Shown here piece by piece: positions 1 to 64,000 of a stretch of 64,000 nucleotides of DNA. The DNA is taken from assembly GCF_002741055.1 (NCBI RefSeq), contig NZ_CP016809.1:1696501-1760500 (forward strand), read 5' to 3'. Below the pieces are notes generated by a model that did not search any database, had not been told where the DNA came from, and was given only the letters and a program-made list of their open reading frames with translations. Within the stretch, counting starts at the first letter, position 1. The number at the start of each line of letters is the position of its first letter. Source of the stretch: Paenibacillus ihbetae. Lineage in GTDB: Bacteria > Bacillota > Bacilli > Paenibacillales > Paenibacillaceae. Position numbers and translations under genes: made by a program.

Positions 1-44
1 TTCTTCTAATAATGTACCAATAGAGATGGACATCTTACTGTCAC

Positions 45-58
45 GGAACATATGTTCG
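45..58. promoter_or_regulatory. LexA-type SOS operator
   Basis: The minus strand reads CGAACATATGTTCC, 13 of 14 positions identical to the Bacillus LexA/DinR consensus CGAACATATGTTCG. A degenerate second copy overlaps it at about 58-71. It probably controls a gene running leftward out of the window. A minus-strand ATG at 51 opens a frame reading MFRDSKMSISIGTLLEE to the window edge, but it has no clear ribosome site and overlaps the operator, so I do not call it as a gene. Confidence 0.6.
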
Positions 59-73
59 ACATATGTTTTCGAC

Positions 74-105
74 AAAAAAAGACCGCAGCTTGTTTCGCTG
101 CAGTC
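74..105 (-). terminator. Rho-independent terminator of the 51-aa gene
   Basis: A 9-bp stem (81-89 with 97-105, one G-U pair) has a 7-nt loop and is followed on the minus strand by seven T residues. It separates the small gene at 153-308 from the SOS-box promoter. Confidence 0.8.
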
Positions 106-152
106 TTCCATATGATTCTGAAGCATGTATTCCTAGTCGCTATATAACCAGC

Positions 153-308
153 TTAACCCATCACCGTAGTTGCTGCCCGGCTCGCCTCACTTCGGGACTC
201 CTCTGTACGCCCCACGGGCGCATAGGTGACTTTATCGATAACCAGACCGTTACCAACCGGTTTGCCGTTTACGGTAATCATGATTTTCTTCACGTTATTG
301 TTATTCAT
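153..308 (-). CDS. Small protein resembling a copper amine oxidase-like (stalk) N-terminal segment
   Basis: A 51-residue protein starting MNNNNVKK at an ATG with AAGGAG nine bases upstream; an in-frame ATG two codons earlier is less well spaced. The core ITVNGKPVGNGLVIDKVTYA resembles the first beta-hairpins of the copper amine oxidase-like N-terminal domain found in Bacillota cell-wall proteins. That domain is normally longer and followed by PVRAVAEALG-type sequence, but here the chain turns into a Glu/Arg/Ser-rich tail and stops. It has no signal peptide or membrane segment. It has its own terminator, so it is probably expressed. Function unknown; it could be a remnant of a phage or wall protein. 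Confidence 0.6.
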   Translation of the reverse strand: MNNNNVKKIMITVNGKPVGNGLVIDKVTYAPVGRTEESRSEASRAATTVMG

Positions 309-571
309 ATGCATAATCTCCTTATTTTCGAAAAATCGGTATATTTGTTGTTCAATCAAAAGCGCATCCACTATTTCTTGTCGGATTCCGTAATGCCTGA
401 GCATGCTTGGCGGCTGCTTGCCAACATCTATTTACCCGATTCAACCGCATATTAAACATTCTTCAACCTCAAGATGAACAGCCGCTTCTCCCCTGGGTAA
501 ATGATACTATGGGAACTTGTTCCTCTTTCCATTCGTATATACTATTATATATCAAAGGATGGTGATCCCTT

Positions 572-1000
572 ATGGACAAGCCTGCACGATCTAAGCTGAT
601 CCTGCTTTCTTTGATACTACTGGCGACAGGGATCGCGATTCCCCTCGGAGGCCGAACGGCCAGCGCCGGCTATATCAGCAGTTTGTACGACAATATACAG
701 CAATTTCGTGAATTGCCGCAAGAGGTTACGGAGCTCAAGGACAGCTATAATCAAACCTTGCAGGAGCTCGACAGGGCCCGGATGAACACGGAAAAGCTCC
801 AGCAGCAAAATGCGGAGCTGGCGGAGCAAAATCGACAATTGACGCAAATGGTGAACCAGCTCCAGGAAGCGGAAGCCGCCCGAAAGCGGGGAGCGGAACG
901 ACTGAAAAATGTGGCAATTGCGGCGGCCGCGCTAGCGGCAGGATATTTTATACTTATACGCGCCCTGCGATTCGGCATGCGCCGAACGAACCGCTTTTAA
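572..1000 (+). CDS. Secreted or membrane coiled-coil protein, unknown function
   Basis: A 142-residue protein. Residues 1-32 look like a signal peptide (hydrophobic core LILLSLILLATGIAI, cleavage-like TASA). Residues 50-105 are a Gln/Glu-rich coiled coil (LQQQNAELAEQNRQL). A second hydrophobic segment at about 112-128 is followed by an Arg-rich tail, so the likely topology is an extracytoplasmic coiled coil anchored at its C-terminus. GGTGATC precedes the ATG, and a plausible promoter (TTGTTC at 517, TACTAT at 540, 17-nt spacer) lies just upstream. The next gene starts 38 bases later and is probably co-transcribed. I do not recognise a named family. Confidence 0.75.
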   Translation: MDKPARSKLILLSLILLATGIAIPLGGRTASAGYISSLYDNIQQFRELPQEVTELKDSYNQTLQELDRARMNTEKLQQQNAELAEQNRQLTQMVNQLQEAEAARKRGAERLKNVAIAAAALAAGYFILIRALRFGMRRTNRF

Positions 1001-1038
1001 ATATGACAGCCGGTCAGACTCATGAAGGAGGTGGGCGG

Positions 1039-1743
1039 GTGATTATCCGAATGGAAGATACGTCCGGCGGCGGGGCCGGACAAGCAGTTACCTTTTCCTT
1101 GACCGACGGCGACCTTGTCCATGTGCTGCATCCCGATCAGATTGTAGCGTACCGGGGCCCCTCGACCGGTCGAAGTGACCGGTTGATGAACGTAAAAGGG
1201 ATGTACCGCAAGAAGAAGCTGATCCGTGCGGACATCAGCGGTCCCAGCCAGTTTACGGCGGCGCTCCCACCGGGCTTCAGCATGCATGAGATCCGGCTGG
1301 AGGGCGGGGAGAACATGCTCTACGATTTCCGGCATGTGTTCTTCTACACCAGCGATGTGACGATGCAGACGCGTATTTTGAAATTCAAAAATATGCTCGT
1401 TACGCGGGACGCCATAAAAATGAAGTTTTCCGGGAGCGGCAGCATCGGCATCCTGACCCAAGGTCCGGTCTGCAAGGTGAAGCTCCACCCTTCGGAGCCG
1501 CTGTATGTCGATGCAGGCAGCATCATTGCCTATCCGGAAGGCGCCAAGCTGGATTTGACGGTATACGGTAATCACCTGGCAAGCCAGCATATGAATTACC
1601 ATTGGAAGCTCACCGGAGAAGGATACGTCCTATTCCAGGCCGGGCGGCAGAATCAGCGGCTGGCCAACGAGTTCAACGATGAAGGGATTATCAAACGCTT
1701 CTTACGGGAAGCAATTCCCTTCGGCGGAGTGTTTATCAAATAA
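1039..1743 (+). CDS. AIM24 family protein
   Basis: A 234-residue protein resembling the AIM24/TIGR00266 family, beta-rich proteins with a duplicated barrel. Family features visible are GGENMLYDFRHVFFY in the middle, repeated short beta-strands, LYVDAGSIIAYPEGAKLDLT, and a Gly-rich hydrophobic end. I use the GTG at 1039 because GGAGGTG lies six bases upstream; an upstream in-frame ATG at 1003 precedes this ribosome site. The bacterial role of the family is not settled. It follows the coiled-coil membrane protein, so a joint envelope role is possible but unproven. Confidence 0.8.
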   Translation: MIIRMEDTSGGGAGQAVTFSLTDGDLVHVLHPDQIVAYRGPSTGRSDRLMNVKGMYRKKKLIRADISGPSQFTAALPPGFSMHEIRLEGGENMLYDFRHVFFYTSDVTMQTRILKFKNMLVTRDAIKMKFSGSGSIGILTQGPVCKVKLHPSEPLYVDAGSIIAYPEGAKLDLTVYGNHLASQHMNYHWKLTGEGYVLFQAGRQNQRLANEFNDEGIIKRFLREAIPFGGVFIK

Positions 1744-1751
1744 TGCCCCCG

Positions 1752-1760
1752 TGTTATAAT
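1752..1760 (+). promoter_or_regulatory. Extended -10 promoter of the que operon
   Basis: TGTTATAAT is a perfect extended -10 element about 90 bases upstream of the preQ1-I aptamer. The -35 region is weak. Transcription starting near 1767 would place the aptamer in a leader about 270 bases long. Confidence 0.6.
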
Positions 1761-1850
1761 GGAGGGCATAAGTACCCGGCTGCAGCGCGAGAGCCGCAAG
1801 CGGCCGCCAGTGACAACAGAAGACAAGTCCATACGCTGCAGGGCGTGTGG

Positions 1851-1884
1851 GAGAGGTTCGCGAACTCCCTCTATAAAAAACTAC
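1851..1884 (+). promoter_or_regulatory. preQ1-I riboswitch
   Basis: The sequence contains AGAGG-TTC, a short loop, CCCTCT and the A-rich tail ATAAAAAACTA, matching the class I preQ1 aptamer of Bacillus queC leaders. The tail segment ATAAAAAA (1873-1880) is exactly complementary to TTTTTTAT at 1911-1918, which sits in the loop of a CGGCAGC/GCTGCCG hairpin (1896-1925). This gives an obvious switch between ligand-bound and alternative folds. The four queuosine genes follow directly. Confidence 0.93.
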
Positions 1885-2004
1885 ATTGTCTTATTCGGCA
1901 GCGAGTTAACTTTTTTATGCTGCCGTGAAATAAGGCTTGTTTTTTTGCGGATTCAGTTCAAGAGCTTCTCTATTCTTCTACGGGATCGGCCTTCGGGCTC
2001 CCCT

Positions 2005-2029
2005 AAAACCATGAAGAATGAGAGGTTTT
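2005..2029 (+). promoter_or_regulatory. Hairpin covering the queC ribosome binding site
   Basis: AAAACC (2005-2010) can pair with GGTTTT (2024-2029). The right arm includes the end of the GAGAGG ribosome site of queC, whose ATG is at 2034. It could act as a translational gate or a weak terminator linked to the riboswitch. This is inference from base pairing only. Confidence 0.35.
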
Positions 2030-2033
2030 TTTT

Positions 2034-2714
2034 ATGCTTAAACATGAAAAAGCGGTCGTCGTGTTCAGCGGCGGCCAAGACAGCACCACCTGTCTGTTCT
2101 GGGCGAAGGAACGCTTTGCCGATGTGGAGACGGTCACCTTCGATTACGGTCAGCGTCATAAGCTTGAAATCGAATGCGCATCCCAGATTGCCAAAGAGCA
2201 AGGCGTGAAGCAAACCGTACTCGATATGAGCCTGTTGAACCAGCTGGCTCCCAATGCGTTGACACGCACCGATATTGAAATCAAGGAAGGCGACCAAGGC
2301 TTGCCGACCACGTTCGTGGAAGGACGGAACCTGCTGTTCCTGAGCTTTGCTGCCGTGCTTGCGAAAGGGATCGGAGCCAAGCATCTCGTAACCGGCGTAT
2401 GCGAGACGGATTTCAGCGGCTATCCCGATTGCCGCGACAGCTTCATCAAGTCGCTCAATGTGACATTGAATCTGGCTATGGATTATCCTTTTGTCATTCA
2501 TACCCCACTCATGTGGCTGGATAAAGCGGAAACCTGGGAGCTCGCTGACCAGATGAACGCACTCGAATATATCCGTGATCATACGCTGACCTGCTATAAC
2601 GGCATTAAGGGCGACGGCTGCGGGGAATGCCCTGCCTGCAAGCTGAGAAAAGCCGGCTTGGATAAATATTTGAGCCGCAGGAATGCAAGCGTTGAAGGGG
2701 GACGATCCGTATGA
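2034..2714 (+). CDS. queC: 7-cyano-7-deazaguanine synthase QueC
   Basis: A 226-residue enzyme that uses ATP and ammonia to convert 7-carboxy-7-deazaguanine to preQ0. It has the N-type ATP pyrophosphatase P-loop [10 protein letters not shown] at residues 9-18 and the C-terminal zinc-binding cysteine set in [13 protein letters not shown]. Length matches the family. It is the first gene of the queuosine operon, under the preQ1-I riboswitch, and its stop overlaps the queD start (ATGA). Confidence 0.97.
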
Positions 2715-3202
2715 GCCGAGAACCAGGAGCATTCAGGATCGTTGAACGGCTGCAGAAGCTCGGCGAGGATATCGATGCCGGCAGCCTGCGCTACCACCGG
2801 AAGCGCGTGCTCGTCTCCAAGGAATTTACATTCGATGCGGCGCATCATCTGCATGCTTATGAAGGGAAATGCAAGAATCTCCATGGGCATACGTACAAAG
2901 TCGTATTCGGCATCAGCGGCATTCCGGATGAAGTCGGGATTACCGTTGATTTCGGCGATATTAAGGAAATATGGAAATCGGAGATCGAGCCTTATCTCGA
3001 CCACCGGTATCTGAACGAAACGCTACCTCCAATGAATACCACGGCGGAAAATATGGTCGTATGGCTGTTTGAGAAAATGGAAGCCGCCCTCAGCGCCAAG
3101 CCGTCCCATGAGCAGCAGGGAACACGCACCGAATTCGTGCGTCTGTTCGAAACACCGACCAGTTATGCCGAGGTCAGACGGGAGTGGATGCTAGGTGAAT
3201 AA
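2711..3202 (+). CDS. queD: 6-carboxy-5,6,7,8-tetrahydropterin synthase QueD
   Basis: A 163-residue enzyme of the 6-pyruvoyl-tetrahydropterin synthase family, acting on 7,8-dihydroneopterin triphosphate. The zinc-binding histidines are in [20 protein letters not shown], which also carries the catalytic Cys. The first 35 residues are an extension before the usual start of the fold. The start overlaps the queC stop by four bases and the end overlaps queE, indicating tight translational coupling. Confidence 0.95.
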
Positions 3203-3989
3203 TCAGCATAGGAAGGCAGAGACCGGCGCAAGCGGAGGCGCCTTTGCTGCGGCAACCGTTGACCGTCCCATTCCAGTGATGGAAATCTTCGGTCCTACGG
3301 TCCAAGGCGAAGGGATGGTTGTCGGCCGTAAAACGATGTTTGTCCGCACGGCAGGGTGCGATTACCGCTGCTCGTGGTGCGATTCCGCGTTTACATGGGA
3401 CGGATCGGCGGCAGATTCGATCCGCAAGATGAGCACTGATGAAATATGGCAGGAGCTGTATCGTCTTGGGGGAGAACGGTTCGACCACGTCACCCTTTCG
3501 GGCGGCAACCCCGCCCTGCTGTCCCAATTAGGCTCCCTTGTGGATGAGCTGCACCGGCACGGCATTACCGTTGCGGTAGAGACGCAAGGCTCCCGCTGGC
3601 AGGATTGGCTGAACGACATTGATGAAGTCACCATTTCACCGAAGCCGCCGAGCTCCGGTATGGATACGGATTGGGAGAAGCTTGACATCATGATCTCCCG
3701 CTTATCCGCGCGCCAGCCCGGCCGCTCCTTCAGCTTGAAGGTGGTCGTATTCGACGATGCTGACCTTGCTTACGCCGAAACGGTGCATGAACGGTATCCG
3801 AACGTCCCGTTTTACCTACAAACCGGCAATCCGGATGTCAGCACGAGCGATACCGCTTCCCATGTCGGCTACCTGCTGGAGCGGTACGAGTGGCTGGTCA
3901 ATGCGGTCATGCAGTCGGATCGTCTCAACGATGTGCGCGTCCTGCCCCAGCTGCATACGCTCGTGTGGGGCAACAAGCGTGGCGTCTAG
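3195..3989 (+). CDS. queE: 7-carboxy-7-deazaguanine synthase QueE (radical SAM)
   Basis: A 264-residue radical SAM enzyme making the deazapurine ring from carboxytetrahydropterin. The cluster motif is CDYRCSWCD, with the CxxxCxxC spacing, preceded by MFVRTAGC. TLSGGNPAL supplies the Gly-rich SAM-contacting segment, and EIFGPTVQGEGM is the typical family N-terminus. The GTG at 3195 overlaps queD by eight bases and adds about 27 residues before that conserved start, so a later start at MEIFGP (3282) remains possible. Confidence 0.95.
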   Translation: MNNQHRKAETGASGGAFAAATVDRPIPVMEIFGPTVQGEGMVVGRKTMFVRTAGCDYRCSWCDSAFTWDGSAADSIRKMSTDEIWQELYRLGGERFDHVTLSGGNPALLSQLGSLVDELHRHGITVAVETQGSRWQDWLNDIDEVTISPKPPSSGMDTDWEKLDIMISRLSARQPGRSFSLKVVVFDDADLAYAETVHERYPNVPFYLQTGNPDVSTSDTASHVGYLLERYEWLVNAVMQSDRLNDVRVLPQLHTLVWGNKRGV

Positions 3990-4067
3990 ACAGCAGCCCG
4001 GTATACGCTGGAAGGACCTAATGAACCATAACAATAAATGATCATAAGATAAGGGAGTTATGCATTC

Positions 4068-4565
4068 ATGGCTGGAAGACAAAGAGAGGAAATGCAAGAT
4101 GTGACCCTGCTGGGCAACCAAGGCACGAAATATACCTTCGAATATGATCCCGGCATTCTGGAGAGCTTCGATAACAAGCATCCGTATCGGGATTACTTTG
4201 TCAAATTCAATTGCCCCGAGTTTACAAGCCTGTGCCCGATTACGGGTCAACCGGATTTTGCCACCATTTATATCAGCTACATTCCGGATATTAAAATGGT
4301 AGAGAGCAAGTCCCTGAAGCTGTATCTGTTCAGCTTCCGCAATCATGGCGATTTCCATGAGGACTGCGTCAACATCATCATGAACGATCTGATCAAGCTG
4401 ATGGATCCGAGATATATTGAGGTGTGGGGCAAATTCACTCCGCGCGGCGGGATATCCATCGATCCATACTGCAACTACGGCCGTCCCGGAACCAAATACG
4501 AGGAAATGGCTGCACAGCGTCTCATGAATCATGATTTGTATCCTGAAAAAGTGGATAACCGTTAA
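4068..4565 (+). CDS. queF: NADPH-dependent preQ0 reductase QueF
   Basis: A 165-residue nitrile reductase converting preQ0 to preQ1, of the short unimodular (Bacillus) type. The catalytic Cys is in [13 protein letters not shown], followed by the family motif [16 protein letters not shown]. The C-terminus carries [18 protein letters not shown] precedes the ATG. It completes queC-D-E-F, so the operon encodes the path from dihydroneopterin triphosphate to preQ1, the riboswitch ligand. Confidence 0.97.
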
Positions 4566-4605
4566 TGACAAGCTGCAAGCTTTAAAGCAATAAAAGTTAG
4601 GCTAT

Positions 4606-4720
4606 GGGCTTTAGCTAGGGGCTTTAGCTAGGGGCTTTAGCTAGGGGCTTTAGCTAGGGGCTTTAGCTAGGGGCTTTAGCTAGGGGCTTTAGCTATGGGC
4701 TTTAGCTATGGGTTTTAGCT
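4606..4720 (+). repeat. 13-bp tandem repeat, about nine copies
   Basis: The unit GGGCTTTAGCTAG is repeated almost perfectly about nine times; the last copies vary by one or two bases (TATGGGC, GGTTTTAGC). It lies between queF and the terminator at 4963 and has no coding content that I can support. Confidence 0.95.
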
Positions 4721-4781
4721 TAAGGTTTTATTTGAGCTTTGAGCTTTGAGCCCTAAGCTTTGAATTTTGAGGTCCGAGATC

Positions 4782-4872
4782 CAAGCTACAAGTTACAAGT
4801 TACAAGTTACAAGTTACAAGTTACAAGCTATAAGCTATAAGCTATAAGCTATAAGCTATAAGCTACAAGTTG
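4782..4872 (+). repeat. Heptad tandem repeat, 13 copies
   Basis: Thirteen 7-bp units run in perfect register: CAAGCTA once, CAAGTTA five times, CAAGCTA, TAAGCTA five times, then CAAGTTG. Just upstream (about 4735-4765) related GAGCTTT and CTTTGA heptads occur. Consensus YAAGYTR. There are no spacers, so this is not a CRISPR array. Confidence 0.95.
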
Positions 4873-4962
4873 CATGTTTCAACTTTCAGGTACGCTTACA
4901 AGGTACAGATAACCCATTACTTGTAATACGATGCTTGCCTTTCAGGCAAACATAAAAATAAG

Positions 4963-4990
4963 GGCCGCTCCATGAATGGAGCGGCCTTTT
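4963..4990. terminator. Bidirectional terminator
   Basis: A perfect 10-bp stem GGCCGCTCCA/TGGAGCGGCC with a TGAA loop has T-rich tracts on both strands. It lies between the que operon and the convergent EcsC-family gene. Confidence 0.88.
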
Positions 4991-5033
4991 AGTGCCTCAA
5001 TTACTTCTGACGGAGCTGAAAAGCTTACAGCGG

Positions 5034-5939
5034 CTATTGCATACTGCGCAGCCGATGGTTCACGCGGCGTTTTTTGTAGAGCATCTTCCCGGCTTCAGCC
5101 ACATCCCCGATCGTGCCCTTATTGTTGATCGAGCCGAATATAATTCCGGCAATCGGAATGAGCTGAAACAGCTTCTTCATTCCGAAGCTGTCCGTGTACG
5201 ACTGGACCACTTCCCTCCAGCCCTGGAGCTGGGAGAATACCTGATCCGTCCCCTTCTCGTCATCAAAGCTGGCGAGCTCCTCGAGCACCGCCTTCTTGCC
5301 GACGATATCGGCAGAAGCGAACTGCAGGCATTTCACGATAAACACCCGCTCCCTGGTATCATTCGGATCATAGCCGTAGCACAGCGCCATTTCCTGAAGG
5401 ACCTTTAACGACTGTCCGAGCACCATCGGAATATCGACCGCAATCGTAAACACGCCGCCGATCCCGGTGGCTGCCCCTTGGGCTGCGGCAAATTTGACAC
5501 GTTTAGCCGTCAATATATCCGCCGCAGTATCCATGACCTGCAGCGGCAAGCGCGAGGCCTCGGTTAAGGTCAGCTTCTGATCGCCTGGGCGATCCGCCGC
5601 CTCCTCACGACGAGTGCGGGAGGGATCGCTTTCTTCTTCGATCTCCCAGGCTTCGGCTTCGTTAGAAGCAGTACCCTCAGCTCCCGCCGTTTTGGCTAAC
5701 AGATTCATTACAGACTGCTCGCGCACCAGATATTGGCCGCCGGTCTGGATAAAGCTGCCGACATCGTTAAGCGCCTCGCCGATTTTATTCCGCACGGCCT
5801 TCGGTGTCAGCCGATCCAGAAGCATGAAGGGGATTCTGCCGAGCTTTTCCCAGAACATCACGTCCTTCTGTTCTTTCTCCCACACCAAGATCTCTTGAAG
5901 CTGGGACTCCAACACTTGCCGTGATTCCATTTCTGTCAT
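5034..5939 (-). CDS. EcsC family protein
   Basis: A 301-residue protein of the EcsC family, named after the third gene of the Bacillus ecsABC locus; its biochemical role is unclear. Features include a hydrophobic Gly/Ala stretch around AAAQGAATGIGGVFTIAVDIP, the family-like LCYGYDPNDTRERVF segment, and a second hydrophobic stretch IPIAGIIFGSINN near the C-terminus. An acidic linker lies at about residues 85-120. I chose the ATG at 5939 because GAGGAG is nine bases upstream; the ATG at 5960 overlaps that ribosome site. It stands alone, with no ecsAB-type ABC genes nearby. Confidence 0.85.
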   Translation of the reverse strand: MTEMESRQVLESQLQEILVWEKEQKDVMFWEKLGRIPFMLLDRLTPKAVRNKIGEALNDVGSFIQTGGQYLVREQSVMNLLAKTAGAEGTASNEAEAWEIEEESDPSRTRREEAADRPGDQKLTLTEASRLPLQVMDTAADILTAKRVKFAAAQGAATGIGGVFTIAVDIPMVLGQSLKVLQEMALCYGYDPNDTRERVFIVKCLQFASADIVGKKAVLEELASFDDEKGTDQVFSQLQGWREVVQSYTDSFGMKKLFQLIPIAGIIFGSINNKGTIGDVAEAGKMLYKKRRVNHRLRSMQ

Positions 5940-6082
5940 GTTCACAATCTCCTCTTCCATTCAGCATTAACTATGGAGTATATACGCAACAAACGTAAAA
6001 ACGGCGCAGTATTTTTCAAAACTAATGCTTTCGGACGATATCGTCCAAATCGAGCGGCCGGCATTCAACCCGCCAATCATGC

Positions 6083-6109
6083 AAAAAAGCCATCCCACCC
6101 TGGGATGGC
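6083..6109 (-). terminator. Terminator of dps
   Basis: The stem GCCATCCCA/TGGGATGGC has a CCC loop and six T residues follow on the minus strand, just downstream of the dps stop. Confidence 0.88.
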
Positions 6110-6161
6110 CATCCGCGTTATTTTCCAATTCATGAAAATCTAGCTGTCTGTAATCCGATCA

Positions 6162-6653
6162 TTATTTGCCCAAAAATGCGTTCAGCATCCAGGCATGCTT
6201 CTGAATATCGGCAATCATGCCCGTGAACAAATCGGCGGTGGCATCGTCGCCTTCTGCATCGGCTGCCGAAATCCCCTGCTTGAGCTCGGCTGCAATCGTT
6301 TCATAATCGGCAACAAGCTGACGCACCATTTCTTCGGCGCTGCTCTCGCCGGAAGCCTCTTGGAGCGTCGTCAGCTGCAGATACTGGGCCATGCTTGCTG
6401 CCGGTCTGCCGCCGATGGCCAACAGACGCTCAGCCAGCTCGTCCACGTAATCGGCTGCCGCGTTATAAAGCTCTTCGAACTTCTCATGCAGTACGTAAAA
6501 CTGGGGCCCTTTCACATACCAGTGGTAGTGGTGCAGCTTCACGCCCAGCAGGCTCCAGTTCGCAACTTGGATATTAAGGATGCTATAGAGCTCGTTGCCG
6601 TCCTGCAGGTTTTGGGTCCCAGAAACATTCGCGTTCGTATTTGTGTTCATCAT
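6162..6653 (-). CDS. dps: Dps-family ferritin-like DNA-protection protein
   Basis: A 163-residue ferritin-like protein expected to form a 12-subunit cage that oxidises and stores iron and guards DNA against peroxide. The inter-subunit ferroxidase ligands lie in LHHYHWYVKGPQFYVLHEKF and the following DYVDELAER. A short Asn/Thr-rich N-terminal tail precedes the fold. GGAGACGATATAG precedes the tandem ATGs; either could be used. A PerR-like box covers the predicted transcription start, consistent with peroxide induction. Confidence 0.93.
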   Translation of the reverse strand: MMNTNTNANVSGTQNLQDGNELYSILNIQVANWSLLGVKLHHYHWYVKGPQFYVLHEKFEELYNAAADYVDELAERLLAIGGRPAASMAQYLQLTTLQEASGESSAEEMVRQLVADYETIAAELKQGISAADAEGDDATADLFTGMIADIQKHAWMLNAFLGK

Positions 6654-6682
6654 CTATATCGTCTCCTTTAGTTGATATTGTA

Positions 6683-6699
6683 TTTAGACTTATTCTAAA
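6683..6699 (-). promoter_or_regulatory. PerR-like operator upstream of dps
   Basis: TTTAGACTTATTCTAAA is an inverted repeat with 6-bp arms and a 5-bp centre, close to the PerR/Fur-type consensus TTATAATNATTATAA. It sits immediately downstream of the -10 element, a position expected for repression. Fur or Zur cannot be excluded from the box alone. Confidence 0.65.
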
Positions 6700-6710
6700 T
6701 CCTTGTCTTT

Positions 6711-6739
6711 ATAATATCAGATTTTCATCTTATTTGCAA
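6711..6739 (-). promoter_or_regulatory. SigA-type promoter of dps
   Basis: On the minus strand TTGCAA and TATTAT are separated by 17 bases, followed by the PerR-like box and then the dps ribosome site. Confidence 0.65.
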
Positions 6740-6895
6740 AGCATTTCATCCATTCTCAGATGAAGATAGGATGAAGATTTTTTCCTGTTTTTATACCTAT
6801 TATAAGTACTCCTTACAGAGCCGGCTGTGATCTGTATCAAGTTTGTTCTTCAGTATCAAGGCTGACAGCGATGTATCCATAAAATTCTGTTAATC

Positions 6896-6910
6896 TGCAA
6901 ACGTTTACTG
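6896..6910 (+). promoter_or_regulatory. Possible CcpA cre site
   Basis: TGCAAACGTTTACT matches the cre consensus TGNAANCGNWWNCA at all but the last position. It lies about 90 bases upstream of the GNAT gene. The remaining 6740-6980 interval shows no other recognisable element. Confidence 0.3.
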
Positions 6911-6987
6911 GAAATGCCGCGGTCTGTCACCTTATACTGGTGTTATGTGTAATGATATCGACAACCCTAGGGAGGCGAAATAACCAA

Positions 6988-8097
6988 GTGCATATTTCTA
7001 TCATGAATTCCGATCAATTGACCCAGGCCATTGAATTATCCGATCGTATTTTTCTGAAGCAGCCCGAACAGCCCTCCATGGGCATATCCTTCCCGCTTAT
7101 CTTCTCACCGGGAATCAGCCATTCATACGGCGCATGGGATCAAGAGAAGCTTGTCTCGTTCATGGGATTTGTCCCGTTTATGATGAAGATTCGCGGAGCA
7201 AGGCTGAACGTATTCTCGATCGGATCCGTATGTACGGACCCTGACTATCGGGGGCAGCGGCTGGCCGGTTCGCTCCTTCAAGCATGCATCGAGCATGGCG
7301 AAGCTTCGGGCGCTTCCCTGATCTTCATCTCCGGCGGGAGATCGCTGTACACCCGTGCCGGCAGCCGGCTGTTCGGCAGGGCCCAACGCTTTCAGATGAC
7401 CCCATCCTTGGTCGAGCCTCTTCGGGCTTCGACCGGAAAGCAGGTTCAGATCCGCGCCATGAAGCCGGAGGATCTGTTACAAGTTCACGCTCTTATGGAA
7501 GATCGGGAAGCCGGATATGCCTCGACACCTACGGAGCTTGGCAAGCTGCTTGACGCCAGCGCCTATTCCAACGTGATCCGGCTTGAGCAGCAAGTGCTTG
7601 TCGCCGAGGAGAACGGGAAGTTGACGGCATTTGCAATCATTGCTGTACCCGGCACCGTGATGACGCCTTCCCGTGCATCCACGCTTGTGGAATGGGGCGG
7701 CAGCCCGGAAGCCGCCGCGCTGGTCATTGCGGAAGCGATCGCCGGCTTTAACCTGCCGGAGCTGATCATTCCGCTGGCCTGGCAGGACCAAGAGCTCGCA
7801 GCGCTGCTACAATCCGCCGGTGCTGTGGCGGAATCGATTCAGAATGACGGGACGGTCTACCTGGTAAACGGAATCCGGCTTCTGGATCAGCTGGCTCCGC
7901 TGCTGCCGGAAGGAGCCATCCAAGCCGATGGGGAGCATGGACCTTATCGCACCACCATCTCGGGGGAGACCGTCGTCCTGGACGACGAGGGATTGCTCTC
8001 GCTCCTGTTCGATCCGCTGTCACCGTACCGGGTTCAAGGGACAGCTGCGTTCGACCCGGTTCCGCTGCCTTATACCTCCGGGCTGCAGTATATATAA
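6988..8097 (+). CDS. GNAT family N-acetyltransferase
   Basis: A 369-residue protein with an N-terminal GNAT domain. The acetyl-CoA binding segment is VCTDPDYRGQRLAGSLLQ at about residue 75, followed by FISGGRSLYTRAG. The C-terminal half looks like a second, degenerate GNAT domain, an arrangement seen in Eis-like and related two-domain enzymes. Substrate unknown. The GTG at 6988 follows GGAGG by 12 bases; an ATG five codons later is an alternative. It stands alone, with a possible cre site upstream. Confidence 0.8.
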   Translation: MHISIMNSDQLTQAIELSDRIFLKQPEQPSMGISFPLIFSPGISHSYGAWDQEKLVSFMGFVPFMMKIRGARLNVFSIGSVCTDPDYRGQRLAGSLLQACIEHGEASGASLIFISGGRSLYTRAGSRLFGRAQRFQMTPSLVEPLRASTGKQVQIRAMKPEDLLQVHALMEDREAGYASTPTELGKLLDASAYSNVIRLEQQVLVAEENGKLTAFAIIAVPGTVMTPSRASTLVEWGGSPEAAALVIAEAIAGFNLPELIIPLAWQDQELAALLQSAGAVAESIQNDGTVYLVNGIRLLDQLAPLLPEGAIQADGEHGPYRTTISGETVVLDDEGLLSLLFDPLSPYRVQGTAAFDPVPLPYTSGLQYI

Positions 8098-8258
8098 TTA
8101 CGCTAAATCAGGATCCTGTGTATCCGTCAAGATGGCACCGAGATAGATTTTCTCCTAGAGAAGAGACGCCTTCCGCATTTAAAAGGTACAAAGCGTTGCT
8201 GGCATACCGTCACGGGAAAGGGCACCATTATGGTTACCCAGTGGCTTGACAGCAGGAA

Positions 8259-8300
8259 GAGGGGCTGCCCCAGATCGATGATCTTGTGGGACAGCCCCTC
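8259..8300. terminator. Bidirectional terminator
   Basis: GAGGGGCTGCCC pairs with GGGACAGCCCCTC across a 17-nt loop between the convergent GNAT and stress-protein genes. Confidence 0.75.
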
Positions 8301-8322
8301 ATTTATAGTAGAGATTCAAATC

Positions 8323-9000
8323 TTAAAGTCGCTTGGATGACCCATCGCGATTCGTGCTCACACCATCAGGTCTCACCGCGCCTCCGTCCCCGTCGCCATA
8401 GCCGTGATACAAATTCGGATCCGGAACGGCATCCTCGGTAGCCGCAGCTGATTCCATTCGGGAATCGATTGGGGAGCCGGTACCATTATACGTTGTTCCT
8501 TGGCGGTAATGATGCTCATTGAGCGCGCTATTGCTGCGGAAGATATCATATACCTTGCCGCCGCGGCTCTCATCCGCATCCACCATGACGAGAATATGCC
8601 CATCATCGACGTAGCTTCCGTATTCTTTCGCCTGATCCTCCGGTATGCCAAGTCCGATCAATCCGCCAACCAGCCCGCCGGCACCTGCTCCGACGGCAGC
8701 ACCTGTAAGGGTGGCTGCGATGGGGCCTGCAGCGACAATCGGGCCGATGCCCGGAATAGCAAGCGCGCCAAGCCCGGCGAGCAGTCCGGTTACGCCGCCC
8801 AGGACGCCGCCTGTCGCCGCCCCGGAGGCCAGACCTTCCGGCGCCTTCGTCCCTGTCTCTTCCTCAATCGCCGAGCTTTCACCGCGATCCTTCGCAATGA
8901 CCGAGATTTCATCTGTTCTGAATCCCTGCGCCTTCAAATCCTCTATAGCGCGAGTTGCTTCCTCTTCCGAACGAAAAGCACCAACAATCTTCTGAGTCAT
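8323..9000 (-). CDS. General stress protein 17M-like (YflT-type) protein with glycine zipper
   Basis: A 225-residue protein. Residues 3-40 (IVGAFRSEEEATRAIEDLK) match the general stress protein 17M/YflT-like N-terminal domain. Residues 58-130 are a Gly/Ala-rich zipper likely to insert into or lie along a membrane (GVLGGVTGLLAGLGALAIPG). GHILVMVDAD closes the domain, and an 80-residue hydrophilic Gly/Asp/Asn-rich tail follows. GGAGGTAACTCAT precedes the ATG. No clear SigB promoter was found upstream. Confidence 0.8.
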   Translation of the reverse strand: MTQKIVGAFRSEEEATRAIEDLKAQGFRTDEISVIAKDRGESSAIEEETGTKAPEGLASGAATGGVLGGVTGLLAGLGALAIPGIGPIVAAGPIAATLTGAAVGAGAGGLVGGLIGLGIPEDQAKEYGSYVDDGHILVMVDADESRGGKVYDIFRSNSALNEHHYRQGTTYNGTGSPIDSRMESAAATEDAVPDPNLYHGYGDGDGGAVRPDGVSTNRDGSSKRL

Positions 9001-9236
9001 ATGAGTTACCTCCTTATGGTCATTTCAGTTATCGGTGTTCACTCCATTCTTAAACGTCTGCGGACGAGATCAAACAACAGATTCCGGTCAATAGGCATCA
9101 TTCCACCAATTCCCATACCGACTCAACAGGAAGAGGCTGCCAATAATTATGAATGGTAATATTTAACTATTAGGCCGTTCATGCTAGAATTAAAAGTAAG
9201 TTATTCCCAATACAATAGAAATAGGCTGGTGATTCG

Positions 9237-10190
9237 ATGAATTGGTTCAAGCCATTCGAGGATGATCTTGCGGCCGTATTCGCCCAATGCGAAGCCCGAT
9301 TATCGGACCTGCCCCCGCCCTTGGACGAAATCGGAATTTCGTATCTGCGCGCTTTCGATGTCTTCGAGCAAGACAGCTCCAAAAACTACATATGTTATCT
9401 GCTTCCCTTCTGGATGAAGGAACTTACCACGCTCCCTGCAGAACATTACCGCCACCTGGCAGCAGCCAACATCATCGGCATGCTCTACTATTTCATTCAA
9501 GATGACATCATGGACTCCGTTCAGGAGAGCCCATCCCCGCTCCATGTGAAACAGCATCTCGCACTCGCAACGCTTCTATACTCGGAATTCCTTACGATGT
9601 ACCAAGCCTACTTCCCGCCTGACTCCGTATTCTGGCAGTTTCTCAAAGATTACAATCAAGAGTGGTCGGATGGCGTCATACACGAGAACAGCGCTGATTA
9701 TTTCGTGACCAAACCGATGGAGGTCGCCAAGAAAGCCGCTCCGGTTAAACTCGGCAGCACCGCCGTCCTTCTGCTGGCTGATCGTCCAGAGCTGATACCA
9801 TCCGCGAACGAAATGATGAACCACGTGCTGCTGACCTTGCAGATGATGGACGATTGGATGGACTGGAGGCAGGATCTGGCAGACGGCAGCTACAACTGCT
9901 TGCTCGCCATGATTAAAGCAAGATTAGGGCGTCCATGGAATGCGACGCTAACCGAAACGGAAGCCCAGGAGGCGATTTATGTCCACAACCTATTGAAGCC
10001 TTATGCAGCGGTTGCGGCTGAGACGCATACCCGCCTGACAGAGACGGCGATTGACGCCCCGAATCTGATATCCTTCCATTATACGTTGGTAGAGGAGCTC
10101 ATTCGGGATGCGAATCATATCGAAAACAGCAAGCAAACCTTAACTTTCGGAGGGTTAAACTATTACCTCTCTTTATCAACCAAAAAATAA
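9237..10190 (+). CDS. Class I isoprenoid synthase-fold protein, possible peptide prenyltransferase
   Basis: A 317-residue mostly helical protein with two Asp-rich metal-binding motifs. The first is QDDIMD at residues 88-93 and the second is DDWMDWRQD at residues 205-213. This arrangement is diagnostic of the trans-isoprenyl diphosphate synthase and class I terpene synthase fold. Overall sequence is not typical of chain-elongating FPP or GGPP synthases, so the product is unknown. Only 71 bases separate it from a small peptide gene with an NHLP-type leader, and both share orientation. ComQ, which prenylates ComX, belongs to the same fold, so peptide modification is a reasonable inference. The start follows TGGTGATTCG. 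Confidence 0.8.
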   Translation: MNWFKPFEDDLAAVFAQCEARLSDLPPPLDEIGISYLRAFDVFEQDSSKNYICYLLPFWMKELTTLPAEHYRHLAAANIIGMLYYFIQDDIMDSVQESPSPLHVKQHLALATLLYSEFLTMYQAYFPPDSVFWQFLKDYNQEWSDGVIHENSADYFVTKPMEVAKKAAPVKLGSTAVLLLADRPELIPSANEMMNHVLLTLQMMDDWMDWRQDLADGSYNCLLAMIKARLGRPWNATLTETEAQEAIYVHNLLKPYAAVAAETHTRLTETAIDAPNLISFHYTLVEELIRDANHIENSKQTLTFGGLNYYLSLSTKK

Positions 10191-10261
10191 TAGATTTTAA
10201 ATTTATTCCATGGTATCCTTAAAGAGTAAATAATAACCATTTATTTGAAAGGGTGATTCTA

Positions 10262-10501
10262 ATGACAACAGAAGCCATCTTTCAAACGCAACTGATTCAA
10301 AAAGCATGGGAGGATCCTAGCTTTAAAGCAAAGCTGGTCAGCGATCCCAAATCAGCGATCAAGGAAGTTCTTGGCGTGCGAATCCCCGACCACATTGAAG
10401 TAAGAACGCTCGAAGAGCAGCCCAATGAGCTGTACCTGGTCATTCCTCCGAATCCGGCAGGCGTGATCAAGTCCGAAGCCAAGGAAAGAGCCATCTGGTA
10501 A
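10262..10501 (+). CDS. NHLP-type leader peptide, putative RiPP precursor ending in Trp
   Basis: A 79-residue peptide starting MTTEAIFQ, with AAAGGG eight bases before the ATG. The body resembles the nitrile hydratase-like leader (NHLP) family: LIQKAWEDPSFKAKLVSDPK, then AIKEVLGV, IPDHIEVRTLEE and LYLVIPPNP. The usual terminal Gly-Gly cleavage site is absent. After VIPPNPA only GVIKSEAKERAIW remains, ending in Trp. The upstream partner is an isoprenoid synthase-fold enzyme. No peptidase-containing ABC exporter lies nearby. It is either a modified secreted peptide or a stand-alone NHLP-like protein with another role. Confidence 0.75.
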   Translation: MTTEAIFQTQLIQKAWEDPSFKAKLVSDPKSAIKEVLGVRIPDHIEVRTLEEQPNELYLVIPPNPAGVIKSEAKERAIW

Positions 10502-10584
10502 AGACTACATAACAGCCCGGGATTTACTCATAAATAGAAGAACACGAAGCAAAGAGTGGGGACTGGAAGCCTTCCGCCAAGCCC

Positions 10585-10612
10585 GCAGCTTACGATTTTA
10601 TTCGTAAGCTGC
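10585..10612. terminator. Strong hairpin over the kinase stop codon
   Basis: GCAGCTTACGA pairs perfectly with TCGTAAGCTGC around a 6-nt loop. It lies between the peptide gene and the convergent kinase and contains the kinase TAA. No T tract follows, so it may be a termination or mRNA-stability element. Confidence 0.5.
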
Positions 10613-12487
10613 AGGCAGCGTGATCACTGCATCCGTCCCCACTCCTTTTTTACTTGTAAAATGGATGCTGCCATCCATCGCCTCGATAATTCGAAACGTG
10701 ACCATAAGCCCGAGTCCGGTGCCCTTGGTCTTGTTGGAGAAATACGGCTCCCCCAGCCGGGCCAGCACATCCTCCCCCATTCCTTCGCCGTTATCCACGA
10801 CGTGTATGTAAACCCGTCCCTGCTTCTGATAGCAGCGGATCTGGATCAGCCCCTCCTCCTGCAAGGCTTCAATGCTGTTCTTAATAATATTTATGAACGC
10901 CTGCTTGAACTTGGAGGAATTGCCGCGTACCGCAAGCTCCTCGGGAATGTCCACGGTGATCTTCCCGCCGTGCAGATGCGCAAGGGGCGCAAGGATCCCC
11001 TCGATATGCTTGAATTCGTCGGAGATCTGAAGGACGGTGTCCTTGCCGAACTCCGGCTTGGCAAAAGTCAGGAAATCCGTAATAATGCCCGACGCCCGAT
11101 CCAGCTCCACCAGAGCCAGATCCAGATATTCGCGTTCAGCCGCCTTGGCTTTTCCCATGAGCAGCTGTAGAAATCCTCGAGTTACTTGAAGCGGGTTGCG
11201 GACTTCATGGGCTACCGAGGCCGCAAGCTCGCTGATGATCTCCATCTTTTCAGACCGCTGCAGCTCATTGTTGAACATCTCCAGCTCCTTGGAGTATTCG
11301 AGAATCTGTTCATGGTTTTTGGCAAAATGGCGCCCCAGAATAACGATGAGCGACACGATAAAGACGACAGCGCCCCATTTCCATAAAAACAGATTATAGC
11401 TGCCACGGCTGAGGAAAAATTGAAGCAGCTCGCCCAATCCGACGACGGCAAACGCGGCAAAGCCTGCATTGAAAATGACGGCATCCTTGTTTCCTTTAAG
11501 GGAAAAATACATTGAGCTTCCGATCAGCAGCATGAATTGCAGGATCATGACAACGCCGAGCACCTGAACGGAAAAGAAGTAGTACAGCCCAAACCAACGG
11601 TTTTCGGCCAGTTGATTGGCGATCAGGAACAGAAAACAAAACAGGGAGTAAAACACTTGGAATTGGCGCAGCTTGTGAAGCATCCCCTTCCAGCCATGAC
11701 CGAATATTTTTTCGAAAAACAGGCTGAACGAAGGCAGAAGGACAAATAATGAAATGTCATACATGTGAGTAAAGATGCTGCCGTATTGTTCAAACACGGT
11801 ATAAAGAAAAGGGGAGTAAGTAAACACCAGGATGCCGACGGATAAGATGGTTAAGGCCAAAGACAGGACGGCGGCCAGGTATTTATTGTTCAGAAAAACA
11901 GCACAGATGAGCATCACGAAGGCAATGAATAAGAAGGCGCTGCCTAAAATGATATCGCCCAGATTCGATCGGACGAACCGATTCAGAAGCTCGTGGTAGG
12001 GGCCGATCAGGATTTTTCCATCGACCGTAATATGATCTCTCGCCGTTTCCAGCCATATATACAGGTCCTGGCCGGACAAATCCTCATGCAGCGGGAGCAA
12101 AACATGGTTCAGCTCATAGTTGTAGGTTCTTGCGGATTCATAGATTTTCCGTTCGCCGGCAAACACCGCAACCTGCTGTCCGTGAAGCTTGTCTATCAGT
12201 ATGCCTTGCGAGGAGGAAGCGTCATCCGGAAGTTTCATATGAATCCAAGCCGACGTCTTGCTCTGTGGCTTCGGGTGTTCGGCAATGCGCGCGGAGCCCT
12301 CCGCCCAGACCTCCTTCTCAGGCGGCGCACGATCCGGCACTTCCCCTGCATCCGACCATAGAATCCGCCACTCCTTAATCACAGCCGATGCTGGCGCACC
12401 GGAAGCGCCGGAGGCTAACCCCGGAATACCGAGGGTAATACCAATTGCGATGATCAGGAACATACCGATTCTCCATCCAGGTCTCAT
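10598..12487 (-). CDS. 7TM-type membrane sensor histidine kinase (first of a tandem pair)
   Basis: A 629-residue kinase. A signal peptide (1-28) precedes an extracytoplasmic domain (about 29-178), then seven or so membrane segments (about 180-395), a short coiled coil, a HisKA domain with H-box SVAHEVRNPLQVTRGFLQLL, and an HATPase_c domain with DNGEGM and GTGLGL. The architecture resembles 7TMR-DISM kinases, and the catalytic part resembles sporulation kinases that feed Spo0F. It has no adjacent response regulator. It is a clear paralogue of the kinase at 12628-14535 and converges on the isoprenoid synthase/peptide pair. Confidence 0.88.
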   Translation of the reverse strand: MRPGWRIGMFLIIAIGITLGIPGLASGASGAPASAVIKEWRILWSDAGEVPDRAPPEKEVWAEGSARIAEHPKPQSKTSAWIHMKLPDDASSSQGILIDKLHGQQVAVFAGERKIYESARTYNYELNHVLLPLHEDLSGQDLYIWLETARDHITVDGKILIGPYHELLNRFVRSNLGDIILGSAFLFIAFVMLICAVFLNNKYLAAVLSLALTILSVGILVFTYSPFLYTVFEQYGSIFTHMYDISLFVLLPSFSLFFEKIFGHGWKGMLHKLRQFQVFYSLFCFLFLIANQLAENRWFGLYYFFSVQVLGVVMILQFMLLIGSSMYFSLKGNKDAVIFNAGFAAFAVVGLGELLQFFLSRGSYNLFLWKWGAVVFIVSLIVILGRHFAKNHEQILEYSKELEMFNNELQRSEKMEIISELAASVAHEVRNPLQVTRGFLQLLMGKAKAAEREYLDLALVELDRASGIITDFLTFAKPEFGKDTVLQISDEFKHIEGILAPLAHLHGGKITVDIPEELAVRGNSSKFKQAFINIIKNSIEALQEEGLIQIRCYQKQGRVYIHVVDNGEGMGEDVLARLGEPYFSNKTKGTGLGLMVTFRIIEAMDGSIHFTSKKGVGTDAVITLPAAYE

Positions 12488-12593
12488 GCACGCACCTCAA
12501 ACATTATAATGAATACCTTCTAAAGAGTATTCGATGCGTTTAAACATTCCCCCTTCTAAAATTCGTAATTATGAAAAAATTTTCTATAAAATA

Positions 12594-12622
12594 ACAGGAG
12601 ATACCGATGCGGCATCTCCTGT
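12594..12622 (-). terminator. Terminator of the second tandem kinase
   Basis: ACAGGAGAT pairs with ATCTCCTGT; a T-rich stretch follows on the minus strand. The first kinase therefore probably needs its own promoter in 12488-12593. Confidence 0.75.
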
Positions 12623-12627
12623 AGCGT

Positions 12628-14535
12628 TCATGTTGAGCTTCCTTGATCCGGGGCACAAGCGGGGAAGCGGATAATCGCTTCGGTGCCGGCTCCTTTTCTG
12701 CTGTTGAAGTGGATGGAGCCATTCATCGACTTGATGATCCGGAAGGTAACCATCAGACCAAGACCTGTTCCCTTGGATTTATTGGAGAAATACGGCTCTC
12801 CGAGTCTGGTCAGCTCAAGGGGATCCATCCCGACCCCATTGTCCTGGATATGGATGATGACCTCATTCGATTGGGCATATGCCCAGATGCGGACTGTTCC
12901 TTCCCCGTCGAGTGCTTCAATCCCGTTCTTCACGATATTTATCATCGCCTGCTTCAGCTTGGAGGAATTACCGGTGATATACAAGTCCTCCGCTTCTTCC
13001 AGCTCGATCGTACCGCCTGCAAGGTTGGCAAGCGGAAGCAGAATGCCGGTAACATGCTTTAGCTCCTCGTATACGTTCAGCGGCACGATCTGTTCGACCT
13101 GCGGCTTGGCAAACGTCAGAAAATCCGTAATAATCCCAGACGCCCGGTCCATCTCCTTCAAGGCCAAAGCGAAATATTCCTTCTCATCCGGCTTGGCGCT
13201 CTGGGAGAGCAGCTGCATAAAGCCGCGCGTTACCTGCAGCGGATTACGGACCTCATGCGCCACCGACGCGGCCAATTCGCTAATAATCTCCATCTTCTCG
13301 GAGCGCTGCAGCTCATTGTTGAACAGCTCCAGCTCCCGGGAGTATTCGAGCACCTGCTGATGACTCCTGACGAATTTTCGCCCCAGCATGACGATCAGCG
13401 ATACGACGAGCGCAATAACGCCCCATTTCCATAGATAGAATTCATAGTTGCGGCCTTTCAAATAAAAGCTTATCAGGTCCCCCAGCGTCAGCAGGGCCAT
13501 CATGCCGAATCCGAACGAGAAAATATAAGCGTCTTTATTACGTTTGGAGGCATACAGGATCGTAATTCCGATAAGCAGCGACAGCTCCAGAATAATCAGA
13601 ATGCCGAGGATCTTCACGGTAAACAAATAATAGAGATCATGAAACGGATGGGGGCCGACCAGCTGAATGATAAGCAGCATCAGGCACAGCCCGGAATAAC
13701 CCATTTGGAATCTTCGGCCATAGCGGATGACCCGGTAGGGACCCGGACCGTAGATTTTTTCAAAGTAAAAAAACATCGCAGGCATAATAGCGAACAATGC
13801 CGTATCAAACAGGGTTACCCATACGCTTCCCAGATCGCCATAAAACGTGTAGAGGAATGGCGAATAGGCAATGAGCAGCGCGCCGAACGCAAAAATAACG
13901 ACGCACAAGGCAAGCCAGCTGGCTACCGTATGCCTTGGGAGAAACAGGCAGCATACGGTCATAACCGCCGCGATGAACAATAAGGAGCCGCCAAGAATGA
14001 AATCCTCCAGATCCTTCTTGATGAATACTCCCCGCATATGTTCATATTCTCCGAGCTCGATATCGCCCTGGATTCCTAATGCGGTATCCGTCCCCTTTGA
14101 CCAGATATAGACGGTTTTGCCGGCATCCTCCCCGTTAACGGGCAGCAGCAGCGTATGGTTCATATATACAAAATTCCGCTTCACTTCGTATAACGGCAGA
14201 TCTTCCAGGAACGCCGACACATCCTGCCCTTTCACCCGCTCGATCAGCACAGCCGATTGTCCCGGCGGCAGCTTCGGCAGCGTGAACCGGTTCCATGACG
14301 AAACAACCCCGTCCGGCCGGGATGGGGGTGCCGCATCCTTATGCGCATCAATCCATTGTCTTCGGTTCCTGACGCTTGCTGGATTCACGTCCCCTTCCCG
14401 ATTCTCGAACTCCCACAGCACCTGCCAGTCGGGGATTACGGCGGGAGCTGCTTGCGCATGAGCGGGAGCCCCCCATAATGACATGAGCGGCAGTATCAGC
14501 AGCAGCAGGAGTATGTATTTAGGTACATCCTTCAT
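12628..14535 (-). CDS. 7TM-type membrane sensor histidine kinase (second of a tandem pair)
   Basis: A 635-residue paralogue of the kinase at 10598-12487, with the same order: signal peptide, extracytoplasmic beta-rich domain, multi-span membrane domain, HisKA, HATPase_c (DNGVGM, GTGLGL). The block NNELQRSEKMEIISELAAS and the H-box are nearly identical in both, whereas the extracytoplasmic domains differ. I start at the ATG at 14535 because GAGGTGCG lies upstream, the same ribosome-site context as its paralogue; an ATG at 14568 is possible. No response regulator is adjacent; a Spo0F-type phosphorelay is likely but not shown. Confidence 0.87.
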   Translation of the reverse strand: MKDVPKYILLLLLILPLMSLWGAPAHAQAAPAVIPDWQVLWEFENREGDVNPASVRNRRQWIDAHKDAAPPSRPDGVVSSWNRFTLPKLPPGQSAVLIERVKGQDVSAFLEDLPLYEVKRNFVYMNHTLLLPVNGEDAGKTVYIWSKGTDTALGIQGDIELGEYEHMRGVFIKKDLEDFILGGSLLFIAAVMTVCCLFLPRHTVASWLALCVVIFAFGALLIAYSPFLYTFYGDLGSVWVTLFDTALFAIMPAMFFYFEKIYGPGPYRVIRYGRRFQMGYSGLCLMLLIIQLVGPHPFHDLYYLFTVKILGILIILELSLLIGITILYASKRNKDAYIFSFGFGMMALLTLGDLISFYLKGRNYEFYLWKWGVIALVVSLIVMLGRKFVRSHQQVLEYSRELELFNNELQRSEKMEIISELAASVAHEVRNPLQVTRGFMQLLSQSAKPDEKEYFALALKEMDRASGIITDFLTFAKPQVEQIVPLNVYEELKHVTGILLPLANLAGGTIELEEAEDLYITGNSSKLKQAMINIVKNGIEALDGEGTVRIWAYAQSNEVIIHIQDNGVGMDPLELTRLGEPYFSNKSKGTGLGLMVTFRIIKSMNGSIHFNSRKGAGTEAIIRFPACAPDQGSST

Positions 14536-14690
14536 TTTGTGCGCACCTCTAACCGTCCTTCGTTTCATAATGTAAGGTCTAACTGCGTTTACGCGTCATG
14601 TCCATTCGACAAACTTCGTCTTCATTTACAATCAATATACCATGAAAAACAACATCAGTTGTCAGAAAAATTTTAGTTATTATGAAAATG

Positions 14691-14735
14691 AAAAGGGACT
14701 GCCGGTCCGCCATTATAATGGCAAACAGCAATCCC
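14691..14735 (-). terminator. Terminator of the SulP gene
   Basis: An imperfect long stem, GGGATTGC with GCAGTCCC plus an inner GCCATTATAATGGC, is followed on the minus strand by CTTTTCATTTT. Confidence 0.65.
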
Positions 14736-14741
14736 TAGAGG

Positions 14742-16205
14742 TTAATGTGAAGAACTGGAAGCAAGCCCTATTCTTTCAACCATCCGCTTGCTTTCCTCAT
14801 TCAAGCCGACGATGGTAACATGCTTGCCCGCTTCCTTGTACTTATTAAATATTTTGGAAATTGCGTCCGTTCCGGACTGATCCCACACATGCGATTTGGA
14901 AAAGTCGATCGTCACATGGTCCGGATCGTTGTGAGCATCGAACAATTTGATGAAATACATCGCCGTCCCGAAAAACAGCTGTCCCCGAATTTCATACACC
15001 TTGACCCCATTGGCCTCGATATGCGGGTTAGCATAAATTCTCGCCATCTTCCAGCCGAAATTCAGCGCGCTGAGCACGATGCCGATCATGACGCCGATGG
15101 CCAGGTTATGGGTTGCAACAACGATGATGACCGTCGCGAGCATAACCACCGTATCCCCGAGCGGAATCCGGTGCAGCGTCCGGAGCGCATTCCATTCAAA
15201 GGTGCCGATGGACACCATGAACATCACGCCGACAAGGGCAGCCATCGGAATCTGCTTGACGACATCACCGAGGACGATGATCAGAAACAGCAGGAACACA
15301 CCTGCAACGAACGTTGAGAGCCGCGTGCGGCCGCCGGATTTGACGTTGATGACCGTCTGTCCGATCATCGCGCATCCAGCCATCCCGCCGAAAAATCCGG
15401 TAATGACATTCGAGATGCCCTGTCCCCGAATCTCCCGGTTCTTGTCACTGTCGGTCTCGGTCAATTCATCCACAAGCGAAGCCGTCAGCAGCGATTCGGT
15501 CATTCCCACGACTGCGAGCGCCAAGGAGATAGGCAGTATGGTCATGATCATCTCAAGGCTGATATACACATCGGGGATATGGAAAAACGGAAGCGTCTGC
15601 GTAATGTTGCCCATATCTCCGACCGTGCGCACCGGAGCCCCGGTCCATACCGCAACGATCGTCATGACGATGATCGCCACAAGGGCTGAAGGAACAGCCT
15701 TCGTAAGCAGCGGCAGGACGTAGATGATCAGAAGCGTCCCGGCCACCATCAGATACATCGGCCAGGATTCCCCGACAAAGTTCGGAAGCTGGGCCAGGAA
15801 GATAATGATGGCCAGCGAGTTCACAAAGCCGGTAATGACCGGCTGCGGAACGAAAGTAATAAACCGTCCGAATTTCAATGCCCCCATCAGCCATTGCAGA
15901 AGTCCCGTAAGAACCGTAGCGGCGTACAAATATTCAATCCCATGCTTGGCTACGAGCGGTCCCATCAGGGAAGCCATCGCCCCGGTTGCAGCCGATATCA
16001 TGCCCGGCCGGCCGCCGAAGAACGAAATGCTGACCGCGATGACGAAGGAGGCATATAAGCCGACCATCGGGTCGACGCCGGCCATGATCGAGAAGGCGAT
16101 CGCCTCGGGGATAAGTGCAAATGCTACGGTAAGTCCTGATAAAATATCTTTACGCGTATTGCCAAAGAAGCCTTGTTTAATCCATGCAAACAAAGAGAAA
16201 ATCAC
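14742..16205 (-). CDS. SulP-family anion transporter with STAS domain
   Basis: A 487-residue membrane protein of the SulP (SLC26) family, which moves sulfate, bicarbonate or other anions. The N-terminal signature ALIPEAIAFSIMAGVDPMVG lies in the first membrane segment, and about 11-14 hydrophobic segments follow. A cytoplasmic STAS domain occupies about 385-480 (VTIDFSKSHVWDQSGTDAI). The GTG start at 16205 has a weak ribosome site (AGGAT), so the N-terminus is approximate. The transported ion cannot be told from the sequence. The 335-base gap to the next gene (16206-16541) holds promoters only, as far as I can see. Confidence 0.9.
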   Translation of the reverse strand: MIFSLFAWIKQGFFGNTRKDILSGLTVAFALIPEAIAFSIMAGVDPMVGLYASFVIAVSISFFGGRPGMISAATGAMASLMGPLVAKHGIEYLYAATVLTGLLQWLMGALKFGRFITFVPQPVITGFVNSLAIIIFLAQLPNFVGESWPMYLMVAGTLLIIYVLPLLTKAVPSALVAIIVMTIVAVWTGAPVRTVGDMGNITQTLPFFHIPDVYISLEMIMTILPISLALAVVGMTESLLTASLVDELTETDSDKNREIRGQGISNVITGFFGGMAGCAMIGQTVINVKSGGRTRLSTFVAGVFLLFLIIVLGDVVKQIPMAALVGVMFMVSIGTFEWNALRTLHRIPLGDTVVMLATVIIVVATHNLAIGVMIGIVLSALNFGWKMARIYANPHIEANGVKVYEIRGQLFFGTAMYFIKLFDAHNDPDHVTIDFSKSHVWDQSGTDAISKIFNKYKEAGKHVTIVGLNEESKRMVERIGLASSSSH

Positions 16206-16541
16206 ATCCTGTTCGTATCATATTGTTGGCGCCCCACTCTCAGGATTGCCGGGTCCGATAATCACTTTTCCGATTATATATCAAGGCGGCCACTGTTTTC
16301 AGATATCAATAAAGCGCATTCAATTCGATTTATCTTGGAAATTCTCTTAAATTCGAATGATAGCGCATCTATATCCCAGTTTCAGAAATTTCATAATGAT
16401 TCTTGCGGCCGGGAATGCTAGCAATAGGCTTGCGACCTGCCTACCGGCCTTCGAAAAGCGATTCATTCCTGACCCAGCGGGTAAAGTCGGAGTATAAAAG
16501 TAAACATCCCGAAGTGGATGGTTGGAAAGGAGTTAACAACG

Positions 16542-17267
16542 ATGCGCGACGAAAACAATCGGAATACGCTGCCTGATTTGATATATCTGGAATATGAGAC
16601 CAAGCGGAAGACCGACGAGACGAATCTGATTCCGGAGGATGACATGCGGGACGTGAACACTTACACGACCCAGAGCCTTAGCAGCGAGGAGGCCGACCAC
16701 AGCGGATATGACCAAAATGTACCTGCCCCCGCGGACGCGAAGCCGCCGGAGGCGATGAATCCGGACCACAGCGCGCTTGACGCATGGGAAGCAGCAGGTG
16801 CGGAGCCTGATAACCGGACGATCGCCGGGGAGCCGACCTCCGGGTCCTCGGCAGATGCCATCGATGGGCAGGAGCTCAAAGCGGAGGGCCGGCTTCCTCT
16901 GGACCAGGCATCGGCAAATGCAGCCTTCGTCCAAGGGAATGACCGCGAAGCGCGGGAATGGATGTCCATTGAAGGTGAGCCGCCGACCCGTCCGGGGGAT
17001 GAGGTGATCGCGGAATACACCGGCGATGCAGAGCGCCGCGTAACAGCGGATGCCGCCTTTTCCGGAAGCGGCACGGCTTTTCTGGGACAGGGACAGGATC
17101 TATTCATCACCGGTTCAGCCGGTGACGATGAGGATTACACGCCGCTTCCGGACGTCCCGGATGCCGACGCGATTTCAGCGGACAGCCCGGTTGACCCCGC
17201 TGCCCCGCAGACCGATCTGATGCACGGAACGGATCTTCTCAACGGGAGCAACGGCGACGAGGATTAA
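16542..17267 (+). CDS. Acidic, largely disordered hypothetical protein
   Basis: A 241-residue protein with no membrane segment or signal peptide. It is very rich in Asp, Glu, Ala, Pro and Ser, with low-complexity stretches such as DVPDADAISADSPVDPAAPQ, and is probably disordered. The ATG at 16542 follows AAGGAG by ten bases. TATAAA at 16493 could be a -10 element. I do not recognise a family. The flanking genes are also small hypothetical genes with good ribosome sites. Confidence 0.7.
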   Translation: MRDENNRNTLPDLIYLEYETKRKTDETNLIPEDDMRDVNTYTTQSLSSEEADHSGYDQNVPAPADAKPPEAMNPDHSALDAWEAAGAEPDNRTIAGEPTSGSSADAIDGQELKAEGRLPLDQASANAAFVQGNDREAREWMSIEGEPPTRPGDEVIAEYTGDAERRVTADAAFSGSGTAFLGQGQDLFITGSAGDDEDYTPLPDVPDADAISADSPVDPAAPQTDLMHGTDLLNGSNGDED

Positions 17268-17303
17268 TCCGGACCCGGGGATGCCTGACCTATGAAAAAT
17301 CAA

Positions 17304-17338
17304 GACCCGCCTTCTCTTCATCACAGTGAAAGCGGGTC
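17304..17338. terminator. Bidirectional terminator
   Basis: GACCCGC pairs with GCGGGTC; CTGTTCT follows on the plus strand and CTTGATTTTT on the minus strand. It serves the acidic protein gene and the 35-aa minus-strand gene. Confidence 0.7.
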
Positions 17339-17351
17339 CTGTTCTATGAAT

Positions 17352-17459
17352 CTATTTTCCGAACAATATGTCCAGCCAGCCAAGCAATGACATCCATAGC
17401 AGGATACCGATCAGGGTTCCCCATATGAGTGCTGTTAGTATATTGCCCTTTCGTTCCAT
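17352..17459 (-). CDS. 35-aa single-span membrane protein
   Basis: A very short gene on the minus strand. GGGAGG is seven bases before the ATG. The product starts MERKGNIL, has one strongly hydrophobic segment (ALIWGTLIGILLWMSLLGWL) and ends DILFGK. A terminator follows directly. Good ribosome spacing, a coherent membrane helix and a terminator support a real gene. Function unknown; the basic N-terminus suggests the N-terminus stays inside. Confidence 0.65.
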   Translation of the reverse strand: MERKGNILTALIWGTLIGILLWMSLLGWLDILFGK

Positions 17460-17587
17460 ACCGAGCCTCCCATATTCTGTCTTTTTATAGTAATTCAGTA
17501 TGGGTCAAGCCACTATTATTTATACCGGCCAAGCTCTTTATCTTTTAATCTACGATGTACCATAACCTAGGAGCAGGAGGAATCGCC

Positions 17588-17776
17588 ATGAAGCACATGA
17601 AGCAGCCTTCCCAGCGTGACATCCCACTTGTGACCGAGCGTGACATCGACGAGAAATTTGGTCTTTTCGTTGAAGGGTCCTATCCCGACAGTGTTCCTAT
17701 TCCCGACAGCGTCAAGCGAGAGAAGCCGGATGGCAGCGATACCAGCCATCGTGGAAACGAGACTTCGAGCGGCTGA
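17588..17776 (+). CDS. 62-aa hydrophilic hypothetical protein
   Basis: It starts MKHMKQPSQRD, with AGGAGG seven bases before the ATG. The product is polar and Pro/Asp/Ser-rich, with no membrane segment, and the middle reads DIDEKFGLFVEGSYPDSVP. No family recognised. It sits among other short Paenibacillus-type hypothetical genes with strong ribosome sites. Confidence 0.6.
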   Translation: MKHMKQPSQRDIPLVTERDIDEKFGLFVEGSYPDSVPIPDSVKREKPDGSDTSHRGNETSSG

Positions 17777-17892
17777 ACCCCTGCCCCCGCTGCGATATTA
17801 TGGGCGCAAAAGCTGGTGCGGAGTCCTTCTCATCTTTCACCCATAGGATGCCTTCCCACATACACTACACCATATGAATTCGGAAGGATGAT

Positions 17893-18291
17893 GTGAAGAT
17901 GAGCGGACCTCGATTGACCCGCTTGATGCAAAATATATCCCTGCAGCAGCGGCTGGCCTCTTTAGTCGGGCATCTTGCAGAAATTAACGGCCCGAATATG
18001 GGGCTCGAACCCGGCCGGCTGCAGCGGGTGCTGAAGAACCCGTTAATCGTTGTGAAGGGTGAGCTGTTCGTGCCCGCAAGCCTCGAGTCCATCCGGGTAT
18101 TTGACGTTAAGCCGCCGAAACGGACGATCCGGGTCGGCGTGCGCACTACCTTTTCCACAGGCAGCGCCTTTAACCGGATCCGGCTTGTCCGGATCGGCAC
18201 GGATTTCATTGAGCTGCTCGCCAAGGATAAGAACCGCTCAAGGATCCTGCTCCCGCTGAACAAAGTGGAGGGCATCTATCAAGTGAAATAA
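17893..18291 (+). CDS. Hypothetical protein, small beta-rich domain
   Basis: A 132-residue basic protein starting at GTG 17893 after GGAAGGATGAT; an ATG two codons later is equally possible. An N-terminal helix (LTRLMQNISLQQRLASLVGH) is followed by alternating beta-type segments (LIVVKGELFVPASLESIRVF, RIRLVRIGTDFIELLAKD) that suggest a small barrel such as an Sm- or SH3-like fold. This is fold guessing only. It has its own terminator at 18344. Confidence 0.65.
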   Translation: MKMSGPRLTRLMQNISLQQRLASLVGHLAEINGPNMGLEPGRLQRVLKNPLIVVKGELFVPASLESIRVFDVKPPKRTIRVGVRTTFSTGSAFNRIRLVRIGTDFIELLAKDKNRSRILLPLNKVEGIYQVK

Positions 18292-18343
18292 AGACTCGAA
18301 GCTTCCTTTGAATCAAACGTACATCCTGCATCCTGCAGCCTGC

Positions 18344-18379
18344 AGCCTCCGGACTTGCCGTCAAGCTCCGGGGGCTTTT
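18344..18379 (+). terminator. Rho-independent terminator
   Basis: AGCCTCCGGACTTG pairs with AAGCTCCGGGGGCT, followed by TTTTATTT. Confidence 0.8.
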
Positions 18380-18487
18380 ATTTATGTTTACGCTGCGAAT
18401 GTTGTTTTCAGTACTTGTCCTACCTGTGTTAAAATGGGTTACGGTATACGATCTAACCTGAATAGCTAGTTACAGGAGGAGAATGAA

Positions 18488-19243
18488 ATGCTGAAACAGA
18501 GAATGCGCTGGATGCCTGTTCTCGGTATCGTTTTTGCCGTGCTGCTGGTCCTCTCCGCATGCGGCAACAATGACAAAGAAACCGGCAGCGCAAACGGCAG
18601 CGGGACTGCCAGCGAATCCGCAAGCGGTTCTACGGGCTCGACAGGCGATTCCGCGAACGGGTCCGCAGCTGAGGAGAAAAACCCTGAAACATCCGAAACA
18701 GCTGCTAATGTACCCGATCCGGATGCCAGCCATCCGATCGTGACGATCGAAATGGAAGACGGAGGCGTGATCAAGGCAGAGCTGTATCCGGAGGTGGCGC
18801 CGAATACCGTCAACAATTTCATTTCCCTGATTAAGCAGGGCTTCTATGACGGAACCGGCTTTCATCGCGTAATTCCCGGCTTCATGATCCAGGGCGGCGA
18901 TCCGGACGGGAACGGTACCGGCGGACCCGGTTACAGCATCCCCGGCGAATTTACCGCCAACGGGTTCCAGAACGACCTGAAGCATACGACGGGCGTTTTA
19001 TCCATGGCCCGGGCGGAGGATCCGAACAGCGCCGGCTCTCAATTCTTCATTATGGTGGCGGATGCGCCTCATCTGGATCAGCTGTATGCGTCGTTCGGCA
19101 AGGTGATTGAAGGCATAGACGTGGCGACGGGCATCGTGAATGTAGAAACGGATGGCGAAACGCCGGTCAAAATGCCAATCATGAAAAAAGTGACGGTCGA
19201 CACCCTCGGCAAGGATTATCCGGAGCCTGAGAAGCAATCATAG
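18488..19243 (+). CDS. Lipoprotein peptidyl-prolyl isomerase (cyclophilin type)
   Basis: A 251-residue lipoprotein. The signal peptide ends in the lipobox LSAC, followed by a Gly/Ser/Glu-rich linker to about residue 78. A cyclophilin domain then follows with FHRVIPGFMIQGGDPDGNGT and SMARAEDPNSAGSQFFI, the conserved Arg, Phe and Gln catalytic-pocket residues. It should act outside the membrane on secreted proteins, as PrsA does with a different fold. ACAGGAGGAGAATGAA precedes the ATG. Confidence 0.93.
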   Translation: MLKQRMRWMPVLGIVFAVLLVLSACGNNDKETGSANGSGTASESASGSTGSTGDSANGSAAEEKNPETSETAANVPDPDASHPIVTIEMEDGGVIKAELYPEVAPNTVNNFISLIKQGFYDGTGFHRVIPGFMIQGGDPDGNGTGGPGYSIPGEFTANGFQNDLKHTTGVLSMARAEDPNSAGSQFFIMVADAPHLDQLYASFGKVIEGIDVATGIVNVETDGETPVKMPIMKKVTVDTLGKDYPEPEKQS

Positions 19244-19370
19244 ACGGAATACGTCTTTAAAAAAACGTCTATCGACGTACTCTCACAGAAGACAGATTGT
19301 GTTTAGCGGGAAGTTTACTTGCGATATCAGGAAGCAGATTCTTCGAAGCTTCTGCATACTGATATCTACA

Positions 19371-19411
19371 ACAAAAGGCGGTGCAGAGATGAATCCTGCA
19401 CCGCCTTTTGT
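19371..19411. terminator. Bidirectional terminator
   Basis: ACAAAAGGCGGTGCAG pairs perfectly over 16 bp with CTGCACCGCCTTTTGT between convergent genes. Confidence 0.92.
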
Positions 19412-19414
19412 ATT

Positions 19415-21568
19415 CTATTTGACCGGCTCGGCCGGCTTTTCGATAACGAACAGGCATGTACTGTCCGGCAGGGCCGTCACCCGGCCTGCATCATCGGTCA
19501 GCTCGATCCGGCCTGCCAGCGCTTCGGCATACCCCTCCTGCAAATAATGCCGCTGCACAAGAATACGGGCCTCGGGGCCCAGCGTCTTCCGGATGCACGC
19601 GGCATACTGGGAAGGCGTGAACACGCCGAACTGCTCCTGGACTTCGTGTACGTACGCTTCCGCCCCCCAGGTATAGGTATACAAAAATTCCATCGCATCA
19701 TTGACCGGCATGCGCACCTCATTCGCAGCCAACGGTTCATACCGGATCGTTCTTCCCTGAAAATCCGCCACATAACGGGCCAGCCATGCCATCCCGTCCT
19801 CCTCGAGAAAACGGATGCGCCGCCATGCGTCCCCTTCGGTCATAATGCCGTCACGGATAATGATGCGTCCGCCCGGCGACAGCACCTCGTACGCGCTCCT
19901 GAGGGCCGCTTCGACGGTCGCGGTATTGAATCGTTTTCCGTCTGTTTCGATGTAAGAGAACAGCTCATGCAATATGGATGAGAAGATGACCGTATCGACC
20001 TTGCCCGGCTCGACGTACTGCTTGAGCCGCAGCGCATCCCCCTTCATCACCTCCCATGACCTTTGCTCAAGCCGCTTTCGTTTCTCCAGCGCTTCGATCA
20101 CGTTCGATGAAATGTCGATGCCGATGGGGCGAACCTGCGGCATCCGCTCCTCCATGAGATCAAGCAGCACGCCGCCGCCAGGCCCGATGTCCAGCACCAC
20201 CGTTCCCGTGACGTAATCAAGGATGACCTGCTTGTAGTCCCCCGTGCTGTTCATATCCTCCAGATAGCTCTCCTCGTTATGAAACCGGTCGTAGGCGTCC
20301 CGGCGGAGGCCGAACAGATCGAACAGCAGCAGGACGGCTTTCTCATATAGCGGAGACTTCTCGGCTTCGATGCAGAATTCGATCAATTTTTCAGCCGCCT
20401 TGGAAAATTCGAACGTGAAGAACACGGTGTCCGGAAGCCCCGGCTTTCGTACGATGCGGTGACGGAGATGCGGGTTCACGCTGACGGCTCCTTCTAGGCA
20501 GGCTTCCCAGTCCGCTTGGCGCAAATACTGCTCGATCATGCGCTTTTTATAGACATTCAGCTTTTTCGACCCTTTATAGTCATAATACATGTCATTCATC
20601 AGCGTCTCGAAGCTTAAATGACGGATCGGCTGCTGCATCTCCGGATGTATGGCAAGCCCGCCCGTCTCCTCCGTCCCCTTCCTGCCTTCCGCTGAACCTT
20701 CGCCCTCGGCCCGAAGAGACAGAAGCATCACCTTCACGAATTCCTCTAGAGAAAAATCCTGCAGCGCGGCTTCCACATACCATAGCGTCATGTTCCGCAA
20801 ATCGCTTAAGGCGGACGGCAGGTCGACCTGCTCCCCAATCCGCTGAAGCTCGGACTCGAAATCTTCACCGCTTTGGATCGAGCCCGCGCGGAGACGGCGC
20901 AGCCGGTCATGCAGGCTCCATCCCTCTTCGAAGGCGCCTTCGGCTATGCGGACGACCAGCTGGGCGGTCTCCTCTTTTACGGCTTGCCATAACGGCTCGG
21001 ACACCGCGCCGATGATGCATTGGTTTAGCGGAACCAGCAGCCGGCTCAGCTCCTCTGCCGTCAGCTGCCCGCCCTGAACCAGTTCGGACAGCGGGGCGTT
21101 CTCCTCCAAGGCGACCTCGCCCCGAATATGCTGGCCGATGAGCCCGTGGGTCCGGATCAGCGTATGCACCATTTGTTCATGCGGCGTCATGCTCCCCCGG
21201 CGCTCCAGGACATGCCGTTCGTAAAGCTGGGCGGACCCGATATGGTGGAGGAACAGATTGACACCGGATCGGGTCCAATGGAGCCGCTCCCGTACCGTAC
21301 CGCCTTTCGCGGTTTCGGCCCATGCCAGCACCTCCTCCAGCAGCTCCTTGATCCAATAGGACAGCGGCAAGCTGTCGAGGATCGTTAGCGTCCTTTCTAC
21401 ATAATCCAGCACAGGATTGGCATGGGCCAATTCCCCGATGGACGAGATTCGCTCCAGGTTCACGATTCGCTCTTCAGCCGAAACGAGCATGAGCAGCCAG
21501 GGATGCGTCCTGCATACCGACTCGTCCCCGCCGCGAAAGGCCTTGATCATCTCCAGCGCTTTCAGCAT
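19415..21568 (-). CDS. Large protein with C-terminal class I SAM-dependent methyltransferase domain
   Basis: A 717-residue protein. The SAM-binding motif VLDIGPGGGVLLDLM lies near residue 457, followed by PIGIDISSNVIEALEKR and the downstream LSPGGRIIIRDG strand. The N-terminal 400 residues are helical, contain Leu-rich segments and match nothing that I recognise. HLSFETLMNDMYYDYKGSKK lies between the two parts. Substrate unknown. GGAGGATGAACTT lies upstream of the ATG. It stands alone between a terminator and a tandem-repeat region, so context gives no hint of its pathway. Confidence 0.75.
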   Translation of the reverse strand: MLKALEMIKAFRGGDESVCRTHPWLLMLVSAEERIVNLERISSIGELAHANPVLDYVERTLTILDSLPLSYWIKELLEEVLAWAETAKGGTVRERLHWTRSGVNLFLHHIGSAQLYERHVLERRGSMTPHEQMVHTLIRTHGLIGQHIRGEVALEENAPLSELVQGGQLTAEELSRLLVPLNQCIIGAVSEPLWQAVKEETAQLVVRIAEGAFEEGWSLHDRLRRLRAGSIQSGEDFESELQRIGEQVDLPSALSDLRNMTLWYVEAALQDFSLEEFVKVMLLSLRAEGEGSAEGRKGTEETGGLAIHPEMQQPIRHLSFETLMNDMYYDYKGSKKLNVYKKRMIEQYLRQADWEACLEGAVSVNPHLRHRIVRKPGLPDTVFFTFEFSKAAEKLIEFCIEAEKSPLYEKAVLLLFDLFGLRRDAYDRFHNEESYLEDMNSTGDYKQVILDYVTGTVVLDIGPGGGVLLDLMEERMPQVRPIGIDISSNVIEALEKRKRLEQRSWEVMKGDALRLKQYVEPGKVDTVIFSSILHELFSYIETDGKRFNTATVEAALRSAYEVLSPGGRIIIRDGIMTEGDAWRRIRFLEEDGMAWLARYVADFQGRTIRYEPLAANEVRMPVNDAMEFLYTYTWGAEAYVHEVQEQFGVFTPSQYAACIRKTLGPEARILVQRHYLQEGYAEALAGRIELTDDAGRVTALPDSTCLFVIEKPAEPVK

Positions 21569-21688
21569 AAGTTCATCCTCCGCTTTCCAAGGTTATGGAC
21601 AGGATGGATTTATCCCTCCCGTAGTCTGGTTATGATTATAGCAGATCCTGCTCCACAGCGATCGAAGCAAGGAGCTCCGGGCTGCCGT

Positions 21689-21790
21689 GCACGTCCCCAA
21701 AAGGGACTTGTGCCGGCCAAATCGAGCTCCGGGGGCCGAGCAAGTCCCAGAAAAGGACTTGTGCAGGTGAAATGGAACTGCCGGCATTTG
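21689..21790. repeat. Two tandem 51-bp units with internal hairpins
   Basis: Units starting GCACGTCCCCAAAAGGGACT (21689) and GCAAGTCCCAGAAAAGGACT (21740) align over 51 bp. Each carries a small hairpin (GTCCC/GGGAC, AAGTCC/GGACTT). Partial copies flank the pair (GGAGCTCCGGGCTGCC before, GCCGGGGGCCCGGACAAG after). The repeat lies in the divergent intergenic region between the methyltransferase and SDR genes. Confidence 0.7.
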
Positions 21791-21866
21791 GCGCCGGGGG
21801 CCCGGACAAGGTATACTGATCACGAAACCATATAAAGTGATTCAAAATAAAGGAGTGAGCGTTTCA

Positions 21867-22586
21867 ATGACCCTGAAAAATAAAACAGCCCTGATTACCG
21901 GCGCAGGCAAAGGCATCGGCCGCGCCCTGGCTATCGCCCTCGCGAAGGAAGGCGTTCATGTCGGACTCGTAGCCCGTACCGCCTCGGATCTGGAATCCCT
22001 GAGCGCGCTGGTCACAGAGCAGTATGGCGTAAAAGCTGTCGCTGCCGTCGCCGACATTTCAGTACAAGAGGAAGCCGAAGCGGCGTTTGCAGCGGTAAGC
22101 ATGGAGCTCGGCTCCGTCGACATTCTGATTAACAACGCAGGCATTGCCCAGTTCGGCAATCTGCTGGAGATGGAGCCGGAGGCATGGAAACGGATCGTGG
22201 ACGTCAATCTGATGGGAACCTATCATATGCTCCGCGCCGCGCTTCCAGGCATGATCGAGCGCAGTCAGGGAGACGTCATCAACATCTCTTCCACAGCCGG
22301 AGAGCGGGGCTTTGCGACCGGCTCGGCCTATAACGCCTCCAAATTCGCCGTCATGGGCCTGACGGAGGCGGTACTGCAGGAGGTACGAAAGCATAACATC
22401 CGCGTCACCGCCCTGACGCCAAGCACCGTCAACACGGAGCTTGCGGTCAATGCCGGGCTGAAGATCGGCGATGAGGACCGTATGCTGCAGCCGGAGGATG
22501 TGGCCGAGCTTGTACTGGCCGCATTGAAGCTGCCGCAGCGCGTGTTTGTCAAAACCGCCGGCATCTGGACAACGAATCCGCAGTAA
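21867..22586 (+). CDS. SDR-family oxidoreductase, 3-ketoacyl-ACP reductase-like
   Basis: A 239-residue short-chain dehydrogenase. The NAD(P)-binding motif is TGAGKGIGRA, with NNAG at about residue 88 and the catalytic Ser, Tyr and Lys in SSTAGERG...SAYNASK. It is close to FabG-like reductases such as Bacillus YoxD, but SDR substrates cannot be assigned from sequence, and no fatty-acid genes flank it. AAAGGAGTG precedes the ATG at 21867. Confidence 0.88.
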   Translation: MTLKNKTALITGAGKGIGRALAIALAKEGVHVGLVARTASDLESLSALVTEQYGVKAVAAVADISVQEEAEAAFAAVSMELGSVDILINNAGIAQFGNLLEMEPEAWKRIVDVNLMGTYHMLRAALPGMIERSQGDVINISSTAGERGFATGSAYNASKFAVMGLTEAVLQEVRKHNIRVTALTPSTVNTELAVNAGLKIGDEDRMLQPEDVAELVLAALKLPQRVFVKTAGIWTTNPQ

Positions 22587-22615
22587 AAGCACGCTTCTCT
22601 CACGAAGCTCATCCA

Positions 22616-22648
22616 AACGGGTGCCCGCCGCAGCGGGGCGCCCGTTTT
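22616..22648 (+). terminator. Terminator of the SDR gene
   Basis: ACGGGTGCCC pairs with GGGCGCCCGT, followed by TTTTGTTT. The rest of the 22649-23026 gap shows no gene or motif that I can support. Confidence 0.8.
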
Positions 22649-23026
22649 GTTTGTGCTTTAACCGGAGCGCGAATGCACTAACCAGCGGTACCTTTGTGTG
22701 CGCTCAAACGCAGCTGCCTGTGATCCACACCGAGGCATTTTTTGTCGGACCATGCCTGCGCATGGCAACGGTACCATCCGTTATGCGTGTTCTACCGCGA
22801 CACAGCGACGATAGGCAATGAAGCATCCAGATTATAGCCCTGATTGAAGGCTCCCTCAATGCATATCAGGACGCGACTTTACGATAAGCACGCCCGGTTA
22901 TGCCGTCATCTTCAAGGTTTCTCTCGTGTCAACCTCGCTATGCCATGATATAATGACAAGGCATTTATTATTCGATGAGGGCATTCACCTTCAGCTACAT
23001 TTACGGGGAAAGAAGATGACAACAGC

Positions 23027-23950
23027 ATGATCGCCGACATTTTATTGGAAGTGGTACTCCCGATCTTCGTGCTGATCGGCTTCGGCGTAACGATGCAGTA
23101 TGCATTCAAGCTGGATTTGTACACACTCGCCAAAATCAATTTTTATTACATCACGCCCGCCGCCGTGTTCATGAGCATGTACGAGTCCGAGATGTCGCCC
23201 CAGCTGCTGGGGACGGTGGCCTTGTTCTACGCCCTCTATATCGCCGTCCTGTATGGGATCAGCATGCTGGTTGCTCGGCAGCGGAAGTTCAACCGCGGCA
23301 TGAAGGCCGCGTTCACCAACAGCCTTATTCTCGACAACTCCGGCAACTATGGCCTTCCGATCAACAATTTGGCCTTCAAGGGCGATCCGATGGCAACCTC
23401 GGTTCAGGCGCTGATCATGTCCTTTCAGAGTCTGCTGACGTTCACCTACGGCGTCATTTCCATTCAGGGCGCCAAGACGAACGGTCTCTATAAGCAAGCC
23501 ATTATCGGATTTCTGAAAATGCCCGTCCCTTACGCGCTCGTTCTCGGGATTGCGCTGCATGCCCTGAACCTGCCGCTGCCCGTATTTATCTCGCAGCCGC
23601 TGATCTATGCCGACCAATCGATGGTCGCCATCGCCCTGCTGACGCTCGGTGCGCAAATTATCAAATACCCGCTTCGGCTGCGCCGGCTCGACGTCTATTT
23701 GAGCGTTCTGCTTCGCCTGCTCGTTGCTCCCGCCATCGGGATTGCGCTTGTCCTCCTGCTCGGACTTAAGGGAATTCCGGCACAGGCGTTGATTATCGCC
23801 TCAGGGATGCCGGTCGGGGTCAATTCGTCCATTCTCGCGGAAGAATATCAGAACGAGCCGGATTTTGCTGCACAAACGGTGCTCATCTCGACCATACTGA
23901 ATGTAATTACCATTACTGGTTTGATAACTTTGGCCAAAACGATAGCCTAA
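23027..23950 (+). CDS. AEC-family (auxin efflux carrier-like) transporter
   Basis: A 307-residue membrane protein with about ten hydrophobic segments in two inverted halves. The N-terminal half carries NSLILDNSGNYGLPI, a family-type motif, and the C-terminal half carries IASGMPVGVNSSILAEEY. Bacterial members export or import malate and other organic acids; the substrate here is unknown. The ribosome site (GGGGAAAGAAG) is modest. The PatB-like gene follows after 29 bases and is probably co-transcribed. Confidence 0.88.
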   Translation: MIADILLEVVLPIFVLIGFGVTMQYAFKLDLYTLAKINFYYITPAAVFMSMYESEMSPQLLGTVALFYALYIAVLYGISMLVARQRKFNRGMKAAFTNSLILDNSGNYGLPINNLAFKGDPMATSVQALIMSFQSLLTFTYGVISIQGAKTNGLYKQAIIGFLKMPVPYALVLGIALHALNLPLPVFISQPLIYADQSMVAIALLTLGAQIIKYPLRLRRLDVYLSVLLRLLVAPAIGIALVLLLGLKGIPAQALIIASGMPVGVNSSILAEEYQNEPDFAAQTVLISTILNVITITGLITLAKTIA

Positions 23951-23979
23951 TTCCATTTTTGCTTAGGAGGAAATGACAT

Positions 23980-25167
23980 ATGAATTTTGATCTGACTATT
24001 GACCGAAGCTGCACCGCTTGTCACAAGTGGGATAATGTTCCCGCCGTATTCGGCGTGCCTGACGCGCTGCCGATGTGGGTTGCGGATATGGATTTTACAG
24101 CCCCGCCTGCCGTTCTGGAGGCTCTTCACCGCCGGGTAGAGCATGGGGTGTTCGGTTACACCTTCCCGACGGATTCGTACCAGGAAGCCATTGCGGAATG
24201 GATGCAAAGCCGTCACGGCTGGAGCATTCAAAAGGATTGGATCCAGTTCTGCCCCGGCGTAGTGCCGGCGCTGAGCCTGATCGTGGACGCATTTACGGAG
24301 CCGGGAGATCAGGTGGTCATTCAGACGCCGGTATATCCTCCGTTTCATAGCGTGGTCAAGGACCAAGAGCGGGAGCTCGTGCTTAACCCGCTTATTCGCG
24401 GGGAAGACGGGGACTATGCAATGGATTTCGAGGATCTGGAGAAGAGCCTTGCCGGCGGCCGTGTAAAAATGCTGATTCTGTGCAGTCCGCACAACCCGGT
24501 CGGCCGGGTGTGGAGACGCGAAGAGCTTGAGCGTCTGGCCGATCTGTGCCGCCAGTACGACGTACTTGTCGTATCCGACGAAATTCACGCCGACCTCATC
24601 TTTGAGCAGGGCAGCCATACGCCGTTCGCCGCTTTGTCCGACGATGCGGCATCGCGTTCGATCATTTGTACCGCGCCGAGCAAAACCTTCAATATTGCAG
24701 GGATGAACACAGCCAACATGATCATTCCCAATGAGCAGCTTCGCCGGACCTTCCGGAAAGTGCTGAACCGGTATCACATCGGCTCCATTACGCCGCTCGG
24801 AGCCGTTGCCACGGAGGCAGCATACCGTGAAGGAGGACCATGGCTGGACGAGCTGCTGGTTTATATTCGCGGGAACATGGAGCACGTAGCAAATTATATC
24901 CGGGAGCATCTGCCAGAGCTGAGCGTGGCCCTGCCCGAAGCCACCTACCTCCTGTGGATCGATTTCCGTTCGCTCGGGATGGAGCATGACAAGCTGAACC
25001 GCTTCCTCGTCGAAGAGGCGAAGCTGGGATTAAACAGCGGGGCGACTTTCGGCAAGGACGGCGAGGGCTTCATGCGGATGAACGTAGCCTGCACCCGCGC
25101 TACGGTTGAGGAAGCCATGTCACGTCTGCATAAAGCGATACGACAATGGCGGGAAATGCCGAAATAA
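23980..25167 (+). CDS. patB: PatB/MalY-family PLP-dependent C-S lyase (cystathionine beta-lyase type)
   Basis: A 395-residue fold-type I PLP enzyme. The family N-terminus DALPMWVADMDFTAPPAV is present, with CSPHNPVGRVW, VSDEIHADLI and the PLP-lysine motif APSKTFNIAGM. Family members cleave cystathionine or cysteine to a thiol or sulfide, pyruvate and ammonia; some also act as regulators. TTAGGAGGAAATGACAT precedes the ATG. Pairing with an AEC carrier suggests sulfur amino acid or thiol traffic, but that is inference. Confidence 0.9.
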   Translation: MNFDLTIDRSCTACHKWDNVPAVFGVPDALPMWVADMDFTAPPAVLEALHRRVEHGVFGYTFPTDSYQEAIAEWMQSRHGWSIQKDWIQFCPGVVPALSLIVDAFTEPGDQVVIQTPVYPPFHSVVKDQERELVLNPLIRGEDGDYAMDFEDLEKSLAGGRVKMLILCSPHNPVGRVWRREELERLADLCRQYDVLVVSDEIHADLIFEQGSHTPFAALSDDAASRSIICTAPSKTFNIAGMNTANMIIPNEQLRRTFRKVLNRYHIGSITPLGAVATEAAYREGGPWLDELLVYIRGNMEHVANYIREHLPELSVALPEATYLLWIDFRSLGMEHDKLNRFLVEEAKLGLNSGATFGKDGEGFMRMNVACTRATVEEAMSRLHKAIRQWREMPK

Positions 25168-25189
25168 GCGGGAGATCGCTCCATAGCTT

Positions 25190-25223
25190 AAGGAGCCGTG
25201 CACTTATGCATGGCTCCTTTTTT
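25190..25223 (+). terminator. Terminator after patB
   Basis: AAGGAGCC pairs with GGCTCCTT across a 14-nt loop, followed by T6. Confidence 0.85.
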
Positions 25224-25343
25224 GCATGCAACAAAATCTCGAGCTGCTGAACACGAGCCTGCTTCAGGATTAAGTTTGGACCCCGGCGGTTCGCCGGTTC
25301 ACCGCTGAATCCATCTGTTTTTTCTTATCCGTTCTATTCCATG

Positions 25344-25384
25344 AAAAAGGGAACCCATGGACATCTGAATCCCCTAGGGTTCCC
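25344..25384 (-). terminator. Terminator of the coiled-coil gene
   Basis: GGGAACCC pairs with GGGTTCCC, and CTTTTT follows on the minus strand. The interval 25224-25343 shows no gene. Confidence 0.75.
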
Positions 25385-25493
25385 CTCTCTGTATCCTTAT
25401 GTCCGCTTACCGCCGCCGTTTTGCCGCTCTTTCAACAACGGACAGGCTTTGCCGGATACCAAGCCTCATCCATTTTACAAGCCATGCATCAGG

Positions 25494-26018
25494 TTATATC
25501 GTCCATCCGTCATGTGTATCCATGGTCGTCTCTTCGATCGGGACCGCTCCGTTCAAGCTGCCGCCGGTCTGAGCCCCCCGCTCCATCTGATAACCCATAT
25601 CCAGCATGGAGCCGTCCCATTGTCGCAGCTGCTGACTGACCTCCGCCATTTGCTGGAACACCTGCCTGTACTGATAGGCTTCCGGGTAAACGCTTTGCTT
25701 GGCAGCATCAGCCATCTGTTCAAAAGCGGCCTTGTTCTCCCCAAGGACCTGACGGTATTGCTCGGCTGCCCGGGCTCGAATGGCCTCCACGGCGTTCATC
25801 ATGCCATGCAGAAGGATGCGGCAATTTACGAGCTCCTGCCTGGCTGAATCGGAGGCCTCCGCACCGAGGCCGGATTGGGCGTTTTGAAGCTCAGTCTGAA
25901 GCTGTCCGAGCTGGCCCGCAATTAACATGGCATCCTCCATGCTCCCGCTCTGCTCCGCTGCCGCCAATTGGCCGGACAGCTGATTCAATGTTCCTTGCAA
26001 CTGTTGAATGCTGCTCAT
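25494..26018 (-). CDS. Hypothetical coiled-coil protein
   Basis: A 174-residue, Gln-rich, mostly helical protein starting MSSIQQLQGTLNQLSGQL, with GGAAAGGAG before the ATG at 26018. No signal peptide or membrane span. The middle (QELVNCRILLHGMMNAVEAI) and the Tyr/Gln-rich segment QRYQVFQQ-like region could form a helical bundle. I do not recognise the family. The upstream 26019-26251 interval holds no other feature. Confidence 0.65.
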   Translation of the reverse strand: MSSIQQLQGTLNQLSGQLAAAEQSGSMEDAMLIAGQLGQLQTELQNAQSGLGAEASDSARQELVNCRILLHGMMNAVEAIRARAAEQYRQVLGENKAAFEQMADAAKQSVYPEAYQYRQVFQQMAEVSQQLRQWDGSMLDMGYQMERGAQTGGSLNGAVPIEETTMDTHDGWTI

Positions 26019-26251
26019 TACGATACTCCTTTCCTGCCCCGGCTTCCCGGCGACGATGGCGCCGTGATCGTTTTCGGGCAAACATTTTCCATCTAGTTAC
26101 TTAGCATGCGAAGAACCAGGGATTGCTATTCATGCCTGCTTATGGTCAGTAGTCCGGTGCTGTTGGAACCTGGGCCCGGTTACCGATATAATAGATTGAG
26201 AGAAATCAATCGTAAGTGATTCCTGTGAAAGTAGGTAGAAACGAAACTCCC

Positions 26252-26854
26252 ATGATTAAGCGTAGAAGAAAGACCGTGGTCCTCCTGGCCGCCTTGCTCC
26301 TCGCCATATTTTATATGCAGATGCAAACCGCAATACCCGGCATCATCAACGATATGGATTTTGATCTGGATAACAAAGAAAAGCCGGCAATCACCGGTCT
26401 CCACCCTTATGTGCTGAAGCAAAAAAACGAGCTTGTCCGCCTCACCAAGCAGCGGGGCATCACGATCATCATCACCGACGGATACCGGAGCCATGAAGAA
26501 CAGACCCGGATTTACAATCAGGGACGGACAACCGAGGGCGATATCGTTACGAACGCCAAAGCCGGCCAATCCCTCCACAACTACGGGCTCGCCATTGATT
26601 TTGCCTTGAAGCTCGAGGATGGCAGCGTCATCTGGGATATGGAATACGACGGTAATGGCAATGGCAAATCCGACTGGATGGAAGTGGTGACCATCGCCAA
26701 AGAGCTCGGGTTCGAATGGGGCGGCGATTGGGACAAATTCCCTGACTATCCGCATTTGCAGATGGATTTCGGACTGACGATCCGCGAACTTCAGCGCGGC
26801 AAGCTTCCCGATCCGGATATCCATGAGTATTCGGAAGGGACGAAATCGAAATAA
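26252..26854 (+). CDS. M15-family peptidoglycan peptidase, CwlK-like
   Basis: A 200-residue protein with an N-terminal signal anchor (VVLLAALLLAIFYMQMQ) and a VanY/M15 zinc-peptidase domain. The zinc-site signatures are SLHNYGLAIDFAL and, near the end, FPDYPHLQMDFG; DGYRSHEEQTRIYNQG precedes them. The combination matches L-alanyl-D-glutamate or D,D-peptidases such as CwlK. The ATG at 26252 starts MIKRRRK; its ribosome site is weak, and an in-frame GTG at 26216 is an alternative. Confidence 0.87.
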   Translation: MIKRRRKTVVLLAALLLAIFYMQMQTAIPGIINDMDFDLDNKEKPAITGLHPYVLKQKNELVRLTKQRGITIIITDGYRSHEEQTRIYNQGRTTEGDIVTNAKAGQSLHNYGLAIDFALKLEDGSVIWDMEYDGNGNGKSDWMEVVTIAKELGFEWGGDWDKFPDYPHLQMDFGLTIRELQRGKLPDPDIHEYSEGTKSK

Positions 26855-26905
26855 CAGTGCCGTGCATAGCAGGGCTGGTCAGGTTCGGAAGGTATCAATT
26901 AAGAC

Positions 26906-26940
26906 AAGTCACATGCGCTGATGTACGTATGTGACTTTTT
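26906..26940 (+). terminator. Terminator of the CwlK-like gene
   Basis: AAGTCACAT pairs with ATGTGACTT across a 14-nt loop and runs into TTTTT. Confidence 0.85.
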
Positions 26941-27000
26941 GCTGTTTTAGGAAGTATGGGATTCGGAAAATCCGTCCTGATAGAGGAAAATCAACTTTTT

Positions 27001-27276
27001 TTATTTATAAATGGCAAGAAGCTGGGAACGGAATCTATTCTGCGTTGAGACCACATATATTCTCTGGAAATACTTCGCTAGCTTTATGAGCGTCGTGCCC
27101 TCGGCAACGTCCTCTTCGTCCCAGCCCAAACATACAAACGTAAAGCTTTCATCGGAAAGCAGTAATTGCTGCTGTAAATAATGAATGACCCCCATTTCCT
27201 CATGATCAAGGACAGCCGCCTGAACGTCTTCTTCCCGGGGCTGATAGCGATAGATCTCCGCAGCACCGCCCTCCAA
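27001..27276 (-). CDS. 91-aa hypothetical protein
   Basis: The TTG start is preceded by AAGGGGGG. The product begins MEGGAAEIYRYQPREEDVQ and is mixed alpha/beta (FTFVCLGWDEEDVAEGTTLI, YFQRIYVVSTQNRF). No recognised domain, signal peptide or membrane span. Reasonable length and a ribosome-like site support a gene, but only moderately. Confidence 0.5.
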   Translation of the reverse strand: MEGGAAEIYRYQPREEDVQAAVLDHEEMGVIHYLQQQLLLSDESFTFVCLGWDEEDVAEGTTLIKLAKYFQRIYVVSTQNRFRSQLLAIYK

Positions 27277-27399
27277 TTTACCCCCCTTTTGATGATCTAT
27301 GAAAGAATTGATAAACGGATTTAGGCGCGAATCGACGTACAGGCTATGGCTTAAGATTATTCGATGAGCAGCCTTTGTGCAAATTTTTCCAAAATAGAC

Positions 27400-27428
27400 T
27401 TGACATGCCCTGCACGTTTTGGTTATAT
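27400..27428 (+). promoter_or_regulatory. SigA promoter of the GntR/ABC operon
   Basis: A perfect -35 TTGACA (27400-27405) is followed after 17 bases by TTATAT (27423-27428). Confidence 0.75.
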
Positions 27429-27452
27429 AGTCATATATATAAGCATATAACC
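27421..27452. promoter_or_regulatory. Inverted repeat, probable GntR operator
   Basis: GGTTATAT and ATATAACC are perfect inverted arms separated by 16 bases. The left arm overlaps the -10 element, so binding would block transcription. The GntR regulator gene begins 27 bases downstream; autorepression is likely. Confidence 0.6.
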
Positions 27453-27478
27453 TTTACAGAAACATCATTGGCAAGGCG

Positions 27479-27874
27479 GTGATTCGCATTAGCGGCTCGA
27501 TATATCCGGATAACAAGCCCTTGTTCCTCCAGATCAAGGAAAAGATCGAAGACCAGATCGTGAACGATCAGCTGCTTGAAGGAGAGCAGATCCCTTCCAC
27601 GACGCAGCTGTCGAGCTTTTACAAAATCAATCACATTACGGTCTTGAAGGGGATCAATCTGCTCGTTGAATCCGGGCTCATTTTTAAAAAGCGGGGTGTC
27701 GGCATGTTTGTTGCGGAAGGGGCGAAGGAGCAGCTGCTTCGGACCCGGAAAAATGCATTTGCAGATGATTACGTAATGCCTATGGTACAGGAGGCCGATA
27801 AGCTCGGTCTGTCCACGGAAGAGTTGTTTGAGATCATCACCCAAGTAAAGGAGCGTGACGCCCATGAATCTTGA
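27479..27874 (+). CDS. GntR-family regulator, YtrA type
   Basis: A 131-residue regulator with an N-terminal winged-helix GntR domain (PLFLQIKEKIEDQIVNDQLL, IPSTTQLSSFYKINHITVLK) and only a short C-terminal tail. This is typical of the YtrA subfamily, which controls adjacent ABC exporters and binds a promoter palindrome. The GTG start follows CAAGGCG, a weak ribosome site. It overlaps the ABC ATPase gene by a few bases. Confidence 0.9.
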   Translation: MIRISGSIYPDNKPLFLQIKEKIEDQIVNDQLLEGEQIPSTTQLSSFYKINHITVLKGINLLVESGLIFKKRGVGMFVAEGAKEQLLRTRKNAFADDYVMPMVQEADKLGLSTEELFEIITQVKERDAHES

Positions 27875-28742
27875 TGTCGAATTCGATCGGGTCTCCATTC
27901 GCTACGGGGACGTTGAGGCCGTAAAGGATGTGTCCTTCCGATTGGACGGCGGGAAGATTTACGGCCTGCTCGGACGGAACGGCGCAGGCAAAACCTCGCT
28001 GCTGTCCGCGCTGGCTTCGTTTCGCGAGCCATCATCAGGCACGGTGAAGGTAGGCGGCGAGCAGCCGTTTGAAAATGCAAAAATTATGCGGGAGGTCTCC
28101 TTCCTCTATGACATCGACTACAAGGACGAGTCGGACAAAGTGAAAGCGGCGATCGAGACGGTGGCCGGATATCGGCCCCGATTTGATACGGAATACGCCC
28201 TCGGGCTGGCACGCAAATTCAATCTGCCGCTGGATAAACCGCTTAAGGAGCTCTCGAAAGGCATGCAGTCGGCTTTCAACGTGACGATCGGGCTTGCCAG
28301 CCGCTCGCCGGTAACGATTCTGGACGAGGTGTACCTGGGCATGGATGCACCCACCCGGGAAATTTTCTACCGGGAGCTGCTCGAGGATCAGGAGCGGCAC
28401 CCGCGGACGTTCATTCTGTCCACGCATCTCGTGTCGGAGATGGATTATTTGTTCGAGGAAGTCATTATCATCCATAAAGGCCGGTTCATCCTCCAAGACG
28501 ATTACGAATCGTTAACCTCCCGCGGCGTTTCGATTACGGGACCGGCGCAGAAGGTGGACGAATTCACGTCGGGACTCAACGTGCTGAATGTTCAACAGCT
28601 GGGCTCCACCAAATCGGCCGTCGTCTACGGAGAGATGAGCGAGGAATCCAAGCATGCGGCGGGACGCGCGGGGCTTGAGCTGGGTCCGATCTCGCTGCAG
28701 GACTTGTTTATCCATATCACAGGGGAGGAGCAGGGAACATGA
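27864..28742 (+). CDS. ABC transporter ATP-binding protein
   Basis: A 292-residue ATPase with Walker A GLLGRNGAGKTSL, signature-like LSKGMQ and Walker B VTILDEVYLGMD, followed by a distal His in STHLVSEM. The ATG at 27864 follows AAAGGAG by ten bases. The signature LSKGM (instead of LSGGQ) and the degenerate DE-V-Y segment resemble YtrB-type ATPases. It overlaps the permease gene by four bases. Confidence 0.93.
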   Translation: MNLDVEFDRVSIRYGDVEAVKDVSFRLDGGKIYGLLGRNGAGKTSLLSALASFREPSSGTVKVGGEQPFENAKIMREVSFLYDIDYKDESDKVKAAIETVAGYRPRFDTEYALGLARKFNLPLDKPLKELSKGMQSAFNVTIGLASRSPVTILDEVYLGMDAPTREIFYRELLEDQERHPRTFILSTHLVSEMDYLFEEVIIIHKGRFILQDDYESLTSRGVSITGPAQKVDEFTSGLNVLNVQQLGSTKSAVVYGEMSEESKHAAGRAGLELGPISLQDLFIHITGEEQGT

Positions 28743-29449
28743 AACAACCAACGTCAGCCGCTTCGAGAATAATGATGGAGATGTTTTGGCACCAAGGCTC
28801 ATGGGCCATAGGATATCTGGTTATCGTGCTTCTGCTTAACCTCGTGCTTGGGATTGCCGGCAGCAGCAGCAACATCGGCCAGGACGATTTCTTCTCCATC
28901 ATCTACCGCTCGACCAAAGGCTTCATGCTGGTCATCGGCATTATATCTTCCTTCGGCTTCCTAAGCTTCTATGTGCGCCACGGCTTCACCAGAAGGGACT
29001 TCTTTAAAGGAGCCGCCTTGGCCGCCCTGCTGCTGTCCATTGCCTTTCCGCTCGTCGTCGGCCCCGTCAGCCTGCTGCTCTCGGCGATGAACGTTTCGGA
29101 CATCGGGAACTCTCCGGTTCTGCAGGTATTCGAGCACAACTGGTTCCTTGCCCTGGCGTCATTTGGCATCCAAATCTACGTATACTACCTGATGGGATGG
29201 ATGATCGGCTCCGGCTTCTACCGTCACGACTGGATTCGAGGTTTAGGCTTCATCGCCATAGCGATCGTTCTTGTCGGCTTCATGGATGCGCTGTGGCAAT
29301 TCGAACTCGCCTCGCTATGGGAACGCTGGATGCCTGCCTTCACCCTTAACATGCCGCTGTACGCTTCGCTTGCCGGGTCGGCTGTCATCATGGTTCTCGG
29401 GCTGGTGTTGATCCGCTTGTTGACACGCAAAGTGACGATTAAGCTATAA
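28739..29449 (+). CDS. ABC transporter permease, six-span
   Basis: A 236-residue protein with six hydrophobic segments (for example GYLVIVLLLNLVLGIAGSSS and LGFIAIAIVLVGFMDALW) and a C-terminal LVLIRLLTRKVTIKL. FYVRHGFTRRDFFKGA lies between spans. With the GntR regulator and ATPase it forms a three-gene operon. Related Bacillota systems respond to cell-envelope stress; the substrate here is unknown. Confidence 0.85.
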   Translation: MKQPTSAASRIMMEMFWHQGSWAIGYLVIVLLLNLVLGIAGSSSNIGQDDFFSIIYRSTKGFMLVIGIISSFGFLSFYVRHGFTRRDFFKGAALAALLLSIAFPLVVGPVSLLLSAMNVSDIGNSPVLQVFEHNWFLALASFGIQIYVYYLMGWMIGSGFYRHDWIRGLGFIAIAIVLVGFMDALWQFELASLWERWMPAFTLNMPLYASLAGSAVIMVLGLVLIRLLTRKVTIKL

Positions 29450-29503
29450 AAAAAATCGATAAATAAGCCGTCTCTCTTCGGGTGGACCATTCATCGCAAA
29501 AAA

Positions 29504-29555
29504 GCACGGCCGGCTCCCGCAGATTTTTTACATATCTGCGCGGAGCCGGCCGTGC
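29504..29555. terminator. Bidirectional terminator
   Basis: GCACGGCCGGCTCC pairs with GGAGCCGGCCGTGC, with an inner GCAGAT/ATCTGC extension, between convergent ABC operons. Confidence 0.85.
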
Positions 29556-29585
29556 TAAGTCTATATTCACCGTACCAAAATACAA

Positions 29586-30752
29586 TTACGAGGCGCTGCT
29601 CTTCTTCTTGTTATAAATATCGAAGGCGACGGCGGCAAGAAGGACCAGGCCCTTGATGCCCTGCTGCCAGTCGATGCCGAGTCCGACGAGGGACATGCCG
29701 TTATTCAGGACACCCATGACGAGGCCGCCGATGATTGCGCCGAAGACCGTACCGATACCGCCTGTCGCGGATGCGCCTCCGATAAAGCTTGCCGCAATGG
29801 CGTCCAGCTCAAAGTTCGTACCTGCACGAGGCGTTGCCGCGTTGAGACGGGCGGCAAACATCAGGCCGGAAATAGCCGCCATGACACCCATGTTGACGAA
29901 CACCCAGAATGTTACCTTCTTCGTCTTCACGCCGGACAGCGCAGCGGCCTTCTCATTGCCGCCAAGCGCATAAATATGGCGTCCCATCACGGTTTTGTTC
30001 ATCACGAAGGAATAGATGATGATGAGCACAAGCAGCAGAATCAGAATATTCGGCAGGCCGGCGTAGCTTGCCAGCATAAACGTAAAGGCATTAATAACGG
30101 CTGCCATCAGGACGAGTTTAAGCAGGAACAGGCCGCCTGGAAGCACGTCGAAGTTATACTTTTTCTGGGATTTACGGTCTCTCAGCTCATTGATGACATA
30201 AATCACCGTAAACGCGATGCCGACGAGAATCGCAACCAGATTGGTGCCGGTGTTGCCGAAATCCGGAACGAAGCCCGAGCTGAGCTTCTGAAACCCGCCC
30301 GGAAACGGCGAGATCGATTGCCCTTCCAGGACGATCATCGTCAGCCCCCGGAACAGCAGCATGCCGGCTAGGGTGACGATAAAGGCCGGGATTCTGACAT
30401 ACGCCACCCAGAAGCCCTGCCAGGCGCCGATCAATCCCCCGACGATCAAGGAGGCGATGACGGCGATAACCGGGTGCAGCTGCATATCAACCATCATCAC
30501 CGCGGCAACGGCGCCAACGAAGGCCGCCACCGAACCCACCGACAGGTCGATATGTCCCGTAATGATAACCAGTACCATGCCGATGGCCAGGATGAGAATG
30601 TAGCTGTTTTGCAGGATCAGGTTCGTAATATTGATCGGCTCAAGCAGCAGCCCGCCCGTAATGATCTGAAAGAAGATCATAATCAGGACCAAGGCGATGA
30701 TCATCCCGTACTGCCGAATATTGTTTTTGAATAATTTCATGAGCGTTTCCAT
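29586..30752 (-). CDS. gguB: Sugar ABC transporter permease, GguB/MmsB type
   Basis: A 388-residue permease of the RbsC/XylH branch with about ten spans. Family signatures are VLVIITGHIDLSVGSVAAF, AYVRIPAFIVTLAGMLLFRG and ALGGNEKAAALSGV. Its length and central insertion match the GguB subgroup that pairs with ChvE. The start at 30752 follows GAGGGGCTTAAG and lies two bases after the ATPase stop. It would import a monosaccharide. Confidence 0.9.
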   Translation of the reverse strand: METLMKLFKNNIRQYGMIIALVLIMIFFQIITGGLLLEPINITNLILQNSYILILAIGMVLVIITGHIDLSVGSVAAFVGAVAAVMMVDMQLHPVIAVIASLIVGGLIGAWQGFWVAYVRIPAFIVTLAGMLLFRGLTMIVLEGQSISPFPGGFQKLSSGFVPDFGNTGTNLVAILVGIAFTVIYVINELRDRKSQKKYNFDVLPGGLFLLKLVLMAAVINAFTFMLASYAGLPNILILLLVLIIIYSFVMNKTVMGRHIYALGGNEKAAALSGVKTKKVTFWVFVNMGVMAAISGLMFAARLNAATPRAGTNFELDAIAASFIGGASATGGIGTVFGAIIGGLVMGVLNNGMSLVGLGIDWQQGIKGLVLLAAVAFDIYNKKKSSAS

Positions 30753-30754
30753 GC

Positions 30755-32287
30755 TTAAGCCCCTCCGTTCTTGGTCATATATCTCATCAGCGTTTCCTGC
30801 GAAGCCTCTTCCTTGCTCACTTCCCCGGTGATCCGGCCGGCGTTCATCACATAGATCCGGTCGCAAATGCCGAGGATTTCCGGCAGCTCGGAGGAAATGA
30901 CCAGCACGCCTTTGCCTTCGTCCGCAAGCTGATTGATAATCGAGTAAATCTCGAACTTGGCACCCACATCGATGCCTCGGGTCGGCTCATCGAGAATGAG
31001 GATGTCCGGCTCGGAATAGATCCATTTGCTCAAAACCACTTTCTGCTGGTTGCCTCCGCTCAAATTGCCGGTTTTTTGCAATATGTTCGGCGTTTTGATC
31101 TTCAGCTTCCTGCGCATCTCCTCCGCAACGAGGATTTCCTCCCTTTCATCGATCACCATGTTCCTCGCCAGCTTCGGCAGCCCCGTAAGGGAGATATTCC
31201 GCTTAATGTCATCGATCAGTATCAGGCCGTAGTCCTTCCGGTCCTCCGTCACATAGGCAAAGCCGTTCGCAATTGCCTCGGTCACGGTCCGGTTCTGAAT
31301 GGCCTGCCCGTTCTTATACAGCTCACCGCTGATATTCCGGCCGTATGCCCTGCCGAACACGCTCATCGCAAGCTCGGTCCGGCCCGATCCCATCAGTCCG
31401 GCAATGCCGACGATTTCCCCGCGCCGAATATGGAGGTTCGCGCCATCAATCACTTTGCGGTCCGCCTGCAGCTCGTGATATACCGTCCAATCCTTGATCT
31501 CCAGGATGACTTCACCGATCCTCGGAGTACGCTCCGGGTAACGGCTCGTCAAATCCCGTCCGACCATCCCGCGGATGATGCGGTCCTCATTGACCTCTCC
31601 GCCGTGCATATCCAGCGTTTCGATGGTTTTGCCGTCCCGCAAAATCGTAATGGAATCCGACACCTTGGAAACCTCGTTCAGCTTATGGGAGATCAGGATG
31701 CATGAGATGCCCTGTTTCTTGAATTCCAGCATCAGCTGCAGCAGGTTTTCGCTGTCATCCTCGTTCAAGGCTGCCGTCGGTTCATCCAAAATCAACAGCT
31801 TTACTTTCTTCGAGAGCGCTTTCGCAATTTCGACCAGCTGCTGCTTGCCGACCCCGATGGTGCCCACCGGCGTGTTCGGATTTTCCGTAAGCCCGACCTT
31901 GCCCAGCAGCTCCTTCGCTCCGCGGATCGTCTCGTTCCAGTCCATGATGCCTTTGCGGGCCCGCTCATTGCCGAGATAAATATTTTCCGCGATCGACAGG
32001 TAAGGAATCAGCGCCAGTTCCTGGTGGATAATGACGATGCCGAGGTCCTCGCTGTCCTTAATGCTTTTGAATTCGCATACCTTGCCCTTGAACAAAATAT
32101 CACCATCATAAGTACCGTGCGGATACACGCCGCTCAGCACCTTCATCAGCGTGGATTTGCCGGCGCCGTTCTCCCCGCACAAGGAATGGATTTCGCCTTC
32201 GCGAATCTTCAGATTCACGTTATCCAGCGCCTTCACGCCTGGGAACGCTTTCGTTATGTTCCGCATTTCAAGAATGTATTCCGACAT
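30755..32287 (-). CDS. gguA: Sugar ABC transporter ATPase with two nucleotide-binding domains, GguA type
   Basis: A 510-residue fused ATPase. Domain 1 has Walker [13 protein letters not shown] and Walker [13 protein letters not shown]. Domain 2 has the altered loop [16 protein letters not shown], signature [14 protein letters not shown] and [13 protein letters not shown]. This is the RbsA/XylG/GguA layout. Spacing to its neighbours indicates one operon with the binding protein and permease. Confidence 0.93.
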
Positions 32288-32331
32288 TCGGGCTGCACCT
32301 TCCTTTTTCGTTTCGTACCCATAAGGCCGCT

Positions 32332-33417
32332 TTACTTCAAACCGATCTCTTCCTTCGTGTAATAGCCCGTATCCACAAGCTCCTTCTCGACATTGCTAGC
32401 GTCCACCGACACCGGTGGAAGGAGATATGCCGGCACGACCTTGACTCCGTTATCATAGGACTCGGTATCGTTCACCTCGGCCTCTTCGCCTTTTATCACG
32501 CTTTCGGCCATCTTTACCGCCTGTTCCGCCAGCTGGCGCGTATCCTTGAAGACCGTCTGCGTCTGCTCGCCGGCCACGATCGATTTGATCGAAGCAAGCT
32601 CTGCATCCTGCCCCGTAATGATCGGCAGCGGCTTATTCGGCGTACCGTACCCTACACCCTTGAGCGAGGAGATGATTCCGATGCTGATGCCGTCATAGGG
32701 GGATAAGACCGCATCCAGATTAGCGTTCGAATAATTCGCACTGATCAAATTATCCATCCGGGACTGAGCCAGCGCGCCGTCCCAACGGAGTGTCGCGATC
32801 TGCGCCATGGTCGTCTGCTTGCTGCGCACCACAAGCTTGCCGGAATCGATATACGGCTTCAGCACCGACATCGCCCCGTCATAGAAGAAGTACGCATTGT
32901 TATCGTCCGGCGAGCCGCCGAACAGCTCGATATTGAACGGTCCCTTGCCTTCCTTCAAGCCGAGCTTTTCTTCGATATATGAAGCCTGCAGCACCCCGAC
33001 CTTGAAGTTGTCGAAGGTCGCATAGTAGCTCAAGTGCTCGGTATTGCGGATCAGACGGTCATAAGCGATGACCTTGATCCCCTGATCATGGGCCTTCTTG
33101 ATGACATCCGTCAGCGTATTGCCGTCGATCGACGCAATCACGATGACATCCACGCCCTTGGTGATCATGTTCTCAATCTGGGCGATCTGGTTCTCAATCA
33201 CATCCTCCGCAAACTGAAGATCGGTCTTATAGCCTTTTTCCTGAAACAGCCGCTCCATGTTTTTACCGTCGGCCACCCAGCGCTCCGATGACTTGGTTGG
33301 CATCGCAAGCCCGACATAGCCTTTATTCGCATCGCCGGCATCCGTTTCGGCCAGGTTACAGGCCGTCAGGGCAACCAGCATGACCGCAATAAGAACACCC
33401 AGCATTCCTCTCTTCAT
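32332..33417 (-). CDS. chvE: ChvE-like multiple-sugar-binding lipoprotein
   Basis: A 361-residue periplasmic-binding-protein-like receptor. Its signal peptide ends in the lipobox LTAC. The ChvE-type core follows: [44 protein letters not shown] and SPYDGISIG. Agrobacterium ChvE binds several aldoses, so the sugar here cannot be fixed. GAAAGGGGAACAACCG precedes the ATG. It is the first gene of chvE-gguA-gguB. Confidence 0.92.
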
Positions 33418-33445
33418 CGGTTGTTCCCCTTTCGAAAAGTTGGAT

Positions 33446-33460
33446 CGAGAGCGCTTACAT
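33446..33460 (-). promoter_or_regulatory. Possible cre site upstream of chvE
   Basis: The minus strand reads ATGTAAGCGCTCTCG, matching the CcpA consensus at 13 of 15 positions, about 30 bases from the chvE start. Catabolite repression of a sugar importer is expected, but two mismatches keep this tentative. Confidence 0.35.
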
Positions 33461-33624
33461 CCTTACCATCCGTAAAAGCCTCTCTGTATGAATCAGCATA
33501 CACCCGAGGATGGAAAGGGTCTTTCGACAGATGCAACCTTTTTTATAATTTTCATACTTTTGTGGCCGGATGCGTGCATTTATGAATGGAGGAAGGTGGA
33601 AAGGGAAATCCCGTAACCGTAAAC

Positions 33625-33652
33625 CTTAATCCTTAATCCGTTATCCATAATC
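33625..33652. repeat. Short heptad repeat, four units
   Basis: CTTAATC, CTTAATC, CGTTATC and CATAATC run in register, with related CGTAAC sequence before them. The 33461-33696 interval shows nothing else recognisable. Confidence 0.6.
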
Positions 33653-33696
33653 CATTCACTACGCCGGGGTTTCTCTGTGCAAAGTATCCCGAAAAG

Positions 33697-33741
33697 AAAA
33701 AAATGTCCCTGCTTCGATGGGAGCTCCAACGAAACAGGGAC
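33697..33741 (-). terminator. Terminator of the YesN-type regulator gene
   Basis: GTCCCTG-cTTCG pairs with CGAAaCAGGGAC, followed by T7 on the minus strand. Confidence 0.8.
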
Positions 33742-33844
33742 TTCTGTTATTATGCGGTAAACTCAGTAGGAATTGGGAATTAGCAATCGCTGCCTGTGGC
33801 GGCTGCTCGGCAAACGATAGAATCCTCACGGTATCCCCGCTTCC

Positions 33845-35080
33845 TTAACTGCCCTTCTCTTCCTGAAAAGCGAGGCCCTTGCGATAGCCGTTCGGCGACA
33901 CGCCCATCACCTTCTTGAAAGCTGTGCTGAAATAGTGCTGGCTGTCATAGCCGGTCCGCTCCGCGATTTCAAGAATGGACAGATCGGTGCCATTCAGGAG
34001 CTGGATCGCCTTCCGGATGCGGGTCTGGGTGATGAAGACGACGAACGACGTGCCCAGCTCCTTCTTAAGGGTACGGCTAAGATAAACCGGCGACACCTGC
34101 AGCGCCGCGGCCAAAGACTCCAGCGTCAGCTCCGGATCGGCGTACTGCTCCTGGATCAGCTGCCTGGCCCGGCGAACCAGCGGAGACAGCTGGGCGTCCC
34201 GGAGCACCGCTTCCCGGCATGCCTCATACGCGGACGTTATTCCTCCGCTGTCTTCCCGAACCTGCTCGAGATGCATTTGGATCGAAAGCTTCAAATATTT
34301 CTGAACCGCCTGCTCGGCGTCCGCACACGTCTTCGCGGGAACTTCATCCCACAGCAGCATACCGATATGGCCTGTTCGGTCGCGGAACAGTACATGGGCA
34401 GCCGGCTGCAGCAGCTCGCCGATAATGTTCTCCATGGCGAACAGATACAGCTGCCGGTCGCTCTCCTTCATTAGCGGCTGCGGTACGGTCAGCTCGGGCC
34501 ATCTTGCGATGCCTGCCTGAACGGGCAGCTTTGGCGGCAGGCCGAGGAATTCCAGCTGCTCCACGGCTTCCGACTCTTCAAGCTGCCCGTCAATCCACTC
34601 CTGACAGAAACGCTCGCGAAGGAGCGGGATGTTCTTCTCGATCTGTTCCGATGCCTTCTTCAGGTAGTTGTCCTGAATATGGCGCTCGTCCAGCTCTTCC
34701 TTAACGCCGCGCAGGACTGATACAAGATGATCGGCATTCACCGGCTTCAAAATATAATCCTTCACGCCAAGCCGGATCGCTTCCTGTGCATATGCGAATT
34801 CGTCATGCCCCGTGATGATCACGAAACGGCATTCGGGACGTTCCTCCTTCAGTCTCTTCATCAACGAGATGCCGTCCATGAACGGCATATTCATATCCAC
34901 AAGCGCGATATCGATGGCGCGGCCGAGTGCAAGCTCAAGCGCCTCCTCGCCGTCTTCCGCCTCGGCAGCCACCTCCATGCCGAGCGAAGCCCAATCCACC
35001 GCATCCCGTATCCCCTCGCGGATGATCGGCTCATCGTCGGCGATGAGCACTTGGTAAAATATCGGGTTAGCCTTGATCAT
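33845..35080 (-). CDS. YesN-type response regulator (REC plus AraC HTH)
   Basis: A 411-residue regulator. The receiver domain has LIADDEP acid residues and the phospho-Asp in ALVDMNMPFMDG, with DYILKPV completing it. A long linker domain follows, then a C-terminal AraC-type HTH (LESLAAALQVSPVYLSRTLK and EIAERTGYDSQHYFSTAFKK). Its start overlaps the kinase stop. It should activate the chvE-gguAB genes just downstream. Confidence 0.92.
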   Translation of the reverse strand: MIKANPIFYQVLIADDEPIIREGIRDAVDWASLGMEVAAEAEDGEEALELALGRAIDIALVDMNMPFMDGISLMKRLKEERPECRFVIITGHDEFAYAQEAIRLGVKDYILKPVNADHLVSVLRGVKEELDERHIQDNYLKKASEQIEKNIPLLRERFCQEWIDGQLEESEAVEQLEFLGLPPKLPVQAGIARWPELTVPQPLMKESDRQLYLFAMENIIGELLQPAAHVLFRDRTGHIGMLLWDEVPAKTCADAEQAVQKYLKLSIQMHLEQVREDSGGITSAYEACREAVLRDAQLSPLVRRARQLIQEQYADPELTLESLAAALQVSPVYLSRTLKKELGTSFVVFITQTRIRKAIQLLNGTDLSILEIAERTGYDSQHYFSTAFKKVMGVSPNGYRKGLAFQEEKGS

Positions 35081-37020
35081 AGCCTATCTCCCCTATCGTT
35101 ATCCGGCGGCGGAGGAACCGTAACGAGCAGCGGATGACGGATCGTCACCGAGGTTCCTTCGCCTTCCGTACTTTCTATGGTTATTCCGTAAGCCTCGCCG
35201 AACGTCAGCTGTATCCGGGCTTGAACATTCAGCATGCCGTAGCTGCGGCTTCCCGCAGATATCCCGCCCGCGTCCTCATCCATGGCGGCGATCGGGTCCC
35301 GAAGCTTCCGTCGAAGCTCCTCGAGCCTGTCCTGCGTCATGCCCGCACCGTTGTCTTGAACGTTCAGAACCAGGGCATGATTCTCGGTATACGCCCTGAT
35401 CGTTATTCGCCCGGGTCCCCGGCGCGCCTTGATGCCGTGATAAATCGCATTTTCCACAATCGGCTGCAGGAGCAGCTTTAGGACGTACAGCTTTTCGGCC
35501 TCGGGCGCAAGCTCCAGCCGGGTCTGCAGCCTGTCCCGGTACCGGGTCTTCTGAATTTGCAAATAGCTGCTGATGTGCGTCCATTCATCCTGGATCGGAA
35601 TGATGTCATCCCCCTTGCTGAGGCCGATCCTGAACAGGGTCGATAGGGATTCCACCAGCTCGGACACCTCATCCGCCCCTTTTTTGCGGGCCATCCAATG
35701 AATCGTATCCAGTGTATTGTACAGAAAATGCGGCTTGATATGCGCCTGAAGGCTGCGCAGCTCCGCTTCCCGCTTCTGCCGCTCGCGCAGCTCGCTCAGC
35801 TTCATCAGCTTGCGAATCTGAAGCAGCATGCGGTTAAAGCTGCGGCCCAGCATGCCGACTTCGTCCTGCCGGTTCCCCCAGTAGCGGATCGCGAGATCGC
35901 CGGACTCCGCCTTTTGCATGAACGACATCAGCTGCCAGATCGGCCGCGAAATCGATTGCGACAGTGTATACGAGGCAGTAACGCCGAAGAGGCACACCAT
36001 AAACAGGAAGCAGATTAAATAAAATCGGATTTCCTTCACTTCGTAAACCGATTCGTCCGTTGGGAACACGCCGATGGTGCGCCATCCCGTGAAGGAGGAC
36101 GTCCCGTAAATCAGCTGCACCCGCTCTCCGTTCACCTCGCGCATGAACGTGCCGCTGTCCTGCTCCGGAAACCACGACGGCGGTATGCTTGGAAAGAGGG
36201 AGTCGTCCGGATTATAAATGCTGGATCCTCCCGCCTCGGTCACCATCAGGTACCCGTTCTTGCCCAGTGTCACATCCCTGGCCGCGCGCGCCACGGTCCG
36301 AAGCTTCAAATCAATAAGGACCGCTCCCGTGACCTCACGGGTATCCGGATCGACAAAGGAACGGACCACCGAAACCAGCTCCTCATCGGCGTAATGCACG
36401 TGCGTTGTCACATTGCGGTCGGACGGATGTCCGAGGACGGTAAAGATTCCTTCATTTTCAGCCGCTTCCCGGTACCACGCCTCATCCGTCAGCTTCCCGC
36501 TGCCGCGGGCATACATTTCGTTGCTGATATAAGCCCCTTCACGATTGACCACCAAAATAGCGGCAATCTCCGGGTACAGCGTCGTAAAGCCTTGAAGATA
36601 CTGGTGAATCTCGTAGTTATCCGCATCATCCTGCTGCATCGGTCGGCGGTCCCCCGCGTATCCGTCGTTGGCCTGTATGCTGTTCCCCGCCTGAGCCGGA
36701 GGCATATCCCCCTGGATATGTCCTTTCATAAACCGCTCCGTGCGGGGATCGAAGCCGATGAGATAGGTGATGTTCTGAAGATTCTCCATCTCGTTATCGA
36801 GCGTCTGATTAACCTTCCCGATCAATTGGATCGTATGGCTTGTCACCTGCTGATCCACGATCCGGTTTACCGTCCAGTTCACCAGCACTCCCAGCCCGAT
36901 CGAAGGGAGAATGCCGATCATTAAGAATAAAACGACCAGCTTGTATCGGAGCGGCAGATCCCCAAAATGCAGCCACCGCTTCAGCCCCTGCCGCCATCCG
37001 CTAAGCCCGCTATTTCGCAT
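35077..37020 (-). CDS. YesM-type sensor histidine kinase (Cache, HAMP, LytS-like)
   Basis: A 647-residue kinase. A membrane segment near residues 28-50 precedes a large extracytoplasmic Cache-like sensor region (to about 325). A second span, a HAMP domain, a His_kinase domain with IKPHFLYNTLDTIHWMARK and an HATPase_c domain with NAIYHG and DNGAGM follow. It overlaps both neighbours (binding-protein gene by 11 bp, regulator gene by 4 bp), so the three are translated together. Confidence 0.92.
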   Translation of the reverse strand: MRNSGLSGWRQGLKRWLHFGDLPLRYKLVVLFLMIGILPSIGLGVLVNWTVNRIVDQQVTSHTIQLIGKVNQTLDNEMENLQNITYLIGFDPRTERFMKGHIQGDMPPAQAGNSIQANDGYAGDRRPMQQDDADNYEIHQYLQGFTTLYPEIAAILVVNREGAYISNEMYARGSGKLTDEAWYREAAENEGIFTVLGHPSDRNVTTHVHYADEELVSVVRSFVDPDTREVTGAVLIDLKLRTVARAARDVTLGKNGYLMVTEAGGSSIYNPDDSLFPSIPPSWFPEQDSGTFMREVNGERVQLIYGTSSFTGWRTIGVFPTDESVYEVKEIRFYLICFLFMVCLFGVTASYTLSQSISRPIWQLMSFMQKAESGDLAIRYWGNRQDEVGMLGRSFNRMLLQIRKLMKLSELRERQKREAELRSLQAHIKPHFLYNTLDTIHWMARKKGADEVSELVESLSTLFRIGLSKGDDIIPIQDEWTHISSYLQIQKTRYRDRLQTRLELAPEAEKLYVLKLLLQPIVENAIYHGIKARRGPGRITIRAYTENHALVLNVQDNGAGMTQDRLEELRRKLRDPIAAMDEDAGGISAGSRSYGMLNVQARIQLTFGEAYGITIESTEGEGTSVTIRHPLLVTVPPPPDNDRGDRL

Positions 37021-38017
37021 AGTAATCCTTCACATTCTCCTGGGTCACGATCGTAATGCCGGTATCGACCCGGGGCGGCAGCGGGGCGACGTCATTGCCG
37101 AGCGTCGGCGCCGGGACGGTAAGGCCGTGATGGAGATGGAACAAATATTGCAGCGACCAATACCCCATATTCCAGGTCCCCTGCGCGATCGTGGCCGAAA
37201 TCGTTCCGTCCGATATCCGGTCGAGCGTCACCTTATTCGTATCGAACCCGATGATTCGGACGTCTTCGGCCCTGCCCGCGGCAATGGCAGCATCGGCGGC
37301 GCCGGCTCCCCCGTTCGCCTCCGTTGCAAAGATGCCCTTCAGTTCCGGAAACTTCGCCAACATGCGGGCAGCGGCTTCCTTGGAAGCGATAATATCCCCT
37401 TTGCCTTCCCTAATCTCCACCACCGACATGGCCGGATAGCTCTTCTCTAACGTTTCCCGGAAGCCCGCCGTCCGGTCATCATGGTTCTGCTGGCCGGTTT
37501 GGGTAATGATGCCGACCTCCCCTTCCCGTCCAAGCAGCTCGGCCATCTTGTCCGCAGCTGCCGCCCCGGCGTTGTAATTGTTGGTTGCCAGGAAGGAGTA
37601 GGCTTTGCTGTCGGGAGCGTCCGCATCGAACAGCACGACCGGAATCCCCGCATCAACGGCCTTATTGATCGTTGGCGTCAGCGCCTTCGAATCGATGGCC
37701 GATAAAGCAATCCCTGCCGGCCGCTTGGCGATGACCTGCTCCAGGACGGTAATCTGCTCCTTGACGTCATATTGCGTGGCGCCGCGGTAATCGACGGTAA
37801 CGCCAAGCGCATCCCCACCGTCCTCGAAGCCCTTCAAAATATTTTTCCAATATTCCATGCCTGATTGAAAAGTGACCATAACGTAATTCTCGCCGATGCT
37901 CCCGTGAAGCCCGCCTTCCTCCCAGCTGGACGCCCGCTTGTCCTCAAGACGGTACATGAACACGTAAAGGAGAAATGCGACAATCAGCGCACCGTAAACC
38001 AGCATCATCTTCTTCAT
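37010..38017 (-). CDS. Membrane-anchored RbsB-like sugar-binding sensor
   Basis: A 335-residue type I periplasmic-binding protein tethered by an N-terminal hydrophobic segment (MLVYGALIVAFLLYVFMY) without a lipobox. The core has VMVTFQSGMEYWKNILKGFE, AIDSKALTPTINKAVDAGIP and IIGFDTNKVTLDRI. GGAGGATCCGCT precedes the ATG. Position before a YesM/YesN pair and the lack of its own permease suggest that it presents sugar to the kinase rather than to a transporter. Confidence 0.88.
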   Translation of the reverse strand: MKKMMLVYGALIVAFLLYVFMYRLEDKRASSWEEGGLHGSIGENYVMVTFQSGMEYWKNILKGFEDGGDALGVTVDYRGATQYDVKEQITVLEQVIAKRPAGIALSAIDSKALTPTINKAVDAGIPVVLFDADAPDSKAYSFLATNNYNAGAAAADKMAELLGREGEVGIITQTGQQNHDDRTAGFRETLEKSYPAMSVVEIREGKGDIIASKEAAARMLAKFPELKGIFATEANGGAGAADAAIAAGRAEDVRIIGFDTNKVTLDRISDGTISATIAQGTWNMGYWSLQYLFHLHHGLTVPAPTLGNDVAPLPPRVDTGITIVTQENVKDYYAK

Positions 38018-38136
38018 AGCGGATCCTCCGATCATTCTCCCGCGACTCCCTTTATGGAATCGGTTACATATGTGTGTAATACGAATATACTCCACTTTCC
38101 CGCCATAATTCAAACAAATGCTGCGACGAACAACAG

Positions 38137-38179
38137 CAAAAACAGACTGCAATCGGCGCATGAAGCGAAGGATGCAGTC
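38137..38179 (-). terminator. Terminator of the TetR gene
   Basis: GACTGCA pairs with TGCAGTC across an inner TCGC/GCG hairpin, followed on the minus strand by TGTTTTTG. Confidence 0.6.
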
Positions 38180-38213
38180 GTATTGGCTATCGTCGTATTG
38201 GCTATCGTATTGG
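38177..38213. repeat. 15-bp direct repeat, 2.5 copies
   Basis: GTCGTATTGGCTATC occurs twice head to tail, followed by GTATTGG, between the TetR stop and its terminator. Confidence 0.8.
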
Positions 38214-38237
38214 TATTCATCATGCTGATTATCGTTG

Positions 38238-38858
38238 TCATACTCCCTGGAACTTGTCGCCCGACACTCGGCTGTAAGGATGTTCGCAAATGCCGTGCAT
38301 GAAGAGATTCACGACATGAACTGCCAAATCACCGGAAGGCCGCTTCCCGTTAAGAAGCTGCTGCAGCGTCAGCCTCTCGATCACCCCTACCAGACTTTCC
38401 GAGATGACCGCCATATCCGCTTCGGCCCGGAAATACCCCTCCTGCTGCTCGGCCTTTAAATTATTCGCGATCATTGCGGCCATTTCCATCTTGATGTCCG
38501 CAGCTTCCTCGCCGATGTAAAATCCGATCTGGGTTAAATCCGGATCCTTGCCCAAAAACTCAAATAAGCGTGTTAAGACAGCCAGGAGCCGAGCGGGCAC
38601 GTCGTCCTCGCTTAGGCCGCCCTCCAGCCTGCTGCCTTCGATCAGCTCCTTCAGCCCGGACCGGAAATTCCCGACCAGCTCCCGGAAGATTGCTTCTTTA
38701 CTCTCAAAATACAGGTAAAACGACGGCTGGGTTAACCCTGCCCGGGATACGATGGTGCTGATCTTCGTATGATGATACCCTGATTTCGCGAATTCATTAG
38801 CAGCGATCATCAGCAGTTTCGCCCTGCTCTCTTGTCCGTTCGCACCCTTCTTGCGCAA
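38238..38858 (-). CDS. TetR-family transcriptional regulator
   Basis: A 206-residue regulator. The N-terminal HTH lies in FAKSGYHHTKISTIVSRAG and LTQPSFYLYFESKEAIF. The C-terminal helical domain (EGYFRAEADMAVISESLVGV) probably binds a ligand. I choose TTG 38858 because GGAGG lies nine bases upstream; an in-frame ATG at 38906 lacks a ribosome site. It is divergent from mqnB but has no obvious target. Confidence 0.88.
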   Translation of the reverse strand: MRKKGANGQESRAKLLMIAANEFAKSGYHHTKISTIVSRAGLTQPSFYLYFESKEAIFRELVGNFRSGLKELIEGSRLEGGLSEDDVPARLLAVLTRLFEFLGKDPDLTQIGFYIGEEAADIKMEMAAMIANNLKAEQQEGYFRAEADMAVISESLVGVIERLTLQQLLNGKRPSGDLAVHVVNLFMHGICEHPYSRVSGDKFQGV

Positions 38859-39040
38859 AGATATCCAACCTCCGAATCTATCCCGATGTACATAGTTTTT
38901 GTCCATTATACTCTATGCAAGGAAGCTCCTGCTACAAAAACTGCGACAAGACGAAAGGCCCAAAGACTTTACACAGGAGCCGTAACGAGATAACGTTAAA
39001 GGGTAGGTCGCTGGAATTCAGCCATGAAGGAGAGCAGAAC

Positions 39041-39748
39041 ATGCAAGATCATTCTCAATCAGACCCGGCAAGATCCGGGAATCATAACACGCAGGACCCG
39101 TCCGCCCGGCGCGTGCTGATCGTCACCGCGGTAGAAGCGGAACGGGATGCCGTTATGCGTGGATTAACAAATGCGGACGGCTTCGAGGTCATTGCGGCGG
39201 GCGTAGGTCCCGCTGCCGCCGCCGCTGTCACCGCATCCCGTCTGGCCCGTTCGGCTTATCGCCTTGTCATCAGCGCCGGCATCGCCGGCGGTTTCGACGG
39301 GAGAGCGGAAGTGGGCGGCGTAGTTATCGCCGATTCGATCATCGCCGCGGATTTGGGATCGGAAACGGCAGACGGCTTTGCCAGCGTCCGGGAGCTCGGT
39401 TTCGGAACCGACCGGTTAGAGACCGAGAATGCCGCATCCAACCAGCTTGCCGAAGCGCTGAAGCGCGCCGGATTGCCTGCAAGCCTTGGCCCGATCCTGA
39501 CCGTCTCCACAACAACGGGCAGCGCGGAGCGCGCAGCAGCGCTTGCAGCCCAGGTGCCCGGTGCTGCCGCCGAAGGGATGGAGGGCTTCGGCGTGGCAAC
39601 GGCAGCCGCTCTGGCCCAAGTACCGGTCATGGAAATCCGGGCCATATCCAATAAGGTCGGTCCGAGGGACCGCAGCGCATGGCGGATTCCCGAAGCGCTG
39701 CGGCAGCTTGAGACCGCCAGTTCACTACTTCCGGAGGTGCTATCATGA
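39041..39748 (+). CDS. mqnB: Futalosine hydrolase MqnB
   Basis: A 235-residue purine nucleoside phosphorylase-fold enzyme that releases hypoxanthine from futalosine in the alternative menaquinone pathway. Family segments are RVLIVTAVEAERDAVMRGL, ISAGIAGGFDGRAEVG, EGMEGFGVATAA and AISNKVGPRDRSAWRI. A 25-residue polar N-terminal extension precedes the fold. AAGGAGAG is eight bases before the ATG at 39041. Its last codons overlap mqnD. Confidence 0.93.
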   Translation: MQDHSQSDPARSGNHNTQDPSARRVLIVTAVEAERDAVMRGLTNADGFEVIAAGVGPAAAAAVTASRLARSAYRLVISAGIAGGFDGRAEVGGVVIADSIIAADLGSETADGFASVRELGFGTDRLETENAASNQLAEALKRAGLPASLGPILTVSTTTGSAERAAALAAQVPGAAAEGMEGFGVATAAALAQVPVMEIRAISNKVGPRDRSAWRIPEALRQLETASSLLPEVLS

Positions 39749-40596
39749 AAATTGCGTTTTCCCCTTGTCCGAATGATACCTTTGTCTTTCACGCCTGGGT
39801 GCACGGACGGATACCGGGTGCCCCTAAGCTAGATGTATCCTATGCCGATATCGATATTACGAACCGCTGGGCGGCGGAGGACCGGACGCATGACATTCTG
39901 AAAATATCGTATGCAGCCCTGCCGTGGGTACTGGATGAGTACGCCCTGCTTCCATGCGGCGGCGCGCTTGGCCGCGGCTGCGGCCCGCTCGTGCTGACGG
40001 CGGACAAGCTCACGGACGGCCAAGCCCCGGCCAGCCCTGCGTCGCTGTCCGGTCGCCGCGTGGCCGTTCCTAGCGATCGGTCCACGGCCTACCTGCTGTT
40101 CCGCTTATGGGCTGCCAAGCATGTGCCCGGAGGGCTTGGCGAAATCGTCGTCATGCCGTTCGACCGGATCATGCCTTCCGTACGGAACGGCGAAATCGAT
40201 GCCGGGCTGGTCATTCATGAGGCGCGGTTCACCTATCCTTCCTACGGCCTCAAGCTGATGACGGATCTCGGGAGCTGGTGGGAAGAAGATACGGGTCTGC
40301 CGATCCCGCTTGGTGCCATCGTCGCCCGCCGTTCGCTTGACCTTGGCCGCATCGCCGAATGGACCCGCGCCTCGGTCGAGTATGCGTGGAAGCATCCAGA
40401 GGAATCCCGTTCCTATGTTACGGAGCATGCGCAGGAGATGGATCCGAAGGTAGCGGATGCCCACATTAACCTGTACGTCAATCCGTTCACGGCCGATCTT
40501 GGATCGGACGGTTATCATGCGATTACGTCGCTGCTCGATCGCGCGGCTGACGAAGGCCTCGTTCCGCGGATCGACCCTTCGCTGCTGCGGCTGTAG
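39745..40596 (+). CDS. mqnD: 1,4-dihydroxy-6-naphthoate synthase MqnD
   Basis: A 283-residue enzyme with a periplasmic-binding-protein fold that opens cyclic de-hypoxanthine futalosine. The family start IAFSPCPNDTFVFHAWVHGR is present, with VPSDRSTAYLLFRLW and AGLVIHEARFTYPSYGLKL. An ATGA overlap couples it to mqnB. Other mqn genes (mqnA, mqnC, mqnE) are not in this window. Confidence 0.95.
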   Translation: MKIAFSPCPNDTFVFHAWVHGRIPGAPKLDVSYADIDITNRWAAEDRTHDILKISYAALPWVLDEYALLPCGGALGRGCGPLVLTADKLTDGQAPASPASLSGRRVAVPSDRSTAYLLFRLWAAKHVPGGLGEIVVMPFDRIMPSVRNGEIDAGLVIHEARFTYPSYGLKLMTDLGSWWEEDTGLPIPLGAIVARRSLDLGRIAEWTRASVEYAWKHPEESRSYVTEHAQEMDPKVADAHINLYVNPFTADLGSDGYHAITSLLDRAADEGLVPRIDPSLLRL

Positions 40597-40626
40597 GCCG
40601 GCAGAGCAGACGAAGAATGCAGCACA

Positions 40627-40681
40627 AGAGGAACGCTCAGGTACCGGATATCGGTGTCCGTAGAAGCGTTCCTCTTTTTTT
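40627..40681 (+). terminator. Terminator of mqnBD
   Basis: AGAGGAACGCT pairs with AGCGTTCCTCT across a long loop, followed by T7. Confidence 0.85.
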
Positions 40682-40735
40682 AAGGGAAAATATGATTGGC
40701 TTGAAAGAACATCGAAAGCGTAATGCGGGCTTACG

Positions 40736-41251
40736 TCATTCCGGGTTCGCAGAGATCAGCCCGTACAGCTCCCGGTATATCGACACAATCTCCCCCATGG
40801 GCATGCGAACCAGTCCGCTGGAAGAGGGAGCCACAAAATCGCGGACCCCGTCAACGACGGAATCGGGCTGCAAGCCCCACTGCGCCTTCGTCCTGCCGCT
40901 GAATTCGGTGTAGACGCCTTTGCCGACATAGCAGGCGACTTGAGGTCTGTATTTCTGCAGCTTTTCCCTAAGCGTCTCCCGTCCGGCCCGGTATTCCTCG
41001 CGCGTAATATCCTCCGCCCCCCTGGTCGGCCTTGCCACGATATTGGTGAAGCCGTAGCCCAATTTAAGCAGCTCCCCGTCCTCCGCAGCCTCATAGAGCC
41101 TAGGCGTCAAGCCCGATTGATGCAAGATCCGCCAAAAATTGTTGCGGGGGTTCGCATAATGATGGCCAACCTCCCCGGATCGCAAGCTCGGATTAAATCC
41201 GATAAAAATAATCGTCAACCCATAATCCAAATGATCGCTGACTGTATTCAT
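40736..41251 (-). CDS. mug: Mug-family G:T/U mismatch DNA glycosylase
   Basis: A 171-residue uracil-DNA glycosylase superfamily member. FIGFNPSLRSGEVGHHYANP carries the water-activating Asn motif of Mug, NNFWRILHQSGL follows, and the C-terminal loop SSSGLVRMP corresponds to the DNA-intercalation motif. It removes uracil or thymine from mismatches with G. No SOS box was seen upstream. Confidence 0.88.
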   Translation of the reverse strand: MNTVSDHLDYGLTIIFIGFNPSLRSGEVGHHYANPRNNFWRILHQSGLTPRLYEAAEDGELLKLGYGFTNIVARPTRGAEDITREEYRAGRETLREKLQKYRPQVACYVGKGVYTEFSGRTKAQWGLQPDSVVDGVRDFVAPSSSGLVRMPMGEIVSIYRELYGLISANPE

Positions 41252-41284
41252 GCTGCCCTAGTCCCTCCTGCCCGCAAGACGGCG

Positions 41285-41788
41285 CTAATGGGATGCGCTT
41301 GCCGCCGCACTGTTGTTGCGCTTGCGAATTTGATGAATGCCCATCACCACGGCAATCAGCTCATAATCGCCGAGAACCCCGCTGCCGTTGTGCAGCTGGT
41401 AAGCGCCGGGCTCCAGCCATCCGCTAATCTTCGAAAATTGTGCGACAAGGCTGCCCCCGTCATCGGTTATTTCATATTCATTGGAAAAAGCCGGAGATAC
41501 AATTTCATAAATGCCCCGATCTCCCGCATCATATTCGAATTTCTTGGTGACGAAGCTCATTCGCATGCGCAGCACGCCAAGCTCCCTGTCCTCCGCGTCA
41601 ACGACATTCCATTTGTTCGAGAAGAAACGGAAGGAGCCGCTGCATACCTTGGTCCTTGATGCATCGTATACATCCAGTGAAGAGCTGAAGGCGCTTTTCA
41701 AATCCAGATTGCCGATGCATTCCCCGTTTACATTCATAATATCTGTCCAGCCTGCGCTGAAAAAGTTATCCTTAAAATACAGATCCAT
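41285..41788 (-). CDS. LURP-one/tubby-like beta-barrel protein (YxjI-like)
   Basis: A 167-residue beta-rich protein starting MDLYFKDNFFSAG. Segments such as CIGNLDLKSAFSSSLDVYDA, RFFSNKWNVVDAEDRELGVL and ELIAVVMGIHQIRKR fit the LURP-one-related/tubby C-terminal fold seen in Bacillus YxjI. GGAGGGAGG-like purines precede the start. Role unknown. A short Ala/Ser tail ends the protein. Confidence 0.6.
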   Translation of the reverse strand: MDLYFKDNFFSAGWTDIMNVNGECIGNLDLKSAFSSSLDVYDASRTKVCSGSFRFFSNKWNVVDAEDRELGVLRMRMSFVTKKFEYDAGDRGIYEIVSPAFSNEYEITDDGGSLVAQFSKISGWLEPGAYQLHNGSGVLGDYELIAVVMGIHQIRKRNNSAAASASH

Positions 41789-41879
41789 ATCCTTTCCTCC
41801 CTCGCTTCTGATTCGGATGCCGCTATTTATATAACGATGAACCGCCTGATTTCGTTTCGCCTAAAATAAGATCGGGCCG

Positions 41880-41907
41880 GGAACCGTTGATGCATTCATT
41901 TGTCTAA
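41880..41907 (+). promoter_or_regulatory. Possible ECF-sigma autoregulatory promoter
   Basis: GGAACC (41880) and GTCTAA (41902) are spaced by 16 bases, similar to ECF -35 GAAC and -10 CGTC elements. It is very close to the ribosome site of the ECF gene, so the assignment is weak. Confidence 0.3.
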
Positions 41908-41925
41908 TTCATGAGGTGACGCATA

Positions 41926-42462
41926 TTGGAGTACCTAAAGACGATGGTAGCCGCGGACGGTGCCGGCTCTGTCCTGAAAGAGCTCATGGAGTCTTATGGC
42001 CAGGATGTATGGAATTATGCCTACTTCCTTACCAAGCGCCGCGATGCTGCCGATGATATCAGCCAGGACGTATTCCTGAGAGCCTTCCGGCACTTGAAGG
42101 ATTTCCAAGGCCGCAGCTCCGTCAAAACCTGGCTTCTGACCATCACCCGCAATCTGTCCCTGAATTATCTCAAATCCTCCTTCATATCCAAAGTCTCGCT
42201 TGTGGGATGGCTCACCACCAGACAGGCCGGCCCTTCCGCCGAAATGGAGTTTATGGACGCCGAAGCGGTATCGCAGATCTGGAAGCATGTCATGCAGCTG
42301 CCGCAGGCATACCGGGAGGTGCTCCTGCTGGAATTTCATTTTCAGCTGACCCGCAAGGAAATGGCCGAGCTGCTTGGCATCCCGGAGGGAACGATCAAAT
42401 CCAGACTCCACCGTGCCCGCGAACGGATGGAAAGCTTGCTGAAAGGAGAGGATGCCCAATGA
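41926..42462 (+). CDS. ECF-type RNA polymerase sigma factor
   Basis: A 178-residue sigma-70 family protein. Region 2 contains DDISQDVFLRAFRHLKDF and region 4 contains KEMAELLGIPEGTIKSRLHR. TTG start with GAGGTG eight bases upstream. The stop overlaps the start of the membrane protein gene by four bases, the usual sigma/anti-sigma layout. The recognised regulon is unknown; the size fits SigW/SigX-like envelope-stress factors. Confidence 0.93.
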   Translation: MEYLKTMVAADGAGSVLKELMESYGQDVWNYAYFLTKRRDAADDISQDVFLRAFRHLKDFQGRSSVKTWLLTITRNLSLNYLKSSFISKVSLVGWLTTRQAGPSAEMEFMDAEAVSQIWKHVMQLPQAYREVLLLEFHFQLTRKEMAELLGIPEGTIKSRLHRARERMESLLKGEDAQ

Positions 42463-43505
42463 ACAAGGAACCAAAGCCGGATGGTCAGCCGGCATGGGCC
42501 CAGGAGCTTGCCAAGTCCCCGTTCCGGGAGCCCATGTTCACGGAGGAGATGAAGGCCGGTATTCTGAATCGCGGAAAATTTGCTGACCTGCAGCATACGC
42601 GAGACTTGGGGTCTTCATGGAGACGCCGCATCCCTGTCCTGGCGGCCGGATTATGTGCGCTCCTTCTGCTAACCGCAGTATGGGGATGGCAAGCATTACC
42701 CGCGCTTCGACAGCTTGTGCCTCTTACGGACCCCGGCCATGCCTACGAATGGACACCCCGCACGCTGTATAAAGAGAACGGGGTGCCGAAGCTTCAAGCA
42801 TTTGCCGGTGGAGACTACGCTGCTGGCGCTCCTGCGGGAGCGGCATGGTTCCTTATGTCGCCGATCGAGGAGCTAGAGGGCAAGCATGTCCGCATTACGG
42901 CCGTTCATCGGGATTCCGGCACGATCCTGGAGGAGCTGGCCGAAACAGAGATTACGGCGGACATGGCATACGAAGGCGGGACGGATTCGTCCTTCAAGGA
43001 CGCGACGCGTATTGTTTCCCGCTTTGGACTGCCGCTCGCAGGGCTATGGAAGTTCGATCTGCTGATCGACGGAGAAAAATACGGCGATATCGTCTTCGAT
43101 GTGCCTGACGGAAGCTGGGAGCCGAGCCCCTCCTTCGTTACCGATCTTTCAGAAGAAGAAGCGAAGACCGCCGCTTCCAAGGGCGCCCATCCGAGAAGCG
43201 TAACGGGGGTGGAAGGTCGGCTCGCTTTCCTCGGCATGGATTTTGCCGCAGGCAAACCCAATAAGTATATGTGGCATTTCTGGGGACCGGATGAGGAGCT
43301 GACCGGCGACTTGACGTTTACCGCGGTTAAACAGCATTCTCATGAGATCATCGATGTGTTTCAGACCGATATCCGCCCCTCCCCGATGTACGGCGCAGAT
43401 GCGATGCTCCCGTCTATGATGATGCTGCCTTCGCCAGGATTATGGCGGATTATGGCCTCGATTGACGGGCAGCTGTTCGGCAGTGTGGTCGTAGAGGTTC
43501 GATAG
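42459..43505 (+). CDS. Membrane-bound probable anti-sigma factor
   Basis: A 348-residue protein with a 55-residue cytoplasmic N-terminus, a single span (IPVLAAGLCALLLLTAVWGW) and a beta-rich extracytoplasmic domain containing two similar halves (SWEPSPSFV and the later FWGPDEELTGDLTF). AAAGGAGAG is eight bases before the ATG. Coupling to the ECF gene implies that it binds and holds that sigma factor. No zinc-type HxxxCxxC anti-sigma motif is visible, so it is not a ZAS protein. Confidence 0.8.
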   Translation: MNKEPKPDGQPAWAQELAKSPFREPMFTEEMKAGILNRGKFADLQHTRDLGSSWRRRIPVLAAGLCALLLLTAVWGWQALPALRQLVPLTDPGHAYEWTPRTLYKENGVPKLQAFAGGDYAAGAPAGAAWFLMSPIEELEGKHVRITAVHRDSGTILEELAETEITADMAYEGGTDSSFKDATRIVSRFGLPLAGLWKFDLLIDGEKYGDIVFDVPDGSWEPSPSFVTDLSEEEAKTAASKGAHPRSVTGVEGRLAFLGMDFAAGKPNKYMWHFWGPDEELTGDLTFTAVKQHSHEIIDVFQTDIRPSPMYGADAMLPSMMMLPSPGLWRIMASIDGQLFGSVVVEVR

Positions 43506-43573
43506 GCCTGCCCGAGCCGATCCTTGATGCCGGCGATCCCCGCTGATATAAGGCCTGACGAGCTCGCACATCT

Positions 43574-43612
43574 AAAAAAACAGCTGTCCCGCAACCGGCG
43601 GGACAGCTGTTT
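43574..43612 (-). terminator. Terminator of the lipoprotein gene
   Basis: ACAGCTGTCCCGC pairs with GCGGGACAGCTGT, and T7 follows on the minus strand. Confidence 0.88.
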
Positions 43613-43636
43613 CCTTAATGAATATATAATGCCCGA

Positions 43637-44518
43637 TTATTCCGCACTCAACGCTTCCTTCGGAACTTCGATCTTGCCTACTTCATTATGCTTGGAATAT
43701 GTGCTCTTCATCTTCATGTCGAGCGTCACCTTTTGACCTTCGGCTTCCATTTCCATCACCATGTCCAAATTGGTCGCGGTCGGCAAATAAGTATCCTTCT
43801 GGATGCCGTACTCGATATTGATGCTCTTGATGTTCATCTGCTCCATCATGGCAGCCGTCTGCGGGTCACCGCCCGCCTGACCCATCATGGACGTCGCGAG
43901 CTCTTTCAAATTATCGCCGGAAACTTCCGCCGTCAAGACGTACTTGTCACCTTCATCGGCAACCTTCATATCCTTGGCGATCGACTTGAACTGCTCGATC
44001 TGCTGCTTAGGGCCGGATGCGGTCGTATCCAGGCTGCTGCGGATTTCCTGCTCCGATTCTTCAGGAATCTTCATCCATTGTCCATCCATCAACATATAGA
44101 TGCCGTTCTCCGTAATATATTGCTTCATTTCGACTTTACCTTCCGGCGATTCCATCGTCATGTTCTGCATCATTTCCGTCGGCTCGAGCGTCACTTCCGA
44201 ATCCAGCACCATATCGATGTTCTGCTCGGCATTCTCCGTGCCTTCCACTACGATATTTTGTTTAATATCGGCCTGCATGGCAAAGCTCTTCATGCTTTGG
44301 GAAGCTTCCACCGATTTCTCCAGAAGCTCGTCAGCCGTCGGTGTTGCTTCTTTCTTCGGCTCCTCTTTGGCGTCCTCAGCCGGCGGCGTTTCCGGCGTCG
44401 TCGCTTCCTGTCCGGCAGCCGGGGTTACCGGTTCTTCCTTAGCCTCTTTGTTGTTGCCGCATGCTGCCAATCCCATAACCAAAATTGTTCCAAGTAGTAC
44501 CGCTGTCCATTTCTTCAA
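43637..44518 (-). CDS. Lipoprotein with LppX/LolA-like domain (DUF6612-like)
   Basis: A 293-residue lipoprotein with lipobox LAAC, a Pro/Glu/Ala-rich linker to about residue 62, then a beta-rich domain (MKSFAMQADIKQNIVVEG, MTMESPEGKVEMKQYI, IYMLMDGQWMKIPEES). This pattern is common in Bacillota lipoproteins of the DUF6612 type with an LppX/LolA-like fold. Role unknown. AGGAGGACATTC precedes the ATG. Confidence 0.75.
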   Translation of the reverse strand: MKKWTAVLLGTILVMGLAACGNNKEAKEEPVTPAAGQEATTPETPPAEDAKEEPKKEATPTADELLEKSVEASQSMKSFAMQADIKQNIVVEGTENAEQNIDMVLDSEVTLEPTEMMQNMTMESPEGKVEMKQYITENGIYMLMDGQWMKIPEESEQEIRSSLDTTASGPKQQIEQFKSIAKDMKVADEGDKYVLTAEVSGDNLKELATSMMGQAGGDPQTAAMMEQMNIKSINIEYGIQKDTYLPTATNLDMVMEMEAEGQKVTLDMKMKSTYSKHNEVGKIEVPKEALSAE

Positions 44519-44644
44519 AAGAATGTCCTCCTAAAATATGTATTCTCGCTTACTTACCCAAACCGAAACTTTGTTAAACAGCTGTTGCTAGATGTTTCTG
44601 AAAACTATACACTGATCCTACATCCCATCAAGGAGTGTACGCAG

Positions 44645-45202
44645 ATGGAAAACATTCTGGTCACCGGATATCGGGCCCATGAGCTCGGTATCTACAGCAA
44701 TAAGCATCAAGGCATCCCCTATATCCGCAAAGCGATAGCGAACCGGCTCATTCCGCTGCTTGAGGAAGGATTGCAATGGGTAATCACCCCCGGACAATAC
44801 GGAGTCGATCTATGGGCGATCGAGGCCGCCATCGAGCTGAAGGCATCGTATCCCCAGCTGAAGTGCTCCATTCTTACCGCCTACTTGAATCCTGAGGAGC
44901 AGTGGAACGATGACAAAAAGTCCTATTTCCAGCAGCTCATGAAGGGGGTCGACTTTTATGCCGCTGTCAGCAAGGAGCCCTATCGCGGCCCATGGCAATT
45001 CACGGCCAGGGATGATCTCCTCCTTCGCAAAACCGACGGCATCCTCCTCGTTTATGATGAAGACGCAGGCGAAGCGAGCCCGAAATTCATAAAGGAACGC
45101 GCATTAAACAAGCAGGCAAAGGACGGGTATCAGGTCCTCAGCATCGGCTCGGAAGAGATTCAATCGGTTGCCGATGAAGAGAGCATGAACCGGGACTTCT
45201 GA
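44645..45202 (+). CDS. YpsA-like SLOG-domain protein
   Basis: A 185-residue protein of the DUF1273/YpsA family in the SLOG superfamily. Typical features are ILVTGYRAHELGIYS, EGLQWVITPGQYGVDLWAIE and DGILLVYDEDAGEASPKFI. AAGGAGTG is eight bases before the ATG at 44645. YpsA has been linked to division and stress phenotypes in Bacillota, and the fold suggests nucleotide-derivative binding; the function here is not determined. Confidence 0.87.
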   Translation: MENILVTGYRAHELGIYSNKHQGIPYIRKAIANRLIPLLEEGLQWVITPGQYGVDLWAIEAAIELKASYPQLKCSILTAYLNPEEQWNDDKKSYFQQLMKGVDFYAAVSKEPYRGPWQFTARDDLLLRKTDGILLVYDEDAGEASPKFIKERALNKQAKDGYQVLSIGSEEIQSVADEESMNRDF

Positions 45203-45302
45203 TTCGAAGCTTGTGCTAAGGCGATGACCGTTTGGAAAAGAGCTTTTTTTCGTAATTTCGAAAAAGAGCTTTTTCTATATGTAAAACACATCTGCTGCAG
45301 CC

Positions 45303-46421
45303 TTATGCCAGCAAGTAATCGTCTATGCTTGTATAAGCATATCCGTGTGCGGCTGCGACCGCTTCATACGTTACTTTGCCGCCGATCACGTTGATGCCCT
45401 TGGCCAGGGCCGGATCCTGCCGGGCGGCGGATCGTATTCCTTTGTTCGCGATCTTCAGTCCATACGGAGCCGTAACGTTCGTCAATGCCAGCGTCGAGGT
45501 GCGCGCTACGGCACCAGGCATGTTGGCGACGGCATAATGGATGACGCCGTGTTTCTCGTAGGTCGGATGATCATGGGTCGTAATCCGGTCGATCGTCTCA
45601 ATAGAGCCGCCTTGATCAATCGCCACATCTACGATGACGGATCCGGGGCTCATCTCCTTGACCATCTCCTCGGTCACGAGCCGAGGGGCTCGGGCACCCG
45701 GGATAAGGACGGCTCCAACGACGAGGTCTGCCGTTTTCACCGTTTCCGCAATATGATACGGGTCCGACATAATGGTTTTTACTCTCCCCTGGAACATATC
45801 GTCCAGCTGACGAAGTCGGACCGGATTGATATCCAGAATGCTGACATCCGCGCCAAGACCGAGGGCAACCCTGGCGGCATTCGTACCGACGATGCCTCCT
45901 CCGATGACAGCTACCTTGCCTGGAGCCACGCCCGGAACGCCGCTGAGCAGCACTCCTTTGCCGCCGTGCGCCTTCTCCAGGAAATGGGCGCCGATCTGAA
46001 TGGACATTCTGCCGGCCACTTCGCTCATCGGCGTCAAGAGCGGCAAACTGCCATCCGGAAGCTGAATCGTCTCATATGCCACCGCGCATACCTTGCGGTC
46101 TACCAGTGCTTTTGTCAGCTCCGGCTCGGGAGCCAAATGCAGGTAGGTGTAGAGAATCATATCTTCTTGGAAGTAATCGTATTCCTCCTGCAGGGGTTCC
46201 TTTACTTTAACGACCATTTCGGCTTTCCATGCATCTGCGGCAGTTCCTACCACTTTCGCCCCTGCCGCGATGTAATCCTCGTCGGTGAAGCCGACGCCGA
46301 GACCGGCACCGGACTGCACCAGCACTTCGTGCCCGGCCTTTGTATAGCTGAGGACAGTGCCCGGCGTCATGCCGACACGATTCTCATTATTTTTAATTTC
46401 CTTAGGAACCCCAATGATCAT
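45303..46421 (-). CDS. ald: Alanine dehydrogenase
   Basis: A 372-residue NAD-dependent enzyme interconverting L-alanine and pyruvate plus ammonia, used in alanine catabolism and sporulation. The N-terminus [20 protein letters not shown], catalytic [12 protein letters not shown] and the NAD-binding [20 protein letters not shown] match the family end to end. GGAGGCCGCAGG precedes the ATG. It is a single-gene unit; a weak T-rich hairpin at about 45233-45275 may end it. Confidence 0.97.
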
Positions 46422-46574
46422 CCTGCGGCCTCCTTCTTACTTAAACTTGACTCTCCACTTGCATTGTAAACCATTTCCATTGTGCACTCTTACCCGTTTT
46501 AAAGTCAAGTTTATCCATTCATAATATTGGAAAAGGAGACATCCGCTGAGGGAACTTCCGTGTTCGAATGGGTA

Positions 46575-46895
46575 CGATTTTTCGCATAAATGCATGAGGG
46601 TTGGCGCTTTCGCAATCGCTTTTGCGCGACTTTTCGTACAAAATTTCTGAGGATGGACGCTTGCGAAGTCGCTTTTCTACGACTTTCGTACAATTTTCTA
46701 AACGTTGGCACTTCCGAAGCTGCATTTATTACGACTTTTCGTACAGCTTCCGCGGATCGGCGCTTTCCCGGGCGCCTTGTGTACGGCGGCTTATCGTACA
46801 ACTTTCCCAGCCTCAACGCAAATGCTGTCCCTTTTGCCCAGCGGTTTATTGTACAACTTTCCGTGGTTGGGCACTTACCGGCCTCTCCCGGCACA
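46575..46895. repeat. Diverged 52-55-bp tandem repeats, six copies
   Basis: Copies begin at about 46575, 46627, 46680, 46732, 46787 and 46842. The shared core is CGACTTTTCGTACAA, followed by TTTC and, about 20 bases later, GGCGCTTNCG. Copies differ by 20-40% by eye. The block lies between ald and the GH4 gene. Open frames crossing it on both strands are explained by the repeats, so no CDS is called. 46422-46574 and 46896-47061 show no other feature. Confidence 0.75.
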
Positions 46896-47061
46896 CCCAA
46901 ACGACGGCCGGACCGCGGCTGCCTTCGGTGTCCCGGTGGCCGCCAGCAGATCCGCGCTTTGCTTGACGCGTCTGACCAAAAAAAGACCCCCGTCCGCATA
47001 AAGCGGCCGAAGGTCCAAGCCGTTGTTGCCGGTGATCTTGGCATCCTATGGATTCATGGTG

Positions 47062-48576
47062 CTATTCCAAGCCGTTCGATATTTTCTCCCGGTCTTTCCC
47101 CTTGTCGGATTCACCGGCATTCCGGTTCGCCTGATCCCGGTCCTGACGCATCTCCTCGATCGTCTTCACCTTCAGCCGGGCGGCGCCTTCATAGCTTCGG
47201 GTTGGAAGAAGATTGCCCGCGTCCAGCCGCTGCTTCGCTTCGGCAATGGCGTCCTTGTACTGGGGCAGCCAAGCTTCCCCGGCGACAAGCATCTCGTCAA
47301 CCAGCTGCCAGATTTCCTTCGGATTGCACACCGCCCCGACGAGCGGATCCATCATGAATGCTTGCCGGAGCAGCTGATCGTCGCCGTGCACGGCCGCTTC
47401 CACCGCTAACCGCTGTACCGAAATGCTCGCATTGCATACGGCTGCGGGGCCAAGCGGCAGCTCGCCTACGAGCGGCATGGAGATCCCGTTCCGATCGACA
47501 TACCCCGGCGCTTCGATGACGGCATCGTCCGGCAGATTGGAGATTACCCCCTGGTTGACGACGTTGAAGTGCCCGCGATAGACACGCCCGGTCTCCAAGC
47601 CTTCAATGATGTAAGAGCCGTGCTCTTCCCCGCGGTTCTCTTGCGTGTAGCGGACAGCCGGATCCTTCATCCAGTTCGGGAAATCCGTCTCAAACCAATT
47701 CCTTCCCTCCGTGCAGACACGAAGGTAGCCGCCGGTTTCTCCGTTGATCCAGCTGCCCAGGTCGATCCACTCCGGTATCTCCTCCGGGCGCTTGCGGTAC
47801 CACGGCACATATTCGCTCAAATGACCGTTGGACTCCGTGCTGTAATAGCCGAAACGCCGCAGCATATCGATCCGCACCTTCTCGGTACGGCTGTATTCCG
47901 GATGGCGCTCGAACGCCTCAAGCAGCCCCCCGGTCAAATCTCTTCCCTTGTAAGAAGCTTTAATATACCAGGTCTGATGGTTGATCCCCGCGCAGACGAT
48001 GTCCACGTCCTTCTTGTCCAGCCCGTAAACCTCGGCGATTTGATGATGGCCGTGTTGAACGCCGTGGCATAAGCCGATCGTACGAACGCCGCCGTACTTA
48101 TTGCAAGCCCATGTCAGCATCGCCATTGGGTTGGAATAGTTGAGAAGCAGCGCATCCGGCAGGCAAACCTCCCGGATATCCTCGCATATGCGAAGCATTT
48201 CGGGGATTCCGCGCTGACCGTACATAATGCCGCCCGCACACAGCGTATCGCCCACGCATTGGTCGATGCCGTATTTAAGCGGTATATCCACATCCGTCTG
48301 AAAGGCTTCCAGCCCTCCAACGCGAATCGTGCAAAAAACGTACTTGGCACCCGCCAGCGCCTCCCGCCGGTCCGTCGTCGATTGGATGGTGATCGGCAGC
48401 CCGTTCTCGTTGATGTCCCTCTGGCAGAGCTCGGTTACCATCGAGAGGTTCCGCTCGCTAATATCCGTGAAGGCAATCTGAATATTCTTAAATTCCGGTA
48501 CAATCAAGAGGTCCCGCAGCAGCCCGCGGGTAAAGCCGATGCTGCCTGCTCCGATAAACGCTATCTTAAACGACAT
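47062..48576 (-). CDS. GH4 glycosidase, alpha-galacturonidase/glucuronidase-like (CHGV type)
   Basis: A 504-residue family 4 glycoside hydrolase using NAD and a divalent metal. The Rossmann start IAFIGAGSIGFTRGLLRDLL, the NYSNPMAMLTWAC segment and the metal-site motif CHGVQHG are visible. In GH4, CHSV marks alpha-galactosidases, whereas CHGV has been described for the alpha-galacturonidase LplD, so a uronide substrate is likely. A charged C-terminal extension (about 25 residues) is unusual. It follows the AraC regulator gene on the same strand. Confidence 0.87.
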   Translation of the reverse strand: MSFKIAFIGAGSIGFTRGLLRDLLIVPEFKNIQIAFTDISERNLSMVTELCQRDINENGLPITIQSTTDRREALAGAKYVFCTIRVGGLEAFQTDVDIPLKYGIDQCVGDTLCAGGIMYGQRGIPEMLRICEDIREVCLPDALLLNYSNPMAMLTWACNKYGGVRTIGLCHGVQHGHHQIAEVYGLDKKDVDIVCAGINHQTWYIKASYKGRDLTGGLLEAFERHPEYSRTEKVRIDMLRRFGYYSTESNGHLSEYVPWYRKRPEEIPEWIDLGSWINGETGGYLRVCTEGRNWFETDFPNWMKDPAVRYTQENRGEEHGSYIIEGLETGRVYRGHFNVVNQGVISNLPDDAVIEAPGYVDRNGISMPLVGELPLGPAAVCNASISVQRLAVEAAVHGDDQLLRQAFMMDPLVGAVCNPKEIWQLVDEMLVAGEAWLPQYKDAIAEAKQRLDAGNLLPTRSYEGAARLKVKTIEEMRQDRDQANRNAGESDKGKDREKISNGLE

Positions 48577-48696
48577 TCGTTCCTCACTCCCAGCTTCAAA
48601 TATGATTGAAGCTATTGTAGCAACGAACCCGCAGTAAGCGTTATCAATATCATGACTTCTTTGCGTTCATCCGAGTCAAATATTCTAACCTGCTCT

Positions 48697-49608
48697 CTAG
48701 GAGCGCTTCCCCATCTCGTCCTGCTTCCAGGAATTCCGGTCCTTCGAATGCCGGTATTCCACCGGCGTGCTCCCCGTATATTTCTTAAACAGCAGGTGGA
48801 AATACTGCCTGCTGGAAACGCCGACGTAATCGGATATTTCATGGATGGGGATGTCGGTCTGCTCCAGCAGCAGCTTGGCTTTTTCCATTCGGATCATCGT
48901 CAAATAATCCGTGATCGTCCGGCCGGTCCCCTTCTTGAATACGCGGTGAAGATATCCCGGATGCAGATTGACCTCTGCCGCGACGTCCTTCACCTGAATG
49001 TTCCGGTCATAATTATGATGCAGGAAATCAACACATCGTTTGATGTAGGATTCGCTGGACGGAATGTCGCTGCTCTCCCGCTCCTTATAGAGCCGGGCAA
49101 TGCATACGAGCAGCTGAATAAACATCAGATGCGTCATGAGCGTTCCTTCCGTGCCGCGCTGATCAAGCTCCAGCACCAGGCTCTTCAGCACCGGGTATAC
49201 CTCTTCACGATCAGCTAGCACCACAAACGGAAAGGGCTGCCCGATCAAGGAATAGACTGCCGCTTCCTCATCCGCGATATGGCGCAGGGAGGGCGAGCTG
49301 CTCTCCCGCTCCGCAAAACCGAATTCCACGTTGAGCATGCGGCATGAAGCCGATTTGTCCACGATCAGCCGATGGGGAACCTTGGCATCCAGAATAATGA
49401 ACTCCCCTTTTCTCAGCTTGATCCCCTTCTCCTCATTTCCGTCTTTCGCTTCGATGCTGCAGGTTCCCGAAATCATATACATGATTTCCGTTGAATCATG
49501 GTGATGAAACGGCATCGTATAATCCGTCCACTGTTTGTAGTAATACGCATAAAACCGGGGAAATAAATTCCCGCTCAACAACTGCCGCTGAAACAGACTG
49601 CCAAACAT
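48697..49608 (-). CDS. AraC-family regulator with cupin sensor
   Basis: A 303-residue regulator. The N-terminal cupin region (MPFHHHDSTEIMYMISG, KLRKGEFIILDAKVPHRL) probably binds a sugar. Two HTH motifs lie at the C-terminus (VAAEVNLHPGYLHRVFKK and ISDYVGVSSRQYFHLLFKKY). GGAGG precedes the ATG at 49608. It probably activates the GH4 gene just downstream on the same strand. Confidence 0.9.
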   Translation of the reverse strand: MFGSLFQRQLLSGNLFPRFYAYYYKQWTDYTMPFHHHDSTEIMYMISGTCSIEAKDGNEEKGIKLRKGEFIILDAKVPHRLIVDKSASCRMLNVEFGFAERESSSPSLRHIADEEAAVYSLIGQPFPFVVLADREEVYPVLKSLVLELDQRGTEGTLMTHLMFIQLLVCIARLYKERESSDIPSSESYIKRCVDFLHHNYDRNIQVKDVAAEVNLHPGYLHRVFKKGTGRTITDYLTMIRMEKAKLLLEQTDIPIHEISDYVGVSSRQYFHLLFKKYTGSTPVEYRHSKDRNSWKQDEMGKRS

Positions 49609-49636
49609 GCCGCTATCCTCCAATCTCTCCCCAAGC

Positions 49637-49662
49637 AAAAAAGCCTGGCCTTAGGGCCAAGC
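49637..49662 (-). terminator. Terminator of the chemoreceptor gene
   Basis: GCCTGGCC pairs with GGCCAAGC around TTAG, followed by T6 on the minus strand. Confidence 0.85.
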
Positions 49663-49688
49663 TTATCACCAATTTCATGGTCTTGCCA

Positions 49689-51689
49689 TCAGATTTTGAA
49701 CGCCGAAACGGTATGGTTCAGCTCATCGGCCAGCTCGGCGAGAGATTGCGCGGTTGCCGCAGTCTCTTCGCTCGTCGCAGCGGTTTCCTGCGTGGAGGAT
49801 GAGATATTCTCAATCGCGGATCCCACGGATACAGCCTGAGCCGCCTGCTCTTCACTCGCAGCAGCGATGTCCATCACTTTCGCAGCAGACTCGTTCACCA
49901 TGCTGACAATGCGCTCAAAGGCTTCACCTGCCTGCTCCGTGAACCTGACGCCTTCATGCACCGCCTCCACGCTGTCGGTCGTATTTTGCTGCATGCCTTT
50001 TATAATATCGGCGATCTGTTTCGTCGCTTCTCCGCTTCGCACCGCCAGCTGGCGAACTTCATGGGCCACGACGGCGAACCCTCTGCCGTGATCTCCGGCG
50101 CGTGCGGCTTCGATCGCTGCGTTCAGCGCAAGCAGATTCGTCTGTCTTGCAATGTCATCGATCACCAGCGTAATCTCCCCGATCCGCTGCGAATCCTGCT
50201 CCAATCTTGCCACATGCTCGCGAACGCGATTCATCCCTTCAACCGATTGATGGACAACCTCTCCGCCTTCGGACGCCACCTCGGCCGTCTGGTTGACGAG
50301 CTCGGATGCCGACGAAGCGCTGCTAGCCACCGACGTAATGGCCGTGGACCATTCCTGGAACAGCTCGCTCATCGTCTGTACGGACTCGGCTTGATTGCTG
50401 CTGCCGACCGCGAGCTCCTCTGCCCCTGCAGACAGCTGCTGGGAAGCCTCCGCAACCGAAAGGGCATTGCTGTTCACCCGCCCGATCATCATCCGCATGC
50501 TCTCGCCCAGCTGCTTAAACACCCGGGACAGCGTTCCGATCTCATCGGCCTTGGCCAAGTAGGCTTCGGGGATTTCCTGCGTAAAGTCACCGCGCGACAT
50601 GGATTCGCCGATCGCAACCGCTTGACCAAGCGGCTTCACGATGGAACGGGTCAGAAGCGTAACGACAATCGCCATTTCAAGCAGGGTCACAACGCCAGCG
50701 ATAATAATCATTTGCAGCAGCTTGTCCGACTGGGCCGTAATCTCGTCGGTCGGGACAATGATTGCGACAGACCACGGCGTTTCCGATAGGCCTGTCCGGA
50801 CCGGAGTATAGAGCTTGAACAGCTCGTCATCCTGTTCGGAGTATACCTCGCCCTTGGCAATGGCATTCAAAATAACGCCGGTCGTCTCGCCCGGATAGGC
50901 TTCTTCAAGCCGCTGTCCCATCCTTCCATCCTCCGGAGAAGTTACGATCACCCCGGTATTGGAATAGATATGAGCGTAGCCGGTTTCGAACAATTTGAAT
51001 TGCTCCATCACGTTCTGCAGAGCCTCCAGCGAAACATCCACGCCAACGACTCCGATGGTCTTCCCATTCTCGATAATCGGCACGACAAGCGATGTCATCA
51101 TGATCTCTTCGCCGCCGACCTTGAAGAGGTAGGGATCCATAATAACTTCTTTTCCGCTGTTCTTCGCAAGCAGGTAAAAGTCTCCCTCACCCTCCGCGGT
51201 GTAATCATCGGTTATCAGCGTATTCTCAAGGCCGGATTTGGTTCTGGCCCAATAAGCGGTCATCCGACCGGAAGGATCGCTTCCCGGCTTGTTCCGGAAT
51301 TCCGCATCCTTGCTGTCGAAGGCATTCGGCTCCCAAATCGTCCAGATCCCTGTCCAGGAGGGATTGCCCTCTAAATTCATCCGCAGCATTTCGCTTACCG
51401 CTTCACGGTTAGCGGCGCCGCTCTGTTTCATTCCGACAAAGCTGGCGGACAACGTTCTTGCACTATTCATCACATCGTCAAGCTCCCGCTGCACAAGGGC
51501 TCCGATCTTCTCGCTTTGCGTGAAGGCCAGAGTCCTGGCGGAATCCAGCGCTTCATCCTTCGTCGTGAAGCTGATATATGTAATCATTCCCCCCAGTAAA
51601 ATCGTAATCGACCCCAGAATGACCCACATCATTCGCGTCCGAAGCTTCATTGCAAATAATGATCTCAACCTCTTCCGTAATCCCATCAA
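49689..51689 (-). CDS. Methyl-accepting chemotaxis protein with Cache sensor
   Basis: A 666-residue chemoreceptor. A membrane segment at about 21-42, an extracytoplasmic Cache domain ([41 protein letters not shown]), a second span near 330-350, HAMP and a signalling domain with the hairpin tip [20 protein letters not shown] are visible. The ligand is probably a small organic acid or amino acid. Its ATG overlaps the stop of the 41-aa ORF by four bases. Confidence 0.93.
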
Positions 51690-51811
51690 TCGTTCCCCCC
51701 GCCTCTTCTGGTTGCAGCCTTCATGATTTCCTCTTCTAGCTGAGCTAGGATGACATCAATCTCTTCGGGCGACAAGAGATCGTCCGCAGCAAATTCTAGG
51801 TCTTTTGTCAT
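51686..51811 (-). CDS. 41-aa peptide with FliM/FliY-like CheY-P-binding motif
   Basis: A short ORF starting [14 protein letters not shown]-coupled (ATGA overlap) to the chemoreceptor. It contains [14 protein letters not shown], which resembles the LSQxEIDALL motif at the N-terminus of FliM and FliY that binds phosphorylated CheY. The rest is helical and ends in TRRGGGND. The upstream purine-rich GGAAGGGTGGGGG could be a ribosome site; an ATG at 51874 would add 21 residues. It may be a real regulatory mini-protein or only a translation-coupling ORF. Confidence 0.55.
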
Positions 51812-51903
51812 ACCGCAAGCCCCCACCCTTCCTACGTTAAGACTATATTCATCTAGTAACTTAAGCATATACACTCGTTTACGGTTCGTAACCGAAATTT
51901 TAT

Positions 51904-51917
51904 TGCGTGATCACGCA
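51904..51917. promoter_or_regulatory. Perfect 14-bp palindrome
   Basis: TGCGTGATCACGCA is fully palindromic and is followed on the plus strand by T8. It lies upstream of the mini-ORF/chemoreceptor pair and could be an operator or a terminator for read-through on the plus strand. Confidence 0.4.
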
Positions 51918-52013
51918 TTTTTTTTGCGGGGAAGATGCATCCGCCAACGCTGCTGCTTTATCGTATCCTGTCTTGGTATGAGCCTTTAGAACCCAGTCAG
52001 GGGGAAGCCACCG

Positions 52014-52676
52014 TTATTGCATTTGCACAAAATCGACATCCGACAGAATTCCGAGCTGCTTCGCCTTCATGGCGGCCTCGATGCGGGACTTGACGCTCAG
52101 CTTCTGGAACAGGCTCGTTAGACAGTACTCGAGCGATCGCTGGCTCATCATGATCGTTCCTGCAATTTCCTTATTGCTCTTGCCCCGCGCTATTTCCTTT
52201 AGAATGTCGTATTCCTTGTTCGTGATCGACTGGGCTTGGCTGCCCGGGGCACGTTCCAGCACGGTGCCGGTCGTCCGGCGCAGCTGCTTGACCAGCCCGA
52301 GCGGAAGAACGACCTCCCCCCGAAGCGCGCACCGGACCGCCGTGACAAGCTGCTCCTTTCCCGCCGTCTTCAGCACAAAGCCCGATAATCCGGCATCCAT
52401 GATCAGATTAAAATGATAGCCCACCTCAAAGCCGGTATAGATGAGCATGATGGCATCCGGCATCAGCTCAAGGATCCTCTTCGCCAAATCAATGCCGTTC
52501 ATGCCCGGCATATGCATATCGATCAGCATCACGTCGAAGTGCTGCGATGTTACGAGCTGGATTGCCTGCTCCGGCGTGCATGCGAGCGTGACCCTCATGT
52601 CCTGCTCCTGCTCAAGCAGCATTTTCGTTCCCTCCATTACGGAAGGATGGTCGTCTACCAATAAAATTTCAATCAT
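52014..52676 (-). CDS. NarL-family response regulator, ComA-like
   Basis: A 220-residue regulator. The receiver has VDDHPSVMEGTKMLLE, phospho-Asp in LIDMHMPGMNG and YTGFEV. The LuxR-type HTH is NKEIAGTIMMSQRSLEYCLT, followed by LFQKLSVKSRIEAA. These segments resemble Bacillus ComA (DDHPAVMEGTK, YTGYEV, RSIEYSLTSIFNKLNVGSR, recalled from memory). The preceding kinase gene is the likely partner. Whether it controls competence or surfactin-like genes is unknown. Confidence 0.88.
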   Translation of the reverse strand: MIEILLVDDHPSVMEGTKMLLEQEQDMRVTLACTPEQAIQLVTSQHFDVMLIDMHMPGMNGIDLAKRILELMPDAIMLIYTGFEVGYHFNLIMDAGLSGFVLKTAGKEQLVTAVRCALRGEVVLPLGLVKQLRRTTGTVLERAPGSQAQSITNKEYDILKEIARGKSNKEIAGTIMMSQRSLEYCLTSLFQKLSVKSRIEAAMKAKQLGILSDVDFVQMQ

Positions 52677-52723
52677 CGCTTAACCCCCTCTATCTGCAGC
52701 CTGCCGCCCTAGGCCAGGCTTAC

Positions 52724-55189
52724 TTATCTTGCCGTTACCGAAATCGATATGGACAGCCCGCCGCTTGCGGCTGATCCGAACGCAATGGTCCCGTTCATGC
52801 AGCGCACGCGCTCCTTCATCCCGCGTATGCCCATGCTGCTGAAGTGATCCCTCTGCTTCTCCAGCTTCTCCAGCTCCTCCGGGCCCATGCCGATGCCGTT
52901 GTCCTCGTAATTCAGAATGACCTTGCCCGACCGGGTGGACAAGCTCAGCTTTACCTCCGTTGCATTGGAATGCTTGGTCGCGTTCGAAAGAAGCTCTTGC
53001 ACGATCCGGTAAAGTCCGATAAGTCTGTCGTCGCTGAGATCCTCCTCGAATCCCGAGCCCTCGAACGAAATGGCATAATTGGTGCGCAGCTGCGTGAATT
53101 CAAACAGCGCCTCCAGTGACCGTTCAAGCCCTTCCTCCTTCAGGAGCGGCGGCCGCAGCTCATTGCACGTAATACGGATTTGATAGATGACGTCAAGCAG
53201 TCCCTGCTCAATCTCCTCGAGCTGGCCTCTAAGCTTTGGAGGCAGCTCCGTATCCGTGACGATCTGGTTCAGCTTCCTGTACCATATAATCTGCTCTTGA
53301 AGTGCTGCATCATGGAGATCCTGGGAGAGGCGCTTCCGCTCGTTCTCCGAAAGATGAAGCATTACGCGCAGCAGCCATATGGGCTGCTGGGAGGATCCCA
53401 GCTTCTCCAGCTCTGAAGTCAAATCCTCGATCACGCGGAAATTATCATACAGCACGCTCACATAGCGAGAGATCGTCTCCAGCCATATCTTTTTCGCTTC
53501 GTACTTGAGCAGCGATGCTTTCTCGCCGATGTAGATCATGCTGTGCTCCCCGTTGATCTCTCCGATCTTCACGAAATATCCGTCCGGCGTCTCGTGCAGC
53601 TTGCAGAGCGGAAGCCGCTCGGGATGGCGCTCGCAAATCGCATAAAGCACGTCCTTGGAGAAGTCTTCTGCCCCTCCCACGATGCAGAACTCCGAGCTGC
53701 CGCAATTCATGGTGACGAGGCTGACCTTCCCGGTTTTAAGCACTTTTTGGATTTCCTCGACGATCCTTGCGTTCAGCTCACTGATCTTCACCATCCCGAA
53801 CAGGTCCGAGGAGAACCGGTCGAGGCTCATCTGCAGCTTGAAATACCGCTCCTCGCTCTCCCGGATCAGCTTCTCCGCCGCTTTCCGCTCCCGCTCCGCC
53901 CTCTTCTCCTCCGTAATATCCCGGATAATCGTCAAGGCTGTATGGTCTCCGATATATGGGATCGGGGCAGTAACGACCTCGATGTCAATGACCGTGCCGT
54001 CGAGCTGGATGATCTGGCTCTCCACCAGCGTTGCGGTGGCCCCCCGCTCATATACTCCCTTGACCTCTCTTTGAACCAAGTCAATCTGATCCGGGGGAAC
54101 GAAATGCTCATACCCTCTCTCTACAAGCTGACCGAGATCCGTAACGCCAAGCAGGCGCATGCCTGCCGGATTCATATAAATGCATTCAAAATTCGAATGA
54201 AGCACCATCGCGACCGGAGCGATATCCAAAATGTGGCGGTTGATCCGTTCGCTCTCGATCAATGCCTGTTCCGCAGCTTTGCGTGCCGTCACGTCCTCGA
54301 AGAAAATTTTGATCGCATCCGTATCGTCGTCGGGCAATGCCGTCACGATGACCTCCGCCTTGGCTCCGTCCATCCTCCGGATCGACAGCTCCTCGGAGAC
54401 GACATTTCCTTGGCGAATTCGCTCAATGACCCTATCGCGCTTACTCTGTTCACAGGGCTCGTACAGCCAGTCCCAAGGATCGGTCCCAAGAAAATCCTCC
54501 GAGCCGCTGGCGCCTACAATCCGCAGTCCGGCTGGATTGACATAGACCAGCTTGTGCTCCCTGCATACGGCGATGGCGACCGGTGAAGATTCTACGAGCC
54601 TGCGGTATCGCTCCACGCTCTCTTTCAGCGCCTGCTCCATCTTTTTGCGCTCGGTAATGTCTTGAAGCGCCTCTTCCATCTTATGGCGGGAAGTAACGTC
54701 GATCGCGATGCCATCCACCCGGACCATCCGTTTCGCCTGATCCATGGTCGGGATCATCTTCACCTGGACCCAGCGCACTTCGCCCGCGGCATGGATAATC
54801 CGGTAGTGCGTGTGGACAGCTTCACCCTGCCGCAGCTTCAGAACGCAGGATTCGAACAATGGCAGGTCCTCCGGGTGAATCAGCGCTCTCCAAGGCACGC
54901 CGTTTCCGAAATACTCCGCCGAATAGCCGGTCATTTCATGAAAGGCCAGGGAGGCGCTTACAATCCGCCCCGATCCGCAATCATAGGACCAGATGCCGAC
55001 ATCAAGCGTATGCAGCAGATCGTCCAGCATTCGAAACCTGCTCTCCGCCTCCAGAAGTCTTGTTTGGTTGTCTTTTAGCAAATTGCGCTGCCTGCGCCTC
55101 CTCACGATGATCATGCCGATCATCACTACGTATATGACGAGGATAGCGAGTGCCGTCCAGAAGTTTTCATGTCTCAATAAGCTGTCCAT
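52724..55189 (-). CDS. PAS-domain sensor histidine kinase (HisKA_3), partner of the ComA-like regulator
   Basis: An 821-residue kinase from the ATG at 55189; an ATG at 55207 is equally possible. A single N-terminal span (LAILVIYVVMIGMIIVRRRR) is followed by three PAS domains (about 55-180, 195-310, 320-430), a GAF-like region (455-600), a HisKA_3 dimerisation box (RLSQDLHDAALQEQII) and HATPase_c (LLSNATKHSNATEV, DNGIGM). The input is probably cytoplasmic or redox/ligand-based. It is next to the ComA-like regulator gene on the same strand, 48 bases apart. Confidence 0.9.
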   Translation of the reverse strand: MDSLLRHENFWTALAILVIYVVMIGMIIVRRRRQRNLLKDNQTRLLEAESRFRMLDDLLHTLDVGIWSYDCGSGRIVSASLAFHEMTGYSAEYFGNGVPWRALIHPEDLPLFESCVLKLRQGEAVHTHYRIIHAAGEVRWVQVKMIPTMDQAKRMVRVDGIAIDVTSRHKMEEALQDITERKKMEQALKESVERYRRLVESSPVAIAVCREHKLVYVNPAGLRIVGASGSEDFLGTDPWDWLYEPCEQSKRDRVIERIRQGNVVSEELSIRRMDGAKAEVIVTALPDDDTDAIKIFFEDVTARKAAEQALIESERINRHILDIAPVAMVLHSNFECIYMNPAGMRLLGVTDLGQLVERGYEHFVPPDQIDLVQREVKGVYERGATATLVESQIIQLDGTVIDIEVVTAPIPYIGDHTALTIIRDITEEKRAERERKAAEKLIRESEERYFKLQMSLDRFSSDLFGMVKISELNARIVEEIQKVLKTGKVSLVTMNCGSSEFCIVGGAEDFSKDVLYAICERHPERLPLCKLHETPDGYFVKIGEINGEHSMIYIGEKASLLKYEAKKIWLETISRYVSVLYDNFRVIEDLTSELEKLGSSQQPIWLLRVMLHLSENERKRLSQDLHDAALQEQIIWYRKLNQIVTDTELPPKLRGQLEEIEQGLLDVIYQIRITCNELRPPLLKEEGLERSLEALFEFTQLRTNYAISFEGSGFEEDLSDDRLIGLYRIVQELLSNATKHSNATEVKLSLSTRSGKVILNYEDNGIGMGPEELEKLEKQRDHFSSMGIRGMKERVRCMNGTIAFGSAASGGLSISISVTAR

Positions 55190-55414
55190 CCTCTCTTCGC
55201 CGTCCATTCAGTCGATGTCATGCTAGATTGCTGTCTCTCTGCCTTCATGGAATGCATCAAAGAGCAGCCAAATGATATATCGGCATATTTTGCACAAATG
55301 CGAATATCGAACGAAAAAAATCTTTTTCGGACATCCGGCAGCATTGCTTCAGTCCCATTAGAACAAGCAGAACATCCTTGACAAAGATATGTTGCGTCCT
55401 GACTCATCTCCGGA

Positions 55415-55455
55415 CAAAAAAATGCCCGTAAACGGCTTCTTTACCGTTTACGGGC
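55415..55455 (-). terminator. Terminator of the peptide/oligosaccharide ABC operon
   Basis: GCCCGTAAACGG pairs with CCGTTTACGGGC; T7 follows on the minus strand. 55208-55414 shows no gene. Confidence 0.9.
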
Positions 55456-55498
55456 GGCTTCGTGGCGAATGCAGCAGCCATCGTAATGAACTGAACAA

Positions 55499-56284
55499 TC
55501 AGGCGAGATCCCACTCCGAATGGATTTTCGGAACGTCGGAGATCAGCTGGCGGGTGTACGGATGCTTCGGATTCAGGATGACTTCCTCTGCCGGCCCCTT
55601 CTCAACCACTTTCCCCTGCTCCATGATGTAAAGCGTATCGCTCACATAGTAGGCCAAGCCGACGTCATGGGTAATGAAAATAATCGTCATATTGTTCTCC
55701 TCCCGCAGCTTAAGGAGCATATCCAGGATGGTCGATCTGGAGCAGGCGTCGACCATGGAGGTCGGCTCATCGGCGATAAGCAGCTTCGGATGGAGGATAA
55801 AAATTCTCGCGATCATAAGCCGCTGCATCTGTCCGCCGGACAGCTCGAACGGGTACTTATTATGCAGCTCCTCGTATTTCAGATTGACGAAGGAGCAGGC
55901 CTCCTTCATGCGGCGCAGCTGCTCCTCCTTCGTCAGCTTCTCCCCCTGCAGCTTGATGCAATCGAGAAGAAGCTTCTCGACTCTGTAGAACTGGTTGAAG
56001 GAAGAGAACGGGTCCTGAAAAATCGCCTGAATATGCTTCCAATACTTTCTCCGGTCCGAATGCCGCTTCAGCCGTCTCGGCTTGCCCATGTATTCGATCG
56101 TTCCGGCGCTCTCCTTGAGCAGTCCCATAATCAGTTTGGCCAGCGTCGTTTTGCCGCTTCCGCTCTCTCCGGCGATCGATATAATTTCGCCTTCATGAAA
56201 AGCAAAGCTGACGTTGTCAACCGCGGTCGTCTTGTTGCCGCCGAAGCCGAATACCTTCGTCAGGTTCTTTCCTTCGATCAGCAC
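55499..56284 (-). CDS. Oligopeptide/oligosaccharide ABC transporter ATPase, OppF/DppF type
   Basis: A 261-residue ATPase. Walker [14 protein letters not shown], signature [13 protein letters not shown] and Walker [14 protein letters not shown] are visible. The GTG at 56284 follows AAGGGGAG and lies one base after the upstream stop; ATGs at 56299 and 56305 are alternatives. It is the last gene of the five-gene operon, and its C-terminal HPYTRQLI is typical of the branch. Confidence 0.9.
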
Positions 56285-56285
56285 G

Positions 56286-57305
56286 TTACTCCCCTTCATT
56301 CGCATACCACTCCCTAAGCGTTTCAGGCTCGACAATGCATCGGTACGTCCGGTCCCCCAAGGTTTTGTTCGCAATCTTTCCCTTGCGGCACGCCTCCTGG
56401 ACATACGTGCAGCGATCCGCGAACCGGCAGCCCTCCGGCACGTTCTTCAGGTTCGGCGGCGTTCCCGGAATGGCCGCCAGCTTATGGCCCTTCATGCCTT
56501 CCTCCGGCACGATGATAGAGCCCATCAGCTTCTTCGTATACGGATGGATCGGATCAAAGATCATCTGCTCGGCGGTTCCCCGCTCCACGATCTCGCCCGC
56601 GTACATGACCATAATGTCGTCCGTGACATGGTACAAGAGCGGCAGCTCGTGCGTAATGAAGACGAGCGACTGGATAAAGCCTTTGTCCAGCAAGCTCTTC
56701 AGCAGCTTGATCACCGCCTTTTGCGACGTGACGTCCAGCGCGGAGGTCGGTTCGTCCGCGATCAGCACTTTCGGGTTCAAAATCGTGGAGATCGCAATGA
56801 CGGTCCGCTGCTTCATGCCGCCTGACAGCTCATTCGGATACGAGTTCAGCACCCTCGGCGACAGGTTCAGCGTCTCGAACCGCTCGGCGGCCATATCCCA
56901 TACCTGCTTCTTGGTCAGCTCGGGCCGATGCTCCTTCATGATGTCCTCGATGAAACGGATGATCCGCAGCGTCGGATTCAACGCATTCATCGCCGCCTGC
57001 GGAATGTAGGAGATCTCCCTGCCCGACACTTGGGAGCGCAGCTGCTCCTTCCCGAGCTTCATGATATCCCTTCCGCCGACGATAATGGAGCCGCCTCCGA
57101 AATAAAGCGGGGGAAAGTAAAATCCCATCAGGCTTAAGGCCAGCGTCGATTTGCCGCAGCCCGATTCGCCGGCGATGCCGAGCGTCTTTCCCTCCTCCAG
57201 CGCGAACGTGACGCCATCCACCGCATAGACGTGCTCCTTGAGCCGGGTCCGGTAATACGTCTTCAATTCGTTGACTTCCAGAATATGCGTACTCACGTCA
57301 TCCAT
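56286..57305 (-). CDS. Oligopeptide/oligosaccharide ABC transporter ATPase, OppD/DppD type
   Basis: A 339-residue ATPase with Walker [14 protein letters not shown], signature [12 protein letters not shown] and Walker [13 protein letters not shown]. The C-terminal cysteine-rich region ([17 protein letters not shown]) is typical of OppD/DppD members that bind an iron-sulfur cluster. It starts within the stop of the permease gene (TGATG), and AGGAG lies upstream. Confidence 0.93.
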
Positions 57306-58141
57306 CAGCTCCTAATCTTCGGATTGAAAATTTCGTCCATGCCCGTATTCATCATGTACAAGGAGAACGTGATCATGGCGATCGAAATCGCCGCCGGAAT
57401 GAAGGCCCACCATGCGCCGGCTACCGGGGCTTCGAACACGAGCGCCCAGTTCATGATGATGCCGAGCGAAATCGTATTGTACGGGCCGAGTCCCAGCATC
57501 GAGATCGAAGCTTCCGACAGGATTCCCGACGCCGTCTGCAGCACGAAGGCCATGACGACATAGGAAGCAATATACGGAAGAATCTCAGACACGATGATCC
57601 GCGGCGTGCTGTATCCGGATATTTTGGCGATGTTCACGTGGTCCCGGTTCCGAAGCGAAGAGGTCTGGGCCCGGACAGCCCGCGCCGTCCACGGCCAGCT
57701 GGTCACCCCGATGATAACCGCGGTCACGAAGGAGCTCCGCGAATCGATGCTGACCGAGATCAGAATGAGAATGACAAAGGACGGAATGACGATGAAAATA
57801 TTCGTGACCGCGGTCAGTAGGTTATCGATCATGCCGCCGATATATCCGGAGGTCAGTCCGATCACGAGCCCGATCGCGGTAGCGAACACGCCGGCAATGA
57901 GCCCTACCTGGAGCGATGTGCGGATACCGTAGATCAATTCCAGAAACAAATCCCTGCCGAAGTTGTCGGAGCCCAGCAGCAGCTTGGCATCGGGCGGCTG
58001 GTACGCAAGCGCGATCATCTCCAGCGGGTCGCTGCGGTTAAACAGCGGATAGATCAGGACAAGACCGATCATGGCCAGCAGCATGCACGCTCCGAACATG
58101 AACTTCGGCGACTTGATCAAGATACGGAATGAACTGTTCAT
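57305..58141 (-). CDS. ABC transporter permease, DppC type
   Basis: A 278-residue permease. One N-terminal span, then the DppC-type loop [19 protein letters not shown] and five further spans; the EAA-like region is [27 protein letters not shown] precedes the ATG at 58141. It is co-transcribed with the second permease. Confidence 0.92.
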
Positions 58142-58142
58142 A

Positions 58143-59153
58143 TCACTGATCCTCCATCTGCGCGGCCTTGATTCTTGGATCGATCCAGCCGTATATAATA
58201 TCGATCGTGAAGTTGGCGAGCAGCACGGCAATCGCGATGAGCAGCGTGCAGCCCGAGATCAGCGGATAATCCAGCTGCCGGATGGCGGTGAACATCCAGG
58301 TGCCGATGCCCGGATAGCTGAAGACGATCTCGCAGATCAGGGAGCCGCCGACCATGGTGCCGATGGACAGCGCAAGTCCCGTGATTTGCGGCAGCATGGC
58401 GTTGCGGAATACGTATCTTGCGATCCGGGAATCCCGGATGCCGAGCAGCTTGCTGTAAAGCACATAATCCGAGTTCAGCTCGTAAATGGACATTTCCCGC
58501 ATGCCGATCGCTTGGCCTCCGATCGTTACGAGCACGATCGACAGAAACGGCAGGGTGTGATGGCGGATGACCGAAGCGAAAAACTCCCAGCTTAAGGAAG
58601 GCACCAGCTGATAGTCATAGCCCCCGTGCAGCGGGAACCAATTGAGGGACAGCGCGAATACGTACAGCATAATGATCGCCAGCGTAAAGAACGGGATAGA
58701 GTTCACGAACAAGGCGACCGGAAAAATCACTTTATCGAACACGCCCTTGCGGTATGCGGCAACGGCGCCGAGGATATTGCCAAGCAGCCATCCGACCAGG
58801 ATGGCCGGCAGCTGAAGGCCGATCGTCCACGGAACGGCCGAGGCCAGAATCTCCGTGACGGGCTTCGGATACAGTCCGAAGGACGTGCCCAGATTGCCGC
58901 TGAGCAGGTTTTTCACATAGATCAAAAACTGTTCGCCCAAGGGCTTGTCGATGCCAAACTCGATCAGGAACGTCTCGTACACCCGCTTAATGGTGTCGCT
59001 GTCCGTCATGCCCTGCGTCATCTCCGAGACGATCATGCTCACCGGATTGCCTTCGATCATGCGCGGCAGCAGGAAATTAAGCCCGACCGCAATGACCAGC
59101 GTAAGGAAATACCAGAAGAACTTCTTGACGATGTATTTTCCGTAAACGCTCAA
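58143..59153 (-). CDS. ABC transporter permease, DppB type
   Basis: A 336-residue permease with six spans. The N-terminal [19 protein letters not shown] and the long first loop ([26 protein letters not shown]) match the DppB/OppB branch. I start at TTG 59153 because GGTGAG lies seven bases upstream; an ATG at 59168 lacks a clear site. The second half carries [16 protein letters not shown], the EAA-like loop. Confidence 0.9.
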
Positions 59154-59270
59154 GCAGCTCACCCCCATGACCTGTAAATTGTCGCGACATGTCTCGCTGG
59201 AAAAGAGACCTATATCAGGGCCTCAATCGTCCGCTAATATAGGTCTTTGTGCGCGCGTTTGATTCAGCAA

Positions 59271-61109
59271 TCAGTTGTGAATCTGATACAATGCCTTGAT
59301 GCCTGCGCCGTCCATCGAGATTTGAGGCGGGATATTGCTGCCGTCGCCTTCTCTCGGGAAGCCCTTCCAGACCGATTCATTGACGGTATCGAACACCCAA
59401 GGGCGGTACATAAGCGGAATCGACGGAATGTCCTTTAGCCAGATTTGGGTGAGCTCGGTATAGAGCGCTTTCAATTCGGCTTCGTCCGTCGTCGCCGGAA
59501 TTTTCTCGATGATGGCATCCGCCTGGTCATTCTTATAGCGGCCCCAGTTCCAGAACGCCATTTCGCCGATCGGAGCGACGCCCTTGGAATACATGATCGT
59601 TCTGGCGCGGTCCCAAGGCTGGCTTGGGTTGACGCCGCCTGCCGGCGTGTTCATGATAATGTCGAATTTGCCGGTCTGCAGATCATTGGTCCATACCGGG
59701 GCTTCCGGGAATTTCGTGCGGATCTCGATGCCGATGGCCTTGGCGTTCTGGGCAACGATCTCCAGCGCTGCGTTCCAATCCGACCAACCGTACGGGCATT
59801 CGATTTCAAACGGACCCAGCCGCGTGCCGTTCAGAACGCGGATGCCGTCCTTGCCCTTCTTGGCTCCGATCGAGTCGAGCAAGGCGTTTGCGGCTTCCAC
59901 GTCGGTGGTCCATTGCAGCGGCTTGATGGCCTCCTGATCCACATACTTCGACTCGGCATCGGTGTTCAGCGTTAAGGAAGGCTCCATTGGCGCCGAGTAG
60001 CCGCTGATGGCAAGCTCCGAGATTTTGCCGTAATCGATCGCCATGGCGATCGCTCTCCGGACATCCGGGTTATCGAGCCCCGGCTTCGACATATTGAAGA
60101 AGATGGACGGCATGGAGCCCGGCAAATAGTACGGCGCATCCTTCAGGTACGTTCGGACAGGGGCGCCGTCCTCCCACATTTTCCATACCTGCGGAATGAA
60201 CTGCTGGGACACGTCGACCTGGCCGCTCTTGAACGCCAAGTCGCCCGCGGCGTTATCCTTGTAGATGACATGGGTGATGTATTTCGGTGCCGGAAGCTTG
60301 CCGAATAGCGCCTGCCCCCAATAGTTGTCGTCCCGGACGATCGTGATCTTCTGGTCATTGTAAAAATACATCTTATACGGTCCCGTTCCGATCGGGTCGG
60401 CATTCACTTCCTTGCGGATCGTCGCAAGATCATTGCCCGCCTTCTTCTCGATTTCCTCCCAGATATGCTTCGGCAGCATCGGTATCAGTTCAATGCTGTC
60501 CAGCACGGTCAGCTTGTTGGGATTCTCTTTGTTCAACGTAATGATGACGGCATGGGGGCCATCGGCCTTCACGTCCGCGATATACGTCCAGAAGCTGCTC
60601 CAGTTAATGTCGTATTTTTTGCCGAGCTGATACGTATAAACGACGTCCTCCGAAGTGAACGGCTTTCCGTCGCTCCACTTGGCCTCCGGATGAAGCTCGA
60701 CCTTCATGTTCAGATCGTCCGTCCATTCGTATTTGGTGCCGAGCAGCGGCTCCAGCTCCCCTGTCAGCTGGTTGACCATGAACAGCGTTTCGTAGACCAA
60801 TTCCCGGGAGTTCCCGTAGTTGATCGGAAACGCGGCGTTCCCGCTGAGCAGGTTGAAATTCGTCGGGGCGCCCCACTGCAAGCCGTTCACATACAGCGTT
60901 TCGTTTCTAGGCGTCGCTTTCGGATCTCCTTGCGGTGCCGGTTCCTCCTTGCCCCCCGGCGGCGTTTCTGTACCGGATGGCGGCGTTTCCCCTCCGGATG
61001 GCGGCGGATCGGTTGCCGATGGCGGCGTGACGCTCTGACAACCGGCGATAAAGAAGGAAATGGCTAACAACAGAATGAAGACGGGTCTCATAACGATTTT
61101 CAGCTTCAC
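59271..61109 (-). CDS. Extracellular solute-binding lipoprotein of the DppA/OppA (SBP_bac_5) family
   Basis: A 612-residue lipoprotein. The lipobox is IAGC, followed by a Pro/Gly/Thr-rich linker to about residue 65, then the SBP_bac_5 fold (NYGNSRELVYETLFMVN, KWSDGKPFTSEDVVYTYQLG, DNPDVRRAIAMAIDYGKIS). Members bind peptides or oligosaccharides. The nearby GH4 alpha-galactosidase-type gene and the family's resemblance to cello- or manno-oligosaccharide binders make sugar a reasonable guess. The GTG at 61109 follows GGAGGG; an ATG at 61124 is the alternative. Confidence 0.9.
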   Translation of the reverse strand: MKLKIVMRPVFILLLAISFFIAGCQSVTPPSATDPPPSGGETPPSGTETPPGGKEEPAPQGDPKATPRNETLYVNGLQWGAPTNFNLLSGNAAFPINYGNSRELVYETLFMVNQLTGELEPLLGTKYEWTDDLNMKVELHPEAKWSDGKPFTSEDVVYTYQLGKKYDINWSSFWTYIADVKADGPHAVIITLNKENPNKLTVLDSIELIPMLPKHIWEEIEKKAGNDLATIRKEVNADPIGTGPYKMYFYNDQKITIVRDDNYWGQALFGKLPAPKYITHVIYKDNAAGDLAFKSGQVDVSQQFIPQVWKMWEDGAPVRTYLKDAPYYLPGSMPSIFFNMSKPGLDNPDVRRAIAMAIDYGKISELAISGYSAPMEPSLTLNTDAESKYVDQEAIKPLQWTTDVEAANALLDSIGAKKGKDGIRVLNGTRLGPFEIECPYGWSDWNAALEIVAQNAKAIGIEIRTKFPEAPVWTNDLQTGKFDIIMNTPAGGVNPSQPWDRARTIMYSKGVAPIGEMAFWNWGRYKNDQADAIIEKIPATTDEAELKALYTELTQIWLKDIPSIPLMYRPWVFDTVNESVWKGFPREGDGSNIPPQISMDGAGIKALYQIHN

Positions 61110-61318
61110 TCGCAAACCCTCCATTCACAAATAATGTGCTCATCGTGCTTGCTCCTCCGGCAAAAACGCCGAATTCATGCTGCGCCCAGCTGGAAGCGTT
61201 TTCTCGATGAATTTATATGTCCCTTCATTTCCTCTTTAGTACAGATAAATTTTGAATCCGAAATATCAGCCCCAAGGATTTTGAAAGGTGCGCGTCGAAT
61301 TTTTGGAGGGCGTTGATC

Positions 61319-61396
61319 ATGAGCAAACGTGGAGGAATCAATCTGATTGATCCAAGCGAAGCAAGTAAAGGAGTGTTGTCTGCTGACTGTGATTAA
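61319..61396 (+). CDS. 25-codon leader ORF upstream of the KinB-like kinase
   Basis: The ATG at 61319 follows TTGGAGGGC with ideal spacing. It encodes 25 residues beginning MSKRGGINLID and ending in SADCD. Its TAA overlaps the GTG of the kinase gene by three bases. The ribosome site is far stronger than that of the kinase itself. It is either a leader ORF that couples kinase translation or a tiny expressed peptide. Confidence 0.5.
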   Translation: MSKRGGINLIDPSEASKGVLSADCD

Positions 61397-62636
61397 GGAT
61401 ACTCTGCTGCAGCTCTTATTTGCGTTAATGCCTTCCGTTGTCTACAGCATCTATTACAGGAATCTGACCGTCAACTATTCCCGCAGCTTCATCATCGTGA
61501 TCTGCTCGCTGTGCCTGGTCCTGTCCATGACCTTCGCTTCATCGGCGCAGGCTGGCCTGATCTTCGATATCCGCTATGTCATCATGTTCTTCGGCATCCT
61601 GTTCGGGGGGCTGACCACGGGCTGGATATTGCTCGTCGAATTTTTGATCTACCGGTTATACATCGGCGGCTCGGGCGTGATCGACGCCATCATTATCCTT
61701 GTGATTACGTTTCCGCTATCGGTCATGCTCGCATCGGTGTACCAGAGAACGCGGCATCGGCTATGGATCGTTTTTACGGCCGGAATCAGCTTCTCCGTCA
61801 TCCCGCTTACCGTGCTCTACATTACGAAGCCCGATTACATTATGAACCAATTATTATTTAACATTCTGGCCATACCTGTTCAGAATTCGCTCGGCATCTG
61901 GCTGCTTATCACCCTGTTCAACAAATCGGTAACCGACAAAGAGCTTTCCTTGAGATATGTCCAGAACGAGAAAGCGGAGGCCGTCAATCATGTCGCCGCC
62001 TCGCTCGCCCATGAAGTCCGCAACCCGTTAACCACTGTCCTGGGCTTCCTCCAATTAATGAAGAGCGGTACCTTCTCTCCCGAAAAAACGAACCGGTTTC
62101 TCGAAATCAGCATGGAGGAAATCCGGCGAACCGAGCAGATTCTGTCCGATTATTTGTCCATCAGCAAGCCGGCCGCTTCGATCCGGCAGCGACTTGAGCT
62201 CATTTCCCAGATGCAGGCCGTCGTTGAGGTCATGACCTCTTATGCGAATATGAATAACGTGGCGCTCCGCATCCGCTGCCCCCAGACGCCGATCTTCATA
62301 TCCGGCAGCACGGCGGAGCTGAAGCAGCTGCTGGTCAATTTCATTAAAAATGCCATCGAGGCCAGCAAGGATGTCACGAAAGGCACGGTGGAGATTTCGA
62401 TCCGGGAGGAGCCGCCTCATGTCGTCATCCAAATCGAGGACAACGGAATCGGCATGACCGAGGAGCAGTTAAACCGGCTGGGCTCGATATACTATTCCAC
62501 CAAAATGAACGGAACCGGGCTCGGGCTGACCTTCTCCTACCAAGCCATCCGCGCGATGAACGGCAGCGTATCCGTCAGCAGCGAGCCGCTGTCCGGCACG
62601 ACATTTGTAATCCGGCTGCCGATTGCGGGAGGATGA
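61389..62636 (+). CDS. KinB-like sporulation-type sensor histidine kinase
   Basis: A 415-residue membrane kinase. Five or six spans form a 5TM-5TMR_LYT-type sensor (LLFALMPSVVYSIYYRN, LGIWLLITLFNKS), followed by HisKA with SLAHEVRNPLTTVLGFLQLM and HATPase_c with DNGIGM and GTGLGL. This is the KinB layout; such kinases start the Spo0F phosphorelay. The GTG at 61389 yields the natural-looking MIKDTLLQ start and overlaps the leader ORF; a TTG at 61347 is an alternative. Confidence 0.85.
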   Translation: MIKDTLLQLLFALMPSVVYSIYYRNLTVNYSRSFIIVICSLCLVLSMTFASSAQAGLIFDIRYVIMFFGILFGGLTTGWILLVEFLIYRLYIGGSGVIDAIIILVITFPLSVMLASVYQRTRHRLWIVFTAGISFSVIPLTVLYITKPDYIMNQLLFNILAIPVQNSLGIWLLITLFNKSVTDKELSLRYVQNEKAEAVNHVAASLAHEVRNPLTTVLGFLQLMKSGTFSPEKTNRFLEISMEEIRRTEQILSDYLSISKPAASIRQRLELISQMQAVVEVMTSYANMNNVALRIRCPQTPIFISGSTAELKQLLVNFIKNAIEASKDVTKGTVEISIREEPPHVVIQIEDNGIGMTEEQLNRLGSIYYSTKMNGTGLGLTFSYQAIRAMNGSVSVSSEPLSGTTFVIRLPIAGG

Positions 62637-62768
62637 AGGAACATAGGGGGCCGGTCGGTGCTCCCCTCCTGGTGCTGAACACTCGCTTAACAGAGAATAG
62701 ACGCCAAATCCTAAGCCCGACGCGCCCGGCAAAACAGAATGAGCAGCCATACTCCCGTCTCCCCACGC

Positions 62769-62792
62769 AAAAAAGGCGGGAATGCTCCCGCC
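62769..62792 (-). terminator. Terminator of the second GH4 gene
   Basis: GGCGGGA pairs with TCCCGCC around ATGC, followed by T6 on the minus strand. Confidence 0.85.
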
Positions 62793-62794
62793 TC

Positions 62795-62860
62795 GCTTGT
62801 TATTTCGATTATTGCAGCTTGTTATTTCGGTTGTTGCAGCCTGTTATCTCGCTTAGTGGA
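62795..62860. repeat. 22-bp tandem repeat, three copies
   Basis: GCTTGTTATTTCGATTATTGCA, GCTTGTTATTTCGGTTGTTGCA and a diverged GCCTGTTATCTCGCTTAGTGGA lie head to tail. The GH4 stop codon lies inside the last copy. Confidence 0.8.
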
Positions 62861-64000
62861 ATTTAGGCAGCCAATCGCCGTGCGCTTCGATCAGATCGTC
62901 ACACAGGCTCTTGATGTCGTCCATGGACAGCTCCGCCGCCGTATGCGGATCCAGCATCGCCGCGTGATAGATATGCTCCTTCTTGCCGGTCGCAGCCGCT
63001 TCCAGCGTTAGCAGCTGGGTATTGATATTCGTGCGATTCAGCGCAGCGCACTGCGGTGGAAGATCGCCCACGTAGGTCGGCGTCACGCCGCTCGCATCCA
63101 CCAGGCACGGCACCTCGACGCACGCTTCCTTCGGCAGATTCGTGATCAGGCCGGTGTTCATCACATTCCCCCCGATTTTGAAAGGAACGTTCGTCTCCAT
63201 CGCTTCCAAAATATAAGACGCATATTCGTGGGAGCGCTTGTGCGTCAGATCCTTATTGTTCACCAGCTCTTCGCGCATCTGCTTCCAGCCCTCGATCTGA
63301 TTCACGCAGCGGCGCGGGTACTCGTCCAGCGGAATGTTGAAGCGCTCGATCAGCTCCGGATAATTGCGCTTAATGAAATACGGATGATACTCGGCGTTAT
63401 GCTCGGAGGACTCGGTAATATAGTAGCCGAAGTTCAGCATCATCTCCAGGCGGACCATATCGTGGTGCTTCTCCTTCTGCTTCTCGGCAGCGCGCCGCTT
63501 GATTTCCGGATAGAGGTCAACGCCGTCCTTCGTAACCTCGAGCAGCCAAGCCATATGGTTGATGCCTGCAATCTTGGCCTGCACGCCTTCCTTGTCCATC
63601 CCGAGATTATCGAACAGATGCGGAATGCATGCTTGCACGCTGTGGCACAGACCTACCGTCTGAACGCCCCCCAGCGTGTTCATTGCGTTGGTCAATACCG
63701 CCATCGGGTTCGTATAGTTCAGGAACAGGGCATTCGGACATACCTCCCGGATGTCGGCCGCAAAATCCAGCATGACCGGTATCGTGCGCAGGTTGCGGAA
63801 TATCCCCCCGATCCCGACAGTGTCGGCAATCGTCTGTCTCAGCCCGTATTTCTTCGGAACCTCAAAATCGGTAATCGTGCATGGATCGTAACCGCCGACC
63901 TGTATCGCGTTGATCACGTACTTCGCGCCCCGAAGCGCTTCCTTGCGGTCGCTGTAGGATTTGATGACGCAGGTGCTGCCGCTCGTCTTCTTTATATTAT
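62853..64000 (-). CDS. GH4 glycosidase, alpha-galactosidase-like (CHSV type), partial
   Basis: The gene runs off the window at its 5' end; at least 382 residues are visible. GH4 features are ALRGAKYVINAIQVGGYDP, LFLNYTNPMAVLTNA, VGLCHSVQACIPHLF with the CHSV motif of alpha-galactosidases, and AKIAGINHMAWLLEV. It differs from the CHGV-type GH4 at 47062, so the two probably act on different alpha-linked sugars. It lies near a DppA-type importer that could supply its substrate. Confidence 0.9.
   Translation of the reverse strand, partial: NIKKTSGSTCVIKSYSDRKEALRGAKYVINAIQVGGYDPCTITDFEVPKKYGLRQTIADTVGIGGIFRNLRTIPVMLDFAADIREVCPNALFLNYTNPMAVLTNAMNTLGGVQTVGLCHSVQACIPHLFDNLGMDKEGVQAKIAGINHMAWLLEVTKDGVDLYPEIKRRAAEKQKEKHHDMVRLEMMLNFGYYITESSEHNAEYHPYFIKRNYPELIERFNIPLDEYPRRCVNQIEGWKQMREELVNNKDLTHKRSHEYASYILEAMETNVPFKIGGNVMNTGLITNLPKEACVEVPCLVDASGVTPTYVGDLPPQCAALNRTNINTQLLTLEAAATGKKEHIYHAAMLDPHTAAELSMDDIKSLCDDLIEAHGDWLPKFH

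Follow-up and report, generated by a model that had tools for sequence, protein, structure and literature searches.

The locus analysed here lies in a 64,000-nucleotide stretch of the Paenibacillus ihbetae genome (NZ_CP016809.1, positions 1,696,501 to 1,760,500), hereafter the window, and comprises homologues of palQ and palX and a pair of palP histidine kinase genes (Table 1). Reading the sequence alone had picked out a synthase with both Asp-rich motifs, followed 71 bases downstream by a 79-residue NHLP-type peptide that ends in Trp, and all of this was confirmed, as was the lack of a Gly-Gly cleavage site in the window PalX. The palP kinases, absent from that reading, turned out to be linked to palX about as tightly as palQ is.

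Table 1. Positions of genes, domains and motifs at the palQ-palX-palP locus, numbered from the first letter of the window.
Feature	Positions	Strand	Description or basis
palQ homologue	9237..10190	+	317 aa, predicted Trp prenyltransferase, isoprenoid-synthase fold
First Asp-rich motif of PalQ, D89 to D93	9501..9515	+	Alignment of 102 homologues
Gln202 and second Asp-rich motif of PalQ (D205, D206, D209, D213)	9840..9875	+	Alignment of 102 homologues
palX homologue	10262..10501	+	79-aa NHLP-type precursor peptide; TIGR03793 above cut-off
NHLP body of PalX, residues 7-67	10280..10462	+	TIGR03793 match 7-67
Codon of C-terminal Trp79, predicted prenylation site	10496..10498	+	Trp conservation in PalX relatives
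palP1, orphan histidine kinase, convergent with palX	10598..12487	-	HisKA and HATPase above cut-off
H-box and specificity stretch of palP1 (H427 to L442)	11162..11209	-	Specificity residues QVGFQL
palP2, second tandem orphan histidine kinase	12628..14568	-	46% identical to palP1; QVGFQL

The window PalX scored 69.2 bits against TIGR03793, for which the curated cut-off is 50.9, placing it among the NHLP precursors, whose usual home is RiPP natural products. It is identical to the PalX of P. lactis (L003), and conservation covers the entire NHLP body, beyond the tail alone. The window PalQ has the isoprenoid synthase fold, both Asp-rich motifs, the Gln that precedes the second of them and an adjoining NHLP-type partner with a C-terminal Trp, as expected of a PalQ-type enzyme. 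Among 102 aligned homologues including the window protein, D89, D93, Q202, D205, D206 and D209 were invariant, D213 was present in 101 and D90 in 99; Q202 and the second-motif positions align with Q197, D200 and D204 of the P. alvei enzyme. The published K39 is Ala in the window and Lys in 48 of the 102 homologues, and its non-conservation is also stated in PMC10853753. The second Asp-rich motif is conserved, but its essentiality is unsupported because P. alvei PalQ mutated in the Asp pair of this motif remained active (PMC10853753). Searching with PalQ gave 17.6 bits against Pfam DUF5685, far under its cut-off of 26.7, and a single PDB sequence match, a designed protein with an E value of 0.4.

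Promoter and terminator scans yielded no more than shuffled sequence did. Antiphage defence was rejected, as PADLOC gave no match for PalQ, PalX or PalP1, and so was a viral origin, no relative being confirmed in viral contigs. Elsewhere in the window, four consecutive ORFs at 2034-4565 (+) read like a queuosine-precursor cluster and are presumably QueC, QueD, QueE and QueF.

Relation to the PalQ/PalX/PalP system of Paenibacillus alvei

The window locus belongs to a known system, since PalQ and PalX of P. alvei were described in December 2023 (Miyata, Ito and Fujinami 2023; PMC10853753) and PalQ is treated as an established tool enzyme in a 2026 review. The P. alvei locus came from a search for RiPP clusters, and its PalQ moved C5, C10 and C15 prenyl groups onto PalX; NMR of the C5-prenylated core peptide placed the group on indole C3 of the C-terminal Trp, with formation of a pyrroloindole, and the reaction was abolished when alanines followed the Trp (PMC10853753). 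The NHLP body enhanced the reaction without being essential, P. alvei lysate cut PalX between T72 and D73, and the cluster, found to be conserved across various Paenibacillus, also encodes the histidine kinase PalP (PMC10853753).

The window locus resembles that of P. alvei in its three genes, in the fold and catalytic positions of the enzyme and in an NHLP-type peptide with a C-terminal Trp. It differs in the PalX tail (SEAKERAIW in the window, DNVRRFFW in P. alvei; PMC10853753), in having two tandem palP copies where one was seen in the P. alvei DSM 29 record (L055), and in PalQ itself, which shares 40-42% identity with three proteins of P. alvei. In the L055 record the end of palX lies in another frame than the peptide of PMC10853753.

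Judged by this homology, prenylation of the window PalX Trp by the window PalQ is likely, and the prenylated NHLP-type peptide proposed in the sequence-only reading is strongly supported as far as its chemistry goes. The natural-product or signalling system that it put forward as new had already been published. Its suggestion that the leader serves recognition agrees with the boost that the NHLP domain gives to the P. alvei reaction, in which, however, the domain is dispensable. The signalling function and the phosphorelay connection set out below are new proposals, which we make with moderate confidence. Among the papers listed in the open-access literature searched, we recognised none that connects PalQ, PalX or PalP with sporulation, with Spo0F or with quorum sensing, and this literature gave no account of the function of the native PalX peptide; PMC4008528 and PMC7538429 were also consulted.

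Distribution and variation of PalQ and PalX

The genus draw gave PalQ in 79 of 100 genomes and the family draw in 163 of 197. In the order draw it occurred in 123 of 198 genomes, spread over four family groups, and in the class draw in 26 of 299, all 26 of them in the window's own family. Strong PalX matches were present in 79/100 genus and 163/197 family genomes, and comparison of the lists showed these to be the same genomes as those with PalQ; the counts omit weaker NHLP matches in two further genus genomes and eight further family genomes, none of which carries PalQ. The synthase-peptide pairing suspected from the sequence alone is hence conserved in other genomes. PalQ/PalX is a near-core trait of the family, a spread more in keeping with a part in regulation than with an antibiotic particular to some strains.

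Of the 251 palQ loci that were confirmed, the best 80 (L003-L082) served for a comparison of PalX tails. Trp was the last residue in 64 of the 79 complete peptides (L074 being omitted) and lay within the final three residues in 78; 13 peptides had one residue after the Trp, one had two, and one (L055) runs on in the other frame. The peptides of additional stretches ended in WRS or WRT (L088, L089), WGN (L085) or WGTGG (L091). Thus the C-terminal Trp to which the first reading drew attention is conserved, but in some lineages, represented by 14 of the best 80 loci together with L085, L088, L089 and L091, it stops one to four residues short of the end. Mapping the Trp-not-last label (23 rows) on a tree of 98 PalQ proteins gave seven changes, gains and losses not being told apart, and at least five of them were forced by well supported branches. 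The tree omits L055, in which the frame runs on, L074, at a contig end, L062 and L077, whose stretches contain no palX, and the short duplicates L083, L084, L086 and L087; L071, with two palX genes of which one ends in Trp, is scored as Trp-not-last.

A near-terminal Trp conflicts with the strict terminal preference of the published PalQ, which does not predict such ends. Either the PalQ enzymes of these lineages can, like ComQ, use a Trp that lies near the end, or the peptide is first trimmed by a peptidase, and no position in the PalQ alignment cleanly separated the Trp-last from the Trp-not-last lineages. The Trp-not-last lineages offer naturally occurring variation for the design of enzymes that work on a non-terminal Trp. 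Tandem palX genes with visibly different tails were seen beside one palQ and one palP in L099 (five genes, 6296-7781, +) and L107 (four genes, 3962-5461, -).

To compare the divergence of the three proteins, pairwise distances were correlated over 61 single-copy loci. PalX distances correlated best with those of the PalP sensor part (r 0.76 for the body and 0.72 for the tail), ahead of the PalP kinase part (0.68 and 0.66) and PalQ (0.71 and 0.65). The partial correlation of PalX with the sensor given the kinase part was 0.48 for the body and 0.41 for the tail (permutation p 0.001), which is supportive only, because kinship was uncorrected and the sensor part is more variable. Near the window, palX was the most conserved of palQ, palX and palP1: non-synonymous divergence between the window and its relatives was 0.00-0.09 for palX (eight relatives), 0.05-0.40 for palQ (seven, L012 left out for a frame slip) and 0.03-0.31 for palP1 (seven, L010 left out as its kinase is nearer palP2). 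ComX pherotypes are fast-changing signals, and the slow change of palX, unlike theirs, counts somewhat against a pherotype-like quorum signal.

PalP kinases and a proposed link to the sporulation phosphorelay

A palP-like kinase was present in 77 of the best 80 of 251 palQ loci, the exceptions being L062, L077 and L074, whose stretch stops at the contig edge. Clustering of ORFs of at least 110 aa within 8 kb of palQ in the window and these 80 loci, with families named from their first residues, recovered palQ from 81 loci and the kinase from 78, along with two ORF sets that run antisense to the kinase, one in 34 loci and the other in 27. No other family occurred in more than 26 loci, no transporter or immunity family recurred within the 8 kb, and a response-regulator-like family was found in 12 loci, about 7 kb away. 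Adding 20 stretches from divergent groups gave 101 loci with 110 palX genes, including two repeats (L090 repeats L080, with an identical PalQ, and L101 is apparently L077). In this set 105 of the 110 palX genes face a palP directly and 107 follow a same-strand palQ, and all three that lack a preceding palQ face a palP; those not facing a palP are in L037, L053 and L064, where palP lies beyond palQ, and in L074 and L092. palX-palP is therefore a repeated unit, the pattern expected of a signal and its receptor. Two loci depart from the usual linkage: in L101 two palX-palP pairs sit about 13 kb away from palQ and thus persist without being closely linked to it, and in L062 palQ has intact motifs with no palX or palP within the fetched stretch.

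PalP lacks a PAS domain, and its model predicts a signal helix, then a beta domain on the outside and roughly seven helices in the membrane, followed by HisKA and HATPase domains; the membrane topology is tentative because the pLDDT is 75.6. Among the 50 Foldseek matches listed for the whole model kinase cores lead, with no named fold for the outside domain. The best PDB match of PalP was KinB of Geobacillus (3d36; 4.8e-51, the next match being at 3.1e-27), and of the NCBIfam models AtoS came first and KinD second, both far under cut-off.

Specificity residues were read as in a table of PMC6136694, at offsets (H+7, +8, +11, +12, +14 and +15) that we inferred by matching kinases to it. This was possible for 51 of the 54 HisKA kinases in the window's genome, three without a readable H-box being excluded. 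The pattern x-x-G-F-Q-x was carried by exactly seven of the 51: both PalP kinases (QVGFQL) and kinases reading TAGFQL, TSGFQL, TTGFQL (twice) and AVGFQL. None of the seven has a response regulator within 9 kb, whereas 41 of the 44 non-GFQ kinases have one within 2.5 kb and three are orphans (Fisher p 1e-6). PalP is itself an orphan, as Spo0F-type kinases are, the nearest REC domain being more than 20 kb from either palP. One of the two TTGFQL kinases lies in the window as well (61347-62636, +) and is a candidate sporulation kinase.

Five of the six specificity residues of PalP are those of KinB (TVGFQL); the first is Gln, where the table gives Thr for all five B. subtilis kinases. Of 133 PalP matches in the loci, some of them fragments, 114 read QVGFQL, two were unreadable and 17 were off at one or two positions (QVGFQI in 11, QVGFQV in three, and QVGFQF, HVGFQI and QVGMQV in one each). 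In the relatives listed for another PalP, 120 in number, the residues were QVGFQL in 118 and QVGFQV in two.

Spo0F is present in the window's genome, recognised by its position between genes that we take to encode CTP synthase and fructose-bisphosphate aldolase, as in the B. subtilis gene order. Another REC gene, at G000:5530519, was rejected as Spo0F since it sits among flagellar-type genes; it is presumably CheY. A 2025 survey describes the phosphorelay as well conserved in Paenibacillus. The KinB match, membership in the GFQ orphan group and the presence of Spo0F and the phosphorelay together lead us to predict that PalP feeds Spo0F. Weighing against this prediction are the Gln at the first specificity position, the missing PAS domain, the three orphans outside the GFQ group and the ranking of AtoS ahead of KinD. 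PMC6429003 reports full or partial rescue of sporulation in a B. subtilis kinase mutant by Kin1377 and Kin1038 of P. polymyxa, a species whose PalP-like kinase P0146 carries QVGFQL; either Kin was considered as a possible PalP.

Proposed pathway and comparison with known systems

We propose that PalQ prenylates the C-terminal Trp of PalX and that the product is sensed by PalP and passed to the sporulation phosphorelay, a reading to which we give a probability of about 0.5. Counting against it are the residues that follow the Trp in some PalX relatives, which P. alvei PalQ does not tolerate, and L062, with a palQ that lacks palX and palP nearby. By extension from P. alvei, PalQ with a prenyl diphosphate and Mg would alkylate indole C3, upon which the pyrroloindole would close, the NHLP body of PalX aiding docking. 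The tail may then be released, cleavage being known from P. alvei lysate only, or prenylated PalX may be held at the membrane. The pairing of the genes suggests that the modified tail would be the PalP ligand, read by the outside beta domain and the membrane helices, and the specificity residues and orphan status of PalP suggest a signal running from PalP through Spo0F to Spo0A and on to sporulation or another lifestyle choice. Only tentatively would we generalise this to a RiPP-derived pheromone in most of the Paenibacillaceae examined, in which a small protein prenylated on a Trp zero to four residues from its end, at times encoded in tandem arrays, would act through a dedicated seven-helix orphan kinase on Spo0F and Spo0A.

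It is possible, but unlikely, that prenylated PalX is never exported and, lipid-anchored at the inner membrane, regulates PalP from inside as a checkpoint and not a pheromone. The missing Gly-Gly site of the window PalX, the lack of a recurring exporter nearby, and the conservation of the whole NHLP body in what is the slowest-changing part of the locus near the window would suit such an arrangement, but the T72/D73 cut made by P. alvei lysate would free a tail, and the large outside domain predicted for PalP is what one would expect if its ligand came from outside the cell. We consider it rather improbable that PalQ and PalX make a secreted natural product, such as a prenylated antimicrobial, which PalP only controls or senses incidentally. 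NHLP precursors are usually RiPP precursors, the P. alvei locus emerged from a RiPP cluster search, and PalQ-prenylated peptides can gain antimicrobial strength, as noted in the 2026 review; against this stand the near-core occurrence of PalQ with PalX (163/197), the lack of a recurring transporter or immunity family nearby and the slower change of palX than of palQ near the window. Less probable again is a correct signal-receptor pairing in which PalP acts on Spo0A directly or on a non-sporulation regulator instead of Spo0F: Kin1038 of P. polymyxa is reported to bypass Spo0F and Spo0B (PMC6429003), and the first specificity residue of PalP is unusual, but the other five match KinB and the GFQ orphans are sharply set apart. 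That PalQ acts as a conventional terpene synthase, with the peptide an unrelated neighbour, as its two Asp-rich motifs and the database names of some relatives (terpene synthase, class 1 isoprenoid biosynthesis enzyme) might imply, is scarcely credible given the genome-for-genome co-occurrence with PalX, the P. alvei PalQ assay and the Gln beside the second motif in 102/102 homologues.

If the proposed pathway is true, a prenyl-peptide signal feeds sporulation in a family of spore-formers relevant to dairy spoilage and bee health. PalQ has already drawn interest as a tool for peptide lipidation, and the locus survey adds candidates for the receptor of its native peptide and for the pathway downstream.

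The body of the window PalX passes the cut-off of the NHLP leader family of RiPP precursors (TIGR03793), but a Gly-Gly site is missing and NHLP exporters do not recur in the neighbourhood. With ComQXPA of Bacillus the window locus shares an isoprenoid-synthase-fold enzyme, a peptide with a near-end Trp, a membrane histidine kinase and, probably, the C3 prenylation chemistry. ComQ lacks the second Asp-rich motif (PMC10853753), whereas the window PalQ keeps both; ComQXPA has the adjacent response regulator ComA, whereas the window locus has no comA-like regulator beside it and instead pairs an NHLP-type precursor with a KinB-like kinase of the HisKA type. KinA-KinE of B. subtilis and KinB (3d36) of Geobacillus are, like PalP, orphan HisKA kinases, and PalP is distinguished from them by its first-position Gln, its predicted seven-helix membrane sensor with an outside domain, and its fixed partner palX.
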